A stretch of DNA of 64,000 nt from Deltaproteobacteria bacterium (GTDB lineage Bacteria > Desulfobacterota > Binatia > Binatales > Binataceae), in the NCBI GenBank assembly GCA_021780755.1, contig JAJXYF010000027.1, positions 1-64,000 of the forward strand. Reading direction: 5' to 3'. The notes below the pieces were generated by a model, which was not told the DNA's origin, did not search any database, and was given only the letters and a program-made list of their open reading frames with translations. This document shows, one piece after another, positions 1-64,000 of the stretch; positions within the stretch are counted from its first letter, which is position 1; each line of letters starts with the position of its first letter. A program made the translations under genes and the position numbers.

Positions 1-2
1 TG

Positions 3-464
3 CTTTCGGACCAGCAGTGGAAGGGTTATAACTTCCCCAACGAGTACTACATGCCGCTCGGCTTCTTCAAGCCGTCGTGGGGCGCATGGGAAAACCGTCC
101 GGTGTCGATCGTGGATGTCCATCGGATACCGAGCCAGCAGTCGGGCTACTGCTATTCGAGCCGCGTGATGTACCTGGATCGCGAAGACTGGTCAACGTTC
201 TGGAACGACAACTTCGACTCGAACAAAAAGCTGTGGAAGTTGTTCGCGTACGAGAATGCGATGGGCGATATCCCGGGCCTGGGACACACCTGGGTGGGTA
301 TCGGCGCAATGGCGTGGGACATCCAGAACTCGCATTCGACGATCTGGAGCAGCTGGGGTAATCCGGCCCACAAGAGCCATTACATCAATAATGCGGCTCC
401 GAAGGAGTACCTCAATGGCGTCAAATACGGCAGTTCGGCCGGTCTGATGCAGCTCATGCGTTAG
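3..464 (+). CDS. DUF1329 protein, C-terminal part (5' end outside window)
   Basis: An open frame runs in from the left edge and ends in TAG at 462-464, so the N-terminus and any signal peptide are not visible. The visible ~153 residues align closely with the C-terminus of the complete protein at 3033-4382; both have a YMPLGF or DMPLGF start, a QSGYCYSSR/SQGYCYSSR segment and a KYGSSAGLMQLMR/KYGSPGGLMMIMR end. DUF1329 proteins are secreted or periplasmic with a LolA-like fold, and they are often encoded next to hydrocarbon or sterol catabolism and RND export genes; their biochemical role is not established. The gene is followed directly by a strong terminator. It is almost certainly one of two tandem paralogues. 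Confidence 0.9.
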   Translation, partial: LSDQQWKGYNFPNEYYMPLGFFKPSWGAWENRPVSIVDVHRIPSQQSGYCYSSRVMYLDREDWSTFWNDNFDSNKKLWKLFAYENAMGDIPGLGHTWVGIGAMAWDIQNSHSTIWSSWGNPAHKSHYINNAAPKEYLNGVKYGSSAGLMQLMR

Positions 465-514
465 CGCATCGACCTCCACAGCCGGGCGCGCCACCCGCGA
501 ACTGCTGAAATGGC

Positions 515-557
515 GTAACCGGGAGCGGTGTATCGCACGCCGCTCCCGGTTACTTTT
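515..557 (+). terminator. Rho-independent terminator after the first DUF1329 gene
   Basis: A perfect 14-bp stem, GTAACCGGGAGCGG (515-528) against CCGCTCCCGGTTAC (540-553), has an 11-nt loop and is followed by TTTT (554-557). It lies 50 bp after the stop codon. The same core stem recurs after the paralogue at 3033-4382. Confidence 0.9.
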
Positions 558-650
558 CGCCCTTCGATTGCTGCCGATCGTCGGTCAGCCCGGCGGCCCT
601 CGCTACTCGCCGTATTTTCCCGTCGATGCCCCCCTGTTACTCTATCCCCC

Positions 651-2684
651 ATGCCAAATCGTCGCTCCGCCGTCGTTGCCGCCTCGCCGGAGACGCCGGA
701 TTGTTCCGATCGGGAGCGCCCCGAAAGTCCCGACGAACCTGACCACCCTCGCCGCGGTTTTTTCGGGCGGCTCCTCAGCCGCTTGGTGCCGCCGACCGCG
801 TTGATGCGCTTTCTGAGCTACGTCCGTCCCCATCTATGGCTGGTCGCGGGCGGCTCCTCCATGGGCATCCTCAAGTTCACCCTGCCGCTCGCCTTTCCGC
901 TCGCCTTCAAATACGTCTTCGACGTTCTGCTGGTGCCGCAGCCGCATCCCGAGCGTCTCAACCAGATGATCGACCGCTGGTGCGGCGCGCTCGCCGCGAC
1001 GCTTCATCTTGGCGCGGGAGCGCCCGCCAAGCTCGCCGCCCTGACCGCCGCGCTCTTCGCTCTGTTCGCGGTGCAGGCCATCGCCACTTACTACCGCAAC
1101 TACTGGGCGAGCATGGCCGGTCATCGTCTGATCTTCGACCTGCGCTACGCCCTCTACAAACACATGCAGCGCCTGTCGCACTCGTTCTTCGATCGCACCA
1201 CCTCCGGCGCCGTGGTCTCCAGGTTCATCTCGGACATCTCGATGGCGCAGAATTTCGTCGGCTCCGCCATGATCAACATCTGGATGGACGGGGTCTCGCT
1301 CGGCTTCGTCGTCTGGCTCCTCTTTTACCTCAACGTGCGCCTCGCCTGGATCTCGCTCATCGTCATTCCCTTCTATGTCGCCGTCATCAGGATTCTGTCG
1401 CCGCGCATCAAGGAGACCAGTCACGACCTGCAGGAAGTCGTCGAGGAATTTTCCGGCGAGTTGCAGGAACGCGTCGCCGGCATCTCCACCGTGAAATCGT
1501 TCGCGCGCGAGGCCGACGAGGCCCGCCGCTTCCATCAGCGCACCACCCGCCTTTACGACCTGACCATCGAGAGCGTCAAGCTTTCCTCGACCCATCAGAT
1601 GTTCACCGAGTTCATCTCGCGCGCCGCACCCTTGATCGTTATCTGGGCAGGCGCCCTGATGATCATGCACCGGCAGATGTCCATTGGCACGGTGGTCGCC
1701 TTCTTTGCGTTTCTCGGCGCGCTCTACCTGCCGCTCCAGCGCTTCTCGGAATTGTCGATCATCGTCGCCACCGCGCTCGCCGCCATCGAGCGCATCTTCG
1801 CGTTCTTTGACGAGACCCCCGAGGTCCACGACCGCCCCGATGCGTCCACGCTCAAGGTCAAGCGCGGCTTCGTCGAGTTCGAGCATCTGCGCTTCGGCTA
1901 CAAGCCGCTCGACGGCGGGCCGCTGCGCATCACGCTCGACGACGTCAACCTCGCCGTCCCGCCCGGCACCACCGTCGCGCTGGTCGGCCGCTCGGGCGCC
2001 GGCAAGACCACCCTCGCCAGCCTTATTCCGCGCTTTTACGAACTCGCCGCCGGCCGCATCCTGATCGACGGCACCGACATTTCCAGCGTGACCCTCAAGT
2101 CGCTGCGCGATTCCATCGGCATCGTTCCACAGGACGCCATCCTGTTCAGCGCGTCGATTCGCGAGAATGTCCAGTATGGGCATCCCGGCGCCTCCGACGC
2201 CGAGGTCTGGCGCGCGCTCGAACAGGCCAACATCCGCGACTTTGTCGCCTCGCTGCCCGACCAGCTCGGCACCCTCATCGGCGAGGGCGGTGTGCGGCCC
2301 TCCACCGGCCAGCGCCAGCGCCTGGCGCTCGCCCGCGTGTTCTTGAAGAACCCCCCGATCCTGATTCTCGACGAAGCCACCTCGGGTCTCGATTCGGAAG
2401 TCGAAAACCTGATTCACGACGCCGTACGCCGCCTGATGAAGGGGCGCACCTCGTTCCTCATCGCGCATCGGCTCGCCAGCGCCGTTGATGCCGATGTCAT
2501 CGTCGTGCTCGACGGCGGCCGCATCGTCGAGGTTGGCGCGCATGCGGAACTCGTGACGCGCGCCGGCATCTATGCCCAACTCTTCAACGAGCAGACGCGC
2601 AAGCTGCGCCTGACGCCAGACCATATCGCGCGCGTCCCTGGCTCCCTCAGTCCCGCCGCCGCGCGCGAATCCCGCCCCACCTAA
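651..2684 (+). CDS. ABC transporter, fused permease/ATPase (MsbA type)
   Basis: A half-size exporter of about 677 residues with an N-terminal six-helix membrane domain followed by a C-terminal nucleotide-binding domain. It probably works as a homodimer that flips lipid or another hydrophobic substrate across the inner membrane. Visible motifs are Walker A GRSGAGKTT, Walker B ILILDEATSGLD and the H-loop FLIAHRLAS. The signature motif is unusual: PSTGQRQR replaces the common LSGGQRQR, although the Gln and the following Arg are kept. I chose the ATG at 651 because the frame's earlier ATG (528) lies inside the upstream terminator hairpin. Placement between two DUF1329 genes suggests envelope or lipid export, but the substrate cannot be read from sequence. 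Confidence 0.88.
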   Translation: MPNRRSAVVAASPETPDCSDRERPESPDEPDHPRRGFFGRLLSRLVPPTALMRFLSYVRPHLWLVAGGSSMGILKFTLPLAFPLAFKYVFDVLLVPQPHPERLNQMIDRWCGALAATLHLGAGAPAKLAALTAALFALFAVQAIATYYRNYWASMAGHRLIFDLRYALYKHMQRLSHSFFDRTTSGAVVSRFISDISMAQNFVGSAMINIWMDGVSLGFVVWLLFYLNVRLAWISLIVIPFYVAVIRILSPRIKETSHDLQEVVEEFSGELQERVAGISTVKSFAREADEARRFHQRTTRLYDLTIESVKLSSTHQMFTEFISRAAPLIVIWAGALMIMHRQMSIGTVVAFFAFLGALYLPLQRFSELSIIVATALAAIERIFAFFDETPEVHDRPDASTLKVKRGFVEFEHLRFGYKPLDGGPLRITLDDVNLAVPPGTTVALVGRSGAGKTTLASLIPRFYELAAGRILIDGTDISSVTLKSLRDSIGIVPQDAILFSASIRENVQYGHPGASDAEVWRALEQANIRDFVASLPDQLGTLIGEGGVRPSTGQRQRLALARVFLKNPPILILDEATSGLDSEVENLIHDAVRRLMKGRTSFLIAHRLASAVDADVIVVLDGGRIVEVGAHAELVTRAGIYAQLFNEQTRKLRLTPDHIARVPGSLSPAAARESRPT

Positions 2685-2793
2685 CGATCGCCCTCGGCCC
2701 GCCAGGCGTGGCCCCGGTTTCTGTCCCCTGAGTGCAGTCCCCTGAGCGCAGCGAACGGGCCCGGTGCTGTGTCTCCTTTTTGATCCCTCCTCC

Positions 2794-2823
2794 TCATCCT
2801 GAGCCACGTGAAGGATCTCGCGC
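2794..2823 (+). repeat. Dispersed TCATCCTGA...GGATCTCGCGC repeat, copy 1
   Basis: This 30-bp sequence matches 27 of 30 bases with the reverse complement of 35816-35845. Short intergenic motifs of the form TCATCCTGAGCGAAGCGAAGGATC occur in many unrelated soil genomes; what they do is unknown. Confidence 0.6.
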
Positions 2824-2867
2824 TCAGTGCGGAAACGCAGGCCTTCGCGTCCGTCAGCAATTCCGTA

Positions 2868-2896
2868 TTGACAGCCCAGCTTATTTCGCTTGTAAG
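2868..2896 (+). promoter_or_regulatory. Putative sigma-70 promoter for the DUF1329 gene
   Basis: TTGACA (2868-2873, perfect -35) is 17 bp from TGTAAG (2891-2896, 4 of 6 with the -10 consensus). It would give a leader of about 130 nt before the ATG at 3033. Confidence 0.5.
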
Positions 2897-3032
2897 ATTT
2901 AGTCATACGTCGATCGCTTAGTGCCAGGCGTGGAGGGGCCAGGGACACCGAAAATCCAGCTTCTGTTTGATTTTGCGCTATCAGTGAATGGGGGTTCGCG
3001 GAGCGTAATTTTCTAATCGGAGGGGACAAAGC

Positions 3033-4382
3033 ATGAGAGTTTTGACTCGTATAGTGGCAACCGGTCTGTTGCTGATCGCACTGCCCGCACTGGGCTGGGC
3101 GCAGTCAACCGACCGCAGCGAAATGGACCAATGGGTGAAGGACACCCAGAACCAAGGTACGGTGCCGACCGACGGCAAGATCACCAACGCCAACTGGCAG
3201 CAGTACAAACATTTCATGCCGCTCGGCATGCAGAAGCTCTTCGAGGGCGCCTATTTCTGGAAGATGCCCGCCGATGTCGAAATGGATATCGGCCCGGCCG
3301 TCTATAACACCTTCCTGCCCAAGACCTGGGTTGAAGCGACCGAGAAATACGGCCCACAGACGCAGGTGGAAGTCCTGCCCAACGGACATTACGTCCTCAA
3401 GAATTACCACGGCGGCACGCCCTTCCCAAATCCGCAGGAGCCCAACAAGGGCTGGAAGATTCTCGCCAACGTGTTCTGGGCCTATGTGCCTTCGGTTTAC
3501 GTGAACAGCCCGAATAACTACGGCTCGGTCTGGTCGCTCGACCGATTCGGCAACTCCAACGCGACCACCCTCGATGTGGTCTATCGATGGAGCGACTTCA
3601 ACACCGACCCCGGTTTCCCGGTCCAGCAGACCTATGCCCCCGGCACCTGGTACACCGAGTGGGGTATGGAGGAATCGCCGGAGCAGGCGCGCTACACCGC
3701 TTCGCTCAACCTCTTCTATGTTGATCAGGAGGCGCACCCCTTCCCGGACGTCTTTGTCTTCGTGCCGGCGCTGCGCCGCTCGCTGCGCCTGGCCTCCACC
3801 GCCCGCTGCTCGCCGGTGTTCGGCTTCGACTGGACCTACGACGATGCCAAGACCAACGGCTTCAACGGCAGCACCTCGATCTATACCGGAACTTTTCTCG
3901 CCGATCGCAACATCCTGACGCTGGCGCACTTCAATACCGAGGGCTCGGTCTTCCCCGGCGGCTACGATATGCCGCTGGGTTTCCCCAAGCCGACCTGGGG
4001 CAAATGGGAAGCGCGTTCGATGGCGGTGGACGACGTCGCCCGCATCCCGAGCGAGTCGCAGGGCTACTGCTACTCGAGCCGCATCCTCTACGCCGACCGC
4101 GAACACTGGAACGGAGACTGGGTCGATCTCTACGATTCGAACCACAAGCTGTGGAAGTCAATTTCGTACTACAATGACGCCGGCCAGGTCCCGGGCCTTG
4201 GCTCCGCATGGGACGGTGTGGCCTCGATGGCGATGGATTTCCAGAATGCACACGAGACCGTATGGTCCGGCTTCGGCAATCCGGGCGGGCACAAGCCCTA
4301 CCTCGATCACAACGCACCCGCTGAGTACCTCGACGGCATCAAGTACGGCAGCCCCGGGGGCCTGATGATGATCATGCGCTAG
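3033..4382 (+). CDS. DUF1329 domain protein, secreted
   Basis: A complete 449-residue protein. It begins with a typical signal peptide: basic MRVLTR, a hydrophobic core and a likely cleavage after GWAQ (about residue 24), so it should be periplasmic or outer-membrane associated. DUF1329 covers most of the mature chain, which is rich in Trp and Tyr. The start is set by a strong GGAGGGG Shine-Dalgarno nine bases upstream. It is the full-length paralogue of the protein cut by the left window edge, and both genes end in the same 3' tail and terminator, which points to a tandem duplication with the ABC exporter lying between the copies. The molecular function of DUF1329 is unknown; links to lipid or sterol trafficking are inferred from the neighbourhoods of family members. 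Confidence 0.9.
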   Translation: MRVLTRIVATGLLLIALPALGWAQSTDRSEMDQWVKDTQNQGTVPTDGKITNANWQQYKHFMPLGMQKLFEGAYFWKMPADVEMDIGPAVYNTFLPKTWVEATEKYGPQTQVEVLPNGHYVLKNYHGGTPFPNPQEPNKGWKILANVFWAYVPSVYVNSPNNYGSVWSLDRFGNSNATTLDVVYRWSDFNTDPGFPVQQTYAPGTWYTEWGMEESPEQARYTASLNLFYVDQEAHPFPDVFVFVPALRRSLRLASTARCSPVFGFDWTYDDAKTNGFNGSTSIYTGTFLADRNILTLAHFNTEGSVFPGGYDMPLGFPKPTWGKWEARSMAVDDVARIPSESQGYCYSSRILYADREHWNGDWVDLYDSNHKLWKSISYYNDAGQVPGLGSAWDGVASMAMDFQNAHETVWSGFGNPGGHKPYLDHNAPAEYLDGIKYGSPGGLMMIMR

Positions 4383-4480
4383 CGCAAATCGACGCCCTCA
4401 GCCGGGCGCGCCACCCCCGAATTGCTGAAGTGGCTAACTCCAACCGGGAGCGGTGTACGACACATCGCTCCCGATTTTAT
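4383..4480 (+). repeat. Duplicated 3' tail of the DUF1329 genes, copy 2
   Basis: This stretch closely matches 465-557 downstream of the first DUF1329 gene. Shared blocks include AGCCGGGCGCGCCACCC, CTGCTGAA/TTGCTGAAG and the AACCGGGAGCGGTGTA stem. Conservation through non-coding DNA shows that the duplication unit included the terminator. Confidence 0.85.
4445..4480 (+). terminator. Rho-independent terminator after the second DUF1329 gene
   Basis: CGGGAGCG (4445-4452) pairs with CGCTCCCG (4466-4473) and is followed by ATTTTATTT. It is a weaker relative of the hairpin at 515-557. Confidence 0.8.
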
Positions 4481-4527
4481 TTCCTGCATTACTTGACAAA
4501 AAGCGAAGAAAAAACGAAAATCGTCCG

Positions 4528-5532
4528 ATGAAACGATTCGCTGCGTCGTTCGGCGATCAACTCCCCTTCGGGCCTGACCTCGTCGAGGCGAATGACCCCG
4601 TTCGGGACGTCGAATTCGTCGATATGCCGGTGCGGCAGATCCTCAATCGCTGCGATAATCCCAGGCTGCGCTTTCGCTGGACGATCAACCCCTACCGCGG
4701 ATGCGAATTCGGTTGCGTGTACTGTTACGCGCGCTATACGCATGAGTTTCTGGATTTGCGCGACCCGATGGATTTCGAGCGTCGCATCTTCGTCAAGCGG
4801 ATGGCCGCCGAAGTGCTGGCGCGGACACTTTCGCGCACGCCGATCGGCGCCGACCAGATTGCGATCGGCACCGCCACCGACCCGTATCAGCCGGCTGAAC
4901 GCAAGTTCGGCCTCACCCGATCGATGCTCGAAGTATTTGCGCGGCTGGGCGGCCTCGACCTGTCGATTACGACCAAGTCGGCGTTGATCACGCGCGACCT
5001 CGACTTGCTGCGCGAGATCAACGCGCGGTCGCGCCTGTCGGTTAACCTCTCGCTGATCACGATCAATCGGCGCCTGCAGCGAATCCTGGAGCCGCGCGCG
5101 CCGCAGCCGGCGTTGCGCTTACGCGCGCTCGCGGAACTGGCTGCCGCTGGAATCCATTGCAACGTCTTGATGATGCCGATGATCCCGAGGCTGACCGACG
5201 CGCCCACCGCGATCGAGAGTGTGATCCGCGCCGCCCGCCGCGCGGGCGCTGCCGGCGTATGGTGGCGATCGCTTTTCCTGAAACCGGCGGCGGCGCGCCG
5301 CTTCGTTCCATTTATCCGTGAAAATTTCCCTGAACAGGTGGGGCGAATCGATGACTTCTATGGGCGCTCGACCTATGCGCCGCGCGCTTACGACGAACAC
5401 CTGTCGGCGATCTTCACGCGCCTCAAACGCAAGCACGGCTTCTCGACCGAGGTTGCGCGCGACAATCGTCCGGTGGTCCAGACGGCCGAGTCATCCTCGC
5501 CGCGTCAGCTCAGCCTCGTCGGTCATTTCTGA
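4528..5532 (+). CDS. Radical SAM protein, SPL-like (PA0069 family)
   Basis: A 334-residue radical SAM enzyme. The iron-sulfur motif is CEFGCVYCYA (CX3CX2C), preceded by TINPYRG, which is the arrangement of the spore-photoproduct-lyase-like PA0069 group. GTATDPYQPAE, about 50 residues later, is the next conserved block. It should bind a 4Fe-4S cluster and S-adenosylmethionine; the substrate is unknown, although DNA-repair-type chemistry has been suggested for relatives. The start MKRFAASF at 4528 is preferred because an earlier in-frame ATG (4453) falls inside the terminator of the upstream gene. It stands alone between DUF1329 and a convergent cold-shock gene. Confidence 0.85.
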   Translation: MKRFAASFGDQLPFGPDLVEANDPVRDVEFVDMPVRQILNRCDNPRLRFRWTINPYRGCEFGCVYCYARYTHEFLDLRDPMDFERRIFVKRMAAEVLARTLSRTPIGADQIAIGTATDPYQPAERKFGLTRSMLEVFARLGGLDLSITTKSALITRDLDLLREINARSRLSVNLSLITINRRLQRILEPRAPQPALRLRALAELAAAGIHCNVLMMPMIPRLTDAPTAIESVIRAARRAGAAGVWWRSLFLKPAAARRFVPFIRENFPEQVGRIDDFYGRSTYAPRAYDEHLSAIFTRLKRKHGFSTEVARDNRPVVQTAESSSPRQLSLVGHF

Positions 5533-5627
5533 TTGCGACCGTCCGAAGAAGGAAACCGCACGAATCCGGCAAGGCCGCCCGTTCAACTAATGGAACGTCG
5601 GATGTGCGAAGCCAGCTTGGCGAGTTG

Positions 5628-5831
5628 CTAGCGAAGGCGCAGGTTAAAGGCTTGCGGGCCTTTCTCGCCGGGGCGCGTATCGAACTGCACCTCCAAACCC
5701 TCGCGCAGATCCTCGAAGTAAACCTTCGGCGCGAGCCGCGAGCGATGAAAGAAGACCTCGTCGCTGCCATCGTCCGGGTTGATGAAGCCGAAGCCCTTGT
5801 CCTTGATTATCTTCTTGATCGTGCCGTACAC
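5628..5831 (-). CDS. Cold-shock domain protein
   Basis: A 67-residue single cold-shock domain. It shows RNP1 (KGFGFINPD) and RNP2 (VFFHRS), the aromatic patches that bind single-stranded RNA and DNA. The start codon is GTG, with GGAGGG eight bases upstream. Such proteins act as RNA chaperones in the cytoplasm. It converges on the radical SAM gene and diverges from the small gene at 5922. Confidence 0.92.
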   Translation of the reverse strand: MYGTIKKIIKDKGFGFINPDDGSDEVFFHRSRLAPKVYFEDLREGLEVQFDTRPGEKGPQAFNLRLR

Positions 5832-5921
5832 CGGAAACCCTCCGCCCCAATCACAGGGTGACTGTATTGAGCTTAGACCGTCGCGGATTTATGTAAAGAG
5901 GGACGCGGGGAGCGCCACGCA

Positions 5922-6158
5922 ATGTTGAAAGCGGTCACGTTGAAGGAAATCGAGCGGATCTTTTCCATTACCGACGCGCTCGGGATTTCGCGCGAGGCGC
6001 TGGTGATTCCATTGCGCACGGAAGCCCCCGGCCGCATCAGCATTATGAGGGACAGCAAGCTTGAAATCGTGGTCGATCGGGACGGCGATTTCGAGGAGTG
6101 GCTCACGCGTCTGGAGCCGGCGATTCGCGCTTTGATAGATCTGCCGGAGCCGGACTGA
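5922..6158 (+). CDS. Small hypothetical protein
   Basis: A 78-residue acidic protein starting MLKAVTLKEIERIF. No family is recognised. It has an N-terminal helix, a central beta-rich PGRISIMRDSKLEIVVD stretch and an acidic end. A GGGGAG motif lies about nine bases upstream. Its last 56 bp overlap the 3' end of the biotin carrier gene on the other strand, so it could be spurious, but its codon use looks coding. Confidence 0.5.
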   Translation: MLKAVTLKEIERIFSITDALGISREALVIPLRTEAPGRISIMRDSKLEIVVDRDGDFEEWLTRLEPAIRALIDLPEPD

Positions 6159-6636
6159 ACTCGATAATCACGGCGCCGTGATCGACCATGTCGCCGACCC
6201 CGACGCGGATCTTTTTGACCACGGCGGCGCTTTCGGCGTAGAGCGTCGTCTCCATCTTCATCGCTTCGAGCACCGCCAGCGCCTGCCCGTGCTCGACGTT
6301 GTCGCCTTCAGTGACGAGCAGCTTGAGAATCTTACCCGGCATCGGGGCGGTCACTTCCGGTGCGGCCAGGCCGTGGCGCGAGGTCCCGGCGCGACCCTCG
6401 ACCGGCACGAATTCGAAGCTGGCCGGCCCCGCCGCGACGAGGATCGAGTTGCGCGTGCGCGCGCCGGATATGCGAACGCGACGGTCGGCGATTTGCAGGA
6501 TCGCGGCGCCATCGGCGAGCGGTTCGAGTTGGGCAACGACGTCGATGCCGTCGATGCGCGCGCGCACCGTGGCGCCGTCGCGCACCATGATCTCGACCTC
6601 GATCTCGCGAGGGTCGCCGACCTGCTTGACCTTCAT
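6103..6636 (-). CDS. Biotin carboxyl carrier protein
   Basis: A carrier of about 177 residues for an acyl-CoA carboxylase. The C-terminal biotinyl domain carries EAMKMET, in which the Lys is the biotin attachment site, preceded by the PMPGKI hinge typical of these domains. The N-terminal half is a less conserved beta-rich region. I chose the start MKVKQVGD at 6636 because its ATG overlaps the TGA of the upstream biotin carboxylase gene (ATGA), which indicates translational coupling. No carboxyltransferase gene adjoins this pair, so the partner must be elsewhere; one candidate is the subunit at 49290. Confidence 0.88.
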   Translation of the reverse strand: MKVKQVGDPREIEVEIMVRDGATVRARIDGIDVVAQLEPLADGAAILQIADRRVRISGARTRNSILVAAGPASFEFVPVEGRAGTSRHGLAAPEVTAPMPGKILKLLVTEGDNVEHGQALAVLEAMKMETTLYAESAAVVKKIRVGVGDMVDHGAVIIEFSPAPADLSKRESPAPDA

Positions 6637-8165
6637 CGGCGGCCCCACAATTCAAATCCCGCGAGCTCCGTCCATGGAGTTCGCTTACCCGCGCCGCCCT
6701 CGTTGCGGGCGGCATTTGCCGCGGCGGCGCCAGCGCCCACGCGCCCGCTATCGAGATTGCCAGCGGCGACCATGGCGGCCGCGATTAGCGCGGCGGTCAG
6801 GTCGCCACCAGCAGCGGTCCAGTGCGGAAAATTCTCGTCGAGAAAACGCGTTGACAGGTCGGCACGGGCAAACGCGGGGCTGGCGACCACGTCGCGCAGG
6901 AACGCCGCCGTATTATTGATGCCGAGCAGCGAGAACTCGCCCAACGCCTCGACCATTCGGGCGCGCGACTGTTCGCGATCGGCGCCGTAACAGATCAATT
7001 TGGCGATCAGGCTGTCGTAGTACGGCGAGACCTCAGCGCCGACTCCGAGATGCGTGTCGATGCGCACGCCGGGGCCCGCCGGCAGATTGAGCTTGATCAC
7101 GCGCCCGATCGCCGGGCGGAAATCGTGCGCGGCGTCCTCCGCGTTGATGCGACATTCGATGGCGGCTCCGCGCGGTGCGGCCAGTTGCGCCACGCGCTCG
7201 CCGGCGGCGATGCACAATTGTTCGGCGACGAGGTCGCAGCCGAAGCGCAACTCGGTCACCGGATGCTCGACCTGCAGCCGCGCGTTGATTTCGAGGAAGT
7301 AAAAGTTGTCGCCGTCAACCAGGAACTCGGCGGTGCCGGCGTTGCGATAGCCGGCCGCGCGCGCGAGTTTGAGCGCGGCCTCGATCATCCGATCGCGCAT
7401 ACTGGCCGACAATCCGGGTGCTGGCGATTCCTCGATCAGTTTCTGATGGCGTCGCTGAATCGAACATTCGCGCTCGCCAAGCGCGACGACGTTGCCGTGA
7501 TGATCGCCGAGAAGCTGAATCTCGATGTGCCGCGGACGCGCCAGGTATTTTTCGAGAAAGATCCTGCCGTCGCCGAATGCGGCCTGCGCTTCGCGCGCGG
7601 CCGCCTCGAGCGCGGCGGCCAGCCCGGCCGCTTCGTTCACCACTCGCATGCCACGCCCGCCGCCGCCGGCGGCAGCCTTCACCAGCACCGGAAACCCGGT
7701 GCGGTCCGCGAAGCCGCGTGCCGTCGCGAGGTCGCCGGCGTCCGCCGTGTCCAGGCCCGGCACGACCGGCACGCCGGCGTCCATCGCGATGCGCCGCGCG
7801 GCGACCTTGTCGCCCAGCGCCGCCATCACCGCCGCCGGCGGCCCGACGAAGATCATCCCGTGCGCCTCGGTGGCGCTGGCGAATTCGGGGCGCTCGGAGA
7901 GAAAGCCATAGCCGGGATGGATCGCGTCGGCGGCGGTGGCTGACGCGGCGCCGATGATCGCGTCGATATTCAGGTAGCTGCTCGCGGGATCGGGCGGTCC
8001 GATCAGGTGCGCCTCGTCGGCCGCGGCGACGTGCGCCGCACCGGCGTCGGCCTCCGAATAGACCGCGACCGTCTTGATCCCGAGCATCCGTGCGCTGCGG
8101 ATGATCCGCAACGCGATTTCGCCGCGATTGGCAACGAGCAATTTTTTTATGGTTCGCGGTTTCAC
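6633..8165 (-). CDS. Biotin carboxylase subunit of an acyl-CoA carboxylase
   Basis: About 510 residues, the usual biotin carboxylase length of acetyl-, propionyl- or methylcrotonyl-CoA carboxylases. It catalyses ATP-dependent carboxylation of biotin on the carrier encoded next to it. Visible motifs are KKLLVANRGEIA (N-terminal), the glycine-rich ATP loop AAAGGGGRGM, ERECSIQRRHQK and EINARLQVEHPVTE (active-site region). The proposed GTG start at 8165 puts the protein three residues before the conserved N-terminus; an ATG at 8234 would add 23 unconserved residues, and neither has a clear ribosome-binding site. Substrate specificity lies in the missing carboxyltransferase. Confidence 0.9.
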   Translation of the reverse strand: MKPRTIKKLLVANRGEIALRIIRSARMLGIKTVAVYSEADAGAAHVAAADEAHLIGPPDPASSYLNIDAIIGAASATAADAIHPGYGFLSERPEFASATEAHGMIFVGPPAAVMAALGDKVAARRIAMDAGVPVVPGLDTADAGDLATARGFADRTGFPVLVKAAAGGGGRGMRVVNEAAGLAAALEAAAREAQAAFGDGRIFLEKYLARPRHIEIQLLGDHHGNVVALGERECSIQRRHQKLIEESPAPGLSASMRDRMIEAALKLARAAGYRNAGTAEFLVDGDNFYFLEINARLQVEHPVTELRFGCDLVAEQLCIAAGERVAQLAAPRGAAIECRINAEDAAHDFRPAIGRVIKLNLPAGPGVRIDTHLGVGAEVSPYYDSLIAKLICYGADREQSRARMVEALGEFSLLGINNTAAFLRDVVASPAFARADLSTRFLDENFPHWTAAGGDLTAALIAAAMVAAGNLDSGRVGAGAAAANAARNEGGAGKRTPWTELAGFELWGRR

Positions 8166-8377
8166 GTTCTGCGGCAGCCTACCATAAGCGCCGGGCGGGC
8201 GGCATTCCACGCCCACGATGCTTTGCACTCGCATCGCTCAATCACGGCAAAAAGACGAGGGTGGCGGCGACTACCCTCATTCGCGCGCCGCGGCCCGGCG
8301 CCGGGCACCGTTTGCATGTGCGCCGCTCATTCGGTTAATTGCGAGCGCAAGAACCGCCGCGCGAGGTGATCAAAGCG

Positions 8378-8824
8378 ATGGGCAACTATTTTGAGGATTT
8401 CAAACCGGGCCAGACCTTCAAGCATTGGCCCGGTCGCACGATTACTGATTTCGATAACACCTGGTTCACGCTGATGACGATGAACACCAACCCGATTCAT
8501 TTCGACGCCGCGTACGCCGCCAAAAGCCAGCACGGACGCTGCCTGGTCAACGGCTTGCTGGTAATCGCGACGGTCACCGGGATGAGCGTGAAAGACATCA
8601 GCGAGAACGCAATCGCGAATCTCGAATACGAATCGATTCGGCACACCGCGCCGACCTTTGGCGGCGATACGCTCTATGCCGAGACCACCGTGCTCGAAGT
8701 CACGCCGTCGTCGAGCAAAGCCGACCGCGGAATCGTTTACGTCGAGACCCACGGACTCAATCAGAAGGGCGAGCAGGTGCTGACGCTGCGGCGGCGGGTG
8801 CTGGTGCCGCGGCGGCCGAAATGA
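8378..8824 (+). CDS. MaoC-like hydratase/dehydratase
   Basis: A 148-residue single hot-dog domain. MaoC-type enzymes hydrate enoyl-CoA or related thioesters. The motif region NTNPIHFDAAYAA supplies the Asn/Asp-His pair typical of the R-hydratase active site, and HGRCLVNGLL is the second conserved block. The start at 8378 follows GAGGTGA by seven bases; the earlier in-frame codon at 8339 has no such site. It is divergent from the biotin carboxylase gene. It resembles the mesaconyl- or crotonyl-CoA hydratase-like branch, but the substrate cannot be assigned. Confidence 0.88.
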   Translation: MGNYFEDFKPGQTFKHWPGRTITDFDNTWFTLMTMNTNPIHFDAAYAAKSQHGRCLVNGLLVIATVTGMSVKDISENAIANLEYESIRHTAPTFGGDTLYAETTVLEVTPSSSKADRGIVYVETHGLNQKGEQVLTLRRRVLVPRRPK

Positions 8825-9022
8825 AGCTGGTCGCGGCGGAGATTTGGCGTTCACGGATCGGCAGTAAAAATATTTTCCAAAAAATCCGATCAACGCAGAA
8901 AAGTGATTGATCGGCGTCGTGAAATCACTATTGTTGAACGCTGTTGTCCGAAGCCGCGTCCGGCGCGCCGGGCGTGATCCAAACAAGGAAAGATCTTGCA
9001 TGAGGGAGCGTTAGCGTAGGAA

Positions 9023-9238
9023 ATGGAAAACTCACCCGCCGTTCGCATTGTCTATGACTTCCCGGTCGCCGGGCATCTCTGCACCGATGGAGCTGTCCGC
9101 TATATCAAAATGGCGCGCCGGGCGGGCCTCACTCAGCCCCAGGGTGTTTGCCCGACTTGCCAGATCATCTTCCAGTACCAAAAGCCGCAACGCTCGAAGG
9201 TGCGGCATTTTGGTGAGAACGGCGCGACGCATTTTTAG
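9023..9238 (+). CDS. Small hypothetical protein with CPTC motif
   Basis: A 71-residue basic protein starting MENSPAVRIVYDF. It contains a single GVCPTC motif near residue 44, which could be half of a zinc ribbon or a redox site. An AGGA lies directly upstream of the ATG. No family is recognised and there are no operon partners. It is short enough to be a chance frame. Confidence 0.45.
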   Translation: MENSPAVRIVYDFPVAGHLCTDGAVRYIKMARRAGLTQPQGVCPTCQIIFQYQKPQRSKVRHFGENGATHF

Positions 9239-9396
9239 TACGCGCGCTGGCGGCCGTCCGCCGCTGGCATCCCCCGAAATTCAGACCACATATGGTCCCC
9301 GCAACTAGGCCGCGTTTCGCGCGCGTCAAGAACGGGTCGCGCGACGATATCGGCCAAGGTGCGCTGCCAGAACGCGCCGGTCTGTCCGATCGGCCG

Positions 9397-10293
9397 CTAG
9401 CCGGTGGGTTGCGGATACGGGGTCGGTTGCGACTGTGGTTGCGGCCGCAGCGTCGAATCCGGAGTGGGCGCATGGGCGGCCTTGAACTCCGCGTTGGTGG
9501 GACGTACGCGAACCATCATGTACTTGAGCCCCCCGTAGTAGCGCGCCGTTTCGCAGCCGACGAAAGATGAATCATCGGCAGGATCGAACCACGCGCGAAT
9601 CTGCGGCAAAAACGGCGCGATCACGACGTTGATCCAGCCGAAGTCCGGCTTCACATCGACCTGTACGAGGTTGCCCGGATAGTAATCCCACGGGACCGGG
9701 GGCCGCGCCGAAACCGTAACCTTAAGCACCTTGGGGCCCGGGATGCAGTTGAAGACGTGAAAGCTCATCGTTCCCTCGCCACCGGCCGCCACAAACCGTC
9801 GCAACGGCAGGATCACCGTATCGCCGGCGAACGTATCGGCAGGGAAATCGAATTTTGCGCTGCTGACCTCTGCCTTCCCATTGGTGTAAACCGTACACAC
9901 ACCAGTGCCTTGGGCAAATTCGACGTGGCTCTCGCGATCGTGTGAACCGTCGGCCAGAAAGAACGAATGATCGGTGTGCACGAGCGTCGGCATATTGCCG
10001 TTGACGCCAGGCCGTAGGGTGGATTGGTCGATGTCGTAGGTGCCGTCGAGGAAGCGATACTCGCCGCGCGCGGTAGTCATCCCTGCGCTGTCAGTGGTAA
10101 CGGCGAAATGCGCGTGGCCAATCACGTGCAGGCCATCAACACTGCGGAGGGTGAAACTGGTGTCCGGAAAGTCGAGATCCCCGGCCCAGGACGTTACCGG
10201 CGCGATAATCGACCAGAGCGCCGCCATCGCAGCGAGGCCGAGGACGCATTGGCGCAGCCCCCTGAATGATTTCGCGCGCAATAATCTCGTCAT
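9397..10293 (-). CDS. Exported hypothetical protein with Pro/Gln-rich tail
   Basis: A 298-residue protein with an N-terminal signal sequence (basic start, hydrophobic LAAMAALWSIIAP, likely cleavage near SWAG, about residue 38). The mature part is beta-rich and the last 20 residues are Pro/Gln/Thr-rich. The central region (FLDGTYDIDQ to KFDFPADTF) has the look of periplasmic DUF3108-like or DUF6134-like proteins, but that is a weak resemblance. It is transcribed alone, away from the cofactor and hydratase genes to its left. Confidence 0.75.
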   Translation of the reverse strand: MTRLLRAKSFRGLRQCVLGLAAMAALWSIIAPVTSWAGDLDFPDTSFTLRSVDGLHVIGHAHFAVTTDSAGMTTARGEYRFLDGTYDIDQSTLRPGVNGNMPTLVHTDHSFFLADGSHDRESHVEFAQGTGVCTVYTNGKAEVSSAKFDFPADTFAGDTVILPLRRFVAAGGEGTMSFHVFNCIPGPKVLKVTVSARPPVPWDYYPGNLVQVDVKPDFGWINVVIAPFLPQIRAWFDPADDSSFVGCETARYYGGLKYMMVRVRPTNAEFKAAHAPTPDSTLRPQPQSQPTPYPQPTG

Positions 10294-10412
10294 CTAACCC
10301 TTGCCGATCCCGTCCATCCTCAGTGATACGCGCTCCGGCGAAATTCCCGGCGTTGTTTCAAGCTCTCGATCGCCAAACTTACGCGACGCCGGGCGCGGGA
10401 ATCGGACGATAA

Positions 10413-11954
10413 TCACTGCGCATGCTTGAAGAGCTTCATCAGGGCTTCGAACGATGCGGGCGGGCGGCGGGCGGTAGCCAGATTGTGGTTCACATGGGCG
10501 GCCGAACTCATCCCGGCCAGCGCGACATCGATCCCCGGAGTCGATCGGACGAATTGCAACGCTCGCTGGGCGTCGCTGTCGAAACCGCCAAACGCCTCAG
10601 AGAGAATCGCGGGCATCCCGCGCGTCAGGCGGCCCTGCAGCAGTGACGCGCTCGCGCATACCGCGACGCCGGTCGCATCGGCGGCGGCCAGCAGGCTCCC
10701 GACCGTGCCGTCGGGCAGTTGCTGATTTTTCGCGGTGAACGCCTCGGGCATCGCGAGGTTGTACGGCAATTGAATCACACGGAAATGATGGTCCTTGCCG
10801 CCCGCCTCGACGGCGATTTTCACCATCTCGGTCAATGACAGATACGAGCGGTCGGCGGGCGCGACGCGAAACCCGTTCCAGGTCGCCGCGCCATAGCAGC
10901 GGATACGGCGTTCGCTGACCTTGCGTTCGAACAGCTCGAAGGCGGCGCGCAGGCGCGCGTTGAAGTCGTCGCGACTGACGGCCGTCAACTGGCTCTCCGG
11001 ATTGTGCAGATAGTAGATGTCGAGGGTCTCGAGCCCCAGGTTGGCGCGACTCAGATCGATCATCGCCTCGAGCCATCGCGGCGTCATGCAATGCGCGCCG
11101 TCGATCAGATCTTCCGCCGTGACGATGCCCGGCTTGACGTAGGTATCCTCGAACCACTGGCGCGGATTCGGCGGCATCGCACCGTCGAACGTGATGTAGC
11201 CGCCCTTGGTCGCGACGACGATCTCCTCGCGCCGGATTTTGCCCGCGCCGACGAGTTCCGCCAGGACCTTGCCAATCGCGCGCTCGCTGCGTTGAAAGCG
11301 ATAGTTGACGGCGGTATCGACCAGGTTGATCCCCCCGGTCAGCGCCGCGCGCAGCGCATCTTCATACGCGGCGTCGGTCGCGTCGTCACTCTCGCCGAGA
11401 TAGGTCCCGATGCCGATCGACGAGACCGCGAGCCCGAGCGTCTCGCGAAAGTTTCCGGGCAGTTCCGGAAACCGTCCGGCGAACGACGCGGTCGCCTCGG
11501 CCGTAGCCGCATGCTTGAGCATCGGAGATTCCTCGCGAGCCGCAAATTCGGGCCCGGCCGTTGACGAGATGTTAAGCGGACTAATCGAGGGCTCGTAGAG
11601 CAACTGAATTATGTTGCCATCGGGGTCGCGAATGTAAAAGGACACCGAACCGTCGCGGTGATGCTTGAGCGGCGTCGCGATATCGATCGCGTTGGCCTGC
11701 GCCCACGCGTGGCCCGCTTCCACTTCCGCGATGGTGGGCACGATGAACCCGAGATGATCGAGAGCCTGCGCGCGCCGATCGCCGGCGTCGCCGCGATGCA
11801 ACGCGAGATTATCGCAGCCCGAACTCAGGTAGGCGTTCTCGGCATCGGGACGCCACACGACTTTCATGCCGAAGACGCGGCAATAAAACTCCGTTGCGCG
11901 ATCGACATCGGAGACCCGCAGCGCGAGATGTCTCAATCCACGATTGTTTATCAC
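10413..11954 (-). CDS. VOC dioxygenase-type domain fused to aldo/keto reductase
   Basis: A single frame of about 513 residues holding two enzymes. Residues 1-125 form a vicinal-oxygen-chelate domain with metal-ligand candidates in GLRHLALRV, LDHLGFIVP and DPDGNIIQLLYEP. After a linker of about 25 residues, residues ~150-513 form an aldo/keto reductase TIM barrel with INLVDTAVNYR (catalytic Asp and Tyr), IVVATKGG (Lys) and IYYLHNPE (His). I chose GTG at 11954, just upstream of INNRGLRHLALRV and four bases after the stop of the methyltransferase gene, since upstream residues match no family. An internal ATG (MLKHAATAE), preceded by AGGA, could also start the reductase separately. VOC proteins and AKRs are usually separate genes. 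Confidence 0.8.
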   Translation of the reverse strand: MINNRGLRHLALRVSDVDRATEFYCRVFGMKVVWRPDAENAYLSSGCDNLALHRGDAGDRRAQALDHLGFIVPTIAEVEAGHAWAQANAIDIATPLKHHRDGSVSFYIRDPDGNIIQLLYEPSISPLNISSTAGPEFAAREESPMLKHAATAEATASFAGRFPELPGNFRETLGLAVSSIGIGTYLGESDDATDAAYEDALRAALTGGINLVDTAVNYRFQRSERAIGKVLAELVGAGKIRREEIVVATKGGYITFDGAMPPNPRQWFEDTYVKPGIVTAEDLIDGAHCMTPRWLEAMIDLSRANLGLETLDIYYLHNPESQLTAVSRDDFNARLRAAFELFERKVSERRIRCYGAATWNGFRVAPADRSYLSLTEMVKIAVEAGGKDHHFRVIQLPYNLAMPEAFTAKNQQLPDGTVGSLLAAADATGVAVCASASLLQGRLTRGMPAILSEAFGGFDSDAQRALQFVRSTPGIDVALAGMSSAAHVNHNLATARRPPASFEALMKLFKHAQ

Positions 11955-11958
11955 CTGG

Positions 11959-12603
11959 TTACTCGGTGCGGTCGCGCGCGATCTTGAAACCCGCCACCGC
12001 CCAAATCGGATCGGACGGCGGATCGGTCGGCGCGCCGCGATCGAACAACTCGATCCTTTCAAACGCACCGCTCTCGGCAAAGTAGCTCCGCACGACGGTC
12101 ACCCGTTGATCGTGATTGGCGCCGTGCCACAGCGCAACCGCTTTAGTCGGAAACATGCGGTTTGAAAAAGTCACGATAAAGGGTGCACCGGGCTTCAGTA
12201 CGCGGCCGACATCGGCAAACAATTCGATCGGCCGGGTAAGATATTGGACGGACACCGTCATCACGGCGCCGTCGAAGGTCCCGTCGGCAAATGGCATCCG
12301 TGGATTTTGATTGACGTTGTGCACGACAATTTCGCCGAGCGCGGGATTGTCCTCCATCTCGGCCCGATTGAGTCCGAGACCGACGACTTTCGCTGGCCTA
12401 ACGCGCTCCGGCAGGTGCGATCGCCAACTCGACATGAGATCGAGAATCACGCCGCCCGCGGGCAGCACGCCAGCATAGATTTCACCTGCCTTGGCGATCG
12501 CGCCGTCGTCGATATGCACGACCAAACGCGGATACTGATAGAAGAGTTCGTCGTCCGATTCATCGATGCGCCGGAAGAAATCAGGTTTGGGAGGCTGAGC
12601 CAT
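11959..12603 (-). CDS. Class I SAM-dependent methyltransferase
   Basis: A 214-residue protein with a Rossmann-fold methyltransferase layout: motif I region GGVILDLMSSW (atypical, lacking the usual GxGxG), VVGLGLN (motif II), and FDGAVMTVSVQYL followed by VGRVLKPGAPFIV (motifs IV-V). It is the first gene of a two-gene unit with the VOC-AKR fusion, with only four bases between them. The methyl acceptor is unknown. The degenerate motif I makes activity uncertain. Confidence 0.75.
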   Translation of the reverse strand: MAQPPKPDFFRRIDESDDELFYQYPRLVVHIDDGAIAKAGEIYAGVLPAGGVILDLMSSWRSHLPERVRPAKVVGLGLNRAEMEDNPALGEIVVHNVNQNPRMPFADGTFDGAVMTVSVQYLTRPIELFADVGRVLKPGAPFIVTFSNRMFPTKAVALWHGANHDQRVTVVRSYFAESGAFERIELFDRGAPTDPPSDPIWAVAGFKIARDRTE

Positions 12604-12672
12604 AGACCCTCACGGACCTTTCGTATGGGCGAATAATAACAGTAAAATCAATGGTTTAGACAAATCGCAGAG

Positions 12673-12717
12673 ACGGCGCGATAAGCGTTGACATGGTTTG
12701 GCCGCGCCGTCTAAAGT
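12673..12717 (+). promoter_or_regulatory. Putative promoter and operator of the IclR gene
   Basis: TTGACA (12688-12693) and TAAAGT (12712-12717) are 18 bp apart. A perfect inverted repeat, ACGGCGCG (12673-12680) and CGCGCCGT (12703-12710), brackets the -35 box. This is a good place for autorepression by the IclR protein encoded at 12791. Confidence 0.5.
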
Positions 12718-12790
12718 AAAACAGTTTTCCAAACCGCTCCCGGCGCTCACCTGAGAAAATATAGCGGCTACATGTGGAGAACGTGAATTA

Positions 12791-13573
12791 ATGGTCCGTC
12801 GCGATAAGACAAACTACGTTATTCAATCCGTCGCGCACTCGCTTGATGTGCTCGAACAGTTTTTTGGCGAAGTTGACGAACTCGGCGTCACCGAACTTTC
12901 CAAGCGGCTGAAGCTGCACAAGAACAACGTCTTTCGCCTGCTCGCCACGCTCGAGGCGCGCGGCTATATCGAACAAAACAAATCGACCGAGAACTATCGT
13001 CTCGGGATTAAGTGCCTGCATCTCGGTCATCGTTACATCCATCACATGGGACTGGTGCGACAGGCGCGTCCGATCCTGGCCGAAGTGGCGAAGAAGTGCC
13101 GTGAGAGCGCCTTCGTCGCGATCGCCCGGCGCGACGGCGTGGTGCCACTCGAAGCGGCTGAACCCGACGACCGCGCCGTGCGAATCACGCCGCCGATCGG
13201 ACAGACCCTGCCGCTGCATTGCACCGCGATCGGCAAGGCCCATCTCGCCTTCGACGCCGAGGAGCAGCTCATGTCGATGCTGCCCGAACAATTACGGCGC
13301 TACACCGAACATACCATTGTCGATCGCGCGGTGCTGCTCGAGCAACTCCACGCGGTCGCGCGCGAGGGCTACTCGGTGGACAACGGCGAATACTTCGAGG
13401 ACGTTGCGTCGGTGGCGGTGCCCATCCGGGACTACACGCGATCGGTGGTGGGATCGCTGGCGGTCGCGGGCCCCGCATATCGGATTTCCGGTGAGCGCAT
13501 CAATATCGAACTGGCGCCGTTGATCCTCGAAGCTGGTCGCGAGCTGTCGCATCGGCTAGGCTACAACGTCTAG
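12791..13573 (+). CDS. IclR-family transcriptional regulator
   Basis: 260 residues with the standard IclR layout. Residues 10-75 form the winged helix-turn-helix (LGVTELSKRLKLHKNNVFRL), and the C-terminal GAF-like effector domain includes SAFVAIARRDGVV and PIGQTLPLHCTAIGKAHLA. Members bind small carboxylic or aromatic effectors and control adjacent catabolic operons. It is divergent from the methyltransferase/VOC-AKR pair and 190 bp upstream of etfBA, so either could be its target. The perfect inverted repeat in its own promoter fits autoregulation. Confidence 0.9.
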   Translation: MVRRDKTNYVIQSVAHSLDVLEQFFGEVDELGVTELSKRLKLHKNNVFRLLATLEARGYIEQNKSTENYRLGIKCLHLGHRYIHHMGLVRQARPILAEVAKKCRESAFVAIARRDGVVPLEAAEPDDRAVRITPPIGQTLPLHCTAIGKAHLAFDAEEQLMSMLPEQLRRYTEHTIVDRAVLLEQLHAVAREGYSVDNGEYFEDVASVAVPIRDYTRSVVGSLAVAGPAYRISGERINIELAPLILEAGRELSHRLGYNV

Positions 13574-13760
13574 CGGCTACCGTTTGCCGAGGCCGACGGA
13601 CGGCGCGTGCCGGTCGCTGCGCGCGCCCCCGCGCATCGCGAATTGTTTGACTGCCCGTTTATCGATTGTTACCGTCGCATGGTTCCGGTACTAATTCCCG
13701 AGCCCTCTATGATTAGTGATACTTTCGGCCGCACGATTGGCCGTTCGGAGTGACAGCGCT

Positions 13761-14510
13761 GTGAAGATTCTAGTTCCCGTCAAACGCGTGCCCGACCCCG
13801 CAACGACGATCCGCGTGCTCGCGGACGGCTCGGGGATCGCGACGGACAACGTGAAGTGGGTGATCAACCCGTTCGACGAAATCGCGATCGAAGAGGCGCT
13901 GCGGATCAAGGAGAAGCAGGGCGCGGGCGAGGTGATCCTGATCTCGATCGGACAGCAGACTTGGCAGGAGCAACTGCGCACCGGCCTTGCGATGGGCGCC
14001 GATCGCGCGATTCTGATCCGCAGCGAGACCCCGCTCGATACGTTGGCAATCGCTCGCGCAATCGCGAAGGTCGCGACCGACGAAAAGCCGGGTATCGTGA
14101 TGATCGGCAAGCAGGCGATCGACGACGATTCCAACCAGGTCGGTCAGATGATCGCCGAGATGCTCGGATGGCCGCAAGCAACCTTTGCCTCGAAGGTGGA
14201 GATTGCGGGTGAGAAGTGTACGGTGGTGCGCGAGGCCGATGGCGGTCTCGAGACCATCGCATTTCCGCTGCCGGCGGTGATTACCACCGATCTGCGCCTC
14301 AACGAACCGCGCTACGCGTCGCTCCCCGGCATCATGAAGGCGCGCAAGAAACCACTCGCCGAGATCGCGGTCGATAGCCTCGGCGTGGACCTGGCTCCGA
14401 AGCTGAAGATTAAGGCGCTCAACGCGCCCGCCAAGCGCCAGGCCGGCCGCAAGGTCGCGTCGGTGGACGAGTTGGTCGAAGTTCTACATACCGAAGCGAA
14501 GGTTATCTGA
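13761..14510 (+). CDS. etfB: Electron transfer flavoprotein, beta subunit
   Basis: About 249 residues starting with GTG at KILVPVKRVPDP, the family's usual N-terminus; codons before it are not conserved. EtfB binds AMP and forms a heterodimer with EtfA that takes electrons from acyl-CoA dehydrogenases. The adenine-nucleotide region includes IGKQAIDDDSNQVGQMIAEML. One base separates its stop from the etfA start, so the two are one operon. The downstream Fe-S oxidoreductase is the likely quinone-reducing partner. Confidence 0.95.
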   Translation: MKILVPVKRVPDPATTIRVLADGSGIATDNVKWVINPFDEIAIEEALRIKEKQGAGEVILISIGQQTWQEQLRTGLAMGADRAILIRSETPLDTLAIARAIAKVATDEKPGIVMIGKQAIDDDSNQVGQMIAEMLGWPQATFASKVEIAGEKCTVVREADGGLETIAFPLPAVITTDLRLNEPRYASLPGIMKARKKPLAEIAVDSLGVDLAPKLKIKALNAPAKRQAGRKVASVDELVEVLHTEAKVI

Positions 14511-14511
14511 A

Positions 14512-15483
14512 ATGGGTGACGTACTGGTTTTCGCCGAGCATCAAGGCGGACATTTTCCCAAGACCACGCTGGTGGCGGTCAACGCCGGCCTTGAAGTCGC
14601 TCGCAAACGCAGCGGTAATTGTCTGGCCGTAATCATGGGCGAGGGCGCCGAAAATGCCGCCGCGGAAATCGCAAAATTCGGCGTCAGCAAGGTGATCGTG
14701 CTCGAGGATCCGCGCCTCGAGCATCATCTGGCCGATGCGGCCGCACAGGCGCTCGCCTCGCTGATCAAGAGCACCGGCGCCGAAACCATGCTCGCAACCG
14801 CTACCGCGATGGGCAAAGACCTGATGCCGCGGCTGGCCGCGCGCCTCAACGCTCCGATGGCCTCCGAAATTATCGCCATCAACGACGACGGCACCTTCGT
14901 TCGCCCGATGTACGCCGGCAACGCGCTGGCGACGATCGAACTCGACGGGCCGGTGCGCGTGGTAACCGTGCGCGGCACCGCCTTCGACGCGGTCAAGCCC
15001 ACCGAAACCGCCGCGCCGATCGAGAAGGTCAAGGCGGAACTCGACCCGGCGAGCCTCAAGATGGAGTTCGTCAGCTTCAATGAGATCAAGAGCGATCGTC
15101 CGCAGCTTACCGAAGCGCGCATCGTGGTCTCGGGCGGGCGCGGTCTAAAGTCAGGCGAGAACTTCAAGACCGTGCTGGAACCGCTGGTCGATGAGATGGG
15201 CGCGGCGATGGGCGCCAGCCGGGCGGCCGTTGACGCCGGGTTCGTGCCGAACGACTTGCAAGTGGGACAAACCGGCAAGGTCGTCGCACCTGAGCTTTAC
15301 GTCGCCGTCGGCATTTCCGGCGCCATCCAGCATCTCGCGGGAATGAAAGACTCTAAGACCATCGTCGCGATCAACAAGGACGAAGAGGCGCCGATCTTCA
15401 GCGTCGCCGACTACGGACTCGTCGCCGACCTCTTCAAAGCGGTGCCCGAGATGGTCGAAGCGATGAAGAAAATCAAGCATTGA
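14512..15483 (+). CDS. etfA: Electron transfer flavoprotein, alpha subunit
   Basis: 323 residues. The C-terminal FAD domain is intact, with [34 protein letters not shown] and [18 protein letters not shown] followed by [12 protein letters not shown]. With EtfB it shuttles electrons from fatty-acyl and related dehydrogenases to the membrane. It is translated directly after etfB. Confidence 0.95.
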
Positions 15484-15854
15484 GGGTTCCGCATAAGTCT
15501 GGTCGCCATCTGAACGGAGCCTTCGAAGCGAAGAATCCCAGCTTCATTGCTGCGTTCTCAATCACAAAGGACGGTTGTCGATCCTCCGGTGCCGATTGAA
15601 TTTGTCGGCAGGCCTATCTAAAACCGATCATGTGCGATCGAATTCGCGGCAACCCTGATCTCCGCGCCCGCGCGGCGATGCCGTGAAATCTCGCCGGAGC
15701 GATACGTGAACTACGAGGTTACACGCCAGATCCTCTGGAACGTGCCACTCGCCTCATCCGCGAGACCTGGGGCTGGATGCTTCAACCAGGGTATCGCCGA
15801 GGCGGCCGGAATTTTCGGTTTTCCCGATTACTTGCTAACCATGATGGAGGTTCG
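15484..15854. other. Intergenic region between etfA and the Fe-S oxidoreductase
   Basis: 371 bp without an intact gene. It contains the 5' remnant at 15706 and, at its right end, the GGAGG ribosome-binding site (15846-15850) of the Fe-S oxidoreductase. I see no clear terminator after etfA. Confidence 0.6.
15706..15750 (+). pseudogene. 5' remnant of an Fe-S oxidoreductase gene
   Basis: GTG at 15706 opens the peptide VNYEVTRQILWNVP, which resembles the N-terminus of ETF-linked membrane Fe-S oxidoreductases (typically x-VTRxIYWNV). After this the frame loses the expected hydrophobic helix and runs into unrelated residues, stopping at the ATGATAA that starts the intact gene. Together with the C-terminal remnant at 17951-18198 it looks like one end of a gene whose middle has been replaced. 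The match is short, so confidence is moderate. Confidence 0.45.
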
Positions 15855-17933
15855 ATGATAACGGAGATTATCTTCAGTCTCTGCATTTTTGTTTCCCTGA
15901 GCGGTCTTTTCTACCAGCTTTGGCGCCGCTTTCAGGTACTGCGGAGCGCCGTCCCCGTGTCCCGCTTCGATCGCATTCCCCAACGCGTTCGCGCTGTGCT
16001 GGTTTGGGCCTTTGGCCAAAGGAAATTCATACGCAGGAATCCGGGAGCCGAGCGGTCCGCCGGGTGGATGCACTTTTTCATTTTTTGGGGTTTTTGCGTC
16101 CTCGGGATCCAGATCATCACGATGTTCGGCCGGGGCTACTCGGACTCATTCGTCGTCCCCGGCTTCAGCCTGAATCTCCTCGGCGGCCCGTATTTACTGC
16201 TCCGCGACATTATGGAGGTAGCGGTCCTGTTTGGGGTTGGGATAGCGCTGGTGCGCTGGGCGATCATACACGCGCCTCGACTTTACGGCTTTCTTCCGCC
16301 CGAGAGTCGCCTGCGCGAACAATCGCACTGGGAGGCCTATACGATCCTGCTGTTGATCGCGACCGTCATGCTCACAGGCCTCGTGTATGATGGTGGGCGA
16401 ATCGTTTCTGACCCGAACAACATGCAGTTCGTTCGGGAAGCGCAGTGGGCGCCACTCTCAGCCTTAGTGGGCCGCGGCATAGCGAAAGTCATGGGCACGA
16501 GCTTCGCCTTGCAAGCGAGCGACGTAGCTTGGTGGGTGCACAACCTCGTCATTCTGGTCTTTTTGAACTTGCTGCCGCCCTCGAAACACTTCCACATTAT
16601 CACTGCAATCCCGAACATCTTTTTCGCGAAACTCGAGCCCAAGGGGCAGCTCTCGAAGCAGGACCTCGAAAATGATACGCGCTTCGGCACCTCCCACATC
16701 GATCAGTTCACGTGGAAGCAGGTGCTCGATATGTTCAGTTGCACAGAATGTGGGCGTTGCTCCTCGAATTGTCCCGCCACAGCAACCAAGAAGCCCCTGG
16801 CTCCACGTCAATTGCTACTCGATCTAAGGGATTACCTCTACCAGCATCAAAACGAGATCATTGAAAAGAGGAGCCACCCAGGCAAAGGGGATGGCACGGA
16901 ACCCTTGGAGGTCGGCGAAAACATTGTCGGTTCCGTTATCCACGACGACACCCTGTGGGCTTGTAACACCTGCCGAGCCTGCGAGGAGGCTTGTCCTCCG
17001 ATGATCGAGTACGTCGACAAGATCGTCGACATGCGTCGACATCTCGTGCAAGAAGAGGCCCGCTTCCCCAAGGAGCTTACCCGCACCTTCAAGAACATGG
17101 AGACGCAATCCAATCCGTGGGGGCTCGATTCCGGGCAGCGGTTCGAGTGGGCTGAACGGATGAACGTCCCCACCCTCGCCGACAATCCCGACGCCGAGTT
17201 TCTCTACTACGTCGGCTGCGCCGGCGCCTTCGATGATCGCAACAAGAAGACGACGCAGGCCTTCGTCCGCGTACTGCAGAAAGCAGGCGTGGACTTTGCC
17301 TGCCTCGCGCGGGAGGAATCTTGCAACGGCGAAACGGCCCGTCGGCTCGGAAACGAGTACCTTTACCAGACGATGGCCCAAACGCTGGTCGAAACCTTTA
17401 ACAACCACAAAGTTCGGAAGATCATCGTGAACTGCCCCCACTGTTTCAACACGATCAAAAACGAGTTTCCGCAATTCGGTGGTTCGTACGAGGTCATTCA
17501 TGCCGCCGACCTCGTGCGGGAATTGATCGCTTCGGGGCGTCTCAAGATCTCTGAGGAATTCCCGAAGCGGACCGTATACCACGACTCTTGTTACTACGGC
17601 CGTTACAACGACGTTTATGACGAGCCACGGATGTTGCTCAGCGGCGCGGGAGCTCAAGTTCAGGAGATGGAACGTCACCATAAATTCGGCATGTGCTGCG
17701 GTGCCGGCGGAGGGCGGATGTGGCTCGAGGAAGACCCGGATAAACGGGTGAATCTGCTCCGTACCGAGCAGGCCCTTCAGACTGATCCCGAGGTCATCGC
17801 CGTCTCCTGCCCGTTCTGTATGACGATGCTCGGCGACGGCATCAAGGCCAAACAGCTGGAGGAGAAGGTTCAGACCCTCGACGTGATGGAAATCGTCGAT
17901 AAGGTCACCCGGAGCCGTGACGCAGAGTCCTGA
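15855..17933 (+). CDS. ETF-linked membrane Fe-S oxidoreductase (HdrD/CCG type)
   Basis: About 692 residues. The N-terminal third has about five to six membrane helices resembling a HdrE/NarI-like cytochrome b segment, with His residues in helices. It is followed by two 4Fe-4S ferredoxin motifs, CTECGRCSSNCP and CNTCRACEEACP, and two CCG domains (CX31-38CCG type; CCGAGGGRMW near the C-terminus). This is the architecture of membrane EtfAB:menaquinone oxidoreductases, which pass ETF electrons to quinone, and etfBA lies immediately upstream. The start at 15855 follows GGAGG by four bases; the extended frame from 15777 adds unconserved residues. Its base composition looks less GC-rich than its neighbours. 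It is flanked on both sides by fragments of a related gene. Confidence 0.88.
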   Translation: MITEIIFSLCIFVSLSGLFYQLWRRFQVLRSAVPVSRFDRIPQRVRAVLVWAFGQRKFIRRNPGAERSAGWMHFFIFWGFCVLGIQIITMFGRGYSDSFVVPGFSLNLLGGPYLLLRDIMEVAVLFGVGIALVRWAIIHAPRLYGFLPPESRLREQSHWEAYTILLLIATVMLTGLVYDGGRIVSDPNNMQFVREAQWAPLSALVGRGIAKVMGTSFALQASDVAWWVHNLVILVFLNLLPPSKHFHIITAIPNIFFAKLEPKGQLSKQDLENDTRFGTSHIDQFTWKQVLDMFSCTECGRCSSNCPATATKKPLAPRQLLLDLRDYLYQHQNEIIEKRSHPGKGDGTEPLEVGENIVGSVIHDDTLWACNTCRACEEACPPMIEYVDKIVDMRRHLVQEEARFPKELTRTFKNMETQSNPWGLDSGQRFEWAERMNVPTLADNPDAEFLYYVGCAGAFDDRNKKTTQAFVRVLQKAGVDFACLAREESCNGETARRLGNEYLYQTMAQTLVETFNNHKVRKIIVNCPHCFNTIKNEFPQFGGSYEVIHAADLVRELIASGRLKISEEFPKRTVYHDSCYYGRYNDVYDEPRMLLSGAGAQVQEMERHHKFGMCCGAGGGRMWLEEDPDKRVNLLRTEQALQTDPEVIAVSCPFCMTMLGDGIKAKQLEEKVQTLDVMEIVDKVTRSRDAES

Positions 17934-17950
17934 AGAGACCTCCTTGGTGC

Positions 17951-18198
17951 AAGAATCGCACATTTTGCTGCGGCGCGGGCGGTGGCTGTATGTGGAAGGA
18001 AGAAAAGGAAGGCACGCGCATCAACCAGAAGCGCTCGATCAGCTCAACGAGGCGACGTCGGAGACGATGGCGGTCGGCTGTCCGTTTTGCATGACGATGA
18101 TGGAGGACGCGTTGAAGTCGCGATCGCTGGAGGATCAGATGCGGGTGCGCGACCTCTCGGAGCTGATCGGGGAATCGACTGGTACCCCGACTAAGTAG
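17951..18198 (+). pseudogene. 3' remnant of a second Fe-S oxidoreductase gene, frameshifted
   Basis: In one frame, 17951-18034 reads KNRTFCCGAGGGCMWKEE followed by KEGTRINQKR. One base out of phase, from about 18034 to 18198, it continues as LDQLNEATSETMAVGCPF and then MTMMEDALKSRSLEDQM. Together this is the conserved C-terminal CCG domain of an Fe-S oxidoreductase that is homologous to, but clearly different from, the C-terminus of the intact gene just upstream. The 5' part is absent. A one-base shift lies near 18030-18036, so the fragment cannot encode a working domain. Confidence 0.85.
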
Positions 18199-18220
18199 TC
18201 ATCGTTCACCTGCCACTTAA

Positions 18221-18251
18221 AAAGCCCGCGCTGACCGGTCGCGCGGGCTTT
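18221..18251. terminator. Bidirectional terminator
   Basis: AAAGCCCGCG (18221-18230) and CGCGGGCTTT (18242-18251) form a perfect 10-bp stem with an 11-nt loop, flanked by A and T runs. It lies between the convergent oxidoreductase remnant and the DUF35 gene. Confidence 0.85.
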
Positions 18252-18308
18252 GGCAGGTTAGTCAGTTGTGCGGGCGAAGTTAGCTATACGCGGAGCACCG
18301 ACCGCTCG

Positions 18309-18749
18309 CTACGGCGTGAGCTTCCACTGCACGAGCGTCGCTTCCGGATGGTCCTCGAAGACCGCCTCGACCGCGACGTCAAACGGCGGATTCTGCATCG
18401 GGTCGCCCAGCAGATTTCCCACCATGCGCACGTTGCCCGCATCCGGCAGCTCGATCACCGCGACGATATACGGGCACGCCTCCTTCAGCGCCGGATGCAC
18501 CGGGTTCCAGCATCGCACCCAGCTATACAGGCGGCCGCGTCCCGAGACCTTGTGCCAGCCCATATCGAACGACCGGCATTCGTGACAGAGAAATTCCGGG
18601 CCCCACTGAAACGCCTTGCAGGAATTGCAGCGTTGAACCATCAGCTCGTGGCGTTTGCTCGCCGCCCAGAATTCATTATCCAGTCCGGTACGCTGTGCGC
18701 GCGGAGTGGGTAATCCCTCCGGCAAGTAGTATTTCTTTTCGTCGGCCAT
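18309..18749 (-). CDS. DUF35 OB-fold protein with zinc ribbon
   Basis: 146 residues. The N-terminal rubredoxin-like zinc ribbon has CNSC and CHEC pairs (about residues 41-44 and 54-57). An OB-fold follows (GRGRLYSWVRCWNPVHP, PYIVAVIELPD). DUF35 proteins act as partners of thiolase-fold enzymes and bind acyl-CoA. It is the second gene of a pair with the thiolase-fold protein, 12 bp apart. The same pairing is known for steroid side-chain aldolases (Ltp2 with ChsH2-DUF35). Confidence 0.88.
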   Translation of the reverse strand: MADEKKYYLPEGLPTPRAQRTGLDNEFWAASKRHELMVQRCNSCKAFQWGPEFLCHECRSFDMGWHKVSGRGRLYSWVRCWNPVHPALKEACPYIVAVIELPDAGNVRMVGNLLGDPMQNPPFDVAVEAVFEDHPEATLVQWKLTP

Positions 18750-18761
18750 CGCGCGCTCTCC

Positions 18762-19934
18762 CTAGATGCTATGGACAATCAGATCGCTGACCGGCGAGAC
18801 CATCGGGCCTGACGCGACCAGTGAGATTTTGCAATCGGGGACCTGGCAGGTCGAATCGCCGCGCACCTGCCGCACCGCTTCGTTCACCAGTTCCAGCCCA
18901 TGCATGTAGCATTCGGCGATATTGCCACCGCTGGTGTTGATCGGCAACTTGCCCTTGGGCGCCGTGATGTTCTCGAAGGTCACGAACTCCATCACTTCCT
19001 CGGGCTTGCAGAAGCCGTGCTCGACCAGGCTGATCATCACCGCGCCGCTGAAGTGCTCGTACATCTGCGCGCAATCGACGTCCTTCGGCGTGATGCCGGC
19101 CATCTCGAATAGTCGCGGCGCCAGGGTCTTGAAATTTGACGACGCGTAGTCCGCGGAGTTCTCAATCGTCGCGTTGTGGCGATAGTTAGAACCTTGTGCA
19201 GCCGCCATGATGTAAGCGGGCTTCTGTTTCGCGTCGCGCGCGCGATCCGCCGTGGTCACGATTAGCGCGGCGGAGCCGTCGTTCTCCATGCAGCAATCGA
19301 ACAGGTGGAATGGCTCGGCGATCCACCGCGACTTGTCATACTCCTCGCGCGTCAGCGGACGCCCGTACATCACCGCACGCGGATTGAATTGCGCGTGGTA
19401 GTAATCCGCCAGCGCGACTGCCGCCAGCGGTTCCTGGTTGATACCGTATTGATGCATGAAGCGGCGGGTGCGCAATGCCACCCATTGCGCGGGGACATAC
19501 AGGCCGTACGGCGCGGTGTACGCGGGACTGCCGGATACATAGTTGGTCACCGGGGCCTGCCCAAAGCGTCCAAACTGTCCCTGCGCCAGCGCGCGAAACA
19601 CCACGCAGTATTTCGAGTAGCCGGCCGCGACGGCAGCCGCCGCATTACCGACCGCGCCCGATCCGCCGCCACCGCCGCCGCCCCACACCATCCCGGCGAA
19701 TCCGAGATGTTTGAGCCCCAGCGCCGTCGCCAGCCGCGACGCCTCGTTACGATCGTCCGCGTAGCCCGAGATGCCGTCGATGTCGCGCACATCGATGCCC
19801 GCGTCATCGGCCGCCTTGATGATCGCTTCGCAGGCCAGGCGAAACTCGGGCACCGGCGCCTGTCCGCGCTTGTAGTACTTGGTCTCGCCGACCCCGATTA
19901 TCGCGACCCTGTCCTTAATAGTATATTCGCTCAT
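18762..19934 (-). CDS. Thiolase-fold protein without nucleophilic Cys (Ltp2-like)
   Basis: 390 residues of the SCP-x/lipid-transfer thiolase family. The N-terminus VAIIGVGETKYYKRG is typical. At the place where thiolases carry the acyl-accepting Cys, this protein has a run of glycines, WGGGGGGGSGAVGNA, and no Cys. HxFxG-type residues later in the chain are also altered (YEHFSGAVM is present, and a C-terminal NTSGGNIAECYMHG replaces the usual GGxxAxGHP). Family members of this kind (Ltp2) are aldolases that need a DUF35 partner, and the next gene is a DUF35 protein. The role is therefore inferred to be retro-aldol cleavage of a branched acyl-CoA rather than thiolysis. I chose ATG 19934 with GAGG five bases upstream. 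Confidence 0.82.
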   Translation of the reverse strand: MSEYTIKDRVAIIGVGETKYYKRGQAPVPEFRLACEAIIKAADDAGIDVRDIDGISGYADDRNEASRLATALGLKHLGFAGMVWGGGGGGGSGAVGNAAAAVAAGYSKYCVVFRALAQGQFGRFGQAPVTNYVSGSPAYTAPYGLYVPAQWVALRTRRFMHQYGINQEPLAAVALADYYHAQFNPRAVMYGRPLTREEYDKSRWIAEPFHLFDCCMENDGSAALIVTTADRARDAKQKPAYIMAAAQGSNYRHNATIENSADYASSNFKTLAPRLFEMAGITPKDVDCAQMYEHFSGAVMISLVEHGFCKPEEVMEFVTFENITAPKGKLPINTSGGNIAECYMHGLELVNEAVRQVRGDSTCQVPDCKISLVASGPMVSPVSDLIVHSI

Positions 19935-20071
19935 CGACACCTCGCGGTTGCCGTGCTCAATGCGTATTGGCGTTCCGCCTCGTAGTTACTAATCGAGGAC
20001 ACACCGGTAGTTAGTATCGGAGCGCCCATCCGGATCGTAAAATCGTTCACTATCGCACCGAATCGGGAGTA

Positions 20072-21187
20072 TCAGGCTTTTGCGGCCATGCCAACATCGG
20101 CGCCATTGCGCGTGCGGTCCTGGAAATGCGGCATCACTTCCTCCGCCATCAGCCGCATCGATTTGAACCACGGCGCCGGGTTGTCCGCATAGTCGAAACC
20201 GAAATGCAGCAATGTGCCGAAGCCGCCGACTTCGTCATACATCTCGCCGAGCTTGCGCGTCACGGTCCGCGGCGATCCCACCAGCCATCCATGATGCGCG
20301 AGATATTCCGGCGTCACCTCGCCATCCGCGATGCTCTCGTCATGCTTCAGATATTTCGTGAACCCGAATTCGTGGAATAGCGGCAGCAGGTACTCGCGCA
20401 TCATGCGGCCCATCCCGCTCTGCACGCAGCCTTTGTAGGCTTCATCGTCGGTGTCGGCCACGAAAATCTCGCGCACGATTCGCCAGTCGGCACGATCGGG
20501 CGTGCGTCCGGATCGCTTCGCGCCCTCCGTCACCGCGTCCCAATGCGACGCGATGTACGAATTACTCAGGTTCAAACTGAGTGGGATGAATCCGCGCTCG
20601 CCGGCCAGTTTCAAGGTATCGGAATTCGGACTGAAGCCCGCGATCCCGATCGGCGGATGAGGCCGCTGCAACGGCTTGATGTGATGCTTCAACGTCCCCA
20701 GCATCGGCTTCGGTACGTTGACGTCCCAGTACTTGCCGTGATGTTCATAGCCGCCGTCGCTCGCCCAGATTTTCAACATGATGTCGAGCGATTCGCGCGT
20801 CATCTCACGGGTCTCGCCCTTGACGCCGTCAACGCAGAACAGTTGCCAATCGCTGGGCAGGCCGCTCGCGCCGATTCCGAGCATGTAACGGCCCTCCGCC
20901 AGATGGTCCATAAACGCCACCCGGCACGCCAGTTCCGCCGGATGATGATACGGCAGCAGATGTGCGCCGGGGGCGAGCTTGATGCGAGTGGTCTGCATCA
21001 GCGCCTGCGCTATCAGCAGATCGGGCGCCGGATTCGGCTCCCACGGCGCGGTGAAATGCTCGCCGATCCAGGCCTCGGTATAACCCAGCCGATCAGCCGT
21101 GCGAATTACTTCCAGGTCCCAGTCCTGACCGGCCTTCAGGCCCCGCTCCGGCGGATGCGATGGCATAAAGAATATTCCCAGCTTCAT
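20072..21187 (-). CDS. LLM flavin-dependent oxidoreductase, LimB-like
   Basis: 371 residues in the luciferase-like monooxygenase TIM barrel. The start MKLGIFFMPSHPP follows AAGGAG. Segments LGYTEAWIGEHF, TTRIKLAPGAHLLPYHHP and YMLGIGASGLPSDW resemble limonene 1,2-monooxygenase (LimB) and alkanal monooxygenases more than the F420-linked subgroups. It would use reduced FMN and oxygen on a hydrophobic ketone or olefin. It lies between the thiolase-fold/DUF35 pair and a 6-oxocamphor-hydrolase-like gene on the same strand, which supports a terpenoid-type substrate, but that is inference. Confidence 0.85.
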   Translation of the reverse strand: MKLGIFFMPSHPPERGLKAGQDWDLEVIRTADRLGYTEAWIGEHFTAPWEPNPAPDLLIAQALMQTTRIKLAPGAHLLPYHHPAELACRVAFMDHLAEGRYMLGIGASGLPSDWQLFCVDGVKGETREMTRESLDIMLKIWASDGGYEHHGKYWDVNVPKPMLGTLKHHIKPLQRPHPPIGIAGFSPNSDTLKLAGERGFIPLSLNLSNSYIASHWDAVTEGAKRSGRTPDRADWRIVREIFVADTDDEAYKGCVQSGMGRMMREYLLPLFHEFGFTKYLKHDESIADGEVTPEYLAHHGWLVGSPRTVTRKLGEMYDEVGGFGTLLHFGFDYADNPAPWFKSMRLMAEEVMPHFQDRTRNGADVGMAAKA

Positions 21188-21306
21188 TCCGTACTCCTTT
21201 GACCGGCGGGCGAGACCTCCACGCCGCTGACTGCTCTATTACCACGATTACCGCGCGATTGATCCATTGCCACGGCAACCGGTGATACCAACCTTCGCGA
21301 TCGCGC

Positions 21307-22119
21307 CTACTTCCTTTCCCGCGCGCCCGGCCACGACTGTCCCGCGCTGAGGCCCTCGAGCGCCAGCCCGTAGCCGAGATTCTCGAGCATCAATTTCTTG
21401 AGCTGCTGCGTCAGCGCGACGCGTGCGTAACGCACGGCAAGCGTCGGCTTGATCGTGATGTTGCGCGCGAGTTCCCATGCGCGTTCGATCAACTTGTCCT
21501 GCGGCAATATTTCGCTGATGACGCCCAGATCCAGCGACTCCTGCGCGGACAGCTTCTGTCCCGTGAGCAGAAAATAGCGCCCGCGATTCGGCCCCAGTAC
21601 CAGCGGCCACACGATGTGCACGCCGTCGCCCGGCACGATGCCGTTGGGAAAATGCGGAGCATCCTGGAACGCCGCGTTCGGCGACGCCAGCACGATATCG
21701 CACAGCACCGCCAGCTCCGCGTGAATCAGCGCGGGCCCGTTGACCGCCGCGATCATCGGCACCTCGATATTGAGATGATTCATCAGCAGGTACTTCGCGT
21801 CATTGTAGATGTGGTCCCAGGTCGTCGAGCGCACGCCGGCCGGCTGCGGTGCGCCATTGCCGGTGACCGGCACGCCGCGCCCCTTGCCTGCGTCAACCTC
21901 GGCACAAAACGCGTCGCCCGTACCGGTGATTATCACGCAGCGGTTTTCATGGTCGCGCGCGATATCGTTGAACGCGTGGGACAGCTCCTCATGCGGCCCC
22001 ATACCCCATTTCAGCTCGGCGTCGTTGGTGTGCAGCGTCATCTGCAGGATGCCGTTGCGCCGTTCCATCTTGATGTGCTGATACTTTTTGGCGTAATCGT
22101 CAAACTTGATCAGTGCCAT
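21307..22119 (-). CDS. Crotonase, 6-oxocamphor hydrolase-like
   Basis: 270 residues. The chain matches what I remember of 6-oxocamphor hydrolase (CamK) over long stretches: [57 protein letters not shown] and [11 protein letters not shown]. The FQDAPHF segment has the Asp and His of the active-site region; the GPALIHAEL segment supplies another His. CamK opens a beta-diketone ring by retro-Claisen hydrolysis. A related steroid-pathway crotonase (EchA20) also opens rings. So a carbon-carbon hydrolase for a cyclic diketone is more likely than a plain enoyl-CoA hydratase. GGGGAG precedes the ATG. Confidence 0.82.
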
Positions 22120-22306
22120 GATTTTGATCTCCCCTTAAGCTTTGGGTGGGATTCGTTCGCGGGAGTGTACAAAACTTTGCGTCGAATTAGCCAACGCGTC
22201 ATGCGTCCGCAGCGCCCGGATCAAGTTCGCGCTTGCCGCGGCGCCGATTTCGCAAGACACTGAGGCGGCTTTGCCAGGCGCCGCCTTTGGAGGGGTCGAG
22301 TCCGCG

Positions 22307-23185
22307 ATGAACACAGAACGACGGCAGCGAATATTCGACGAAGTCGAAGCGGCGGGCTGGCTTCAGGATGGTATGACTGTCGCTATCGGGCAGCCGACGC
22401 CGATGGCGCTGGTGCGGCAGATCATCCGCCGCGGGCTCAAGGACCTGACCATCGTCGATGCGGGCTTTTCACTCGACCTCCTGATCGCGGCGGGATGCGC
22501 GCGAAAGGTCGTCAGTTATTATGCGGGCGGTGGCTTCGGCAATCCGGTCGGCCCGTCGTTCCGGCGCGCGGCCGAACGCGGCGAAATCGAGGTCTGGGAG
22601 TGCGAGGAGGGCATCCTCTGCGCCGGCCTGCAGGCGGCCGCCCAGTCCCTGCCCTTCCTGCCTTGGCGCGGCGGCGTCGGCACCTCGCTGCCGGAGGTCA
22701 ACCCCGACCTGAAAATCTTCATGGACCCGCTTCGCGGCGAGACGCTGATCGCGGTGCCTCCGATCAAGCCCGACATCGCCATCATGCACGCCGCCCACGC
22801 CGACGCCTATGGCAACGTACAACATGTCGGCGGCCCCGGATGGATCGATCTGTTCATGTGCCGCGCCGCCGACCGGGTGATCGTACAGGTCGATCAGGTT
22901 ATCTCGAATGAACAGGTTCGGTCCGATCCGTGGAAAACCACCATCGCGCCGGCCGACGCGATCGTGCGCGCGCCGTATGGCGCCCACCCTTTCTATTCTC
23001 GTGGCTATCATCTTCAGGACAACGAACATCTCAAATTATACAGTGAGGCGGCCAATCGCGCGGCGGCCGGCGACCGCAAAGCCCTCGATGACTACCTCGA
23101 ACGCTTCTGTCGCAAGCCCGCGACCCACGCCGACTATCTTGAATTAATTGGTATCAAACGGTTGCTGGCGCTCTACGAATACTGA
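22307..23185 (+). CDS. CoA-transferase-fold protein, alpha subunit (IpdA-like)
   Basis: 292 residues of the class I CoA-transferase alpha family (glutaconate CoA-transferase A/IpdA type). The region DGMTVAIGQPTPMALVRQII corresponds to the CoA-binding N-terminal part, and VWECEEGILCAGLQ carries conserved acidic residues. The ATG at 22307 has GGAGGGG about ten bases upstream; earlier in-frame codons are not supported. Its beta partner lies at 23885, separated by a membrane protein gene. IpdAB homologues hydrolyse the last steroid ring, and others are true CoA-transferases. The nearby ring-opening crotonase favours the hydrolase reading, without proof. Confidence 0.85.
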   Translation: MNTERRQRIFDEVEAAGWLQDGMTVAIGQPTPMALVRQIIRRGLKDLTIVDAGFSLDLLIAAGCARKVVSYYAGGGFGNPVGPSFRRAAERGEIEVWECEEGILCAGLQAAAQSLPFLPWRGGVGTSLPEVNPDLKIFMDPLRGETLIAVPPIKPDIAIMHAAHADAYGNVQHVGGPGWIDLFMCRAADRVIVQVDQVISNEQVRSDPWKTTIAPADAIVRAPYGAHPFYSRGYHLQDNEHLKLYSEAANRAAAGDRKALDDYLERFCRKPATHADYLELIGIKRLLALYEY

Positions 23186-23213
23186 GTAATCGCGATCGGA
23201 ACCAACGCGGGAA

Positions 23214-23837
23214 ATGACTATGACCCAAAATGCGCAACCGGTCGGCAGCGCGGCGACTAATTACGGCATCGTCGCCTGGATCGTTTACGGCGTGATCTCA
23301 GGCGACGGCCACTGGGTCGTGGCGTCGCTCGCCGCACTCATCGTCGCGCTCGCGATCGTCGCGCATGAGCATAAATATCACGCCACCAAGATTCTGAGTT
23401 GCACGGCCGCGGCATTCTTCGTGTTCTCGCTGGTGACAACCATCATCGTCGGGCCCGCACTCTTCAAGAACTACAATATATTTCTCACCTGGTTGGTCTT
23501 TGCGGTCGTCACCTGGATAACACTGCTGATCGGGTTTCCCTTCACGATCCAGTATGCCCGTGAGCAGGCGCCGCGCGAAATCTGGAACCATCCGCTGTTC
23601 ATGCGCCTCAACGTGATTCTCACGGTAGTATTCGGCTTGATGTTCACGATCAATGCCGGATTGGGCGTGATCGCGCTGAGGACCGGGCGTTTACTGTCGC
23701 TCGGCCTGCTCCTGCCGATATCCTTGCTGATTGCGGCTATCGTTTTCAGCGCGCGGTATCCGAAACACTATACTCAGCGCTTTGCGCCTGATTGGGCCGC
23801 GGCTCAGACACCAATAGCCGGGCCCGCGACTGACTAA
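23214..23837 (+). CDS. Hypothetical integral membrane protein
   Basis: 207 residues with about six hydrophobic helices. Between helices is YAREQAPREIWNHPLFMRLN, a segment I associate with an uncharacterised inner-membrane family. It sits between the two CoA-transferase-fold subunits on the same strand, with short spacing on both sides (28 and 47 bp), so it is probably co-transcribed. A role in substrate uptake is possible but only inferred. Confidence 0.75.
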   Translation: MTMTQNAQPVGSAATNYGIVAWIVYGVISGDGHWVVASLAALIVALAIVAHEHKYHATKILSCTAAAFFVFSLVTTIIVGPALFKNYNIFLTWLVFAVVTWITLLIGFPFTIQYAREQAPREIWNHPLFMRLNVILTVVFGLMFTINAGLGVIALRTGRLLSLGLLLPISLLIAAIVFSARYPKHYTQRFAPDWAAAQTPIAGPATD

Positions 23838-23884
23838 TCGGTTTTCATCGGAAGAGACACGTCGCCGGGTGACTCGAGGCCCCA

Positions 23885-24673
23885 ATGGAAAATGACTATT
23901 CGATATCGGAATTGTTGACCGTCTTCCTCGCGCGCGAACTGAAGGATGGCGAAGTGCTCCGCGTCGGTGTCGCGATGCCGGTGGCGGAGGCCGCTGTGCG
24001 CCTGGCCCATCTCACGCACGGTCCAAACATGGACCTGGTGTTCCTCGGCGCGCGGATGAACGTGGCGCATCTCGAGACGATCCCAATGCCCGCCTTCGGA
24101 TGGGACCGGCGGGTCGTCCGATGGGCCGAATCGTTCAGCGACACCGGTCATCGCTTCGACCGCGTGAAGGACTGGAACAACCATGTGTTCTTTATCGGTG
24201 GCGTGCAGGTGGATGCCTACGGCAACACGAATCTAATCGGGGTCGGCCCTGATTATCGGCGGCTCAAGTTTCGCGGCCCCGGCTCGGTGGGTACACCAAC
24301 GCTCAGTACTCACGTCGGCCGCTATTACATAGTCCTCAATAGTCACAATCCGCGCGTGCTGGTCGAAAAATGTGACTATGTGAGTGCTTTCGGCTGGGGG
24401 ACCGGCGGCGCCGACGCCCGGCGCAAGCTCGGGCTCCCCGGTGGCGGTCCCCGCTTCTGTATCACACCTTTGTGCATCTTCGATTTCGCCGAGGATACCA
24501 AACGGATGCGGCTGCGTTCAGTGCATCACGGCATCTCACCCGAGCGGGTGAGGCAGGAGACCGGCTTCGAGATCGTGATGCCGTCGTCGGTGCCAACTAC
24601 CGAACCGCCAACGGCCGATGAACTGCAAGTGCTACGCAGCCGCGTCGATACGGCCGGCCGCCTGCGGGTGTAA
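23885..24673 (+). CDS. CoA-transferase-fold protein, beta subunit (IpdB-like)
   Basis: 262 residues of the class I CoA-transferase beta family (glutaconate CoA-transferase B/IpdB type). Recognisable blocks are FFIGGVQVDAYGNTNLI and GPGSVGTPTLSTHVGRYY, with GGGPRFCITPLCIFDF near the middle. In true CoA-transferases a Glu in a short Glu-Asn-Gly-type motif near residue 50 carries the CoA. At that place this chain reads VFLGARMNVAHLE, and I see no such motif. That absence is shared with IpdB-type hydrolases, but it needs an alignment to confirm. Confidence 0.85.
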   Translation: MENDYSISELLTVFLARELKDGEVLRVGVAMPVAEAAVRLAHLTHGPNMDLVFLGARMNVAHLETIPMPAFGWDRRVVRWAESFSDTGHRFDRVKDWNNHVFFIGGVQVDAYGNTNLIGVGPDYRRLKFRGPGSVGTPTLSTHVGRYYIVLNSHNPRVLVEKCDYVSAFGWGTGGADARRKLGLPGGGPRFCITPLCIFDFAEDTKRMRLRSVHHGISPERVRQETGFEIVMPSSVPTTEPPTADELQVLRSRVDTAGRLRV

Positions 24674-24730
24674 GTTCTCGCAAATCGAAACCCGCGTGTG
24701 CGTCGATCGTGCGGGGGCGGTCTTTTTCCT

Positions 24731-25477
24731 TTAGCCGGGGACGTGGGCAAACACTGCGTGCCAGTAAGCGCGGAACCACGGATCGCCTTCGCGCGTGCCG
24801 CGGACGCTACCGATCACGTGCATGCCGTCGGGATGAATCTCGCACTGGAGCCGGGTGGTTTCGTCAACCGCGAAGGTCGTACCCGAAAAATAATCGCCGT
24901 TGCGATACTCGTCGAAATGCAGCACCGCGAGCATCGTCGCGAAAGTTCGACCGTCGGTCGAGAGCAGCCTCATGGTGCCCTGGGCGTTGGTGATTTTGCG
25001 GTTCCGTTCGATGCCGGCCTCGGTGAAGGTCAGTTGAAACGGCCCGTTGCCGTAACGCTCGTAGCATAAGCGGTAGGTCTTCGGCGTCCAGCTGCCGATT
25101 TTTGCCGCGCCCGGGAGTCGCTCGATCGAATCGAGAAACTGCACGTCGCCCTGCCAGCATCCACGGAAAATCGCGGGCAGCACCGGTTGCTGCATTTGAA
25201 ACGCTTCCGGCGTCGGAGTCGGTTCCGGCGGGGGCTCCACGCTGGGCGGTGGCGGAGGTGGCGCGGGCGTCGGTGCCGATTGCTCGTATTGCTCGACGCG
25301 CGGCGCGGTCGGCCGCGGCGTCGGCTTCGGCCGGTAATGAAGCGGCGGCTGGGACTGCGACGACGGTGGCGGAATCTCGATGGTTTGCTGCGCGTTGACG
25401 GCCGGCGCGCCGCATACGATAAGGGCGATCAGCAATCCCATTACGTACGTAGCCGCGTCTCGTGCGATAGTTTTCAT
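24731..25477 (-). CDS. Exported proline-rich protein
   Basis: 248 residues. A signal peptide (hydrophobic MGLLIALIVCGAPAV, likely cleavage after VNAQ) is followed by a proline-rich, low-complexity region (residues ~35-90), then a folded domain with two Cys (CWQGDVQF and LCYERYG). The Pro-rich spacer suggests that it spans or anchors in the cell envelope. It shares the general plan of the exported protein at 9397. Function unknown. Confidence 0.75.
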   Translation of the reverse strand: MKTIARDAATYVMGLLIALIVCGAPAVNAQQTIEIPPPSSQSQPPLHYRPKPTPRPTAPRVEQYEQSAPTPAPPPPPPSVEPPPEPTPTPEAFQMQQPVLPAIFRGCWQGDVQFLDSIERLPGAAKIGSWTPKTYRLCYERYGNGPFQLTFTEAGIERNRKITNAQGTMRLLSTDGRTFATMLAVLHFDEYRNGDYFSGTTFAVDETTRLQCEIHPDGMHVIGSVRGTREGDPWFRAYWHAVFAHVPG

Positions 25478-25591
25478 TGGTCGAGTACCAATGTTATTTC
25501 GTTGTGAAGTTCTGATCGAGCACGAACGATGCCGGCCGTCGGTCGTGCTTCGGGCGGAACCAATGCGAGCGAGGCGGAGTTAAGCGGCGCA

Positions 25592-26986
25592 ATGAAGAAG
25601 ATTCATCTCAACGCTTTCAATCAGTGTTCCGCCGCGCTCCAATCGTTCGGCCAGTTTCGTAATCCGCGCGATCGTACTTCGCGGGGCTACAAGGAGCTTG
25701 CGCACTGGCTCGATCTCGCGCGCACGCTCGAAGCCGGGTGCTTCGATTCACTGTTTTTCGCCGACGTGCATGGAGTGTATGACGTTTACCGGGGCAGTCC
25801 CGAGCCTGGTATTCGCCACGCCGTGCAGTTTCCCGGCAACGATCCGACGATACTCTTCCCCGCGCTGGCGCAGGTGACCCGCCACCTCGGATTCATCGCG
25901 ACCTACAGCACGACTTACTATCCGCCGTTTCACACCGCCAAGCTGTTTTCGTCGCTCGATCACTTCACCGGCGGCCGCGTCGGCTGGAACATCGTGACTT
26001 CATACTTGCCAAGTGCCGCGCGCAACGGACTCGGCGCGATGCTCCCGCATGACGAGCGTTACGAACGCGCCGAAGAATACATGGAAGTGGTTTACAAGCT
26101 GTGGGAGGCGAGTTGGGAGGAGGGCGCGATGGTGCGCGATTCCGCGCGCGACATGCACGTCGATCCGGCCAAGGTCCGCGCCATCAATCATCGCGGCCGC
26201 TATTTCGAGGTCGAGGGACCGCACATGTGCGAGCCGTCGCCGCAGCGCACACCGTTGCTGCTGCAGGCCGGCCAGTCGGGGCGCGGCGTCAAATTCGGCG
26301 CGCGGCACGGCGAGGCGCTCTTCGTGACTTATCCGACGGTCGAAGCGGCGCAATCGCGGGTCGCACGCATGCGCGAGGCCGCTCGTGAAAACGGGCGCGA
26401 TCCCGCTCACGTCAAGATCCTTTCGGCGATCGCCGTGATCGTCGCTGAGACCGAGGCCGAGGCGCGGCTGCGCGAGCGGCGTTTGCGTTCCTATGCGAGC
26501 CCCGAAGGTGGCTTTGCGCTGTTCGGTGGATGGACCGGAATCGATCTCGCGAAGTTCAAGGATGACGAGCTGCTCGGACGGCTCGAATCCGACGGCATCA
26601 AGGCCGCCGCGCGATGGTTCACGGCAGCGCGGCCGGGGCACGCGGCCACGGTCGCCGATGCGCGCGAGGAGATGAAGCTCGCGAGCCTGTTGCCGCTGAT
26701 CGTCGGCGATCCCGCGCAGGTGGCCGACGAAATCGAGCGGTGGGCCGATGTCGCGGGCGTTGACGGAATCAACCTGGTGCCGATCTTTCAGCCTGGCAGC
26801 TTCACCGATTTCATCGAGCTGGTAGTGCCGGAGTTGCAACGGCGCGGGCGCGTGCGGACTTCGTATGATGGCGTCACGCTGCGCGAGCAATTGTTCGGCG
26901 CGGGCCATCCGCATCTGTTGCCCGACCATCCGGGCTGGCGCCTGGCGGGAATCGATCCTCGCGCGCACGCGTCGCTCAGCCGCTAA
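25592..26986 (+). CDS. LLM monooxygenase, NtaA/SnaA/DszA family
   Basis: 464 residues. The N-terminus MKKIHLNAFNQCS and the segments ARTLEAGCFDSLFFADVHG, DHFTGGRVGWNIVTS and YERAEEYMEVVYKLWE mark the NtaA/SnaA/DszA group of reduced-FMN-dependent monooxygenases, which act on nitrilotriacetate, pristinamycin or dibenzothiophene-type substrates. A separate flavin reductase is normally needed and none is visible here. The start at 25592 matches family length. It is isolated, with a convergent terminator downstream. Confidence 0.88.
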   Translation: MKKIHLNAFNQCSAALQSFGQFRNPRDRTSRGYKELAHWLDLARTLEAGCFDSLFFADVHGVYDVYRGSPEPGIRHAVQFPGNDPTILFPALAQVTRHLGFIATYSTTYYPPFHTAKLFSSLDHFTGGRVGWNIVTSYLPSAARNGLGAMLPHDERYERAEEYMEVVYKLWEASWEEGAMVRDSARDMHVDPAKVRAINHRGRYFEVEGPHMCEPSPQRTPLLLQAGQSGRGVKFGARHGEALFVTYPTVEAAQSRVARMREAARENGRDPAHVKILSAIAVIVAETEAEARLRERRLRSYASPEGGFALFGGWTGIDLAKFKDDELLGRLESDGIKAAARWFTAARPGHAATVADAREEMKLASLLPLIVGDPAQVADEIERWADVAGVDGINLVPIFQPGSFTDFIELVVPELQRRGRVRTSYDGVTLREQLFGAGHPHLLPDHPGWRLAGIDPRAHASLSR

Positions 26987-27052
26987 ACAAGATACGCCTT
27001 GCGAACCGAACCGGCGATGCGAGTGCCGGCTGATGCGCTGCTGCGCGAAAAA

Positions 27053-27097
27053 ACGGGGGGCGAAACGTGATTACGTTCCGTCCCCCCGTCGGTTGAC
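27053..27097 (-). terminator. Terminator for the amidohydrolase gene
   Basis: ACGGGGGG (27053-27060) and CCCCCCGT (27082-27089) form a stem, extended inside by AACGT/ACGTT. On the minus strand the hairpin is followed by TTTTTT (complement of 27047-27052), so it ends transcription of the gene at 27115-28791. Confidence 0.8.
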
Positions 27098-27114
27098 GTG
27101 CGGATGATTTCGCG

Positions 27115-28791
27115 TCAGGCCGCGCTCGAACGAATCACCTGCCCCGGCATCGCGCCGCTATGCTTGCCATGTTCATAGACGATGGCGCCGTTGACCACGG
27201 TGTATTCGATGCCTTCCGCCGGCATCACGAGCCGCCGTCCGCCGCCCGGCAGATCGTTTTGCATCTTCGCGCGCTTGGCCGAATCGACGGTGTTGTAATC
27301 GAACAGCGTGATGTCCGCCTTCCATCCCTTCTTCAGACGCCCACGCTCGCGGATGCCGAAGAAGTCGGCCGGTTCGGACGTGATGCGCTGGATCGCACGC
27401 TCGAGCGTAATCGCCTCGCGCCGCCGCACCCAGTTGCCGAGCAGGTAGGTCGCGTAGCCGGCGTCGCAGAGCATATCGACGTGGGCGCCGCCGTCGGAGA
27501 GCCCGATCATCGTGCGCGGATCGCCAATCATCTCCTTGATGCCGTCCTCGTGATACTGCGCCATCGTGTACTGGATATTGAGGTCGTCCTCGATGGCGAG
27601 GTTGAGGAACGTGTCGAGCGGATCCGCCCGGCGCATCTCGGCCACTTCGCCGACAGTCTTGCGCTCGTACGGCTTAAGCGCCGGGTTCGTCACTTCGAGA
27701 ATTTCCACCCGATGCCATTTGCCGGTGAACAGATGCGGCTTGGTCAGGTCCTTGCGAAACGCCTCGCGAAAGGCCGGATCGGCGTACATCGCCTTCTGCG
27801 CTTCGACGGTCTGGTTGAAGACCGCGTTCCACGATTCCATGTCGGCGAAAGTAAACGGATTGCGCAGATCGAGCTGCGCGACGAACGGCTTGCAGAGAAT
27901 CTGCGGCACCCCGCCGCGTTTGATCAGCGGCTCCAGCCGCGTCAGCGTATCGCGCGAGCGATCGGGATGCTTCGGCGTCGTCGCCATCGCGAGCCACGTC
28001 ACCGGACGGCCGCTCTCCGTCAGCAACAGGTCGAGCAGTTCGTACTCGCTCTCGCTGACCTGTCCGATCTTCTTGGTCAGCGCGAGTTCGATCGAGCCTT
28101 TGCCCTGCCGCTTGAGCACGTTGGCGTAGGACTTCAGTTCGTCTTTGCTGGCGAGACGGCAGGCCAACGGCGTGCCCTGGTAGCCGATGTGCTGAGCGAG
28201 CGTGGTGGTCGAAAGGCCGAGCGCACCCGCCGCCATCGCACCCTCGAGCAGCGCCGCGATCTGTTTGGTCTCCTCGGCCGTGGCCGCGCGCTCCATCGAT
28301 TCCTTGCCCATCACGAAATGGCGAAAGGGTGTCAGCGGTGCGAGGAAGCCCAGGTTAATCGCACTGCCGCGCTTTTCCGCGGATCCCATGAACTCGGGGA
28401 AGGTGACCCAATCCCAGGTGACGCCCTTGGCCAGCGAGGCGTATGGAATCGCTTCGACGTTGGTCAGGTCCCAGGCCGTGATTTCGCGATTGTCGGGCTT
28501 GCAGGGCGCCACGCCCACGCCGCAGTTGCCCATCACGACGCTGGTGACGCCGTGCCACGAGGTGCAGCTAATCATCGGGTCCCAGCAGATTTGCGCGTCG
28601 TAATGCGTGTGCGGATCGACGAAGCCCGGCGACACGATTAGCTCCGAGGCGTCGATCTCGCGCTTGCCGCTCTCGCTGACCTTGCCGACCTCGACGATGC
28701 GATCGTTTGCAACCGCGACATCGCCACGAAAGCGCGGCGCGCCAGTACCATCGACGACCGTGCCATTGCGAATTACCAAATCGTAAGACAT
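27115..28791 (-). CDS. Amidohydrolase, N-acyl-D-amino-acid deacylase-like
   Basis: 558 residues. The start MSYDLVIRNGTVVDGTGAP is typical of the urease-fold amidohydrolases. Metal-binding residues are visible in FVDPHTHYD, and GVTSVVMGNCGVGVAPC is the conserved block of the D-aminoacylase group. It should hydrolyse an amide or similar bond; many members in soil bacteria have unknown substrates. It may be co-transcribed with the amidohydrolase upstream (28862), 70 bp away. Confidence 0.85.
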   Translation of the reverse strand: MSYDLVIRNGTVVDGTGAPRFRGDVAVANDRIVEVGKVSESGKREIDASELIVSPGFVDPHTHYDAQICWDPMISCTSWHGVTSVVMGNCGVGVAPCKPDNREITAWDLTNVEAIPYASLAKGVTWDWVTFPEFMGSAEKRGSAINLGFLAPLTPFRHFVMGKESMERAATAEETKQIAALLEGAMAAGALGLSTTTLAQHIGYQGTPLACRLASKDELKSYANVLKRQGKGSIELALTKKIGQVSESEYELLDLLLTESGRPVTWLAMATTPKHPDRSRDTLTRLEPLIKRGGVPQILCKPFVAQLDLRNPFTFADMESWNAVFNQTVEAQKAMYADPAFREAFRKDLTKPHLFTGKWHRVEILEVTNPALKPYERKTVGEVAEMRRADPLDTFLNLAIEDDLNIQYTMAQYHEDGIKEMIGDPRTMIGLSDGGAHVDMLCDAGYATYLLGNWVRRREAITLERAIQRITSEPADFFGIRERGRLKKGWKADITLFDYNTVDSAKRAKMQNDLPGGGRRLVMPAEGIEYTVVNGAIVYEHGKHSGAMPGQVIRSSAA

Positions 28792-28861
28792 TACAGCTCC
28801 CCTGTCCGGGGTCCCACCCCCGGTATGGCGGTCCGCTTGCCGGCGGACTGCGCTAAACGAA

Positions 28862-30016
28862 TCAGTTCAAATCGATATTATAGAGCTTGGCCGCGTTGTC
28901 GCAGATGATTTTCCGCTTGACCGCCTCCGGCACGCCCTCAAAGTCCTGTTCGATTACCTTGAGCGAATTGGGCCAGGTCGAATCGGTGTGCGGGAAATCC
29001 GACGCCCACATAAAGTTGTCCTCGCCGAAATAGCGAAACAACATCGGGCCAATCGGATCGTCCTGAAAGGTCGCCCACAAGTTGCGCCGGACGTACTCAC
29101 TCGGCTTCATGTCGAGCGGCTCGCTCATCAGCGCGCCGAACTTCTCGAAGGCGTGGTCGAGCCGATACATGTAGTGCGGAATCCAGCCGGTATCGTTCTC
29201 CGCCGAGACAATCTTGATGCGTGGGAAACGCATCATGACGCCGCCGAAGATAATGTCGGTGAGCGATCGCTGAACCTCGTGAATCAGGTTCATGTAGCCG
29301 CGCACGAACGACGGATCGCGCGGCTCCATCCGCACCTTCTTGCGCTCTTCCTCTGATTTGGGCGGCTTCTTGCCGGTGATCACGTGCAGCGACAGCGGCA
29401 TCTGCAGCTCTTGCGCCGCCTCCCAGAATGGATCGTATTCGCGCGACGTATAGGGCCGTTCGCGTGGTGGTGCGCCCCAGATCATCGCACCCCGCAGGCC
29501 GTTCTTCGCCACCCGCCGCAATTCCTTCGCGCCCTCGCCGATGTCCTCGAGCGAGATCAGCGCCGCGCCGATCAATCGCTTGGGATTGTGCGAGCAGAAC
29601 TCCGAGAGCCAGTCGTTGTAGGCCTTGAAGCACGCGCGTTGCAGGTCCGCGTCATGCAGCCCGAACAACGTCATCCCCAAGGTCGTGTACAACACTTCGG
29701 CGTGCACGCCGTCGATGTCCTGGTCCTTGATCCGCTCGACCGGATCCCATCCGCTGGGACGCGCGGCCTCGTAGCCTTCACCACGATTAGCGCGGCCCAG
29801 AAACTCCTTGAGTTCCTCTCCGCTGCGCCCGGCCGCGAAGCCTCCGGCGACCGGAAAAGGCGACAGCCCAGGGCCGACGAATACGTAACCGCCCTTGCCC
29901 TCTTTCCTGATGACGCGCGGTGCGCGGTCCTGAAATTTCTGGTCGAGGCGATCGACCCAGAGGTTCGCCGGCTCCATCATATGCGAGTCGGCGGAAATGA
30001 CGTGATTCGCCGCCAT
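28862..30016 (-). CDS. Amidohydrolase_2 family TIM-barrel hydrolase/decarboxylase
   Basis: 384 residues. The metal-binding start VISADSHMMEP and the later ASDFPHTDSTWP place it in the amidohydrolase_2 group, which includes ACMSD and gamma-resorcylate decarboxylase. GGAGGGA lies eight bases upstream of the ATG at 30016, and earlier in-frame residues match nothing. These enzymes either hydrolyse or decarboxylate. Its place among monooxygenases suggests processing of a ring-cleavage or carboxylated product. Confidence 0.88.
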   Translation of the reverse strand: MAANHVISADSHMMEPANLWVDRLDQKFQDRAPRVIRKEGKGGYVFVGPGLSPFPVAGGFAAGRSGEELKEFLGRANRGEGYEAARPSGWDPVERIKDQDIDGVHAEVLYTTLGMTLFGLHDADLQRACFKAYNDWLSEFCSHNPKRLIGAALISLEDIGEGAKELRRVAKNGLRGAMIWGAPPRERPYTSREYDPFWEAAQELQMPLSLHVITGKKPPKSEEERKKVRMEPRDPSFVRGYMNLIHEVQRSLTDIIFGGVMMRFPRIKIVSAENDTGWIPHYMYRLDHAFEKFGALMSEPLDMKPSEYVRRNLWATFQDDPIGPMLFRYFGEDNFMWASDFPHTDSTWPNSLKVIEQDFEGVPEAVKRKIICDNAAKLYNIDLN

Positions 30017-30258
30017 AAGCAAGTCCCTCCTACAACATAGTGAAGGCCTAATGGTCCTTTTCTGTGTATCGCAGGTCAGTCGCCAAAGGGCAAGGATACG
30101 GGCCGTCGGAACCGGACTCAATTTGGCTGAATGCGCGCGCCGGTAGCAATTTGCAACCGTGAATTTGTATAGTCGCTGGACGGCGGCCGTTTGATGATCA
30201 ACGCGGCCGATCGAACCGTGAATTTCAGGCAACGAAACTCTTTACGGAGGCAGTCCAC

Positions 30259-31110
30259 ATGGCAACGTTCGGCGCAATGATGTTTCCCACCGACTATGCA
30301 ATCCAGCCGGTCGAACTGGCGCAGGCGGTCGAGGCGCGCGGCCTCGACTCGCTGTTTTTTCCCGAGCACACCCACATCCCGACCAACCGCAAATCACCGT
30401 GGCCGGGCGGCGGAGATCTGCCGACCGAGTATTGGCATACGCACGATCAGTTCGTCGCGCTGACCGCCGCCGCGGTCGCGACCAAACGCATCAAACTCGG
30501 CACGGGAATCTGCCTGGTGATCGAGCGCGACCCGATCGTGCTGGCCAAGGAAGTCGCGTCGCTCGATGTCATCTCCAACGGCCGCGTGATCCTCGGGATC
30601 GGCGGCGGCTGGAACGCCGAGGAGATGGAGGATCACGGCACCAATTTCAAAAAGCGCTGGAAGGTCCTGCGTGAGCGCGTACAGGCGATGAAGGAAATCT
30701 GGACCAAGGAAGTGGCCGAGTACCACGGCGAGTTTGTCAACTTCGGTCCGATGTGGAGCTATCCGAAGCCGGTGCAGGCGGGCGGACCGCCGGTCCTGCT
30801 CGGCTCGGAAGCGAAGAAGGGGCCGGAGCGCGCGGTCGCCTATTGTGACGGTTGGATGCCGATCAATCGCAAGCCCGAGCAGTTGGTCGAAGGCCTCAAG
30901 GCACTGCGCGAGGCGGCGGATCGCGCGGGCCGCAAATTTGATTCCCTGACGCTCGGCCTGTTCGCGGCGCCCGGCAAGGAGGACGCGGCGCGCCGGGTGA
31001 TGGAGATGGGCTTCTCGCATCTGATCTTCCCGCTGCCGCCGGCCAAGGCCGACCAGGTGCTGCCGCTACTCGATCACTATGCGGCGCTGGCGGAGAAACT
31101 GCGGCATTAG
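30259..31110 (+). CDS. LLM F420-type oxidoreductase (TIGR03619-like)
   Basis: 283 residues. MATFGAMMFPTDYAIQPVEL, LFFPEHTHIPTNR and VILGIGGGWNAEEMEDHG fit the TIGR03619 group, members of which are predicted to use coenzyme F420. GGAGG precedes the ATG by eight bases. It is divergent from the amidohydrolase pair and ends in a strong terminator, so it is a single-gene transcript. Actual cofactor and substrate are unknown. Confidence 0.85.
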   Translation: MATFGAMMFPTDYAIQPVELAQAVEARGLDSLFFPEHTHIPTNRKSPWPGGGDLPTEYWHTHDQFVALTAAAVATKRIKLGTGICLVIERDPIVLAKEVASLDVISNGRVILGIGGGWNAEEMEDHGTNFKKRWKVLRERVQAMKEIWTKEVAEYHGEFVNFGPMWSYPKPVQAGGPPVLLGSEAKKGPERAVAYCDGWMPINRKPEQLVEGLKALREAADRAGRKFDSLTLGLFAAPGKEDAARRVMEMGFSHLIFPLPPAKADQVLPLLDHYAALAEKLRH

Positions 31111-31154
31111 CCACTGTCCGCCCGGCGACTGGCTACTGACTATTGCTCAAGTAA

Positions 31155-31195
31155 CGCATCCGCACGTCCACCCGGGCGTGCGGATGCGCTTTTTT
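31155..31195 (+). terminator. Rho-independent terminator
   Basis: A perfect 12-bp stem, CGCATCCGCACG (31155-31166) and CGTGCGGATGCG (31177-31188), is followed by CTTTTTT. It closes the LLM gene ending at 31110. Confidence 0.92.
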
Positions 31196-31356
31196 GGGAT
31201 GCGCGCTCCGCCCTATACGGACCAAAGCGGACCTCAGTAGTTGATCAGTGTTCACTCGCTTGCGTTAAAACATAACTATGCATATTGTCGCCTGAAAATT
31301 TTTCGTTTGCCTCGCAATGAATCATTAAGACGAGCTGACCTTAACTGCAAGGAAAG

Positions 31357-31722
31357 ATGATGCGATCGATTCGGCTTATGGGTTTACTGGGTATGCTGGC
31401 TCTCATCGGATGCACCTCGGTGGGATCGCTCGGTATTATTGCAAAAAGTTCCGCGGACCCGGTTTCCCTTTTGAGCAAAGGCCATTCAGTCAAGGACCTC
31501 GGGCCGGCAGAAGGACGAGCGTGCCGATATTTCGCACTCGCGGTGATTCCATGGGGAAACTCGGATATTCAAAACGCCGTAGATCAAGCGTTGCAAAAAA
31601 CCGGCGGAGATGCGTTGGTCAATGTCTCAACGTCCACCAGCCTTTATGGATTCGCCCCCATCTACAACGTATTCAGTTTCACCTGCACATCGGTGAAAGG
31701 GACGGCCGTGAAGGTCGAGTAA
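31357..31722 (+). CDS. Small lipoprotein
   Basis: 121 residues. A lipobox LIGC at residues ~16-19 follows a hydrophobic stretch, so the mature protein of about 103 residues should be lipidated and membrane anchored. The rest is small and glycine-rich, with three more Cys. AAGGAAAG lies upstream of the ATG. No specific family assigned. Confidence 0.75.
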   Translation: MMRSIRLMGLLGMLALIGCTSVGSLGIIAKSSADPVSLLSKGHSVKDLGPAEGRACRYFALAVIPWGNSDIQNAVDQALQKTGGDALVNVSTSTSLYGFAPIYNVFSFTCTSVKGTAVKVE

Positions 31723-31809
31723 CCCAAAACCGCCTGATGCAATGCCGTTGCCGCTCCGCCGCCGCCGGGCGAACACGGCGACCTCGATGGATCCCATCGT
31801 GACCCTCGG

Positions 31810-31884
31810 TTATCAAGACTCCTCACCCGCCACGTCCGCTTACCGGTCGCTACTTATCCACTCGATACACACAAGTTATCAACA
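31810..31884 (+). other. Cluster of DnaA-box-like sequences
   Basis: Three same-orientation matches to the DnaA box TTATCCACA occur in 75 bp: TTATCAAGA (31810-31818, 7 of 9), TTATCCACT (31854-31862, 8 of 9) and TTATCAACA (31876-31884, 8 of 9). They lie in a 224-bp gap between genes, 1.6 kb from the parS site. Confidence 0.4.
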
Positions 31885-31946
31885 GAAAATTTCCCGCCCC
31901 GGATGCTCCTGGCGATACCGCGATCATGACGTGAGCGGCGCCGCGC

Positions 31947-33080
31947 TCAGATAAAGCGCAGCGGGCGATTCGGCATGATTCCGGCCTGGTCGCGAAAGCC
32001 CGATCTGCGCAAGCCGTAGCGCGCCATTTTGCGATAGATAGCGGGCCGCGAAATGCCTAAGGATAACGCCGCTTTGGCGCAGTCGCCGTGCGCCGCCGCC
32101 AGCGATTGCGTGACCGCCGCCTTCATCGCGTCGTCGAGCGTGACTTCGGGTGGCGGCCGATCCTCACGTGCGGAGGATTGGCCCGCGCCGTCCGCCCCTG
32201 CGGTCGAACCCACAACCTGCCCCGCGAGGCGCGCCGTTGTCTCTTCGACGAGCTCGGGCGGCAGGTCGCACGCGTCGATGCGATCGTGTTCGCAGAGCAA
32301 GGTGGCGCGCTCGATCGTATGCGCCAGTTCACGCACGTTACCGGGCCATTCGTAGGCTTCAATCAGCGCCAGCGCGCCCCGCGAAATGAACCGCACGCGC
32401 TTGCCGAAGAAGCGATTGTAATAGGCGATAAAATGCGCGGCGAGCTGCGCGGTATCCTCCAGCCGGTCGCGCAGCGGCGGTATCCGAATCGAGGCGACGT
32501 CGAGGCGGTAGTACAGATCCGCGCGAAACTCGCCCGCCTTGATCATCGCGCGCAAATCACGATTGGTCGCGACGATGAGACGCAGATCGAGGCTAAAGGT
32601 CTCGCTGGAACCGACCGGTTGCACCTCGAGATTCTCGACCGCACGCAAAATCTTCGATTGCATCCGCAGCGGCAATTCCCCGACTTCGTCGAGCAAGAGG
32701 GTGCCGCCATTGGCCTGCCGGAAACATCCGATATGAGACTCGCGCGCATCGGTGAAGGCGCCGCGCACGTGGCCAAAGAGTTGCGACTCCGCGAGGCCGT
32801 CAACGAAGTTGGCGCAGTTGAACCGGACCAGCGGTCCGTTCGGATACGGTCCCAGCCGATGGAGCGCTTCGGCCACCACTTCCTTACCGGTGCCCGACTC
32901 GCCGAGAATCAGCACGGTGCCTTTATGCGGCGCGACTCGCGCGATCGCGCTGGTCACGGCGTGCAGCGCGGCCGATTCGCCGACGAGGCCCGGCGTCCGC
33001 GCGATGCCGAGCAAACTTTCGGCGTCCATCCATTCGACCGCGATCGTCGCGTCAGGCCCGCTGTTCGGTTCCATCGTCAT
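31947..33080 (-). CDS. Sigma-54-dependent transcriptional activator
   Basis: 377 residues. There is only a short N-terminus (about 30 residues), with no receiver or GAF domain, then an AAA+ domain: Walker A LGESGTGKEV, L1 loop GAFTDARE and Walker B GGTLLLDEVGELPL, followed by VATNRD. A C-terminal Fis-type helix-turn-helix, CAKAALSLGISRPAIYRKM, ends the chain. The L1 loop is GAFTDA rather than GAFTGA; this variant occurs in other activators and still contacts sigma-54. Without a sensing domain, control must come from a partner such as the receiver protein encoded 526 bp upstream on the same strand. Confidence 0.9.
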   Translation of the reverse strand: MTMEPNSGPDATIAVEWMDAESLLGIARTPGLVGESAALHAVTSAIARVAPHKGTVLILGESGTGKEVVAEALHRLGPYPNGPLVRFNCANFVDGLAESQLFGHVRGAFTDARESHIGCFRQANGGTLLLDEVGELPLRMQSKILRAVENLEVQPVGSSETFSLDLRLIVATNRDLRAMIKAGEFRADLYYRLDVASIRIPPLRDRLEDTAQLAAHFIAYYNRFFGKRVRFISRGALALIEAYEWPGNVRELAHTIERATLLCEHDRIDACDLPPELVEETTARLAGQVVGSTAGADGAGQSSAREDRPPPEVTLDDAMKAAVTQSLAAAHGDCAKAALSLGISRPAIYRKMARYGLRRSGFRDQAGIMPNRPLRFI

Positions 33081-33483
33081 CGCGATTTCGAGCGACCTCG
33101 CGCGACGCGTGCCGCATCAACCGTCCCGCATCGGGACAAATCGTGTATCGGATGTGGTCGCAGAATCATAAAGCGAGCAAGCGCGGACTGCTCGATGCGT
33201 CCGAGAACTCCGCTTCGTGTTCCGCAGAGACCCGGCATCGTCCCATGCGCAAGTACAGTCCACATCCTGCACTTTGATGGAGCAATTGTGGGGCCGTCGG
33301 CCAAACGCACCCGCCGAGGCTGGCACCCGCACCGCGCCGAGGGTTTGATCATATCTATCGCAAGGAAGGAATCGATCCGGCCGCGATGGGGCATCCGGCA
33401 CAATGGTGGCAGGAACTCTGGAAGTAGCGGTGTCGAGGAGCTTGCAGGCGCGTCGGACTAGTAGAAAATATCTACACGAAGGA

Positions 33484-33519
33484 GAGGCGAAGATGTTTCA
33501 CGTGAAACATCTTCGCCTC
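33484..33519. promoter_or_regulatory. parS: parS centromere site inside a 36-bp perfect palindrome
   Basis: The core TGTTTCACGTGAAACA (33494-33509) is identical to the consensus chromosomal parS bound by ParB. The symmetry extends ten more bases on each side (GAGGCGAAGA and TCTTCGCCTC), giving a perfect 36-bp palindrome. ParB binding here would nucleate the partition complex. No parA or parB gene is in the window. Confidence 0.85.
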
Positions 33520-33520
33520 A

Positions 33521-33536
33521 TGTTCGCGGTGAAACA
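33521..33536. promoter_or_regulatory. Degenerate second parS-like site
   Basis: TGTTCGCGGTGAAACA matches parS at 12 of 16 positions, with an intact right half-site (GTGAAACA). It begins one base after the palindrome ends. Confidence 0.4.
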
Positions 33537-33606
33537 TTCGCGCGACGATCGCCTGGGAAGACCGGCATGGACGCAGATCGCCCTGCTCGAACACGCGCAC
33601 CGAGGG

Positions 33607-34011
33607 TTACAGGCCGCGCACCGGCTGGTCGGACTTCAACTCGGGAAAGTACGAGCGCAGGTCAATCGCCAGCTTGTCGAAATCAAGCGGCTTGTGAAAG
33701 AAGCCCAGCACTCCGGCCTTGATGAATTTCTCGCGATAGGTGGGAAACGCGGTGCCCGAAATCACAACGATCTCGCAATTGGGATCTTCGGTACGGATGA
33801 AGTTGAACAAGGCCATCGCGTCAACGCCAAACAACTCGGGCATCTCGATGTCGAGGGTGACGAGGTCGGGATGAAGTTCACGGAAGCGTGCCTGGGCGGC
33901 GGCGGCGTTGTCCACCACGTCGCTCACGATACATCCGATGCGCTCCAGGCGTTGGCGCAGGACGCGCTGAGTAACGGGGTCGTCCTCGACAATCAAAACG
34001 CGCACGCTCAT
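33607..34011 (-). CDS. Single-domain response regulator (CheY-like receiver)
   Basis: 134 residues, receiver domain only. The acidic pair VEDD (residues ~8-11), the phospho-acceptor Asp in LVTLDIEMPE (about residue 53), the Thr/Ser in VVISGTAFP and the Lys in FFHKPLDF are all present. GGAGGA lies seven bases before the ATG at 34011. It has no output domain, so it must act through a partner protein. The receiver-less sigma-54 activator downstream on the same strand is an obvious candidate, but the 526-bp gap with parS between them argues against a simple operon. Confidence 0.9.
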   Translation of the reverse strand: MSVRVLIVEDDPVTQRVLRQRLERIGCIVSDVVDNAAAAQARFRELHPDLVTLDIEMPELFGVDAMALFNFIRTEDPNCEIVVISGTAFPTYREKFIKAGVLGFFHKPLDFDKLAIDLRSYFPELKSDQPVRGL

Positions 34012-34408
34012 CGATAGAGTCCTCCGAGGAAGGCCGTAGCGTCGGCGAAGGCCGGAATTTAGCGGCATTAATTTGACGGCTGCTGCTTTACCGTCGCGGC
34101 TGTCCGGTGGCGATTTCGCCTTTATGCCTCTTTAATTCTCAAACGTGCCATCGCAGCGCCCGCTGGATGCAAACGGAGCAATCGACGTGCCGGGCGGGCA
34201 ACCGATGAAGCGGGAGGACGCCAATAGCGATTTGGCTGGCGTTTTCGTAGCGAGGCTACTAATCGTTACGCCGTGAACGGATGAGCGCCCGGCGCGGCCG
34301 ACAAACCCGAGGGGCCACGCGGACGGCGTAACTCGAAAATCGCGCAAAGCTGCCGCATGACTGACTGGCAAATTGCCGGCTCAGCCGCCGCGAGTCGGAG
34401 GATCGAAC
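34012..34408. other. Intergenic region, nothing recognised
   Basis: 397 bp between divergent genes. I see no repeat, RNA or open frame worth calling. It must contain the promoters of the receiver gene and of the LLM gene. Confidence 0.5.
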
Positions 34409-35458
34409 GTGAACTTTGGACTGCTGATGTCCTTTCGCAATTCTTCGCGCAACGAACTGTCGTACTCGGAGTTGTATCGCAAACATGTCGATCTCGCGGT
34501 TGAAGCCGAGGAGATGGGCTACGATACGATCTGGCTCACCGAGCATCATTTCGTCGAGGACGGCTACTCGCCGAGCATGGTGCCGCTGGCGGCGGCGATC
34601 GCGGCGCGCACCAAAAAGATCAGAATTGGGACGTTCGTGCTGCTGATGCCGCTGTACCATCCGCTGCACGTGGCGGAGGACGCGGCGACGCTCGACGCGC
34701 TGTCCAACGGGCGGTTCGACCTGGGACTGGGCCAGGGCTACGTGCCGCGCGAGTTCACCGGCTTCAATATCGTGCGCGAGGAACGCAGCCGGCGGCTGCG
34801 CGAGGGCGTCGAGATCGTGCGGCGTGTGTTCACCGAGAACAACGTGACGTTCGAGGGCAAACATTTTACGGTGCGCGACGTAACGCTTTATCCGAAGCCG
34901 GTGCAGCGGCCATGTCCGCCGATCTGGATCGGAGCGCGATCGCGATCGGCAACCGAGCGGGCGGCGCGCAACGGCTACCATCTGGCGGGCACCGGCGCGG
35001 CGCAGGCGGAGGTCTATCGCTCGGCATTGCGCGCGGCCGGCCGTAATCCCGACGACTTTCATATCGCGCAACTGCGCTTCGGCTACGTCGCCGCGAAGCA
35101 CGACAAGGCGTGGGACGAATGCGAATTCGCGATGCATCACCTGCTGACCAAGTACGGGCAGTGGATCGGCGAGGCCAACGACGTGCCGGGCGACGAGAAT
35201 TATTCGAAGATTCCGCCGGTCGGCAAACTGCGCGAGGCGAGCGACGCGGGCATGATCGGCGACGGTCTGATGGTCGGGACGCCGGATGAGGCGATCGCGC
35301 AGATCGAGGGGATCGAATCGTACTGCACCCATCTGGCGCTGGGGCTGGCGCTGCCCGGGATCGATCCGAAGAAGGTGCGGGCGTCGATGAAGCTATTCGC
35401 GGAGAAGGTCATTCCGCATTTTCGAAAGAGGAAGAAGGCAGTTAAGAAGAAGAAATAA
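34409..35458 (+). CDS. LLM oxidoreductase, luciferase-like
   Basis: 349 residues starting with GTG at VNFGLLMSFRN, six bases after GGAGGA. MGYDTIWLTEHHFVEDGY and KKIRIGTFVLLMPLYHPL fit the bacterial-luciferase-like branch; RFDLGLGQGYVPREF and KPVQRPCPPIWIGA are the flavin-region segments. The C-terminus is strongly basic, with a Lys-rich tail (RKRKKAVKKKK). Reduced flavin and oxygen or F420 could be used. It is followed by a hairpin-rich non-coding stretch. Confidence 0.85.
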   Translation: MNFGLLMSFRNSSRNELSYSELYRKHVDLAVEAEEMGYDTIWLTEHHFVEDGYSPSMVPLAAAIAARTKKIRIGTFVLLMPLYHPLHVAEDAATLDALSNGRFDLGLGQGYVPREFTGFNIVREERSRRLREGVEIVRRVFTENNVTFEGKHFTVRDVTLYPKPVQRPCPPIWIGARSRSATERAARNGYHLAGTGAAQAEVYRSALRAAGRNPDDFHIAQLRFGYVAAKHDKAWDECEFAMHHLLTKYGQWIGEANDVPGDENYSKIPPVGKLREASDAGMIGDGLMVGTPDEAIAQIEGIESYCTHLALGLALPGIDPKKVRASMKLFAEKVIPHFRKRKKAVKKKK

Positions 35459-35496
35459 AAAATTGACGGGGAACATAGAACTTTCAGCTTCACGAA

Positions 35497-35766
35497 ACTG
35501 AAACCTGACCGAGGTTTCACGGCATTCCATGCCGTCGATGGGCCACGCTCGCGCTGCTCGGTGGGTGGTCCTGCGGGGGAGACCTAACCCCCGACCCTTA
35601 CTTTTTTTGAACGCCCCTCACCAGATAGCTCGGCCTGCAAGTTCGCCGAGTGAAAAGGAAGCAGTCATGACTCCATAAGCGGCCGCGACTGCATCGCAGC
35701 CGCGGCCGTGAGGACATCACCCATTGTCCAACCAAAGGGAAGTCTGAAACCTCAGCGAGGTTTCAG
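35497..35766. repeat. Hairpin cluster bounded by matching palindromes
   Basis: Both ends share the palindrome ACTGAAACCT-N5-AGGTTTCA (left) or TCTGAAACCT-N5-AGGTTTCAG (right): 35499-35519 and 35744-35766, loops gaccg and cagcg. Between them lie GGCAT-tcc-ATGCC (35521-35533), CGGGGG/CCCCCG (35574-35593), CTCGGC/GCCGAG (35629-35650), and a 13-bp stem with one mismatch and a 3-nt loop (35680-35692 with 35696-35708). The layout could be a mobile miniature element or a structured RNA. No terminal duplication is evident. Confidence 0.55.
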
Positions 35767-35815
35767 TGAAACTATAGGTTTTGCGCTCCTCAACAACTGA
35801 ATAGCACGCGAGACC

Positions 35816-35847
35816 GCGCGAGATCCTTCACTTCGTTCAGGATGACG
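35816..35847 (-). repeat. Dispersed TCATCCTGA...GGATCTCGCGC repeat, copy 2
   Basis: On the minus strand it reads CGTCATCCTGAACGAAG followed by TGAAGGATCTCGCGC. It differs from the copy at 2794-2823 at three of 30 positions. Confidence 0.6.
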
Positions 35848-35898
35848 GAAAACGCCGCTGCGCACAGGGATGTTCTGCCGCGCGGCCTTGCATTTAAT

Positions 35899-36549
35899 CT
35901 AGCGGCCGCCGCCGAGCATCGCCTTGAGCGCCTCGCCCATCTCGCCCATCGCTTTGCCGACGCTGGGGCGGGTCTGCACCTTGGTCCACCATGCGGCGAG
36001 TTTGGGACGGCCGTCGAGTGGAGGTTTCGCGCCGAAGCCGGGCAGCATGTTGGTGACGAAGAAGATGGTCGGCGCGAGCGCACAATCGGCGAGCGTGAAA
36101 TCGGGACCCGCGGCAAAGCCGCCGGGCGCGAGCATCGCTTCGAGTTGATCGAGGCGGGTCTGAAGTTCGCCGAGCTTTTCGGTGACGACTTTTTCGTCGC
36201 GCGTCTTGGGATTGAGCTGCGGGAACAGCGCACGCAACGGCGGATCGAGATAAAGGTCGTGGAAGCGCGTGAAGGCGCGCACCTTGGCCTTGCCCTCGGG
36301 CGTTTTCGGCATCAGCGGAGGGTTGGGAAACTTCTCCTCGAGGTATTCGTTGATGACCTCGGACTCGGCGATGATGAGGCCGTCGGCGTCGAGCGTGGGA
36401 ACCTTGCCGAGCGGGTTGATCTGGAGATATTCGGGCGACTTCATGCCGGTGCCGGGGATCGGGGCCATCTCGATGTTGGCGCCCTTTTCGTAAACGACGA
36501 TACGCGATTTGGTCGCGAAGTTGGACAGATTCATATTGTAGAGTTTCAT
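35899..36549 (-). CDS. Glutathione S-transferase
   Basis: 216 residues. An N-terminal thioredoxin-like domain starts MKLYNMNLSNFATKSRIV; the PLGKVPTLDADGLIIAESEVI block supplies the cis-Pro and the Glu-Ser that hold glutathione. The C-terminal helical domain ends in GEALKAMLGGGR. AAAGGAAA is upstream of the ATG at 36549; the longer frame to 36633 is not conserved. It probably conjugates or reduces electrophiles produced by neighbouring oxygenases, which is inference. It is transcribed with the two genes to its right. Confidence 0.88.
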   Translation of the reverse strand: MKLYNMNLSNFATKSRIVVYEKGANIEMAPIPGTGMKSPEYLQINPLGKVPTLDADGLIIAESEVINEYLEEKFPNPPLMPKTPEGKAKVRAFTRFHDLYLDPPLRALFPQLNPKTRDEKVVTEKLGELQTRLDQLEAMLAPGGFAAGPDFTLADCALAPTIFFVTNMLPGFGAKPPLDGRPKLAAWWTKVQTRPSVGKAMGEMGEALKAMLGGGR

Positions 36550-36666
36550 TTTTGTTTTTCCTTTCGCGTGCGTTGGTTCAGTTCGACCGGCTTGCCCAGT
36601 TCGCCTTATCGCAGACGATGGGCCGTGAGGCAACCGGGGTTTTTGGCCGGCGCGCCGTGGCGTGAA

Positions 36667-36981
36667 TCAGTTATCAGCGGCCTCGCGGGCGGCGCGATCG
36701 CGATTGATCTGATCGATATGATCGGAGACGCGATTGATCTCCTTGACGGCGTCGTCCACCGCCTTGCGCGCGCGGTCGGCCTCGATTTGCGCGGCATTGG
36801 CGGCCTGTTGCGCCTGCGCGGCGGCGGCCTCGGCATGCGCGGCGGCCTGCTGCGATTGCGCGGCCTGTTGCTGCGCCTGCTGAATCTGTGCGGCCGACGG
36901 GCCACATCCGGCGGCGCCGACGGCGATCGCAATTGCGAGGGCGGCCGCGGCAAGGCGGCGCGCCCGCGCAGGATGGGTCAT
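36667..36981 (-). CDS. Small Ala/Gln-rich coiled-coil lipoprotein
   Basis: 104 residues. A lipobox GAAGC follows a hydrophobic signal, then an almost pure helix of Ala, Gln and charged residues with heptad spacing (AAQSQQAAAHAEAAAAQAQQ). It resembles Lpp-type or other outer-membrane coiled-coil lipoproteins. Its ATG overlaps the stop of the upstream LLM gene by four bases (ATGA), an unusual coupling of an envelope protein to an oxidoreductase. Confidence 0.8.
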   Translation of the reverse strand: MTHPARARRLAAAALAIAIAVGAAGCGPSAAQIQQAQQQAAQSQQAAAHAEAAAAQAQQAANAAQIEADRARKAVDDAVKEINRVSDHIDQINRDRAAREAADN

Positions 36982-37853
36982 TTGGGCGCGAGCGCCTCCA
37001 TCGCGCGCTCGTCGGGCAGCGATTCCGAATCGACCTTTACCGGCAGAATGCAGACGTGGGTGGCGCCGGCCTTGAGGTGGGCGTCGATGCGATCGCGAAT
37101 CCTGGTCTCGCTGCCCCAGGCGACGATCGCATCCACCAGCGCGTCACTACATCCGTTGGCGAAGTCCTCATCCTTCCAGCCGAGGTTCTTGAGATTATTG
37201 GTGTAGTTGGGCAGCCGCGGCACGTAGGTCTTCATGTAGGTGCGGGCGGCGGCGCGGGCCTTGGTGGCGTCGCTTTCGAGGATGACGGCCTGGGCGGCGC
37301 AGATCCACGGCTTCGGCCCGATGGCGGCGCGCACCTTTGCGGTATGCTCTGGCGGCACGAAATAGGTATGAGTGCCGTGGGTCTCGGCGGCGGCAAACGC
37401 GAGCATCTTAGGATGCAGCGCGGCGATGACGATCGGGACCTCCTCCTTGGGCATCGGCGCGCGATACAGCGCCGACTTCAGCTTGGGCACGTACTCCTTC
37501 ATGTAGCTGTACGGCTTGTCGTAGGAATGGCCGCGCAGGTTGAGCACGAGGGGCTTGTGGCTAACGCCGATGCCAAGCACGAAGCGGCCGTCGGAGAGTT
37601 CGCCGACGGTCTTGGAGGCCGCGGACATCGTGATCGGGTCGCGCGCCCAGATGTTGGCGATGCCGGTGGCGAAGATCAGCTTGTCGGTTTTCGCGGCGAG
37701 ATAGCCGGCGTGGGCGAACGGCTCGCGGCCGACGGCCTCGGGAATCCAGAGTGCGCTGTAGCCGAGCTTTTCGACTTTGCGGGCGAACTCCGCCGATTGG
37801 GGAGCCGTCATGCCGTCGAGAAAGAACCAGAGTCCATGTTTACCGATTTCCAT
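36978..37853 (-). CDS. LLM F420-type oxidoreductase (TIGR03620-like)
   Basis: About 291 residues from the ATG at 37853 (MEIGKHGLWFFLDGMT); upstream in-frame codons are not conserved. VEKLGYSALWIPEAVGREP, ATGIANIWARDP and ALHPKMLAFAAA are the hallmark segments of the TIGR03620 group. It is divergent from the tandem LLM pair at 37967, with a gap of 113 bp, so the three may be co-regulated. Translationally coupled to the lipoprotein gene at its 3' end. Confidence 0.85.
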   Translation of the reverse strand: MEIGKHGLWFFLDGMTAPQSAEFARKVEKLGYSALWIPEAVGREPFAHAGYLAAKTDKLIFATGIANIWARDPITMSAASKTVGELSDGRFVLGIGVSHKPLVLNLRGHSYDKPYSYMKEYVPKLKSALYRAPMPKEEVPIVIAALHPKMLAFAAAETHGTHTYFVPPEHTAKVRAAIGPKPWICAAQAVILESDATKARAAARTYMKTYVPRLPNYTNNLKNLGWKDEDFANGCSDALVDAIVAWGSETRIRDRIDAHLKAGATHVCILPVKVDSESLPDERAMEALAPK

Positions 37854-37966
37854 GACTTCGTAATAACCCGCCGCGCGGAGCGCTTCAACCACGCCGGGGG
37901 TTTCCCAAAAATCGTGGCGCGCGATAGATATCGAGGACAATACAAGCTGTCGAGGGAGCGTCGCGC

Positions 37967-38827
37967 ATGAAAATCGGGTTGATGTTCGTGAACTCGGGGC
38001 CGTTCAGCCAACCGGAACTGCTGGCCCATCTGGCGGTGACGGCGGAGAAATGCGGCGTCGAGTCGCTATGGACGGTCGAGCACGTGGTGATTCCGCAGGG
38101 CTACCAGTCCCCGTATCCCTACGCCAAGAGCGGGAAGATTCCGGGCGGCGAGGATGTCGCGATACCCGATCCGCTGCTGCCGCTCGGCTATATCGCGGCG
38201 ATTACGAGCAAGGTCAAACTCGCGACCGGCGTCATGATATTGCCGCAGCGCAATCCGCTGTATGTCGCGAAAGAGATGGCGACGCTCGACCTGCTGTCGC
38301 ATGGGCGGACGATCCTGGGGATCGGGAGTGGGTGGCTGAAGGAGGAGTTCGACGCGCTAGGGCTGGATTTCCACGTGCGCGGGGCGCGGACCGACGAAGC
38401 GATCAAGTCGCTGCGCGTGTTGTGGAACGACCACGAGTCGAGCTTTCACGGCAAGCATTTCGACTTCGGGCCGGTGCTGAGCTATCCGAAGCCGGCGCAA
38501 AAGGGCGGCGTGCCGATTCACGTCGGGGGCCATTCGCCGGCGGCGGCGCGGCGCGCGGGGCGGCTCGGCGACGGCTTCTTTCCGGCGATCGGCGAAATCC
38601 CGAAGCTCAACGAGCTGTTCGCGATCATGCGCGAGGAAGCGGCCAAACATGGTCGCAAGGCCGCCGCGATCGAGCTTTCGTGCATGGGGCGCGCGAGTCT
38701 CGAGACGATCAAGAAGTTCGAGGACATCGGAATATCGCGCGTGGTGGTGGCACCGCCGGGCTTCGACAAGGAGAACCTGACACGCGGACTCGAGCAGATG
38801 GGCAACGATCTCATCGCGAAACTGTGA
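37967..38827 (+). CDS. LLM F420-type oxidoreductase, tandem copy 1
   Basis: 286 residues. MKIGLMFVNSGPFSQPELL, SLWTVEHVVIPQGY, LGIGSGWLKEEFDALGLDF and VPIHVGGHSPAAARRAGRLG place it in the TIGR03619 group. It and the next gene are close paralogues. Such tandem pairs often differ in substrate range. The cofactor is likely F420, by family, not by evidence here. Confidence 0.88.
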   Translation: MKIGLMFVNSGPFSQPELLAHLAVTAEKCGVESLWTVEHVVIPQGYQSPYPYAKSGKIPGGEDVAIPDPLLPLGYIAAITSKVKLATGVMILPQRNPLYVAKEMATLDLLSHGRTILGIGSGWLKEEFDALGLDFHVRGARTDEAIKSLRVLWNDHESSFHGKHFDFGPVLSYPKPAQKGGVPIHVGGHSPAAARRAGRLGDGFFPAIGEIPKLNELFAIMREEAAKHGRKAAAIELSCMGRASLETIKKFEDIGISRVVVAPPGFDKENLTRGLEQMGNDLIAKL

Positions 38828-38870
38828 AGCATCCCGCGGACCGAAGAGCGCGAAGGTGACGGTGAAGAAA

Positions 38871-39725
38871 ATGAAAGCAGGAATCATATTTGCGAATTCG
38901 GGGCCGTTCAGCCGGCCCGAGCTATTCGGGCGATTGGCGCGCGAGGCCGAGGAATGCGGCTTCGATTCGATCTGGACGGTCGAGCACGTGGTGGTGCCGC
39001 AACCGCATATGCCGTATCCGGGATCGAAGGACGGTCAGATGCCGGGCGGCGACAACGTGGCGATTCCCGATCCTCTAATACCGCTGGCGTATGCGGCGGC
39101 GATCACCAGCAAGATCAAGTTGGCGACGGGGATCGTGATTCTGCCGCAGCGTCATCCGCTGTATCTGGCAAAACAGCTCGCGACAATCGATCTGCTGTCG
39201 CATGGGCGGATGCTGCTCGGTATCGGCAGCGGCTGGATGAAGGAGGAGTTCGAGGCGGTCGGCGTCGATTATCATGCGCGGGGGGCGCGCACCGACGAAT
39301 CGATCCAGGCGATGCGCGCGCTATGGACCGAGAATCCGACGACCTTTCACGGCAAGCATTTCCATTTCCATGACGTGAAGAGCCTGCCGAAACCGGCGCA
39401 GGCGGGCGGTATCCCGATACATATTGGAGGACATTCGCCGGCGGCGGCGCGGCGCGCGGGACGCTTTGGCGACGGGTTTTTCCCCACCATCGTGGATCCG
39501 GAGAAGTTGAAGGACATGTTCGGCATGATGCGCGACGCGGCCAAGGCGGCCGGGCGCAATCCGGACACGATCGAATTGAGCGCGATGGCGGCGGCGAAGG
39601 CGGACGCGGTCAAGGCGGCGCAGGACGTCGGCGTAACCAGGGTGGTGTTTGGGCCGCCGGGGAGCGACCCGGCTAAACTGCGGGCGGGACTGGAGCGTAT
39701 CGCGAACGAGGTCGCGAAGGCATGA
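38871..39725 (+). CDS. LLM F420-type oxidoreductase, tandem copy 2
   Basis: 284 residues from ATG 38871 (MKAGIIFANSGPFSRPELF), which aligns with the start of the upstream paralogue; GTG codons at 38856 and 38862 are alternatives. SIWTVEHVVVPQPHMPYPG, LLGIGSGWMKEEFEAVGVDY and GGHSPAAARRAGRFGDGFFP nearly repeat copy 1. Its stop overlaps the start of the SnoaL-like gene (ATGA), so the two are translated together. Confidence 0.88.
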   Translation: MKAGIIFANSGPFSRPELFGRLAREAEECGFDSIWTVEHVVVPQPHMPYPGSKDGQMPGGDNVAIPDPLIPLAYAAAITSKIKLATGIVILPQRHPLYLAKQLATIDLLSHGRMLLGIGSGWMKEEFEAVGVDYHARGARTDESIQAMRALWTENPTTFHGKHFHFHDVKSLPKPAQAGGIPIHIGGHSPAAARRAGRFGDGFFPTIVDPEKLKDMFGMMRDAAKAAGRNPDTIELSAMAAAKADAVKAAQDVGVTRVVFGPPGSDPAKLRAGLERIANEVAKA

Positions 39726-40117
39726 GTCGCGCGGAAATGAATCGGCAGGAACTGGTCGAAATCACGCGGCGATTTCTCGACGCCTTCAATCGCGAGGACC
39801 TGGACGCGGTGATGGAGTATTTCGCCGACGACGGCATCTACGATGAGTTCAACGGGCGGCGCAATGTCGGCAAGGCGGCGATTCGCGCGGCCTTCGTGCC
39901 GCAGTTCACGGGCGCATACGGCATCATGCGCTTTCTCGATGAGGACCTGTTTGCCGACGCGGCGACCGGCAAGGTGATGGCGTCGTGGCGGTGCACGCTG
40001 AGCGTCCACGGACATGCGACGTCGTGGCGCGGGCTCGACCTGCTGCATTTCGCGGGCGGCAAGCTGGTGCGGAAGTTGACTTACGCAAAGACGAAGGTCC
40101 CGCTGTTCGAGGACTGA
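39722..40117 (+). CDS. SnoaL/NTF2-like small protein
   Basis: 131 residues with a cone-shaped alpha+beta NTF2 fold: RRFLDAFNREDLDAVMEYFADD is the typical N-terminal helix and VMASWRCTLSVHG leads into the sheet. Family members are cyclases, isomerases, hydroxylase partners or binding proteins. It overlaps the LLM gene by four bases, so it likely works on the same substrate. Confidence 0.85.
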   Translation: MSRAEMNRQELVEITRRFLDAFNREDLDAVMEYFADDGIYDEFNGRRNVGKAAIRAAFVPQFTGAYGIMRFLDEDLFADAATGKVMASWRCTLSVHGHATSWRGLDLLHFAGGKLVRKLTYAKTKVPLFED

Positions 40118-40208
40118 GAGCGGCCTCGGGGCGCGAGGCGCGGAGTTGTGCGCCGCACCATCTTCGCCATATATTCGCTTTCACGGCGTCGTCGTGCGAG
40201 GTGTGTCC

Positions 40209-40970
40209 ATGTCGGATCGAAGCTCAATTGAATGGACGGATGCGACTTGGAATCCAGTGCGCGGCTGCACGAAGATCAGCCCTGGCTGTAAACACTGCTA
40301 CGCCGAAAGATTCGCCGAACGATTTCGGGGCGTGCCGAACCATCCCTTCGGGCAAGGTTTCGACCTTAGACTTATTCCCGAGAAGCTAGATGTACCGCTG
40401 AAGTGGCGGACGCCGAGAAGGATCTTCGTAAACTCGATGAGCGATCTTTTTCATGAGTCAGTGCCGACCGATTACATAGCTCGTGTTGGCGAAGTAATGC
40501 GCGCGGCCGGTTGGCATATTTTTCAGGTGCTAACGAAGCGTCCCGATCGGATGCAACACCTACTTAATAATCAACTTCGGGAATTTGGATTACTAGAGAA
40601 TGTATGGTGGGGAGTTAGCGTAGAGGATCGACGGTATGGTGTTCCCCGGATAAAACTCCTTCGACATACTAATGCTTCGATTCGATTCCTATCAGTTGAG
40701 CCACTGCTAGAAAATTTAGGGAAGCTCAATCTATCCGGTATTGACTGGGTAATTGTCGGCGGAGAAAGCGGGGCCCACTACCGACCGATGGCGGCGGAGT
40801 GGGCGCGTGAGATTCGTGATCAATGCCGCAAGATGGGGGTTCCGTTTTTCTTCAAGCAATGGGGCGGACGATCGCCGAAGCAGCTCGGACGAATGTTAGA
40901 CGGTCGTGAGTGGAACGGCGTTCCCCGCCGCAAGAATCTGGAGCGCGGATTACTCTCCGTTTTGGCGTGA
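40209..40970 (+). CDS. Gp37/Gp68-family protein (DUF5131, three-Cys motif)
   Basis: 253 residues. GCTKISPGCKHCYAERFAER carries the three Cys (CX6CX2C) that bind an Fe-S cluster in this radical-SAM-like phage family (Gp37/Gp68). FVNSMSDLFHESVP, VLTKRPDRM and WVIVGGESGAHYRPM are the family blocks. The ATG at 40209 follows GAGGTG. Its stop overlaps the GTG of the next gene (GTGA). The pair is much lower in G+C than its surroundings (about 38 % at 40561-40620), so it is likely an acquired module. The biochemical role is unknown. Confidence 0.88.
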   Translation: MSDRSSIEWTDATWNPVRGCTKISPGCKHCYAERFAERFRGVPNHPFGQGFDLRLIPEKLDVPLKWRTPRRIFVNSMSDLFHESVPTDYIARVGEVMRAAGWHIFQVLTKRPDRMQHLLNNQLREFGLLENVWWGVSVEDRRYGVPRIKLLRHTNASIRFLSVEPLLENLGKLNLSGIDWVIVGGESGAHYRPMAAEWAREIRDQCRKMGVPFFFKQWGGRSPKQLGRMLDGREWNGVPRRKNLERGLLSVLA

Positions 40971-41818
40971 AAAAGAAAAGGGCCGCAGATGGTCTCCTCG
41001 CTCGCACCGGAGGAATCTGGACCCGCGAGAAACTTACGTACCTGGAAAAGTATTCTTCCGCCTTCATGAAGGCGATGGGTCCGAAGCGGGCGCAAGGACG
41101 CTGGGAGCGATTGGTATATATCGATCTGCTAGCTGGCCCGGGGCTTGATATTGACGCCGAAACGAACGGCGAATTCAATGGCTCTCCTCTGATTGCATTG
41201 GCGGTAAGGCCGAAATTCGATCACTTGTATTTGGCGGATAAGGACTCCAAAAACATATCAGCTCTTAAAGCCCGAATACCCGCTGAAGACGAGAATCGCG
41301 TTACCCTAATGCGTGGCGACTGCAATGTTCTGGTAACGGAAGTCTTGAAACAGATTTCGACGCATACGCTAGGACTCGCATTCGTGGATCCTCAAGGTTT
41401 CGAAGTTCACTTCGATACGTTGGCAAAGTTCGCAAAGCGAAGAATCGATCTGCTTTATCTCTTTCCGAGCGGAATTGGCGTGCGGCGCAACTGGAGACAA
41501 TCAATCGAATCACCGCAGAGCAAATTTGAGAAATTCTGGGGCGGCCCAGACTGGCGTGAACTACCGGTGGTTAAACAGGCCACAGGCGTTACTGAGAATC
41601 TCACCTCCGACAAGATACTAAATTCTTTCGTAGTCGCCTTCCGAAAAAAGTTGGAGCGCGCCGGTTTTGAGGTTCAGGATGAAGCGGTACCACTGTTCAC
41701 GAATATGAACAACGCACAGATGTATCATCTCCTATATTTTTCCCATGACCGAGCTGGTTTGAAGATTTGGAACGGGATCAAGCGAATAGGTCCTGGGGGC
41801 CAGCGAACATTGCTTTAG
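40967..41818 (+). CDS. tcmP: Three-Cys-motif partner protein TcmP
   Basis: 283 residues starting GTG at VKKKRAADGLL, with its start overlapping the previous stop. WTREKLTYLEKYSSAFMKAM, YIDLLAGPG, LAFVDPQGFEVHF and LLYLFPSGIGVRRN are the family's conserved regions; the IDLLAGPG and FVDPQG segments look like methyltransferase-type motifs. TcmP is known almost only as the neighbour of Gp37/Gp68-type three-Cys proteins. A nucleic-acid-modifying or defence role for the pair is inference. Confidence 0.88.
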   Translation: MKKKRAADGLLARTGGIWTREKLTYLEKYSSAFMKAMGPKRAQGRWERLVYIDLLAGPGLDIDAETNGEFNGSPLIALAVRPKFDHLYLADKDSKNISALKARIPAEDENRVTLMRGDCNVLVTEVLKQISTHTLGLAFVDPQGFEVHFDTLAKFAKRRIDLLYLFPSGIGVRRNWRQSIESPQSKFEKFWGGPDWRELPVVKQATGVTENLTSDKILNSFVVAFRKKLERAGFEVQDEAVPLFTNMNNAQMYHLLYFSHDRAGLKIWNGIKRIGPGGQRTLL

Positions 41819-41932
41819 AGTGACGACGCCAGGACAGAGCGCTTTTCAGGGCGAGGCGGAATGTGCTCAAAGTTTGCCAAACTGGAGATGCCGAGGCATC
41901 GTGGCGGAATTAACTATTGAGGGGCGTTGACG

Positions 41933-42793
41933 ATGAGTATTAGCGAGAGCGAAAAAGCAGCGGCGAGCGGCGGTGAAAAGATGGGCGGGAAAGAGGTGGC
42001 GGGCGACGCGGGGAAGTCGATACTGACGCGACATGAGGCGCCGCTCGGTTGGCTGATCGTCAATCGGCCGCGGGTCAAGAACGCGCTCAACTACGAGGCG
42101 TGGCGCGGGATCGTCGCGGCGATGGACGAGCTTAACGCCGACCCCGAGGTGCGCGTGATAATCATGCGCGGGGTGACCGCCGACTCGTTTATCTCGGGCG
42201 CGGACATTTCGGAATTCCCGAGCCATCGCGCGAACGCCGAGCAGGCGCGGGCATATCGCGATGCGCCCGGCAACGCGACCAACGCGCTCAGCCAATCGCC
42301 GAAGCCGGTGGTCGCGATGATCGCGGGTATCTGTATCGGCGGGGGCCTGCAAGTCGCGCTTTCGTGCGACGTGCGCATTGCGGCGCGCGGCACCCGCTTC
42401 GGGATTCCGGCGGCGCGCCTGGGGCTCGCGTATCCGCTGGAGGGCGTGCTCTCGCTCAGCCAGATTGCCGGACCGGCCAATGCCCGCGACATCCTGATGT
42501 CGGCGCGGATCTTCGACGCCGAGGAAGCCTTCGCGATGGGCCTCATCAATCGACTGGTGGAGCCGCAGGAGCTTGAAGCCAACGTGCGCGACTATGCGAC
42601 GCGGATGGCCGCCAACGCACCGCTGACGATGGCGGCGGCCAAGGCGACGATTCGCGAAGGTCTCAGAGACGGGGCCGATCGCGACCTCAAGAAGATTGGC
42701 GCGATGGTCGCGCAATGCTTCGACAGCGAGGACTATCGCGAAGGTGTGAAGGCGTTCCTGGAGAAGCGGCGGCCGAACTTCCGCGGTCGCTAA
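41933..42793 (+). CDS. Enoyl-CoA hydratase/isomerase (crotonase)
   Basis: 286 residues. The ATG at 41933 follows GAGGGG. The first 28 residues are extra, charged and low complexity. The crotonase core has DSFISGADISEF (first oxyanion-hole residue), IAGICIGGGLQVALSCDVRIA (second oxyanion Gly) and FGIPAARLGLAYPLEGV. The hydratase Glu pair is not clearly both present, so isomerase or hydrolase activity is possible. It stands just upstream of the TetR-P450 set. Confidence 0.88.
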   Translation: MSISESEKAAASGGEKMGGKEVAGDAGKSILTRHEAPLGWLIVNRPRVKNALNYEAWRGIVAAMDELNADPEVRVIIMRGVTADSFISGADISEFPSHRANAEQARAYRDAPGNATNALSQSPKPVVAMIAGICIGGGLQVALSCDVRIAARGTRFGIPAARLGLAYPLEGVLSLSQIAGPANARDILMSARIFDAEEAFAMGLINRLVEPQELEANVRDYATRMAANAPLTMAAAKATIREGLRDGADRDLKKIGAMVAQCFDSEDYREGVKAFLEKRRPNFRGR

Positions 42794-42951
42794 CAGCAAA
42801 TAAAGCGACGTAAATCAGCTATATTTTCCATCGTCATCGGTTGTTCATAATAAAAACAGTCTTGACTGATTGTAACATTCCGTCCTGTTTGTTATCTGTC
42901 TCGTCAATGATACTGAATCGGCAGGTAAGGCGCTGCTGAACCCTGAAACAA

Positions 42952-43605
42952 ATGGCGCGAGTTCAGGAAGAGCGAAGTGCGGAGACGCGGCGGCGGTTGC
43001 TGGATGCGACGGTCGAGTGCCTCCATGAGTTTGGTTATGCGGGGGCGACGACCACCGAGATAGCGCGGCGGGCGGGGGTTTCGCGCGGCGCCCAGCTCCA
43101 TCATTTCCATCGCAAGCAGGACCTGGTGGTGAGCGCGCTCGAGCATGTGTTTGCGCTGCGGCTGGAGCAGTTTACGCAGGCGGCGGTCGAGTTGCCGGTG
43201 GGGTTGGAGGCACGGATAAACGCGCTGACCGACCTGCTGTGGGCGGCCTTCAAGGGACCGGCGTTTTACGCGTGGCTGGAACTGGTGGTGGCGTCGCGCA
43301 CGGACGCGCCGCTGCGGGAGGCGGTGCGGCTGGCGAGTGAGAATTTCGCGCAAGGCGTGCATCGGGTGTTTGCGGCGATGTTCGGCCTGAAAGATGTGCC
43401 GGAGTATGTCGATGACCCGATCGAGTTCGCGATCTTCGGACTGCTGGAGTCGCTCGCGCTGGAGCGGGCGCTGTGCGATTCGGAGGAAGAGGAGCGGCGC
43501 AGATTCGAGCCGGCGATCGCGTATGTGAAAACGATTGCGAATTTCGTTGCGCGCGACGCGCTGCGCAGGAACGGCGATTCCATTGGCGAGGTGACCGGCC
43601 GATGA
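42952..43605 (+). CDS. TetR/AcrR-family transcriptional regulator
   Basis: 217 residues. The N-terminal helix-turn-helix (TTTEIARRAGVSRGAQLHHF) is clear; a ligand domain follows. Its stop overlaps the ATG of the first P450 (ATGA), so it is translated with the genes it likely controls, a common arrangement for autoregulated repressors. The 158 bp upstream are AT-rich and probably hold its operator. Confidence 0.88.
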   Translation: MARVQEERSAETRRRLLDATVECLHEFGYAGATTTEIARRAGVSRGAQLHHFHRKQDLVVSALEHVFALRLEQFTQAAVELPVGLEARINALTDLLWAAFKGPAFYAWLELVVASRTDAPLREAVRLASENFAQGVHRVFAAMFGLKDVPEYVDDPIEFAIFGLLESLALERALCDSEEEERRRFEPAIAYVKTIANFVARDALRRNGDSIGEVTGR

Positions 43606-44801
43606 GCACGGAAGTTTATTTCAACCCGTGGGACGAGGCGTTTCGCGCCAATCCCTATCCGTACTACAAGCCGCTTTACGGGCGCCCGCCGCATCTGCTG
43701 AACATGTTTTACCAGATGGCGCTGGTGGCGGGTTACGACGACGCGGTAACGATCCTGCATGACCATGAGCGCTTCAACAGCTCGCAGAAGACCAATCCGA
43801 CCTTCGACGAGCAGGAGCGGACCTTGTTCGCGGGCGCGGCGACGGTGCTGTTTTCCGATCCGCCCACGCAGACGCGGCTGCGCAAGCTGGTGAGCCGGGC
43901 GTTCACGCCCAAGCGGGTGCGCGACCTGGAGCCGCGGATTCGCGAAATCACGCATACGCTGCTGGATCGCGCGGCGGGCAAGAACGGATTGGAGATCATG
44001 GGCGACCTGGCGACGCCGCTGCCGGTGATGGTAATCGCGGAGATGCTGGGCGTGCCGGCGGTGCAATACGAGCAGTTCAAGCATTGGTCGGATCGGATCG
44101 TGGAGAGCGACAACACACCGCCGGGAATGCCGTTGCCGGACGCGACCAAGCAGGCGGCGAAGGACCTGCGCAGCTACTTCGCCAATGAAATCGAGCGGCG
44201 GCGCGGCGACCCCGGCGATGATTTGGTCAGTGCGCTGGTGGCGGCCCATGACGAGACCGAAGCGCTGAGCGCCGACGAGTTGCTGGCCTTCGTGATCCTG
44301 CTGCTGCTCGCGGGCAACGAGACGACGACCAACCTGATCGGAAACGGGATGCTGGCATTGGGGCGCAATCCGGATCAGCTCGAGTTGTTGCGCGGGAACC
44401 CGTTGCTGATGCCGCGGGCGGTCGAAGAGATGCTGCGCTACGACGGGCCCGTGCAGGCGACGGTGCGGCACAATCATGTGCCGGTGGAAGTCGGCGGTGC
44501 GCTGATCGCGCCGGAGACGATGGTGTTCGTGATCCTGGCGGGGGCGAATCGCGACCCGGCGCATTTCAGCCGGCCGGACGAGTTCGATATCACGCGCGAG
44601 CCCAACGACCATCTGGCGTTCGGCGACGGCATCCATTATTGCCTGGGCGCCGCGCTGGCGCGCCTGGAGGGAGCGATCGCCTTCGAGATCGCGCTGGAGC
44701 GGTTTCCGCGCTTGCGCCTGACGCCCGGGGAGGCGCCGCCGAAGTACAAGGGTTCCTACTTTTTGCGCGGGCTGAGCGAGCTTCGACTGGCAGTCAGCTG
44801 A
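43602..44801 (+). CDS. Cytochrome P450, tandem copy 1
   Basis: 399 residues. The start MSTEVYFNPWDEAF overlaps the TetR stop. The I-helix LLAGNETTTNLIGNG supplies the acid-alcohol pair, EEMLRY the ExxR, and FGDGIHYCLGAAL the haem-thiolate Cys. Soluble bacterial class. It hydroxylates a hydrophobic substrate with electrons from a ferredoxin, none of which is encoded here. The second P450 is about two-thirds identical by eye and shares the same N-terminal layout. Confidence 0.93.
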   Translation: MSTEVYFNPWDEAFRANPYPYYKPLYGRPPHLLNMFYQMALVAGYDDAVTILHDHERFNSSQKTNPTFDEQERTLFAGAATVLFSDPPTQTRLRKLVSRAFTPKRVRDLEPRIREITHTLLDRAAGKNGLEIMGDLATPLPVMVIAEMLGVPAVQYEQFKHWSDRIVESDNTPPGMPLPDATKQAAKDLRSYFANEIERRRGDPGDDLVSALVAAHDETEALSADELLAFVILLLLAGNETTTNLIGNGMLALGRNPDQLELLRGNPLLMPRAVEEMLRYDGPVQATVRHNHVPVEVGGALIAPETMVFVILAGANRDPAHFSRPDEFDITREPNDHLAFGDGIHYCLGAALARLEGAIAFEIALERFPRLRLTPGEAPPKYKGSYFLRGLSELRLAVS

Positions 44802-44816
44802 GGCGAGGTGAATCGG

Positions 44817-46028
44817 ATGGCAGCCGCATCGGAAGCGCCGAGCGTTTATTTTAATCCGTGGGACGCGGGCTACCGCGACAACCCGTATCCTCATTATGAG
44901 CCGCTGTACGGCCGCCCGCCCCATCTGATGAGCCTGTTCATTCCGATGGCGCTGGTGGCGCGCTATGCCGACGCGGTCGCGGTTCTGCGTGATCCGGAGC
45001 GCTTTTCGAGCGTGCCACCGATGTCGCCATTTTTGGAGATGCGGCTGGCGGTATTCGGCCGCGCGCCGCGCGTGGTGTTTTCCGATCCGCCGGTCCATAC
45101 GCGGCTGCGCAGGTTGGTGAGCAAGGCGTTTACGACGTGGCGGATCAAGGACCTGGAACCGCGTATCCGGGAGTTCACGGCGACGCTGCTCGAGCGCGCG
45201 GCACGCAAGGGCGAATTCGAGGTGATGGCGGACCTCGCGAATCCGCTGCCGGTGCTGGTGATCGCGGAAATGCTCGGGGTGTCCCCGGACGATTACAAGC
45301 GGTTCAAGCAGTGGTCGGACGACGTGATCGAGTCCGACATGGTACCGCCGGGGGCCGAACTGCCGGAGCATGTGACGAGTTCGTTCAAGGCGTTGCGGGC
45401 CTATTTTATCGAAGAAATTGAGAGGCGGCGGCGCAATCCTGGCGACGATCTGGTGAGCGCGCTGGTGGCGGCGCGCGACGAGGCGGACGCGCTGAGCGAG
45501 GAGGAATTGATCGCGTTCGTGGTGCTGCTGCTGCTCGCGGGCAACGAAACGACGACCAACCTGATCGGCAACGGTATGCTCGCGCTGGGGCGCAATCCGG
45601 ACGAAATCGCGAAGCTGCGTGGGGATCTGTCGCTGATGCCGCGGGCGATCGAGGAGATGCTGCGCTACGACTGTCCGGTACAATCGACGGCGCGTTATCC
45701 GAAAGTCGATGTGGAAATCGGCGGGGTGGAGATCAAGGCGAACGTGCCGACGTTCGTGATCGTGGCGGCGGCAAATCGCGACCCGGCACAGTTTCCCGCA
45801 GCACATCAGTTCGACGTGACACGCACGCCCAACGACCATCTGGCATTCGGCAACGGGATTCATTATTGCCTGGGCGCGCCGCTGGCGCGGATGGAAGGGG
45901 CGATCGCGATCAGGGCCGCGCTGGAGCGGTTTCCGCGGCTGCGGCTGGCGGAGCCCGCGGCGCCGCTCACGTATAAGGGTTCGTACTTCCTGCGCGGTCT
46001 GAGTTCGCTCAGAATGGCGGTGGAGTAG
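44817..46028 (+). CDS. Cytochrome P450, tandem copy 2
   Basis: 403 residues. SVYFNPWDAGYRDNPYPHYE parallels the N-terminus of the first P450. The I-helix (LLAGNETTTNLIGNG), EEMLRY and FGNGIHYCLGAPL are intact. The ATG at 44817 has GAGGTGA eight to ten bases upstream; an earlier GTG at 44808 lies in that site. The two copies are likely a duplication with different substrate preference. Confidence 0.93.
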   Translation: MAAASEAPSVYFNPWDAGYRDNPYPHYEPLYGRPPHLMSLFIPMALVARYADAVAVLRDPERFSSVPPMSPFLEMRLAVFGRAPRVVFSDPPVHTRLRRLVSKAFTTWRIKDLEPRIREFTATLLERAARKGEFEVMADLANPLPVLVIAEMLGVSPDDYKRFKQWSDDVIESDMVPPGAELPEHVTSSFKALRAYFIEEIERRRRNPGDDLVSALVAARDEADALSEEELIAFVVLLLLAGNETTTNLIGNGMLALGRNPDEIAKLRGDLSLMPRAIEEMLRYDCPVQSTARYPKVDVEIGGVEIKANVPTFVIVAAANRDPAQFPAAHQFDVTRTPNDHLAFGNGIHYCLGAPLARMEGAIAIRAALERFPRLRLAEPAAPLTYKGSYFLRGLSSLRMAVE

Positions 46029-46113
46029 GCGCTCGCGCGGCGGACCTCGACGGGCGAGATCGCGGCGCGCGGAAAATACGCCACCCAGCGGAACCGCGCC
46101 AACCAACTAAGCA

Positions 46114-47445
46114 ATGAGCGAACTTTCGGGCGACGCCGGCGGTTCCGACCACACGCCGCATCACGCGCGCTTACCCTGGCTCGCGCGGCAGTTCCCGCCG
46201 TTCACGCCGCGCCAATGGCGCGTGTTCTGGATTTCGACGACCGCGGGCTACTTCGACAGTTACGACGGCGCGCTGCTCGGCCTGGCGCTGAAGCAGATCC
46301 AGCGCGGGCTCGGAATCGCCGAGGCCAATCTCGGCAACCTGCTCTCGATCATCCGGCTGGGCTACCTGGTCTCGCTGCTGCTATCACCGCTGGCCGACGT
46401 TTTCGGCCGACGCCGCCTGCTGCTCTACACCATAGTCGGCTACACGTTTTTCACCGCGTTGAGCGCGATCGCGCAAAACGAGCGGAGCTTCGTCGCGGCG
46501 CAATTCCTGGCGCGGGCGTTTTCGGGCGCCGAGGCTACGGTGTCGCTGGTGATCCTGGTCGAGGAGGTGGATGCGGCGGTGCGCGGATGGGCGATCGGGA
46601 TGCAGGGCGCGCTGGCCATCACGGGGTACGGGTTGGCGGCGATCGTGTTCTCAATGATCACGATCATTCCCTACGGGTGGCGCGGATTGTTTGCGCTCGC
46701 GGTGCTGCCGCTGGGGCTGATCATCCCGTTGCGGCGGGCGCTGCCGGAAAGTCGCCGCTTCGAGGACGAAACGCTTGCGGGAGAACGTCCGCGCAATATC
46801 TGGCAGCCGCTGGCGGCGCTGGTGCGGGTCTATCCGCGACGGCTCGCGATGCTGGTCGCGGTATCTTTCCTGAACTCGATGGGGTGGAGTCCGGCGGGCC
46901 TGTTTTTTCCGAAATATTTGCAGGAGGCGCTCGCCTGGACGCCCGGGCAGGTTTCGAGCCTGGTGGTGTTTGGCGGGGCGATCGGAATCCTCGGCAGTAT
47001 CGTGGCCGGGCGCTTGAGCGATCGCGTGGGGCGGCGCACAGCGGGGTCGCTGTTCATGTTCGTCGCGCCGGTCTTCGCGATCTGGATGTACACCACGCGC
47101 ACTGACGCGGTGATCTGGCTGTGGATTGTGCGGCTGTTCCTCGATACGGCGGCGGCCACGATCCTGAGTGCATACAGCGTCGAGCTGTTTCCGACCTCCC
47201 ATCGGTCGGCGGCGGCAAGCGCTCTGACGGTGGCGGGCACCACCGGCGCGGCGCTCGGGCTTTTTCTCGAGGGCGCACTGTATGGGGCCGCGGGATCGCA
47301 TTGGCAGGCGATTCGCATCCTGATGGTGTTCTCGATGGCGGCAGCGCTGATCATGTTCGCGGCGTTTCCGGAGACGGCCGGACGCGAACTCGAGGAGATC
47401 TCGCCGGAAGTGGCGAAGGCTGCGACACCGGCGGCGATTCGCTAG
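46114..47445 (+). CDS. MFS transporter
   Basis: 443 residues with 12 predicted helices. The loop 2-3 signature region SPLADVFGRRRLLL and the later GRLSDRVGRRTAG mark the major facilitator superfamily (sugar/aromatic-acid porter-like). The N-terminal ~30 residues are cytoplasmic. It could take up the P450 substrate or export a product. It is 86 bp downstream of the second P450 on the same strand. Confidence 0.9.
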   Translation: MSELSGDAGGSDHTPHHARLPWLARQFPPFTPRQWRVFWISTTAGYFDSYDGALLGLALKQIQRGLGIAEANLGNLLSIIRLGYLVSLLLSPLADVFGRRRLLLYTIVGYTFFTALSAIAQNERSFVAAQFLARAFSGAEATVSLVILVEEVDAAVRGWAIGMQGALAITGYGLAAIVFSMITIIPYGWRGLFALAVLPLGLIIPLRRALPESRRFEDETLAGERPRNIWQPLAALVRVYPRRLAMLVAVSFLNSMGWSPAGLFFPKYLQEALAWTPGQVSSLVVFGGAIGILGSIVAGRLSDRVGRRTAGSLFMFVAPVFAIWMYTTRTDAVIWLWIVRLFLDTAAATILSAYSVELFPTSHRSAAASALTVAGTTGAALGLFLEGALYGAAGSHWQAIRILMVFSMAAALIMFAAFPETAGRELEEISPEVAKAATPAAIR

Positions 47446-47526
47446 CAGGGTGTTGAGTTGAGATTTCGGACCATTGACAATTTTCCGGCTTTCTCAGAAC
47501 CCCTAAACTGCGTCAAGCGTACACGG

Positions 47527-47823
47527 CTACTCCGCGCGCGGCTGAACGTCGCGCTCAATCTGCGCCTGGTGTTCCCGCGCTGCGGTGCGCAGATCGTAGG
47601 TGCTCTGCAGGTTTAGCCAAAACTGCGGATTGACACCGAAATAGCGGCCAAGGCGCAAGGCCGTGTCCGCGGTGATCGCACGCTCGCCCTCGATGATCTG
47701 CGCGATACGGTTCGGCGGCACGCGCAGTGCCATCGCCAGCTGGTGCGGGTTCATATCGAGGGGCTTCAGGAACTCCTCGAGCAGGATTTCGCCAGGATGA
47801 ATTGGGGGAAGCGTCTTAGACAT
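47527..47823 (-). CDS. higA: HigA-type antitoxin
   Basis: 98 residues, XRE-like helix-turn-helix of the VapI/HigA family. HPGEILLEEFLKPLDMNPHQLA and RIAQIIEGERAITADTALRLGRYFG are the family's signature. It neutralises the toxin encoded just upstream and represses their promoter. In higBA loci the toxin comes first, as it does here. Confidence 0.93.
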   Translation of the reverse strand: MSKTLPPIHPGEILLEEFLKPLDMNPHQLAMALRVPPNRIAQIIEGERAITADTALRLGRYFGVNPQFWLNLQSTYDLRTAAREHQAQIERDVQPRAE

Positions 47824-47874
47824 ATAGATACTCGAATATAGTAATTGAATACAGTTGCGGTTACGGCCGCCGCG

Positions 47875-48156
47875 TCAGTGGTAATCAGTGATCTCTACAT
47901 TGAACGCATCTCCTTCTTTCCAGACGAAGCATATCCGCCATTGGTCGTTGATCCGGATGCTGTGTTGACCTGCCCGCTCTTTCTTAAGGGCTTCGAGATG
48001 GTTACCACGATTGATCGCCAGCACCCGGAGGTCCGTCGCGGCATCCAGCACCAGAAGCTTGCGGCGAGCCGCCTGCTGGATCGCCTGAAATCGGCCCACG
48101 GGTTGATCGTTGAAAATGGCTTCGGCGCCCGTGTCCTTGAAAGAACGTATCGCCAT
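47875..48156 (-). CDS. higB: HigB-type toxin (RelE/ParE fold)
   Basis: 93 residues. MAIRSFKDTGAEAIFNDQ, ATDLRVLAINRGNHLEALK and SIRINDQWRICFVW are typical of HigB, a ribosome-dependent mRNA endonuclease. The ATG at 48156 sits seven bases after a strong -10 box, so the transcript may be leaderless or nearly so. It is 51 bp upstream of higA on the minus strand. Confidence 0.92.
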   Translation of the reverse strand: MAIRSFKDTGAEAIFNDQPVGRFQAIQQAARRKLLVLDAATDLRVLAINRGNHLEALKKERAGQHSIRINDQWRICFVWKEGDAFNVEITDYH

Positions 48157-48163
48157 TACGCTA

Positions 48164-48192
48164 ATGATATGACGCACCGCGTCAAACGTCAA
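48164..48192 (-). promoter_or_regulatory. higBA promoter with embedded operator
   Basis: On the minus strand TTGACG (48192-48187) is 17 bp from TATCAT (48169-48164). An inverted repeat TGACGC-N3-GCGTCA (48170-48184) fills the spacer, the expected place for HigA binding. Confidence 0.65.
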
Positions 48193-48255
48193 GCGTCGCG
48201 TTCCGTCCATAGAATCATTTTTCAGGTCTCGCGACACCCTGCTAGATTGTCGGCC

Positions 48256-48759
48256 GTGAGACTTCAGTGCCGTCGTACTTCATCGAGTCCCCTTGCAGCG
48301 GCGAGCGCGAGTATCGCGATGCTCGCGTTTGCGATGCTGACGCTGGTGCTGAGCGCGTGCGCGCAGGGGCCGCGCATCGAAATCACCGGGGCCGGCGGTG
48401 TGCTGCGGGCGGCGGTCAGCGTCGAGGTCGCCGACACCTCCGCGAGCCGCGAATACGGCCTGATGTTTCGCAAGCATCTGGACGAAGACGCGGGCATGAT
48501 CTTCGTCTTCAAGGCGCCGGAGCATCAGCAATTCTGGATGAAGAACACGATCATCCCGCTCGATATGATCTTCGCCGACGTCAACGGAAAGATCATCGGG
48601 GTGGTGAGCAAGGCGGAGCCGTTTTCCGAGGCGATCGACGCGGTCGATGGGGATTCGCAATACGTGCTCGAGGTTAACAGCGGCTTTTGCGAGCGGCACG
48701 GAGTGAAGGCGGGCGACACGCTGCACTTCGTGGGTTTCGTGCCACGGGCGTCCGATTGA
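48256..48759 (+). CDS. DUF192 lipoprotein
   Basis: About 167 residues from GTG 48256. A hydrophobic stretch and lipobox LSAC (about residue 37) indicate lipidation. The DUF192 domain has GLMFRKHLDEDAGMIFVF and HQQFWMKNTIIPLDMIF. DUF192 proteins are small envelope or cytoplasmic proteins of unknown function. The start is uncertain; a downstream ATG at 48319 would shorten the signal. Confidence 0.8.
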   Translation: MRLQCRRTSSSPLAAASASIAMLAFAMLTLVLSACAQGPRIEITGAGGVLRAAVSVEVADTSASREYGLMFRKHLDEDAGMIFVFKAPEHQQFWMKNTIIPLDMIFADVNGKIIGVVSKAEPFSEAIDAVDGDSQYVLEVNSGFCERHGVKAGDTLHFVGFVPRASD

Positions 48760-48761
48760 AG

Positions 48762-49151
48762 CTACGCGGAGAGCGATTTGCGGACGGTCGCGGACTGGCG
48801 GGCCTGCCAGGCGAAGGTGCCGATCACGGCGAGCAGGAACGCCGACATAAAGATGATAGTGGAGACCCAGAACGAGGTCATGAAGGAGGCGCCGCCGTGG
48901 GTCGGGGCGAGACTCTGGGCGAGGCCGTAGAAACGCACGCGCATCGCGGCGAAGATAATCAACATGGCGACGGCGGCGGCGCGGCTGCGCCGGTAGATGC
49001 CATAGGCGATGCCGAAGAACGCCAGGGTGATGACTAGATTGGGGAAGTTGAGACCGCCGGTTCTGGTCGCGACCAGCAGATTGCCAATGCAAGCGATACC
49101 CGCCGCGATCCATCCGCAGGCGATGAACGCCTTGACCATTCCGTCGCTCAT
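48762..49151 (-). CDS. Hypothetical membrane protein
   Basis: 129 residues with four hydrophobic helices. It starts MSDGMVKAFIACGWIAAG and ends basic. No family recognised. It converges with the DUF192 gene, the two stops being two bases apart. Confidence 0.7.
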   Translation of the reverse strand: MSDGMVKAFIACGWIAAGIACIGNLLVATRTGGLNFPNLVITLAFFGIAYGIYRRSRAAAVAMLIIFAAMRVRFYGLAQSLAPTHGGASFMTSFWVSTIIFMSAFLLAVIGTFAWQARQSATVRKSLSA

Positions 49152-49289
49152 GGTGCCCTGTCTTTCGGGGTGGCAGCCGCTTTAATGCGGGGCCGCCCAA
49201 TTGATATATTTCGCGGTTGCATCGTATCCTGATCCGATTATACGCGCGCCGGAGTTTCCGCGGATTGGCCGGCACATGAGTTTTACCTG

Positions 49290-50840
49290 ATGGGATTAAA
49301 AGAAAATATCGAACGCATCCAGGAACTTTCGCGGCTGGCCGAGGCGGCGGGCGGCGAGGACCGGCTGAAGCGGCAACGCGAGGCGGGGCGGCTGACGGCG
49401 CGGGAACGGGTGGAATTCCTGCTCGATCGTGATTCGTTCGTCGAGCTCGACAAGTTCAAGACCCATCGGAACACCGATTTTGGCATGGCCGAACGCAAGA
49501 TTCCGGGCGACGGCGTGGTGACCGGTTACGGCACGATCGACGGACGGCAGGTCGCGGTCTTCTCGCAGGATTTTACCGTATTCGGCGGCAGTCTGTCGGG
49601 CGCGTTTGCCGAGAAAGTCTGCAAGATAATGGATTTCGCCGCGAAGGTCGGCTGTCCCGTGATCGGAATCAACGACTCGGGCGGCGCGCGAATCCAGGAG
49701 GGCGTGGTGTCACTGGCGGGCTACGCCGACATCTTTTTGCGCAACGTGCTGTCGTCGGGCGTGGTACCGCAGATTTCGGCGATCATGGGACCTTGTGCCG
49801 GGGGCGCGGTGTACTCGCCCGCGATGACCGACTTTATCGTGATGGTGCGCGACACCTCGTACATGTTCATCACGGGGCCCGACGTCATCAAGGCGACCAC
49901 CCATGAAGAGGTGACGATGCAGGACCTCGGCGGCGCCGACACGCATTCGACGCGGTCGGGCGTATGCCATCTGGAGGCGAGCGACGACCAGAGCGCGCTG
50001 CTGACGATTCGCGAGCTGCTCTCGTACATGCCGTCGAACAACGTCGAGGACCCGCCGTTTCGCGCGGCGACGGACGATCCAAATCGGCGCGACGAGGCAC
50101 TCGATACGGCGGTGCCGGAGAACCCGAACAAGCCGTACGACATGCGCGAGATCATCACGCGGGTGGTGGACGACGCGCACTGGCTCGAAGTGCAGCCGGA
50201 CTGGGCGCAGAACATGCTGATCGGGTTCGCGCGCCTCGGCGGCTACTCGGTCGGGATCGTGGCGAACCAGCCGGCATATCTCGCGGGGTGTCTGGATATC
50301 GACGCGTCGGTGAAGGCGGCGCGCTTCGTGCGTTTTTGCGATTGTTTCAATATCCCGCTGGTGACGTTCGTCGATGTGCCGGGATTTCTGCCGGGGACCG
50401 CGCAGGAGTTCGGCGGGATCATCCGCCACGGCGCGAAGCTGCTGTACGCCTACTGCGAAGCGACGGTGCCGAAGATCACCGTCATCACGCGCAAGGCCTA
50501 TGGCGGCGCTTATGACGTGATGTCGTCGAAGCACATTCGCGGCGATTTCAACTTCGCGTATCCGAGCGCGGAGATCGCGGTGATGGGGCCCGAGGGCGCG
50601 GTGAATATCGTTTTTCGCAGCCAGATCGAAAAGGCCAAGGACCCGGTCGCCGAGAAAGCCCGGCTGGTCGAGGAGTATCGGCGGACCTTCGCGAATCCGT
50701 TCAAGGCGGCGGAACTCGGCTATATCGACGAGGTGCTGATGCCGCGCGATACGCGGCCGCGGCTGATCACGTCGCTGAAGGCGCTCGAAAACAAGCGCGA
50801 AAAGAATCCCCCGCGCAAGCACGGAAACATCCCGCTGTGA
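49290..50840 (+). CDS. Acyl-CoA carboxylase, carboxyltransferase subunit (PccB-like)
   Basis: 516 residues. Conserved blocks are [76 protein letters not shown] and [16 protein letters not shown] with [11 protein letters not shown], all typical of propionyl-CoA carboxylase beta subunits. It transfers CO2 from biotin to an acyl-CoA. The biotin carboxylase and carrier follow in order, and methylmalonyl-CoA mutase comes next, so propionyl-CoA is the likely substrate. Confidence 0.93.
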
Positions 50841-50935
50841 ATGCGCACGGCATTGGCGTTCGCGTCGCATCGATGGCGTTGGATACCCTCGGATGGGCGA
50901 CAGCAAGCGGCCTCGGCGTGCTGATTACCTGACGG

Positions 50936-52471
50936 ATGACTGAGAAAATGTTCAAGCGGATCCTGATTGCCAACCGCGGCGAGATCGCCGTTCGCGTAAT
51001 TCGCGCATGCCGCGAGTTGGGTATCGAATCGGTGGCGGTGTTTTCGGAGGCGGACCGCGCCGCGCTGCATGTGCGCGCGGCCGATTACGCCGTGGCCGTG
51101 GGACCATCGCCCGCGCGCGAGAGTTACCTGAACGTCGAGCGCATCCTCGCCGCGGCCAAAGCGACTGGCGCCGAAGCGGTGCATCCGGGGTACGGATTCT
51201 TTTCGGAGAACGCGGGCTTCGCGCGCGCGGTCGCCGACGCTGGCATGGTCTTTATCGGGCCACCCCCGATCGCGATCGAAAAAATGGGCGACAAGGTCGA
51301 AGCGCGCAAGCTGATGGCGGCGGCGGGCGTGCCGGTGGTGCCCGGCTCGCCCGGCACGCTCGAGACCGAGGACGAGGTCCGCGCGATCGCCAAAAAGATC
51401 GGCTTCCCGATCATGGTGAAGGCGGCCGCCGGCGGCGGTGGCAAGGGCCTGCGCCTGGTCGAGCATGAAAAGGACCTCGCGTCGGTCGTGCGCACGGTTG
51501 CGAGCGAGGCCAAGTCGTCATTCGGCGATGGGCGCTTTTATGTCGAGAAATTCGTCAAGCGGCCCCGGCATATCGAGGTTCAGGTCTTCGCGGATCAGAA
51601 GGGCGAGACGGTGCACGTGTTCGAGCGCGAATGTTCGCTCCAGCGACGGCATCAGAAGGTCGTCGAGGAATCGCCATCGCCGTTTATCACGCCGGAGATG
51701 CGCCGGGCGATGGGCGAGGTCGCGGTGAAGGCGGCGCGCGCGGTGAACTACGTCGGCGCCGGGACGATCGAATTTCTCGCCGACGCCGATCGCAACTTTT
51801 ACTTTCTTGAGATGAACACGCGCATCCAGGTCGAGCATCCGGTGACCGAAATGGTCACCGGCGTCGATTTGGTCAAGGCGCAGATCCAGGTTGCGGCGGG
51901 GCTGCCGCTACCGTTCAAGCAGGCCGATCTGGCGCAGCGCGGATGGGCGATCGAATGCCGCATCTATGCCGAGGACCCTGCCGCGGGCTTTGTTCCAGCG
52001 CCGGGGCGGATCGATACGCTGCGCTTCCCCGACGGGCCGGGCGTGCGCGTCGATGCCGGGGTGTACGAGGGCGCCGAGGTCTCGCTCTACTACGATCCGA
52101 TGATCGCGAAGCTGGCGACGTGGGGACGCGATCGCGCGGAGGCGATCGATCGGATGCGGCGGGCGCTTTCGGAATGCACGATCGCGGGCGAGCTCACGAC
52201 CAATCTCGCGTTCCATCGATGGGTGGTCGAGCAGCCGCGCTTCCAGGAGGGCGATTTCGATACCAATTTTATCAACGAGGAATACCGGCCGGACGCACTC
52301 GCGCGCGGCGAGGACCCGGTGCGGCTGGCGGCGCTGCTGGCGGCGGCGGTCACCGCGCAGCGCAGTCAGAACCATGTTGCGGCAGCGCCGGCCGCCAGCG
52401 CGGCCGCGGCAAAGGCAGGCAGCGTGTCGGCGTGGAAGACGCTCGGGCGTCTGGACATGCTGCGGCGCTAG
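50936..52471 (+). CDS. Biotin carboxylase subunit (propionyl-CoA carboxylase)
   Basis: 511 residues. KRILIANRGEIAVRVIRACR, AAAGGGGKGLR, ERECSLQRRHQKVVEE and EMNTRIQVEHPVTEMVTGVD are complete biotin carboxylase motifs. It works with the carrier at 52497 and the carboxyltransferase at 49290. A second, separate biotin carboxylase is at 6633. The C-terminal 40 residues are Ala-rich and lack a biotin site, so the carrier is a separate gene here. Confidence 0.94.
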   Translation: MTEKMFKRILIANRGEIAVRVIRACRELGIESVAVFSEADRAALHVRAADYAVAVGPSPARESYLNVERILAAAKATGAEAVHPGYGFFSENAGFARAVADAGMVFIGPPPIAIEKMGDKVEARKLMAAAGVPVVPGSPGTLETEDEVRAIAKKIGFPIMVKAAAGGGGKGLRLVEHEKDLASVVRTVASEAKSSFGDGRFYVEKFVKRPRHIEVQVFADQKGETVHVFERECSLQRRHQKVVEESPSPFITPEMRRAMGEVAVKAARAVNYVGAGTIEFLADADRNFYFLEMNTRIQVEHPVTEMVTGVDLVKAQIQVAAGLPLPFKQADLAQRGWAIECRIYAEDPAAGFVPAPGRIDTLRFPDGPGVRVDAGVYEGAEVSLYYDPMIAKLATWGRDRAEAIDRMRRALSECTIAGELTTNLAFHRWVVEQPRFQEGDFDTNFINEEYRPDALARGEDPVRLAALLAAAVTAQRSQNHVAAAPAASAAAAKAGSVSAWKTLGRLDMLRR

Positions 52472-52496
52472 CGGATCGTAGAGGAGAAACGGCGCG

Positions 52497-53000
52497 ATGC
52501 CGAAATACGTGGCGACGCTCGACGGCGCCGATCATCAGTTGGAAGTGGAAGAGCTTTCGGCGCATGCGCTGCGCGTTAAGATCGGCGAGCGTCAATTCGA
52601 GGTTGATGTCCATCGCGCCGGGCACTCGTCGTATTCGATCCTGATCGACAATCGCTCGTTCGATTTCGAGGTCGGACGTGAGGGCGAGGAGTTGGTGGTG
52701 GCGTCGCGCGGCGGTGCGGCGCGGATAACGCTGGTCGATGCGGCGCGGCGCTCGCGGCATCCGGGGGCGCGGCCGGCGGCGGCGGGGAAGGCGGCGCTGA
52801 AGGCGATGATGCCGGGACGGGTGGTCAACGTCCTGGTCAACCTCGGCGATGAAGTCGCGGCGCATCAGGGTTTGCTGGTGGTCGAGGCGATGAAGATGGA
52901 AAACGAATTGAAGTCGCCCAAGGCCGGCAAGGTGGTCGAGCTGAAAGTGAAGCCGGGGCAGACGGTGGAAAAGGGTGAATTGCTACTGGTAGTGGAGTAG
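52497..53000 (+). CDS. Biotin carboxyl carrier protein
   Basis: 167 residues. The biotinyl domain near the end has MMPGRVVNVLVNLGDEVAAH and EAMKMENEL, where Lys is the biotin site. GGAG precedes the ATG by about ten bases. It lies 25 bp downstream of the carboxylase and 18 bp upstream of the mutase, so the four genes form one operon-like unit. Confidence 0.93.
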   Translation: MPKYVATLDGADHQLEVEELSAHALRVKIGERQFEVDVHRAGHSSYSILIDNRSFDFEVGREGEELVVASRGGAARITLVDAARRSRHPGARPAAAGKAALKAMMPGRVVNVLVNLGDEVAAHQGLLVVEAMKMENELKSPKAGKVVELKVKPGQTVEKGELLLVVE

Positions 53001-53018
53001 CCGATCGAGGCGATTAGC

Positions 53019-54692
<1,674 letters not shown>

Positions 54693-54830
54693 TGCCGCGG
54701 TAACCGCGTCCGCCGATATTTCCCGATGTGGGCTTTCATCTGCCGCCGATGTCTGGAAGATTAAATGCTCGCACCGACGTAATTCGGTGACGCGATCGAC
54801 GAAGCGTCAGCCACGGGAGATAGCAAATAG

Positions 54831-55397
54831 ATGGGGCCGTTGCCGAAGGGCGTGTTTCTGACCAAGGGCGTGGGCAAGCACCGCGAGAAGCTCAATGCCT
54901 TCGAGCTTTCGCTGCGTTCAGCACAGATTGCGGAGTACAACCTGGTTCGCGTGAAATCGATTTTCCCGCCGCTGTGCAAGTTGATCTCGCCACAGGAAGG
55001 GCAGCGCTATCTGCGTCCCGGACAAATCGTGTTTGCGGTGATGAGCGACAACGCGACCGACGAACCGCATCGGCTGTGCGCGGCCTCGGTGGGCGTCGCG
55101 ATCCCGGCCGACTCGCGCCAGTACGGTTATCTTTCGGAGCATCACAGCTTCGGCGAGACCGAGCAGAAGGCGGGCGACTACGCGGAAGACCTCGCGGCGA
55201 TGATGCTGGCGACGATTCTCGGGGTGGATTTCGATCCGAACGTCAGCTACGACGAGCGCAAGGACATCTGGCGGGTGTCGGACAAGATCGTATCGACGCG
55301 CAACGTGACGCAATCGGCGATGGGCGATCGCGACGGACTGTGGACGTCGGTGGTCGCGGCGGCGGTATTCGTCGATCTGCCCGAAAGCGGCAAGTAG
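54831..55397 (+). CDS. Pyruvoyl-dependent arginine decarboxylase-like protein
   Basis: 188 residues. GVFLTKGVGKHREKLNAFEL, YGYLSEHHSFGETEQKAG and STRNVTQSAMGDRDGLWTS match the pyruvoyl arginine decarboxylase family, which makes agmatine. The self-cleavage site of most members is Ser-Ser (SSIxPP). Here it reads VKSIFPP: the Ser that becomes pyruvoyl is kept, but the preceding Ser is Lys. Other pyruvoyl enzymes tolerate different residues before the Ser, so processing may still occur. The upstream GGAG is about 16 bases away, so the start is somewhat uncertain. Confidence 0.8.
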   Translation: MGPLPKGVFLTKGVGKHREKLNAFELSLRSAQIAEYNLVRVKSIFPPLCKLISPQEGQRYLRPGQIVFAVMSDNATDEPHRLCAASVGVAIPADSRQYGYLSEHHSFGETEQKAGDYAEDLAAMMLATILGVDFDPNVSYDERKDIWRVSDKIVSTRNVTQSAMGDRDGLWTSVVAAAVFVDLPESGK

Positions 55398-55460
55398 GCG
55401 TCCGCGATCGCGAGTGCGGGCCGGTTTGAGGGCATCGCGGGCGCGGTGTACGCTTTAGCC

Positions 55461-55691
55461 ATGGCAACGGAAATTTTCTACTGCTCCCCTTGAGGCTACC
55501 GGCCACGCGCGGCCAGTCTGGCCGCGATACTCAAGTCCCGCTTCGACGAAGATGCGCGATTAACGACCGGCAAGAGCGGTCAATTCGATGTGATCGCGGA
55601 CGGTACGCTGATCTTCTCGAAAGCCGCCGTCGGCCGCTTTCCGCTGGAAGGCGAAGTCGAAGAGGCCTTCGCTAAACTCCGGCAGGGCTAG
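55461..55691 (+). CDS. SelW-like selenoprotein (Rdx family) read through TGA
   Basis: ATG 55461 to TAG 55689-55691 encodes 76 residues only if the in-frame TGA at 55491-55493 is read as selenocysteine. The N-terminus then is MATEIFYCSPUGYRPRA, with the CxxU redox motif of the SelW/SelT/Rdx thioredoxin-like family, and the rest agrees with it: GKSGQFDVIADGTLIFSKAA, GRFPLEGEVEEAF. A perfect hairpin lies 14 bases after TGA (55508-55526), where a bacterial SECIS should be. No selA, selB, selC or selD is in the window. The family suggests a thiol-redox role. If selenocysteine is not made by the host, it would be a pseudogene. Confidence 0.8.
55508..55526 (+). promoter_or_regulatory. Putative bacterial SECIS hairpin
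   Basis: CGCGGCCA (55508-55515) and TGGCCGCG (55519-55526) form an 8-bp perfect stem around the loop GTC. The distance from TGA and the loop that begins with G followed by T are as in bacterial SECIS elements recognised by SelB. Confidence 0.6.
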
Positions 55692-55718
55692 TTGGCGGCG
55701 CGCGCCTGGGTTTAGCCA

Positions 55719-56576
55719 TCAGGCGGGGGTGGCGAGAATGCGGGCGAGGTCGGCGGCGGGGAGTCGAATTCCGATGTAGAACGGGCCGAACTCGGCGTAA
55801 CGCGCGCTCGATTCGTCGAAGCGCATTTCGTAAACCAGCTTCTTGAAGACCAGCGGGTCGTCGGCGAACAGATCCACGCCCCATTCCCAGTCGTCGAAGC
55901 CGATCGATCCCGAAATCACCTGCGTCACCTGCCCCGCATAGCGCCGTCCGATCATGCCGTGGTCGCGCATCAGCAACTGGCGCTCCTCGATCGGCAGCGA
56001 ATACCAGTTGTCGCTGCCCGCGCGGCGCTTGTTCATCGGATAGAAGCAGACGTATCGGCGATCGGGAATTTGCGGCCACAGGCGCGCGCCAAGCTTGTGC
56101 CGCTGATCTTCGAGATCGTCCTTCACCGCTTTGATCCATTCGGGCGAATGCGGTTTCACGCCCTGGGCGGCGAGCTCCGCATGAAGTTTCACGGTCGCTT
56201 CGTAGAGCCCGATTTCAACCACCGACACGTACGACGTGGTGGGCTCGAGGAACTCGCTCAGCGCGAGCCGGCCGGCCTCAAGTTGCGCGGCGTTGAGTTC
56301 GTCGAAGCCGCGGCGGAAATGGATCGCGATGAGGTCGCCCTTGTGTCCGAGTTGCGAGAAAAGCGCGCTCTGGCCGTCCTCGCGCCGCTCCATCGCGGCA
56401 AACGTTCGCGCCGCCTTTTCGATAATTTCACCACGGGCGGGGCCTGTCAGCGCGTTCCATTGCGAGCGCCGGATGCGGAAAAACTGATGCAGCACGCAGA
56501 AGCCTTCGAGCGTGTTGGGTGCGGCCGCGACATCACGCGCGGTGGTGGACGATTCGTCCGGATGTGGATGCTTCAT
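55719..56576 (-). CDS. hemQ: HemQ-like coproheme decarboxylase (chlorite dismutase family)
   Basis: 285 residues. The ferredoxin-like domain has CFYPMNKRRAGSDNWYSLP (Tyr and Lys of the coproheme site) and LLMRDHGMIGRRYAGQVTQV (haem-ligand His), then SIGFDDWEWGVDLFADDP. HemQ oxidatively decarboxylates coproheme to haem b, the last step of coproporphyrin-dependent haem synthesis. A chlorite dismutase proper is less likely, since its distal Arg is not obvious. P450s in this window need haem. Reads on the minus strand toward the selenoprotein gene. Confidence 0.88.
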   Translation of the reverse strand: MKHPHPDESSTTARDVAAAPNTLEGFCVLHQFFRIRRSQWNALTGPARGEIIEKAARTFAAMERREDGQSALFSQLGHKGDLIAIHFRRGFDELNAAQLEAGRLALSEFLEPTTSYVSVVEIGLYEATVKLHAELAAQGVKPHSPEWIKAVKDDLEDQRHKLGARLWPQIPDRRYVCFYPMNKRRAGSDNWYSLPIEERQLLMRDHGMIGRRYAGQVTQVISGSIGFDDWEWGVDLFADDPLVFKKLVYEMRFDESSARYAEFGPFYIGIRLPAADLARILATPA

Positions 56577-56637
56577 AATTCCTGCTTGTGGATGGCGGGT
56601 GAAATTCGTCGAATAGTAAGGGCGAAATGAGCTGGCC

Positions 56638-58185
56638 TCAAGTCAGCCCCGCGATCCGCTCGATCATCTTCCAATTTATATTCGCGCGCACGGTCGCGGC
56701 CAGCCGATCGTATTGCGCGTCGCGTGGGGGAATCGGAGGGCCGGCAGGCGCCGCGATTCCCTTGCGTCGCCGCAGCATTCCAAGCAATGCGGCCCGAAGA
56801 AGCTCATTCTCGAAGATTCCATGGAGCATCGTGCCCGCCACAGCGCCGTCCGCGCTGATCGCGCCGTCGAGCGCGTCTTCACTTACAGCGTTGGTGGCGA
56901 CGGCATTGCGCGCGATGATTCGAAAAGGTGCGGCGACGCCGGCGCGACGCTCGACTCTGCCCATGTGAATTTCGTAGCCGCTGATTTCGCCTTCGACTGC
57001 GCGCTCGCCGCTCAAGAGCGACGCCGTCGCGACGCATGCGCGCACCTGCGCCGTTACTTTTTCACGGCCGAAATACGTGCTGATCGGCAGCAGCTTTAGT
57101 CCCGCGGCGCTGCGCGTGGGCGATTCGATCGCATCGGGGTCCGCGATGGTCTCGCCGAGCATCTGGCATCCGCCGCAGATTCCCACGATCGGTTCGCGCC
57201 GGTGCGCACGCGCGAAGATCGCGGCGGCGAATCCGTCCGCGCGCATCCACTCGAGGTCGGCGATGGTGCTTTTTGAACCCGGAATCACGACGAGGTCCGC
57301 TCGCGCAATCTCCGGCGGCGACTCGGCAAAGCGCACGATCACGCCAGGCTCGTGTTCGAGCGCGAGAAAGTCGTCGTAGTTCGAGATGTGCGGCAGCCGG
57401 ATCACCGTGATATCGATCTGATCGCGCGATCCGCCAAGCCGCCCACGGCGATCCTCGAGCGCCACCGAATCCTCGTCGGCAATGCGCAGGCGCGGGATGT
57501 AGGGTACGACGCCAAGCACGGGGATCGCGAAACGTCCTTCGAGGTAATCGAGACCCGGCTTCAGCAACGCCGCGTCGCCGCGGAATTTGTTGATCAGGAA
57601 GCCGGCGACGCGCGCGCGGTGCGCCGCTTCGAGGAGATCGATGGTGCCGACGAACTGCGCGAAGACCCCGCCGCGATCGATGTCGCCAACGAGTATGACC
57701 GGCGCGTCCGCGGCCTCGGCGACGTGCATGTTCACGATATCGTGCGAGGCGAGGTTGATCTCGGCGGGGCTACCCGCGCCTTCGATGACGACGATGTCGT
57801 ACGTGGCGCGCAGACGGGCCAGGCAGCCGGCAATGATTCGAATGAACTCGGGTTTGCGCCGATGGTATTCGGAAAAAGTGAAGCTCCCCGCCGGACGCCC
57901 CATCAGCACCACCTGCGAGCGCGTGTCGCCCTCCGGCTTGAGCAGAATCGGATTCATCTCGACCGCGGGCGCGATGCCGGCGGCCTCGGCCTGGACGGCT
58001 TGCGCGCGGCCGATCTCGGCGCCGTCGGGCGTGACGAAGGAATTGAGCGCCATGTTCTGCGACTTGAACGGCGCGACGCGCAGGCCCGCCTGTCGAAAGA
58101 GGCGGCACAACGCCGTCACGATCAGGCTCTTGCCGACCGACGACGCGGTTCCCTGCACCATCAGCGTGCGCGCATTCATCGCCAT
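56638..58185 (-). CDS. cobQ: Cobyric acid synthase (CobQ/CbiP)
   Basis: 515 residues. The N-terminal P-loop NTPase (VQGTASSVGKSLIVTALCR) is followed by the amidotransferase domain with GICGGCQMLGE (catalytic Cys) and GTMLHGIFEN (His). It amidates four side chains of adenosylcobyrinate diamide. The next gene on the strand is the earlier amidase. B12 made this way serves the mutase encoded about 2 kb to the left. Confidence 0.93.
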   Translation of the reverse strand: MAMNARTLMVQGTASSVGKSLIVTALCRLFRQAGLRVAPFKSQNMALNSFVTPDGAEIGRAQAVQAEAAGIAPAVEMNPILLKPEGDTRSQVVLMGRPAGSFTFSEYHRRKPEFIRIIAGCLARLRATYDIVVIEGAGSPAEINLASHDIVNMHVAEAADAPVILVGDIDRGGVFAQFVGTIDLLEAAHRARVAGFLINKFRGDAALLKPGLDYLEGRFAIPVLGVVPYIPRLRIADEDSVALEDRRGRLGGSRDQIDITVIRLPHISNYDDFLALEHEPGVIVRFAESPPEIARADLVVIPGSKSTIADLEWMRADGFAAAIFARAHRREPIVGICGGCQMLGETIADPDAIESPTRSAAGLKLLPISTYFGREKVTAQVRACVATASLLSGERAVEGEISGYEIHMGRVERRAGVAAPFRIIARNAVATNAVSEDALDGAISADGAVAGTMLHGIFENELLRAALLGMLRRRKGIAAPAGPPIPPRDAQYDRLAATVRANINWKMIERIAGLT

Positions 58186-58263
58186 TTACCCACGAGAGAT
58201 TCTAGCATTCGTGCGGATGAATACCTGGCGGCGCCGTGCGGCCCGAATACGCTCCGATGCGAG

Positions 58264-59655
58264 CTAGCCATTGCGAGCGCGGAATTGCGCGCAGGAATCG
58301 ACCAGGCCCGCGGCAACCGACGGATTCGACGCCCAATGCGCGTGAACGTAGGAGGCGAGCAGGTTCGCGGCGCGGTAGCCCTCCGCGAATGCGTCGCCCC
58401 AGCGCGGACGCACCGCGTAAACGCGTTCGACACCGTCGGGCGCCGGTTCGAGGGTGGAGTAGCGAAACTGGTGCCCGCGAAAGCGCAGGCCCGCCGTCCC
58501 GAGAATCGATGGCGCGACGGTTTCGACCTCAACATAGCCGAGCGTCTGCAATCGATCGTGCATCACGGCGTTGGCCGGTATCAGGCCGGCCATCGGGAAC
58601 GATGCGCCGTCGAGGGTCCGAATCGCGCGGGTGAGATACATCAGGCCGCCGCATTCGGCATAGAGCGGGCCGCCGCGTGCGGCGAAGGCACGCACCGATG
58701 CGATCATCGATCGATTCGCGGACAGTTCGGGCGCCAGCGCCTCGGGATAGCCGCCGCCGAAATAGAGTCCGTCGATGTCGGGCAATTCCGGGTCGAGCAC
58801 CGGACTGAAATTGACGATCTCGGCGCCGAGCGCCTCGAGCCGTTTGAGGTTGTCCTCATAGTAAAAGTGAAAGGCGTCGTCGAGGGCAACGCCGATGCGG
58901 CATCGCGGGGCGACGATCTTCGAGCGCGGATCGGGTTCGTCCGCGGGCATCTCCACGGGCGGCGCCGACCGCGCGAGTGCGACGATCGCGTCGAGGTCGA
59001 ACCATTCGGCGGCGAGCCGGCCCCATTGATCGAGCAGTTCGCGCGGAACGTGTTTTTCGTTCGCGCTGTAGAGGCCGAGATGCCGCTCGGGGAAGGCCGC
59101 GGCGGCGTGATCGGGCAGTCCGCCAAGTACCGGGATCTCCCGCGACGCCATCCGCAGCAGATCGAGATGGCCACGGCTGCCGACGCGGTTGCAGATCAGT
59201 CCGGCGAGGCGCAGCGCCGGATCGAAATGGGCAAATCCATGGGCGACGGCGGCAACTGTCCGCGCCATCCCGGACGCATCGACGACGAGTATCACTGGGG
59301 CCGCGAGCCACTTCGCGATTTCGGCGCCGGAGCCCTCATCGTTGATCGGAGAGGCGCCGTCGAATAGCCCCATCATCCCTTCCATGACCGCGAGGCCGGC
59401 GTGGCGGGCGGCGCGGGCAAAGGTCGCGGCGACCGCCTCGCGCCCCATCATCCAACCGTCGAGGTTATGCGAGACGCCGCCGGTGACGCGCGCGTGGTAG
59501 GTCGGGTCGAGGTAGTCCGGACCACATTTGAAGGCGGCAACGTTGAGGCCGCCGGAGCGCAGCGCGGCCATCAGGCCGATCGCGATGGTGGTTTTTCCGG
59601 CACCGCTACCGGTCGCGGCGATTAGGATGCGCGGAATCTGTTGGACACTGTTCAT
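58264..59655 (-). CDS. cobB: Cobyrinate a,c-diamide synthase (CobB/CbiA)
   Basis: 463 residues from the ATG at 59655 (MNSVQQIPRILIAATGSGAGK), the usual N-terminus; upstream codons are extra. P-loop ATGSGAGKTTIAIG, amidotransferase Cys in YAECGGLMYL and His near ASYVHAHW. It amidates the a and c carboxyls of (hydrogeno)cobyrinate. 78 bp from the cobQ gene, so a two-gene B12 unit. I looked for a cobalamin riboswitch in the 130 bp upstream and did not recognise one. Confidence 0.93.
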   Translation of the reverse strand: MNSVQQIPRILIAATGSGAGKTTIAIGLMAALRSGGLNVAAFKCGPDYLDPTYHARVTGGVSHNLDGWMMGREAVAATFARAARHAGLAVMEGMMGLFDGASPINDEGSGAEIAKWLAAPVILVVDASGMARTVAAVAHGFAHFDPALRLAGLICNRVGSRGHLDLLRMASREIPVLGGLPDHAAAAFPERHLGLYSANEKHVPRELLDQWGRLAAEWFDLDAIVALARSAPPVEMPADEPDPRSKIVAPRCRIGVALDDAFHFYYEDNLKRLEALGAEIVNFSPVLDPELPDIDGLYFGGGYPEALAPELSANRSMIASVRAFAARGGPLYAECGGLMYLTRAIRTLDGASFPMAGLIPANAVMHDRLQTLGYVEVETVAPSILGTAGLRFRGHQFRYSTLEPAPDGVERVYAVRPRWGDAFAEGYRAANLLASYVHAHWASNPSVAAGLVDSCAQFRARNG

Positions 59656-59787
59656 CACGAATGCTCGCTCGACGACATACACACTGCGAGGCAAGGCGAT
59701 CTTAATACGTCGGCGCCGCACGCGCACCCTGCGGTCGGGTAGCGAGACCCAATGCGAAGTGCGACGGCGCGAGAGCGCGCGGAGGGA

Positions 59788-60660
59788 TTACGGGGCGCCC
59801 TTGAGGTACATCGCGCCGGTCGGTTTGTCCACGCCGCCGGCGGGTTCGAGCGTGATCGCGCTGGCGAGCAATTGCTCACCGGCGGGCGGCAGGGTCGAGG
59901 CGACGGTCGCGTCACCCTGCGCGGTGGGCGCGAACAGGGCCGCTTTCACCGGACCGCTCTTCGCGCCGATCCACCACAGTTCATATTCCTTGCCGGGCGG
60001 CGGCGTGGGCAGTCCGGCGACCTGCAACACCGCATGATTTTGCGAGGGTGTGACGGCGACGAGTCCGGCCGCGGACGGCGCGGGAGCGAGCGGCGCGAGC
60101 CGAATCATGCGGGCGTCCGGCGCGAGGACAGCTTGCGTGAGCTGTCCGCTGACGGCGATTTGGCCGCGCAACACGGCGAGGTCGCGATTGCGATCGTCGA
60201 GTTCGGCGGCGAGTTCGCGCGCCTGGCGGCCGAGCGCGGCGATGCGCGCGGAGTCATCGGCACGAATCGCGCTGATCTGGTTGGCGTAATTGCCGGTCAT
60301 GACGAAGAGCACGATCGCGGCGGCGGCCGCCGCGACTGCGGCAACGCGCCAGGTTCGCGAAACGCCGATGCGCGCGGCGCGGTCGCGCGTGCGTTCAGCA
60401 GGACGATCTTGCATTGATGGCGACGCGGCGCCCGCACCGGCGGGGAGACGACTCTCGAGCCGCCGCCAAATCTGATCCGACGGGCCGGCGCCCGCCGCGG
60501 AAATCGCCATCGCGGCGAGGGCCTCGCGGAACGCGCGCAGTTCGGCCTCGCACTCGTCGCAGCCTTCGGCGAGATGCGCGGCCATCGCGCGCGCCTCCTC
60601 GCCGTCGAGCGTGCCGAGCGCTTCAAGCGGCAGAAGATCTTTGAGCTGATCGTGATCCAT
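59788..60660 (-). CDS. Anti-sigma factor (RskA-like)
   Basis: 290 residues. An N-terminal zinc-binding anti-sigma segment contains HLAEGCDECEAEL (H-x3-C-x2-C type). A single membrane helix, AVAAAAAAIVLFVMTGNY, is followed by a coiled coil and a C-terminal RskA domain in the periplasm (VAGLPTPPPGKEYELWWIG). It should sequester the sigma factor encoded six bases upstream. Confidence 0.92.
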   Translation of the reverse strand: MDHDQLKDLLPLEALGTLDGEEARAMAAHLAEGCDECEAELRAFREALAAMAISAAGAGPSDQIWRRLESRLPAGAGAASPSMQDRPAERTRDRAARIGVSRTWRVAAVAAAAAAIVLFVMTGNYANQISAIRADDSARIAALGRQARELAAELDDRNRDLAVLRGQIAVSGQLTQAVLAPDARMIRLAPLAPAPSAAGLVAVTPSQNHAVLQVAGLPTPPPGKEYELWWIGAKSGPVKAALFAPTAQGDATVASTLPPAGEQLLASAITLEPAGGVDKPTGAMYLKGAP

Positions 60661-60666
60661 TGCCGT

Positions 60667-61227
60667 TCAGTCGCCGAGGCCCTTGAGACCCTCGCGCAGT
60701 TTAATCAGCGCGCTCCTTATTCTGCTCTTTACCGTGCCCAGCGGAAGCCCGGTGCGCTCCGCGATGGCGGACTGGCTCAAATCGGAATAATACGCCAGCT
60801 CCAGCACGGCGCGCTCGCTATCCTGCAGAGCGGCGATGGCGGCCTGCACGACGTGACGACGCTGGGCGTTATTGATATCGAAAGTGGCATCGGGCGCATC
60901 GGTGGAAACCGCCGGATCATCACGCAGGTTGGCGCGGGCGGCGCGCGCCCGCAGGCGATCGATGGCGCGGCTGCGCACCAGCATCATGAGCCACGCGCCG
61001 ACCGAGCCGCGGCTGCGATCGAAGACGGCGGCCTGGCGCCAGGCCTGCCACAGAACATCGGCGGCAACCTCTTCGGCATCCGCACGATCACCGAGCACGC
61101 GTTCGGCGACGGCGGCGAGCGCATTTCCATAGCGCGAATTGAGCAGACGCAGAGATTCCTGATCGCCACCGGCGATGGCGCGTACTACCGCCTCATCAGA
61201 GGGCGGAATGGCGGAGGTCTTCTGCAC
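60667..61227 (-). CDS. ECF sigma factor (SigK-like)
   Basis: 186 residues. Region 2 contains AEEVAADVLWQAWRQAAVFD; region 4 contains SDLSQSAIAERTGLPLGTVK followed by SRIRSALIKLREG, the RNA-polymerase and -35 binding helices. It is paired with the membrane anti-sigma factor, so a signal from the cell envelope would release it. The genes it controls are not evident, and I could not assign a promoter. Confidence 0.94.
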   Translation of the reverse strand: MQKTSAIPPSDEAVVRAIAGGDQESLRLLNSRYGNALAAVAERVLGDRADAEEVAADVLWQAWRQAAVFDRSRGSVGAWLMMLVRSRAIDRLRARAARANLRDDPAVSTDAPDATFDINNAQRRHVVQAAIAALQDSERAVLELAYYSDLSQSAIAERTGLPLGTVKSRIRSALIKLREGLKGLGD

Positions 61228-61474
61228 CCGGTTCTATCCTATATACGTCGCCGCGCGCTTCGCGGATTGGTCTGGTCCGCATCGAGAGCGGGTGGCTACC
61301 CCAATTCAACGCGGTGAGTGTCCGCTTGGTTCCCGCACGAGGGTACGTACAACGGTGGTGCCGGGTGCGGGTCGCGATCCCTCGCGGGTAGCTATTCACA
61401 TTATGCGCTTGCGAACTGGCGTCGGCGTCGCGTTAAATGAATTTCTACCGATCGCCGTCGGACAGGAGTATCGA

Positions 61475-62245
61475 ATGGAGACCGCGGGCAAGCCGAATCA
61501 GGACTGGAAGGCCGATCGCTACGCGCAGCACGCCCATTTTGTACCCGCGCTGGGCGCACCCGTACTGGAGTTGCTGAAGCCGCAGGCGGGCGAGCGAATT
61601 CTGGATCTCGGTTGCGGCGATGGCGTGCTCACGGAAAAACTCGCGGCGACCGGCGCGGTTGTAGTCGGCGTGGACGCCGCCGCGGACATGATAGCGGCGG
61701 CGCGGCGGCGGGGGCTCGACGCGCGCGTGATGGAAGGCGGCAAGCTCACGTTTGCGGGCGAGTTCGACGCGGTGTTTTCGAACGCCGCGCTGCATTGGAT
61801 GAAGCAAGATCGAGATGCGGTGATCGCCGGGGTGCATCGCGCGCTGAAGCCGGGCGGCCGCTTCGTCGCCGAGATGGGCGGACATGGATGCGTGGCGGGG
61901 ATTACAGTCGCGATCATCGCGGTGCTCGAGCGGCACGGAATCAAGGACGGTGCGGCGACCATCCCGTGGTATTTCCCGACGGTTGACGACTATCGCGCAC
62001 GGTTGGAGCGCGGCGGCTTCAAGGTCGAATACATCGAACTGATACCACGGCCGACGCCGCTGCCGACCAACATGGCCGGGTGGATCGAGCTGTTCGCGCA
62101 GCCGTTTTTGAACCGCTTGCCAGCCGAGCAGCGGGCGGGCGCGGTGGAGGAAGTCGTCGAGATGCTGCGCCCGGTGCTGTGCGACGAGCAGGGGCGCTGG
62201 ACCGGCGACTATATCCGGCTGCGGTTTGCGGCGCACCGTCAGTAG
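61475..62245 (+). CDS. Class I SAM-dependent methyltransferase
   Basis: 256 residues. The ATG at 61475 follows AGGAG; the longer frame upstream reads into the sigma-factor promoter region. GERILDLGCGDGVLTEKLA (motif I), VVVGVDAAADMIAAARRR (motif II) and FDAVFSNAALHWM (motif IV) are clear, resembling trans-aconitate methyltransferase or malonyl-ACP O-methyltransferase. Its end overlaps the 3' end of the convergent acyl-CoA dehydrogenase by seven bases. Confidence 0.88.
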   Translation: METAGKPNQDWKADRYAQHAHFVPALGAPVLELLKPQAGERILDLGCGDGVLTEKLAATGAVVVGVDAAADMIAAARRRGLDARVMEGGKLTFAGEFDAVFSNAALHWMKQDRDAVIAGVHRALKPGGRFVAEMGGHGCVAGITVAIIAVLERHGIKDGAATIPWYFPTVDDYRARLERGGFKVEYIELIPRPTPLPTNMAGWIELFAQPFLNRLPAEQRAGAVEEVVEMLRPVLCDEQGRWTGDYIRLRFAAHRQ

Positions 62246-63393
62246 CCGCGCGCCACATTGCCGAGCAGCGCGCGGGCGACGAGCAGTTTCATCACCTGCG
62301 CGGTGCCGTCGCCGATCTCGAGGCCAATGACATCGCGCATGCGCTGCTGATGCGGCAAGTCCATGCTGAAGCCGAGATGGCCGTGGAGCAGGAGGCATTG
62401 ATGGAGCACCTGCGCGGCGAGTTCCGGCGCCCACCATTTGCAACCCGCCGACAGCCATCCGTGAGGCTCGCCGCGATCCTTGAGCGAGAGCGCCTCGTAG
62501 CAGAGCAGGCGAGCAGCGCGCAGTTGGACGGCGGCCTCGGCGAGCGGGAACGAGACGCCTTCGAAGCGTGCGAGGCTGCCGCCGAAGGCCTGGCGCTCAA
62601 CCACGTACTTGCAGGTCTCGTCAACGCTCTGCTGGGCGGCACCGATGCACATCAGGCCGATCAGCGAGCGGCTGAAGTCGAAACCCTGCATCACCTGCAC
62701 GAAGCCGGCGCCCTCGGCGCCGACGCGCGCGTCTGACGGGACGCGAACGGAATCGAAGAATAGCTGTCCACGGCCGATCGCGCGCGAGCCGAGATCGCGA
62801 AAGCGGTTGCGGCTGACGCCGGGCGAGTGGAGGTCAACGTAGAAGGCGCTGATGCCGTGCGCACCCTGCTCGACGGTGCCGGTGCGCGCCATCAGCAGGA
62901 TGGTGTCGGCCCAGGAAGCAAACGAAATGGAGGTTTTCTCGCCATCAAGTATGTAGGCGTCACCCTCGCGGCGCGCGCTCAGCTTGACGTGGGCGGCGTC
63001 GGAACCGCCGGCGGGTTCGGTGACGCCGAGCGCGGGGACGATTTCGCCGCGGCAAATCGGGGGGAGATACGCACTCTTCTGGCGATCGTCGCCGCGCGCG
63101 GCGATGATTGCGCCGACCAGCGCCGATAGCAGAAGCACATACGCGGCGTTGAAGTCGCAGCGGCCGAGTTCCTCGAAGGCGATGCCCAGCGAGACGTAAT
63201 CGAGCGCCTGGCCGCCGTATTGCGGCTCGACCATCGGCGCGAGCAGGCCCATCTCGCCGAGCTTGCGCACGACGCCGCGCGGCAGGTCTTCGTCGCGGTC
63301 GCGATCGGCGTAAAACGGCATCAATTCGCGGCGGGCGAAGTCGGCAAGGGTGTCGCGGAGCATTTGTTGATCCTGATTGAAGGAAAAATCCAT
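62239..63393 (-). CDS. Acyl-CoA dehydrogenase
   Basis: 384 residues with all three acyl-CoA dehydrogenase domains. FAD and substrate contacts are visible in GVTEPAGGSDAAH and LGSRAIGRGQLFFDSVRVP. The C-terminal position that holds Glu in the Tyr-Glu-Gly-Thr of medium-chain enzymes reads IGDGTAQVMK here, so the base would be Asp. It is one of the acceptor enzymes for ETF. Similar Asp enzymes include cyclohexanecarboxyl-CoA dehydrogenases, but assignment by one residue is weak. Confidence 0.88.
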   Translation of the reverse strand: MDFSFNQDQQMLRDTLADFARRELMPFYADRDRDEDLPRGVVRKLGEMGLLAPMVEPQYGGQALDYVSLGIAFEELGRCDFNAAYVLLLSALVGAIIAARGDDRQKSAYLPPICRGEIVPALGVTEPAGGSDAAHVKLSARREGDAYILDGEKTSISFASWADTILLMARTGTVEQGAHGISAFYVDLHSPGVSRNRFRDLGSRAIGRGQLFFDSVRVPSDARVGAEGAGFVQVMQGFDFSRSLIGLMCIGAAQQSVDETCKYVVERQAFGGSLARFEGVSFPLAEAAVQLRAARLLCYEALSLKDRGEPHGWLSAGCKWWAPELAAQVLHQCLLLHGHLGFSMDLPHQQRMRDVIGLEIGDGTAQVMKLLVARALLGNVARGY

Positions 63394-63441
63394 CGTGTTC
63401 TCCGATAACTTACGGATGCGCGCGGGGCAAATGCCGGCGCA

Positions 63442-63999
63442 TTATTTTTTTCCGGCCGCGGGTGCGCGCGCGGGCTTCAGCGGATGGCGCCGGAAGAAGT
63501 CGAGTATCGCGGCGGTCCACGGCCGCGGCCAGCGCAGATGATGCGCCGTTCCGAACATGGCGGCGAACGGATTACTGACGCCGCCGTCGGGGTCGCTGCC
63601 GCAAATCGCGCTGCATGCGGGGGTGGCGCGTTGATTACGATCGATTATGGTATCGGAAACGCTGCCGCCAAGACCCGCCAGTTGCTTTTCGAGCAGCAGC
63701 GCGTTGGGGCAGATGCCGCCGATATCGCAGCTATTGTGCACCTGGTAGCTGGGGATTTTGGGGTTGGAAAGCTTGAGCTGGCGGTAGTCGGCGGGCGCGC
63801 CGGCAACCGGATCCTGCGGACACGGATCGGGTCGCGACCGAAACGGGTTGGGCGCCGAGTAAACCCCCACGGCGGCAATCCCGGGGCGATTCAATCCGTA
63901 CAGGTAGGCCATCGCGCCGCCGTTGGACCATCCGGTCACATAGACGCGGTTGCGATCGACCCGGCCGGTGGCTTCGACCGCGGCGATGAAGTGATCGAT
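63442..63999 (-). CDS. PHB-depolymerase-like esterase, N-terminus outside window
   Basis: The gene runs off the right edge on the minus strand; 186 residues are visible. GWSNGGAMAYLYG carries the nucleophile Ser (GxSxG-type), preceded by DRNRVYVT, as in LpqC/PHB-depolymerase-type alpha/beta hydrolases. C-terminal AHHLRWPRPW likely holds the catalytic His. Five Cys are present, which suggests an exported protein. The stop at 63442-63444 and a Lys/Pro-rich tail end the chain. Confidence 0.82.
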   Translation of the reverse strand: MDHFIAAVEATGRVDRNRVYVTGWSNGGAMAYLYGLNRPGIAAVGVYSAPNPFRSRPDPCPQDPVAGAPADYRQLKLSNPKIPSYQVHNSCDIGGICPNALLLEKQLAGLGGSVSDTIIDRNQRATPACSAICGSDPDGGVSNPFAAMFGTAHHLRWPRPWTAAILDFFRRHPLKPARAPAAGKK

Positions 64000-64000
64000 C

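Follow-up and report, generated by a model that had tools for sequence, protein, structure and literature searches.

The window, by which the whole 64,000-nucleotide stretch analysed here is meant, carries on its forward strand a short putative gene with an in-frame TGA, followed closely by a hairpin and situated between genes for a pyruvoyl-dependent arginine decarboxylase and a convergent protein of the chlorite dismutase/HemQ family (Table 1). The assembly to which it belongs is a Binataceae MAG (Binatota) of 3.9 Mb in 42 contigs, 95% complete, and is referred to below as the own genome.

Table 1. Features around the SelW-like gene, and candidate selenoprotein genes on other contigs of the own genome (G000)
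Feature	Position	Strand	Basis or remark
Methylmalonyl-CoA mutase catalytic domain	53019..54692	+	PF01642, 755 bits; synteny, further upstream
Pyruvoyl-dependent arginine decarboxylase	54831..55397	+	PF01862, 190 bits; upstream neighbour of SelW
Putative selenoprotein gene of the Rdx family, selW-like, with a product of 76 residues	55461..55691	+	Read-through translation, profile matches, fold
TGA, predicted to be decoded as selenocysteine	55491..55493	+	Site conserved in relatives; Cys codon in some homologues
Core of the predicted bacterial SECIS hairpin (stem of 8 bp, GUC loop with an A-U closing pair)	55508..55526	+	Complementarity, covariation, invariant bases
Chlorite dismutase/HemQ family gene	55719..56576	-	PF06778, 196 bits; convergent, downstream
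PrxQ/BCP-type peroxiredoxin candidate, TPGU	L118:679 (C33)		One TGA at active site
Thioredoxin-like candidate, UPYC	L119:735 (C31)		One TGA at active site
ResA-like candidate, WASWUGC	L120:743 (C40)		One TGA at active site

The order methylmalonyl-CoA mutase, arginine decarboxylase, SelW is kept in most Binataceae loci, and a HemQ-like gene lies convergently downstream in many, though not all, members of the family. At two loci (L033 and L092) no arginine decarboxylase was detected, and selW directly follows the mutase. In the window, 63 nt separate the decarboxylase stop from the SelW start, so that co-transcription of the two genes is possible.

Reading frame and protein identity

The ATG, the TGA and the TAG stop (55689-55691) all lie in one frame. 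With the TGA read as selenocysteine (Sec, U), the predicted peptide is MATEIFYCSPUGYRPRAASLAAILKSRFDEDARLTTGKSGQFDVIADGTLIFSKAAVGRFPLEGEVEEAFAKLRQG, in which GQFDVIADGTLIFSK lies between GYRPRA and GRFPLEGE, with the CxxU motif as CSPU and Sec at residue 11. Under the standard code no ORF of at least 60 amino acids is listed in this frame, and the read-through product matches Pfam Rdx (PF10262) with 58.2 bits (cut-off 22.6; E = 9e-16) on both sides of the TGA; the uncalled SelW-like gene proposed by the first-pass annotation was thus recovered as described. With 46.4 bits the NCBIfam model TIGR02174 (CXXU_selWTH) also matched beyond its threshold of 34.2, and the equivalog model NF041051 (SelTWH_Campy) gave 77.1 bits against a cut-off of 88, missing it by 11 bits; the protein is therefore placed in the broader subfamily TIGR02174 and not in the Campylobacter equivalog. 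A six-frame search found this gene to be the sole Rdx gene of the own assembly. Its closest named relatives, at no more than 78% identity, come from MAGs labelled Candidatus Binataceae of the phylum Binatota.

Codon bias gives the gene only a weak coding signal (0.06 and 0.07 per codon), which is plausibly what is to be expected of a very short gene with constrained codons. The dN/dS ratio past the TGA is about 0.1-0.5 against 24 family members, dS being saturated in some pairs, and on this sequence measure the protein downstream of the TGA is under purifying selection.

The AlphaFold model (pLDDT 95.1, built from 33 sequences) has the predicted family fold, thioredoxin-like with the CxxC/U motif after beta-strand 1. 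The nearest PDB entries are crystal structures of SelW-related proteins, 2p0g, 2fa8, 2ojl and 2obk (TM 0.88-0.89, rmsd 1.1-1.6), with human MIEN1 and mouse SelW ranking next. Together with 3dex, these four share the same fold (TM about 0.82-0.89) at 26-32% identity and are presumably all CxxC proteins; CTQC is visible in the aligned sequence of 2oka. In the Binataceae protein, U replaces the second Cys of the motif of these Cys-type structures.

The predicted SECIS hairpin

The hairpin consists of CGCGGCCA (55508-55515), the loop GTC (55516-55518) and TGGCCGCG (55519-55526). Its perfect 8-bp stem begins 14 nt past the TGA, exactly as first described, and the distance from TGA to loop is 22 nt. 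The published bSECIS model describes an apical loop of 3-9 nt, a stem of 4-16 bp, a distance of 16-37 nt from the UGA and a G within the first two loop positions (PMC13188914); the 3-nt loop GUC, the stem and the spacing observed here all fall within it. Among the 1677 TGAs of the window, only seven (0.4%) are followed by a comparable hairpin, defined as a perfect 8-bp stem with a loop of 3-8 nt, G in its first two bases and a distance of 16-37 nt. Folding energy is only mildly better than that of shuffled sequences (z = -1.65 for 55485-55545 and -2.3 for 55491-55535), and the case for a SECIS element therefore stands on conservation and covariation.

Covariation was assessed in 62 distinct sequences reaching from the TGA to +42. 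Standard pairs make up 91.9% of the stem positions, compared with 80.3% in shuffled and 27-44% in slid alignments; cells with double changes number 54 as against 20 in shuffles (0/500), and the covariation score is 0.325 as against 0.126 in shuffles (0/500) and at most 0.071 on sliding. G26, T27 and T29 are invariant in the alignment of the SECIS region (A1), and in several of the homologous hairpins one pair does not match, in most cases at the foot of the stem.

That the hairpin is a by-product of the peptide AASLAA written in GC-rich codons, with the TGA either read through or ending a short peptide without Sec, would fit the position of the stem inside the most conserved peptide stretch and a fold energy that is by itself weakly exceptional. 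Against it, compensatory synonymous changes (GCC-AGT-CTG, GCG-AGT-CTC, GCT-AGT-CTA) keep both the peptide and the pairing, and the Ser codon of the loop is AGT in 59 of the 59 sequences tallied, although a count over 74 ORFs of the own genome puts AGT at 8% of all Ser codons, a pattern that would need selection on the RNA. Five sequences have Gly at this position, encoded by GGT or, in one, within a GGG-T context that leaves the GT loop the same, and in one homologue (L102) AGT is followed by ATG (Met) with the GT loop start unchanged. The target of selection is thus the RNA loop (A/G)GU(C/U/A)U. The hairpin and the AGT codon were also looked for in two Cys homologues of the same class and were not seen; one of these folds otherwise and the other folds no better than shuffled sequence. 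Given also the complete Sec machinery described below, the by-product reading is highly improbable, and the hairpin is best taken as a SECIS element.

A search of the window at Rfam gathering thresholds gave no match. A covariance model of the SelW SECIS found a convincing match in the genome at its own locus only; a second match (C34:6763, E 0.006) was rejected as its TGA is not in place, and a third was weak (E 0.5). The SECIS of E. coli formate dehydrogenase carries a bulged U. The SelW hairpin differs from it in its perfect 8-bp stem, the lack of a bulged U and the 3-nt loop. The two elements are alike in lying just 3' of the UGA and in having a G/U-type apical loop (hairpin model as in PMC13188914).

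Conservation of the TGA

An Rdx gene is present in 37 of the 41 genomes of the family, the own genome included, and in all 37 it contains exactly one in-frame TGA. The TGA recurs at this position in further relatives, whose records carry the labels Myxococcales, Desulfuromonadales, Gemmatimonadota, Thermoanaerobaculia, Planctomycetota and others. Cys takes its place in two genomes that belong to the class but not to the family, with the motifs CGPCGY (TGT, G046) and CQPCGY (TGC, G059). The comparison of homologues suggested at first pass accordingly returned TGA only among close relatives and Cys in more distant members of the class. A distant Rdx homologue in a record labelled Acidobacteria (L079:3001-3156) has CPAG, its codon GGA giving Gly where the related L080 and L081 have Sec; an error in sequencing, decay of the gene or a paralogue without redox function may lie behind this.

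A lone TGA in a short MAG gene could, taken in isolation, conceivably be a misread TGC or TGT, or a nonsense mutation newly arisen in a SelW gene of the Cys type. Recurrence of the same TGA in every Rdx gene of the family, across assemblies made independently, and in a number of other phyla, together with the purifying selection past the TGA and the covariation of the hairpin, makes such an error or pseudogene exceedingly improbable, and the conservation across independent genomes already refutes it.

Probable selenocysteine decoding in the own genome

The search for selA, selB, selD and tRNA-Sec that had been recommended found all four. The tRNA-Sec has the anticodon TCA (73.9 bits; ARAGORN concurs with tRNA-Sec(tca)), and selB was recovered in two pieces, which belong to one frame and total 367 bits, with selD (380 bits) adjoining it just downstream. 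The selA gene (570 bits, C38:77247) shares its contig with the window and lies within a long open frame, which continues upstream and gives no support to a selA fusion. Two kinds of contrary evidence, the lack of selB or tRNA-Sec and a different sense codon at the site in close relatives, were looked for and not found. Decoding of the TGA as another amino acid such as Cys or Trp by a suppressor tRNA, known as UGA is to be read in these ways in some other lineages, has next to no likelihood here: the genome has tRNA-Sec, SelA, SelB and SelD, it uses TGA as the stop of other genes, and the hairpin conforms to the SECIS model.

Among 96 genomes, Sec-type SelW (SelW-U) and selA occur together in 47, SelW-U alone in one, selA alone in 31 and neither in 17 (Fisher p = 3e-5, to be read with caution because the genomes are related and hence phylogenetically non-independent). 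The only genome with SelW-U and no selA is a fragmented MAG of 430 contigs (G015). Two genomes of genus g15 (G031 and G036) have neither selA nor SelW, and their congeners keep both. In two further genomes of the same family (G008 and G016) selA is present and the SelW gene was not found; either the Sec trait is kept for more than SelW or the MAGs are incomplete, and other selenoproteins probably maintain the trait there.

Further selenoproteins were predicted by the first-pass annotation, and SelD and three thioredoxin-fold candidates came to light. The selD gene (C17:91848-92774, minus strand; L085:7747-8820) has an in-frame TGA in the motif KAAGUAGKLGP, and SelD is, as read from its sequence, itself a selenoprotein in this genome. 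A search for the AhpC-TSA family identified three further genes with a TGA in the active site (Table 1), and in each the TGA is followed by a short hairpin, its small loop containing G. The ResA-like candidate resembles an NCBI WAxxUGC family, and its hairpin repeats the SelW core GCCAGTCTGGC. The own genome is thus predicted to encode at least five selenoproteins, SelD and SelW included, the three thioredoxin-fold ones being candidates. A codon-bias scan for TGA-interrupted genes, covering 121 kb, flagged three places: SelD, which is a true case; L085:13780, rejected as the antisense of another ORF; and 55721 on the minus strand of the window, rejected as the end of the HemQ ORF followed by the antisense of SelW. 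No in-frame TGA was present in the formate dehydrogenase alpha gene of the own genome, and a DsrE gene was not found in it.

Interpretation and relation to known systems

Taken together, these sequence data indicate that the locus almost certainly encodes a SelW-like selenoprotein in which the TGA specifies Sec, and insertion of Sec in vivo at this UGA is very likely. SelA would convert seryl-tRNA(Sec) to Sec-tRNA(Sec) using selenophosphate from SelD, and SelB would bring the latter to the ribosome and bind the stem-loop just 3' of the UGA, which would then be read as Sec, so that a thioredoxin-like CxxU active site would follow beta-strand 1. The product is most likely a small thiol/selenol oxidoreductase of the cytosol, which would cycle by forming a selenenylsulfide bond between Cys8 and Sec11.

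That bacteria decode UGA with SelB and Sec-tRNA at a hairpin within the coding sequence is established (PMC1088965, PMC13188914). Bacterial SelW has been known at least since the Sargasso Sea survey, with 48 SelW-like sequences (PMC1088965), SelW-like selenoproteins are known from Deltaproteobacteria (PMC1794560), and the epsilonproteobacterial SelW is a known case of a gene that annotation often misses (PMC4607533). Known bacterial SelW proteins (CXXU SelT/SelW/SelH) are likewise small Rdx proteins with CxxU, a SECIS directly 3' of the UGA and exchange of Sec and Cys among homologues; the present one differs in its Binataceae MAG host and in its score 11 bits short of NF041051. No paper describing selenoproteins of Binatota was found in a literature search that omitted most subscription journals. 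The report of a SelW selenoprotein in this phylum thus seems new, and the protein is an ordinary though well-supported addition to a bacterial family that is itself well known.

Binatota, a little-studied soil phylum, would thereby join the bacteria that make the known SelW selenoprotein, and the Binataceae very likely decode Sec, with several thioredoxin-fold selenoproteins; standard annotation of the phylum would consequently truncate or lose such genes. The fixed AGT of the loop and the compensatory third-position changes offer clean natural data on what SelB needs of a SECIS. A link of SelW to heme or polyamine metabolism through its neighbours is only a guess, and it is improbable that the Binataceae SelW-U is functionally tied to the arginine decarboxylase and the HemQ-like enzyme, for example by reducing or protecting one of them; if such a tie were true, it would be the first time that a partner is defined for a bacterial SelW. 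The conserved neighbourhood is in this respect a modest new lead to the role of bacterial SelW.
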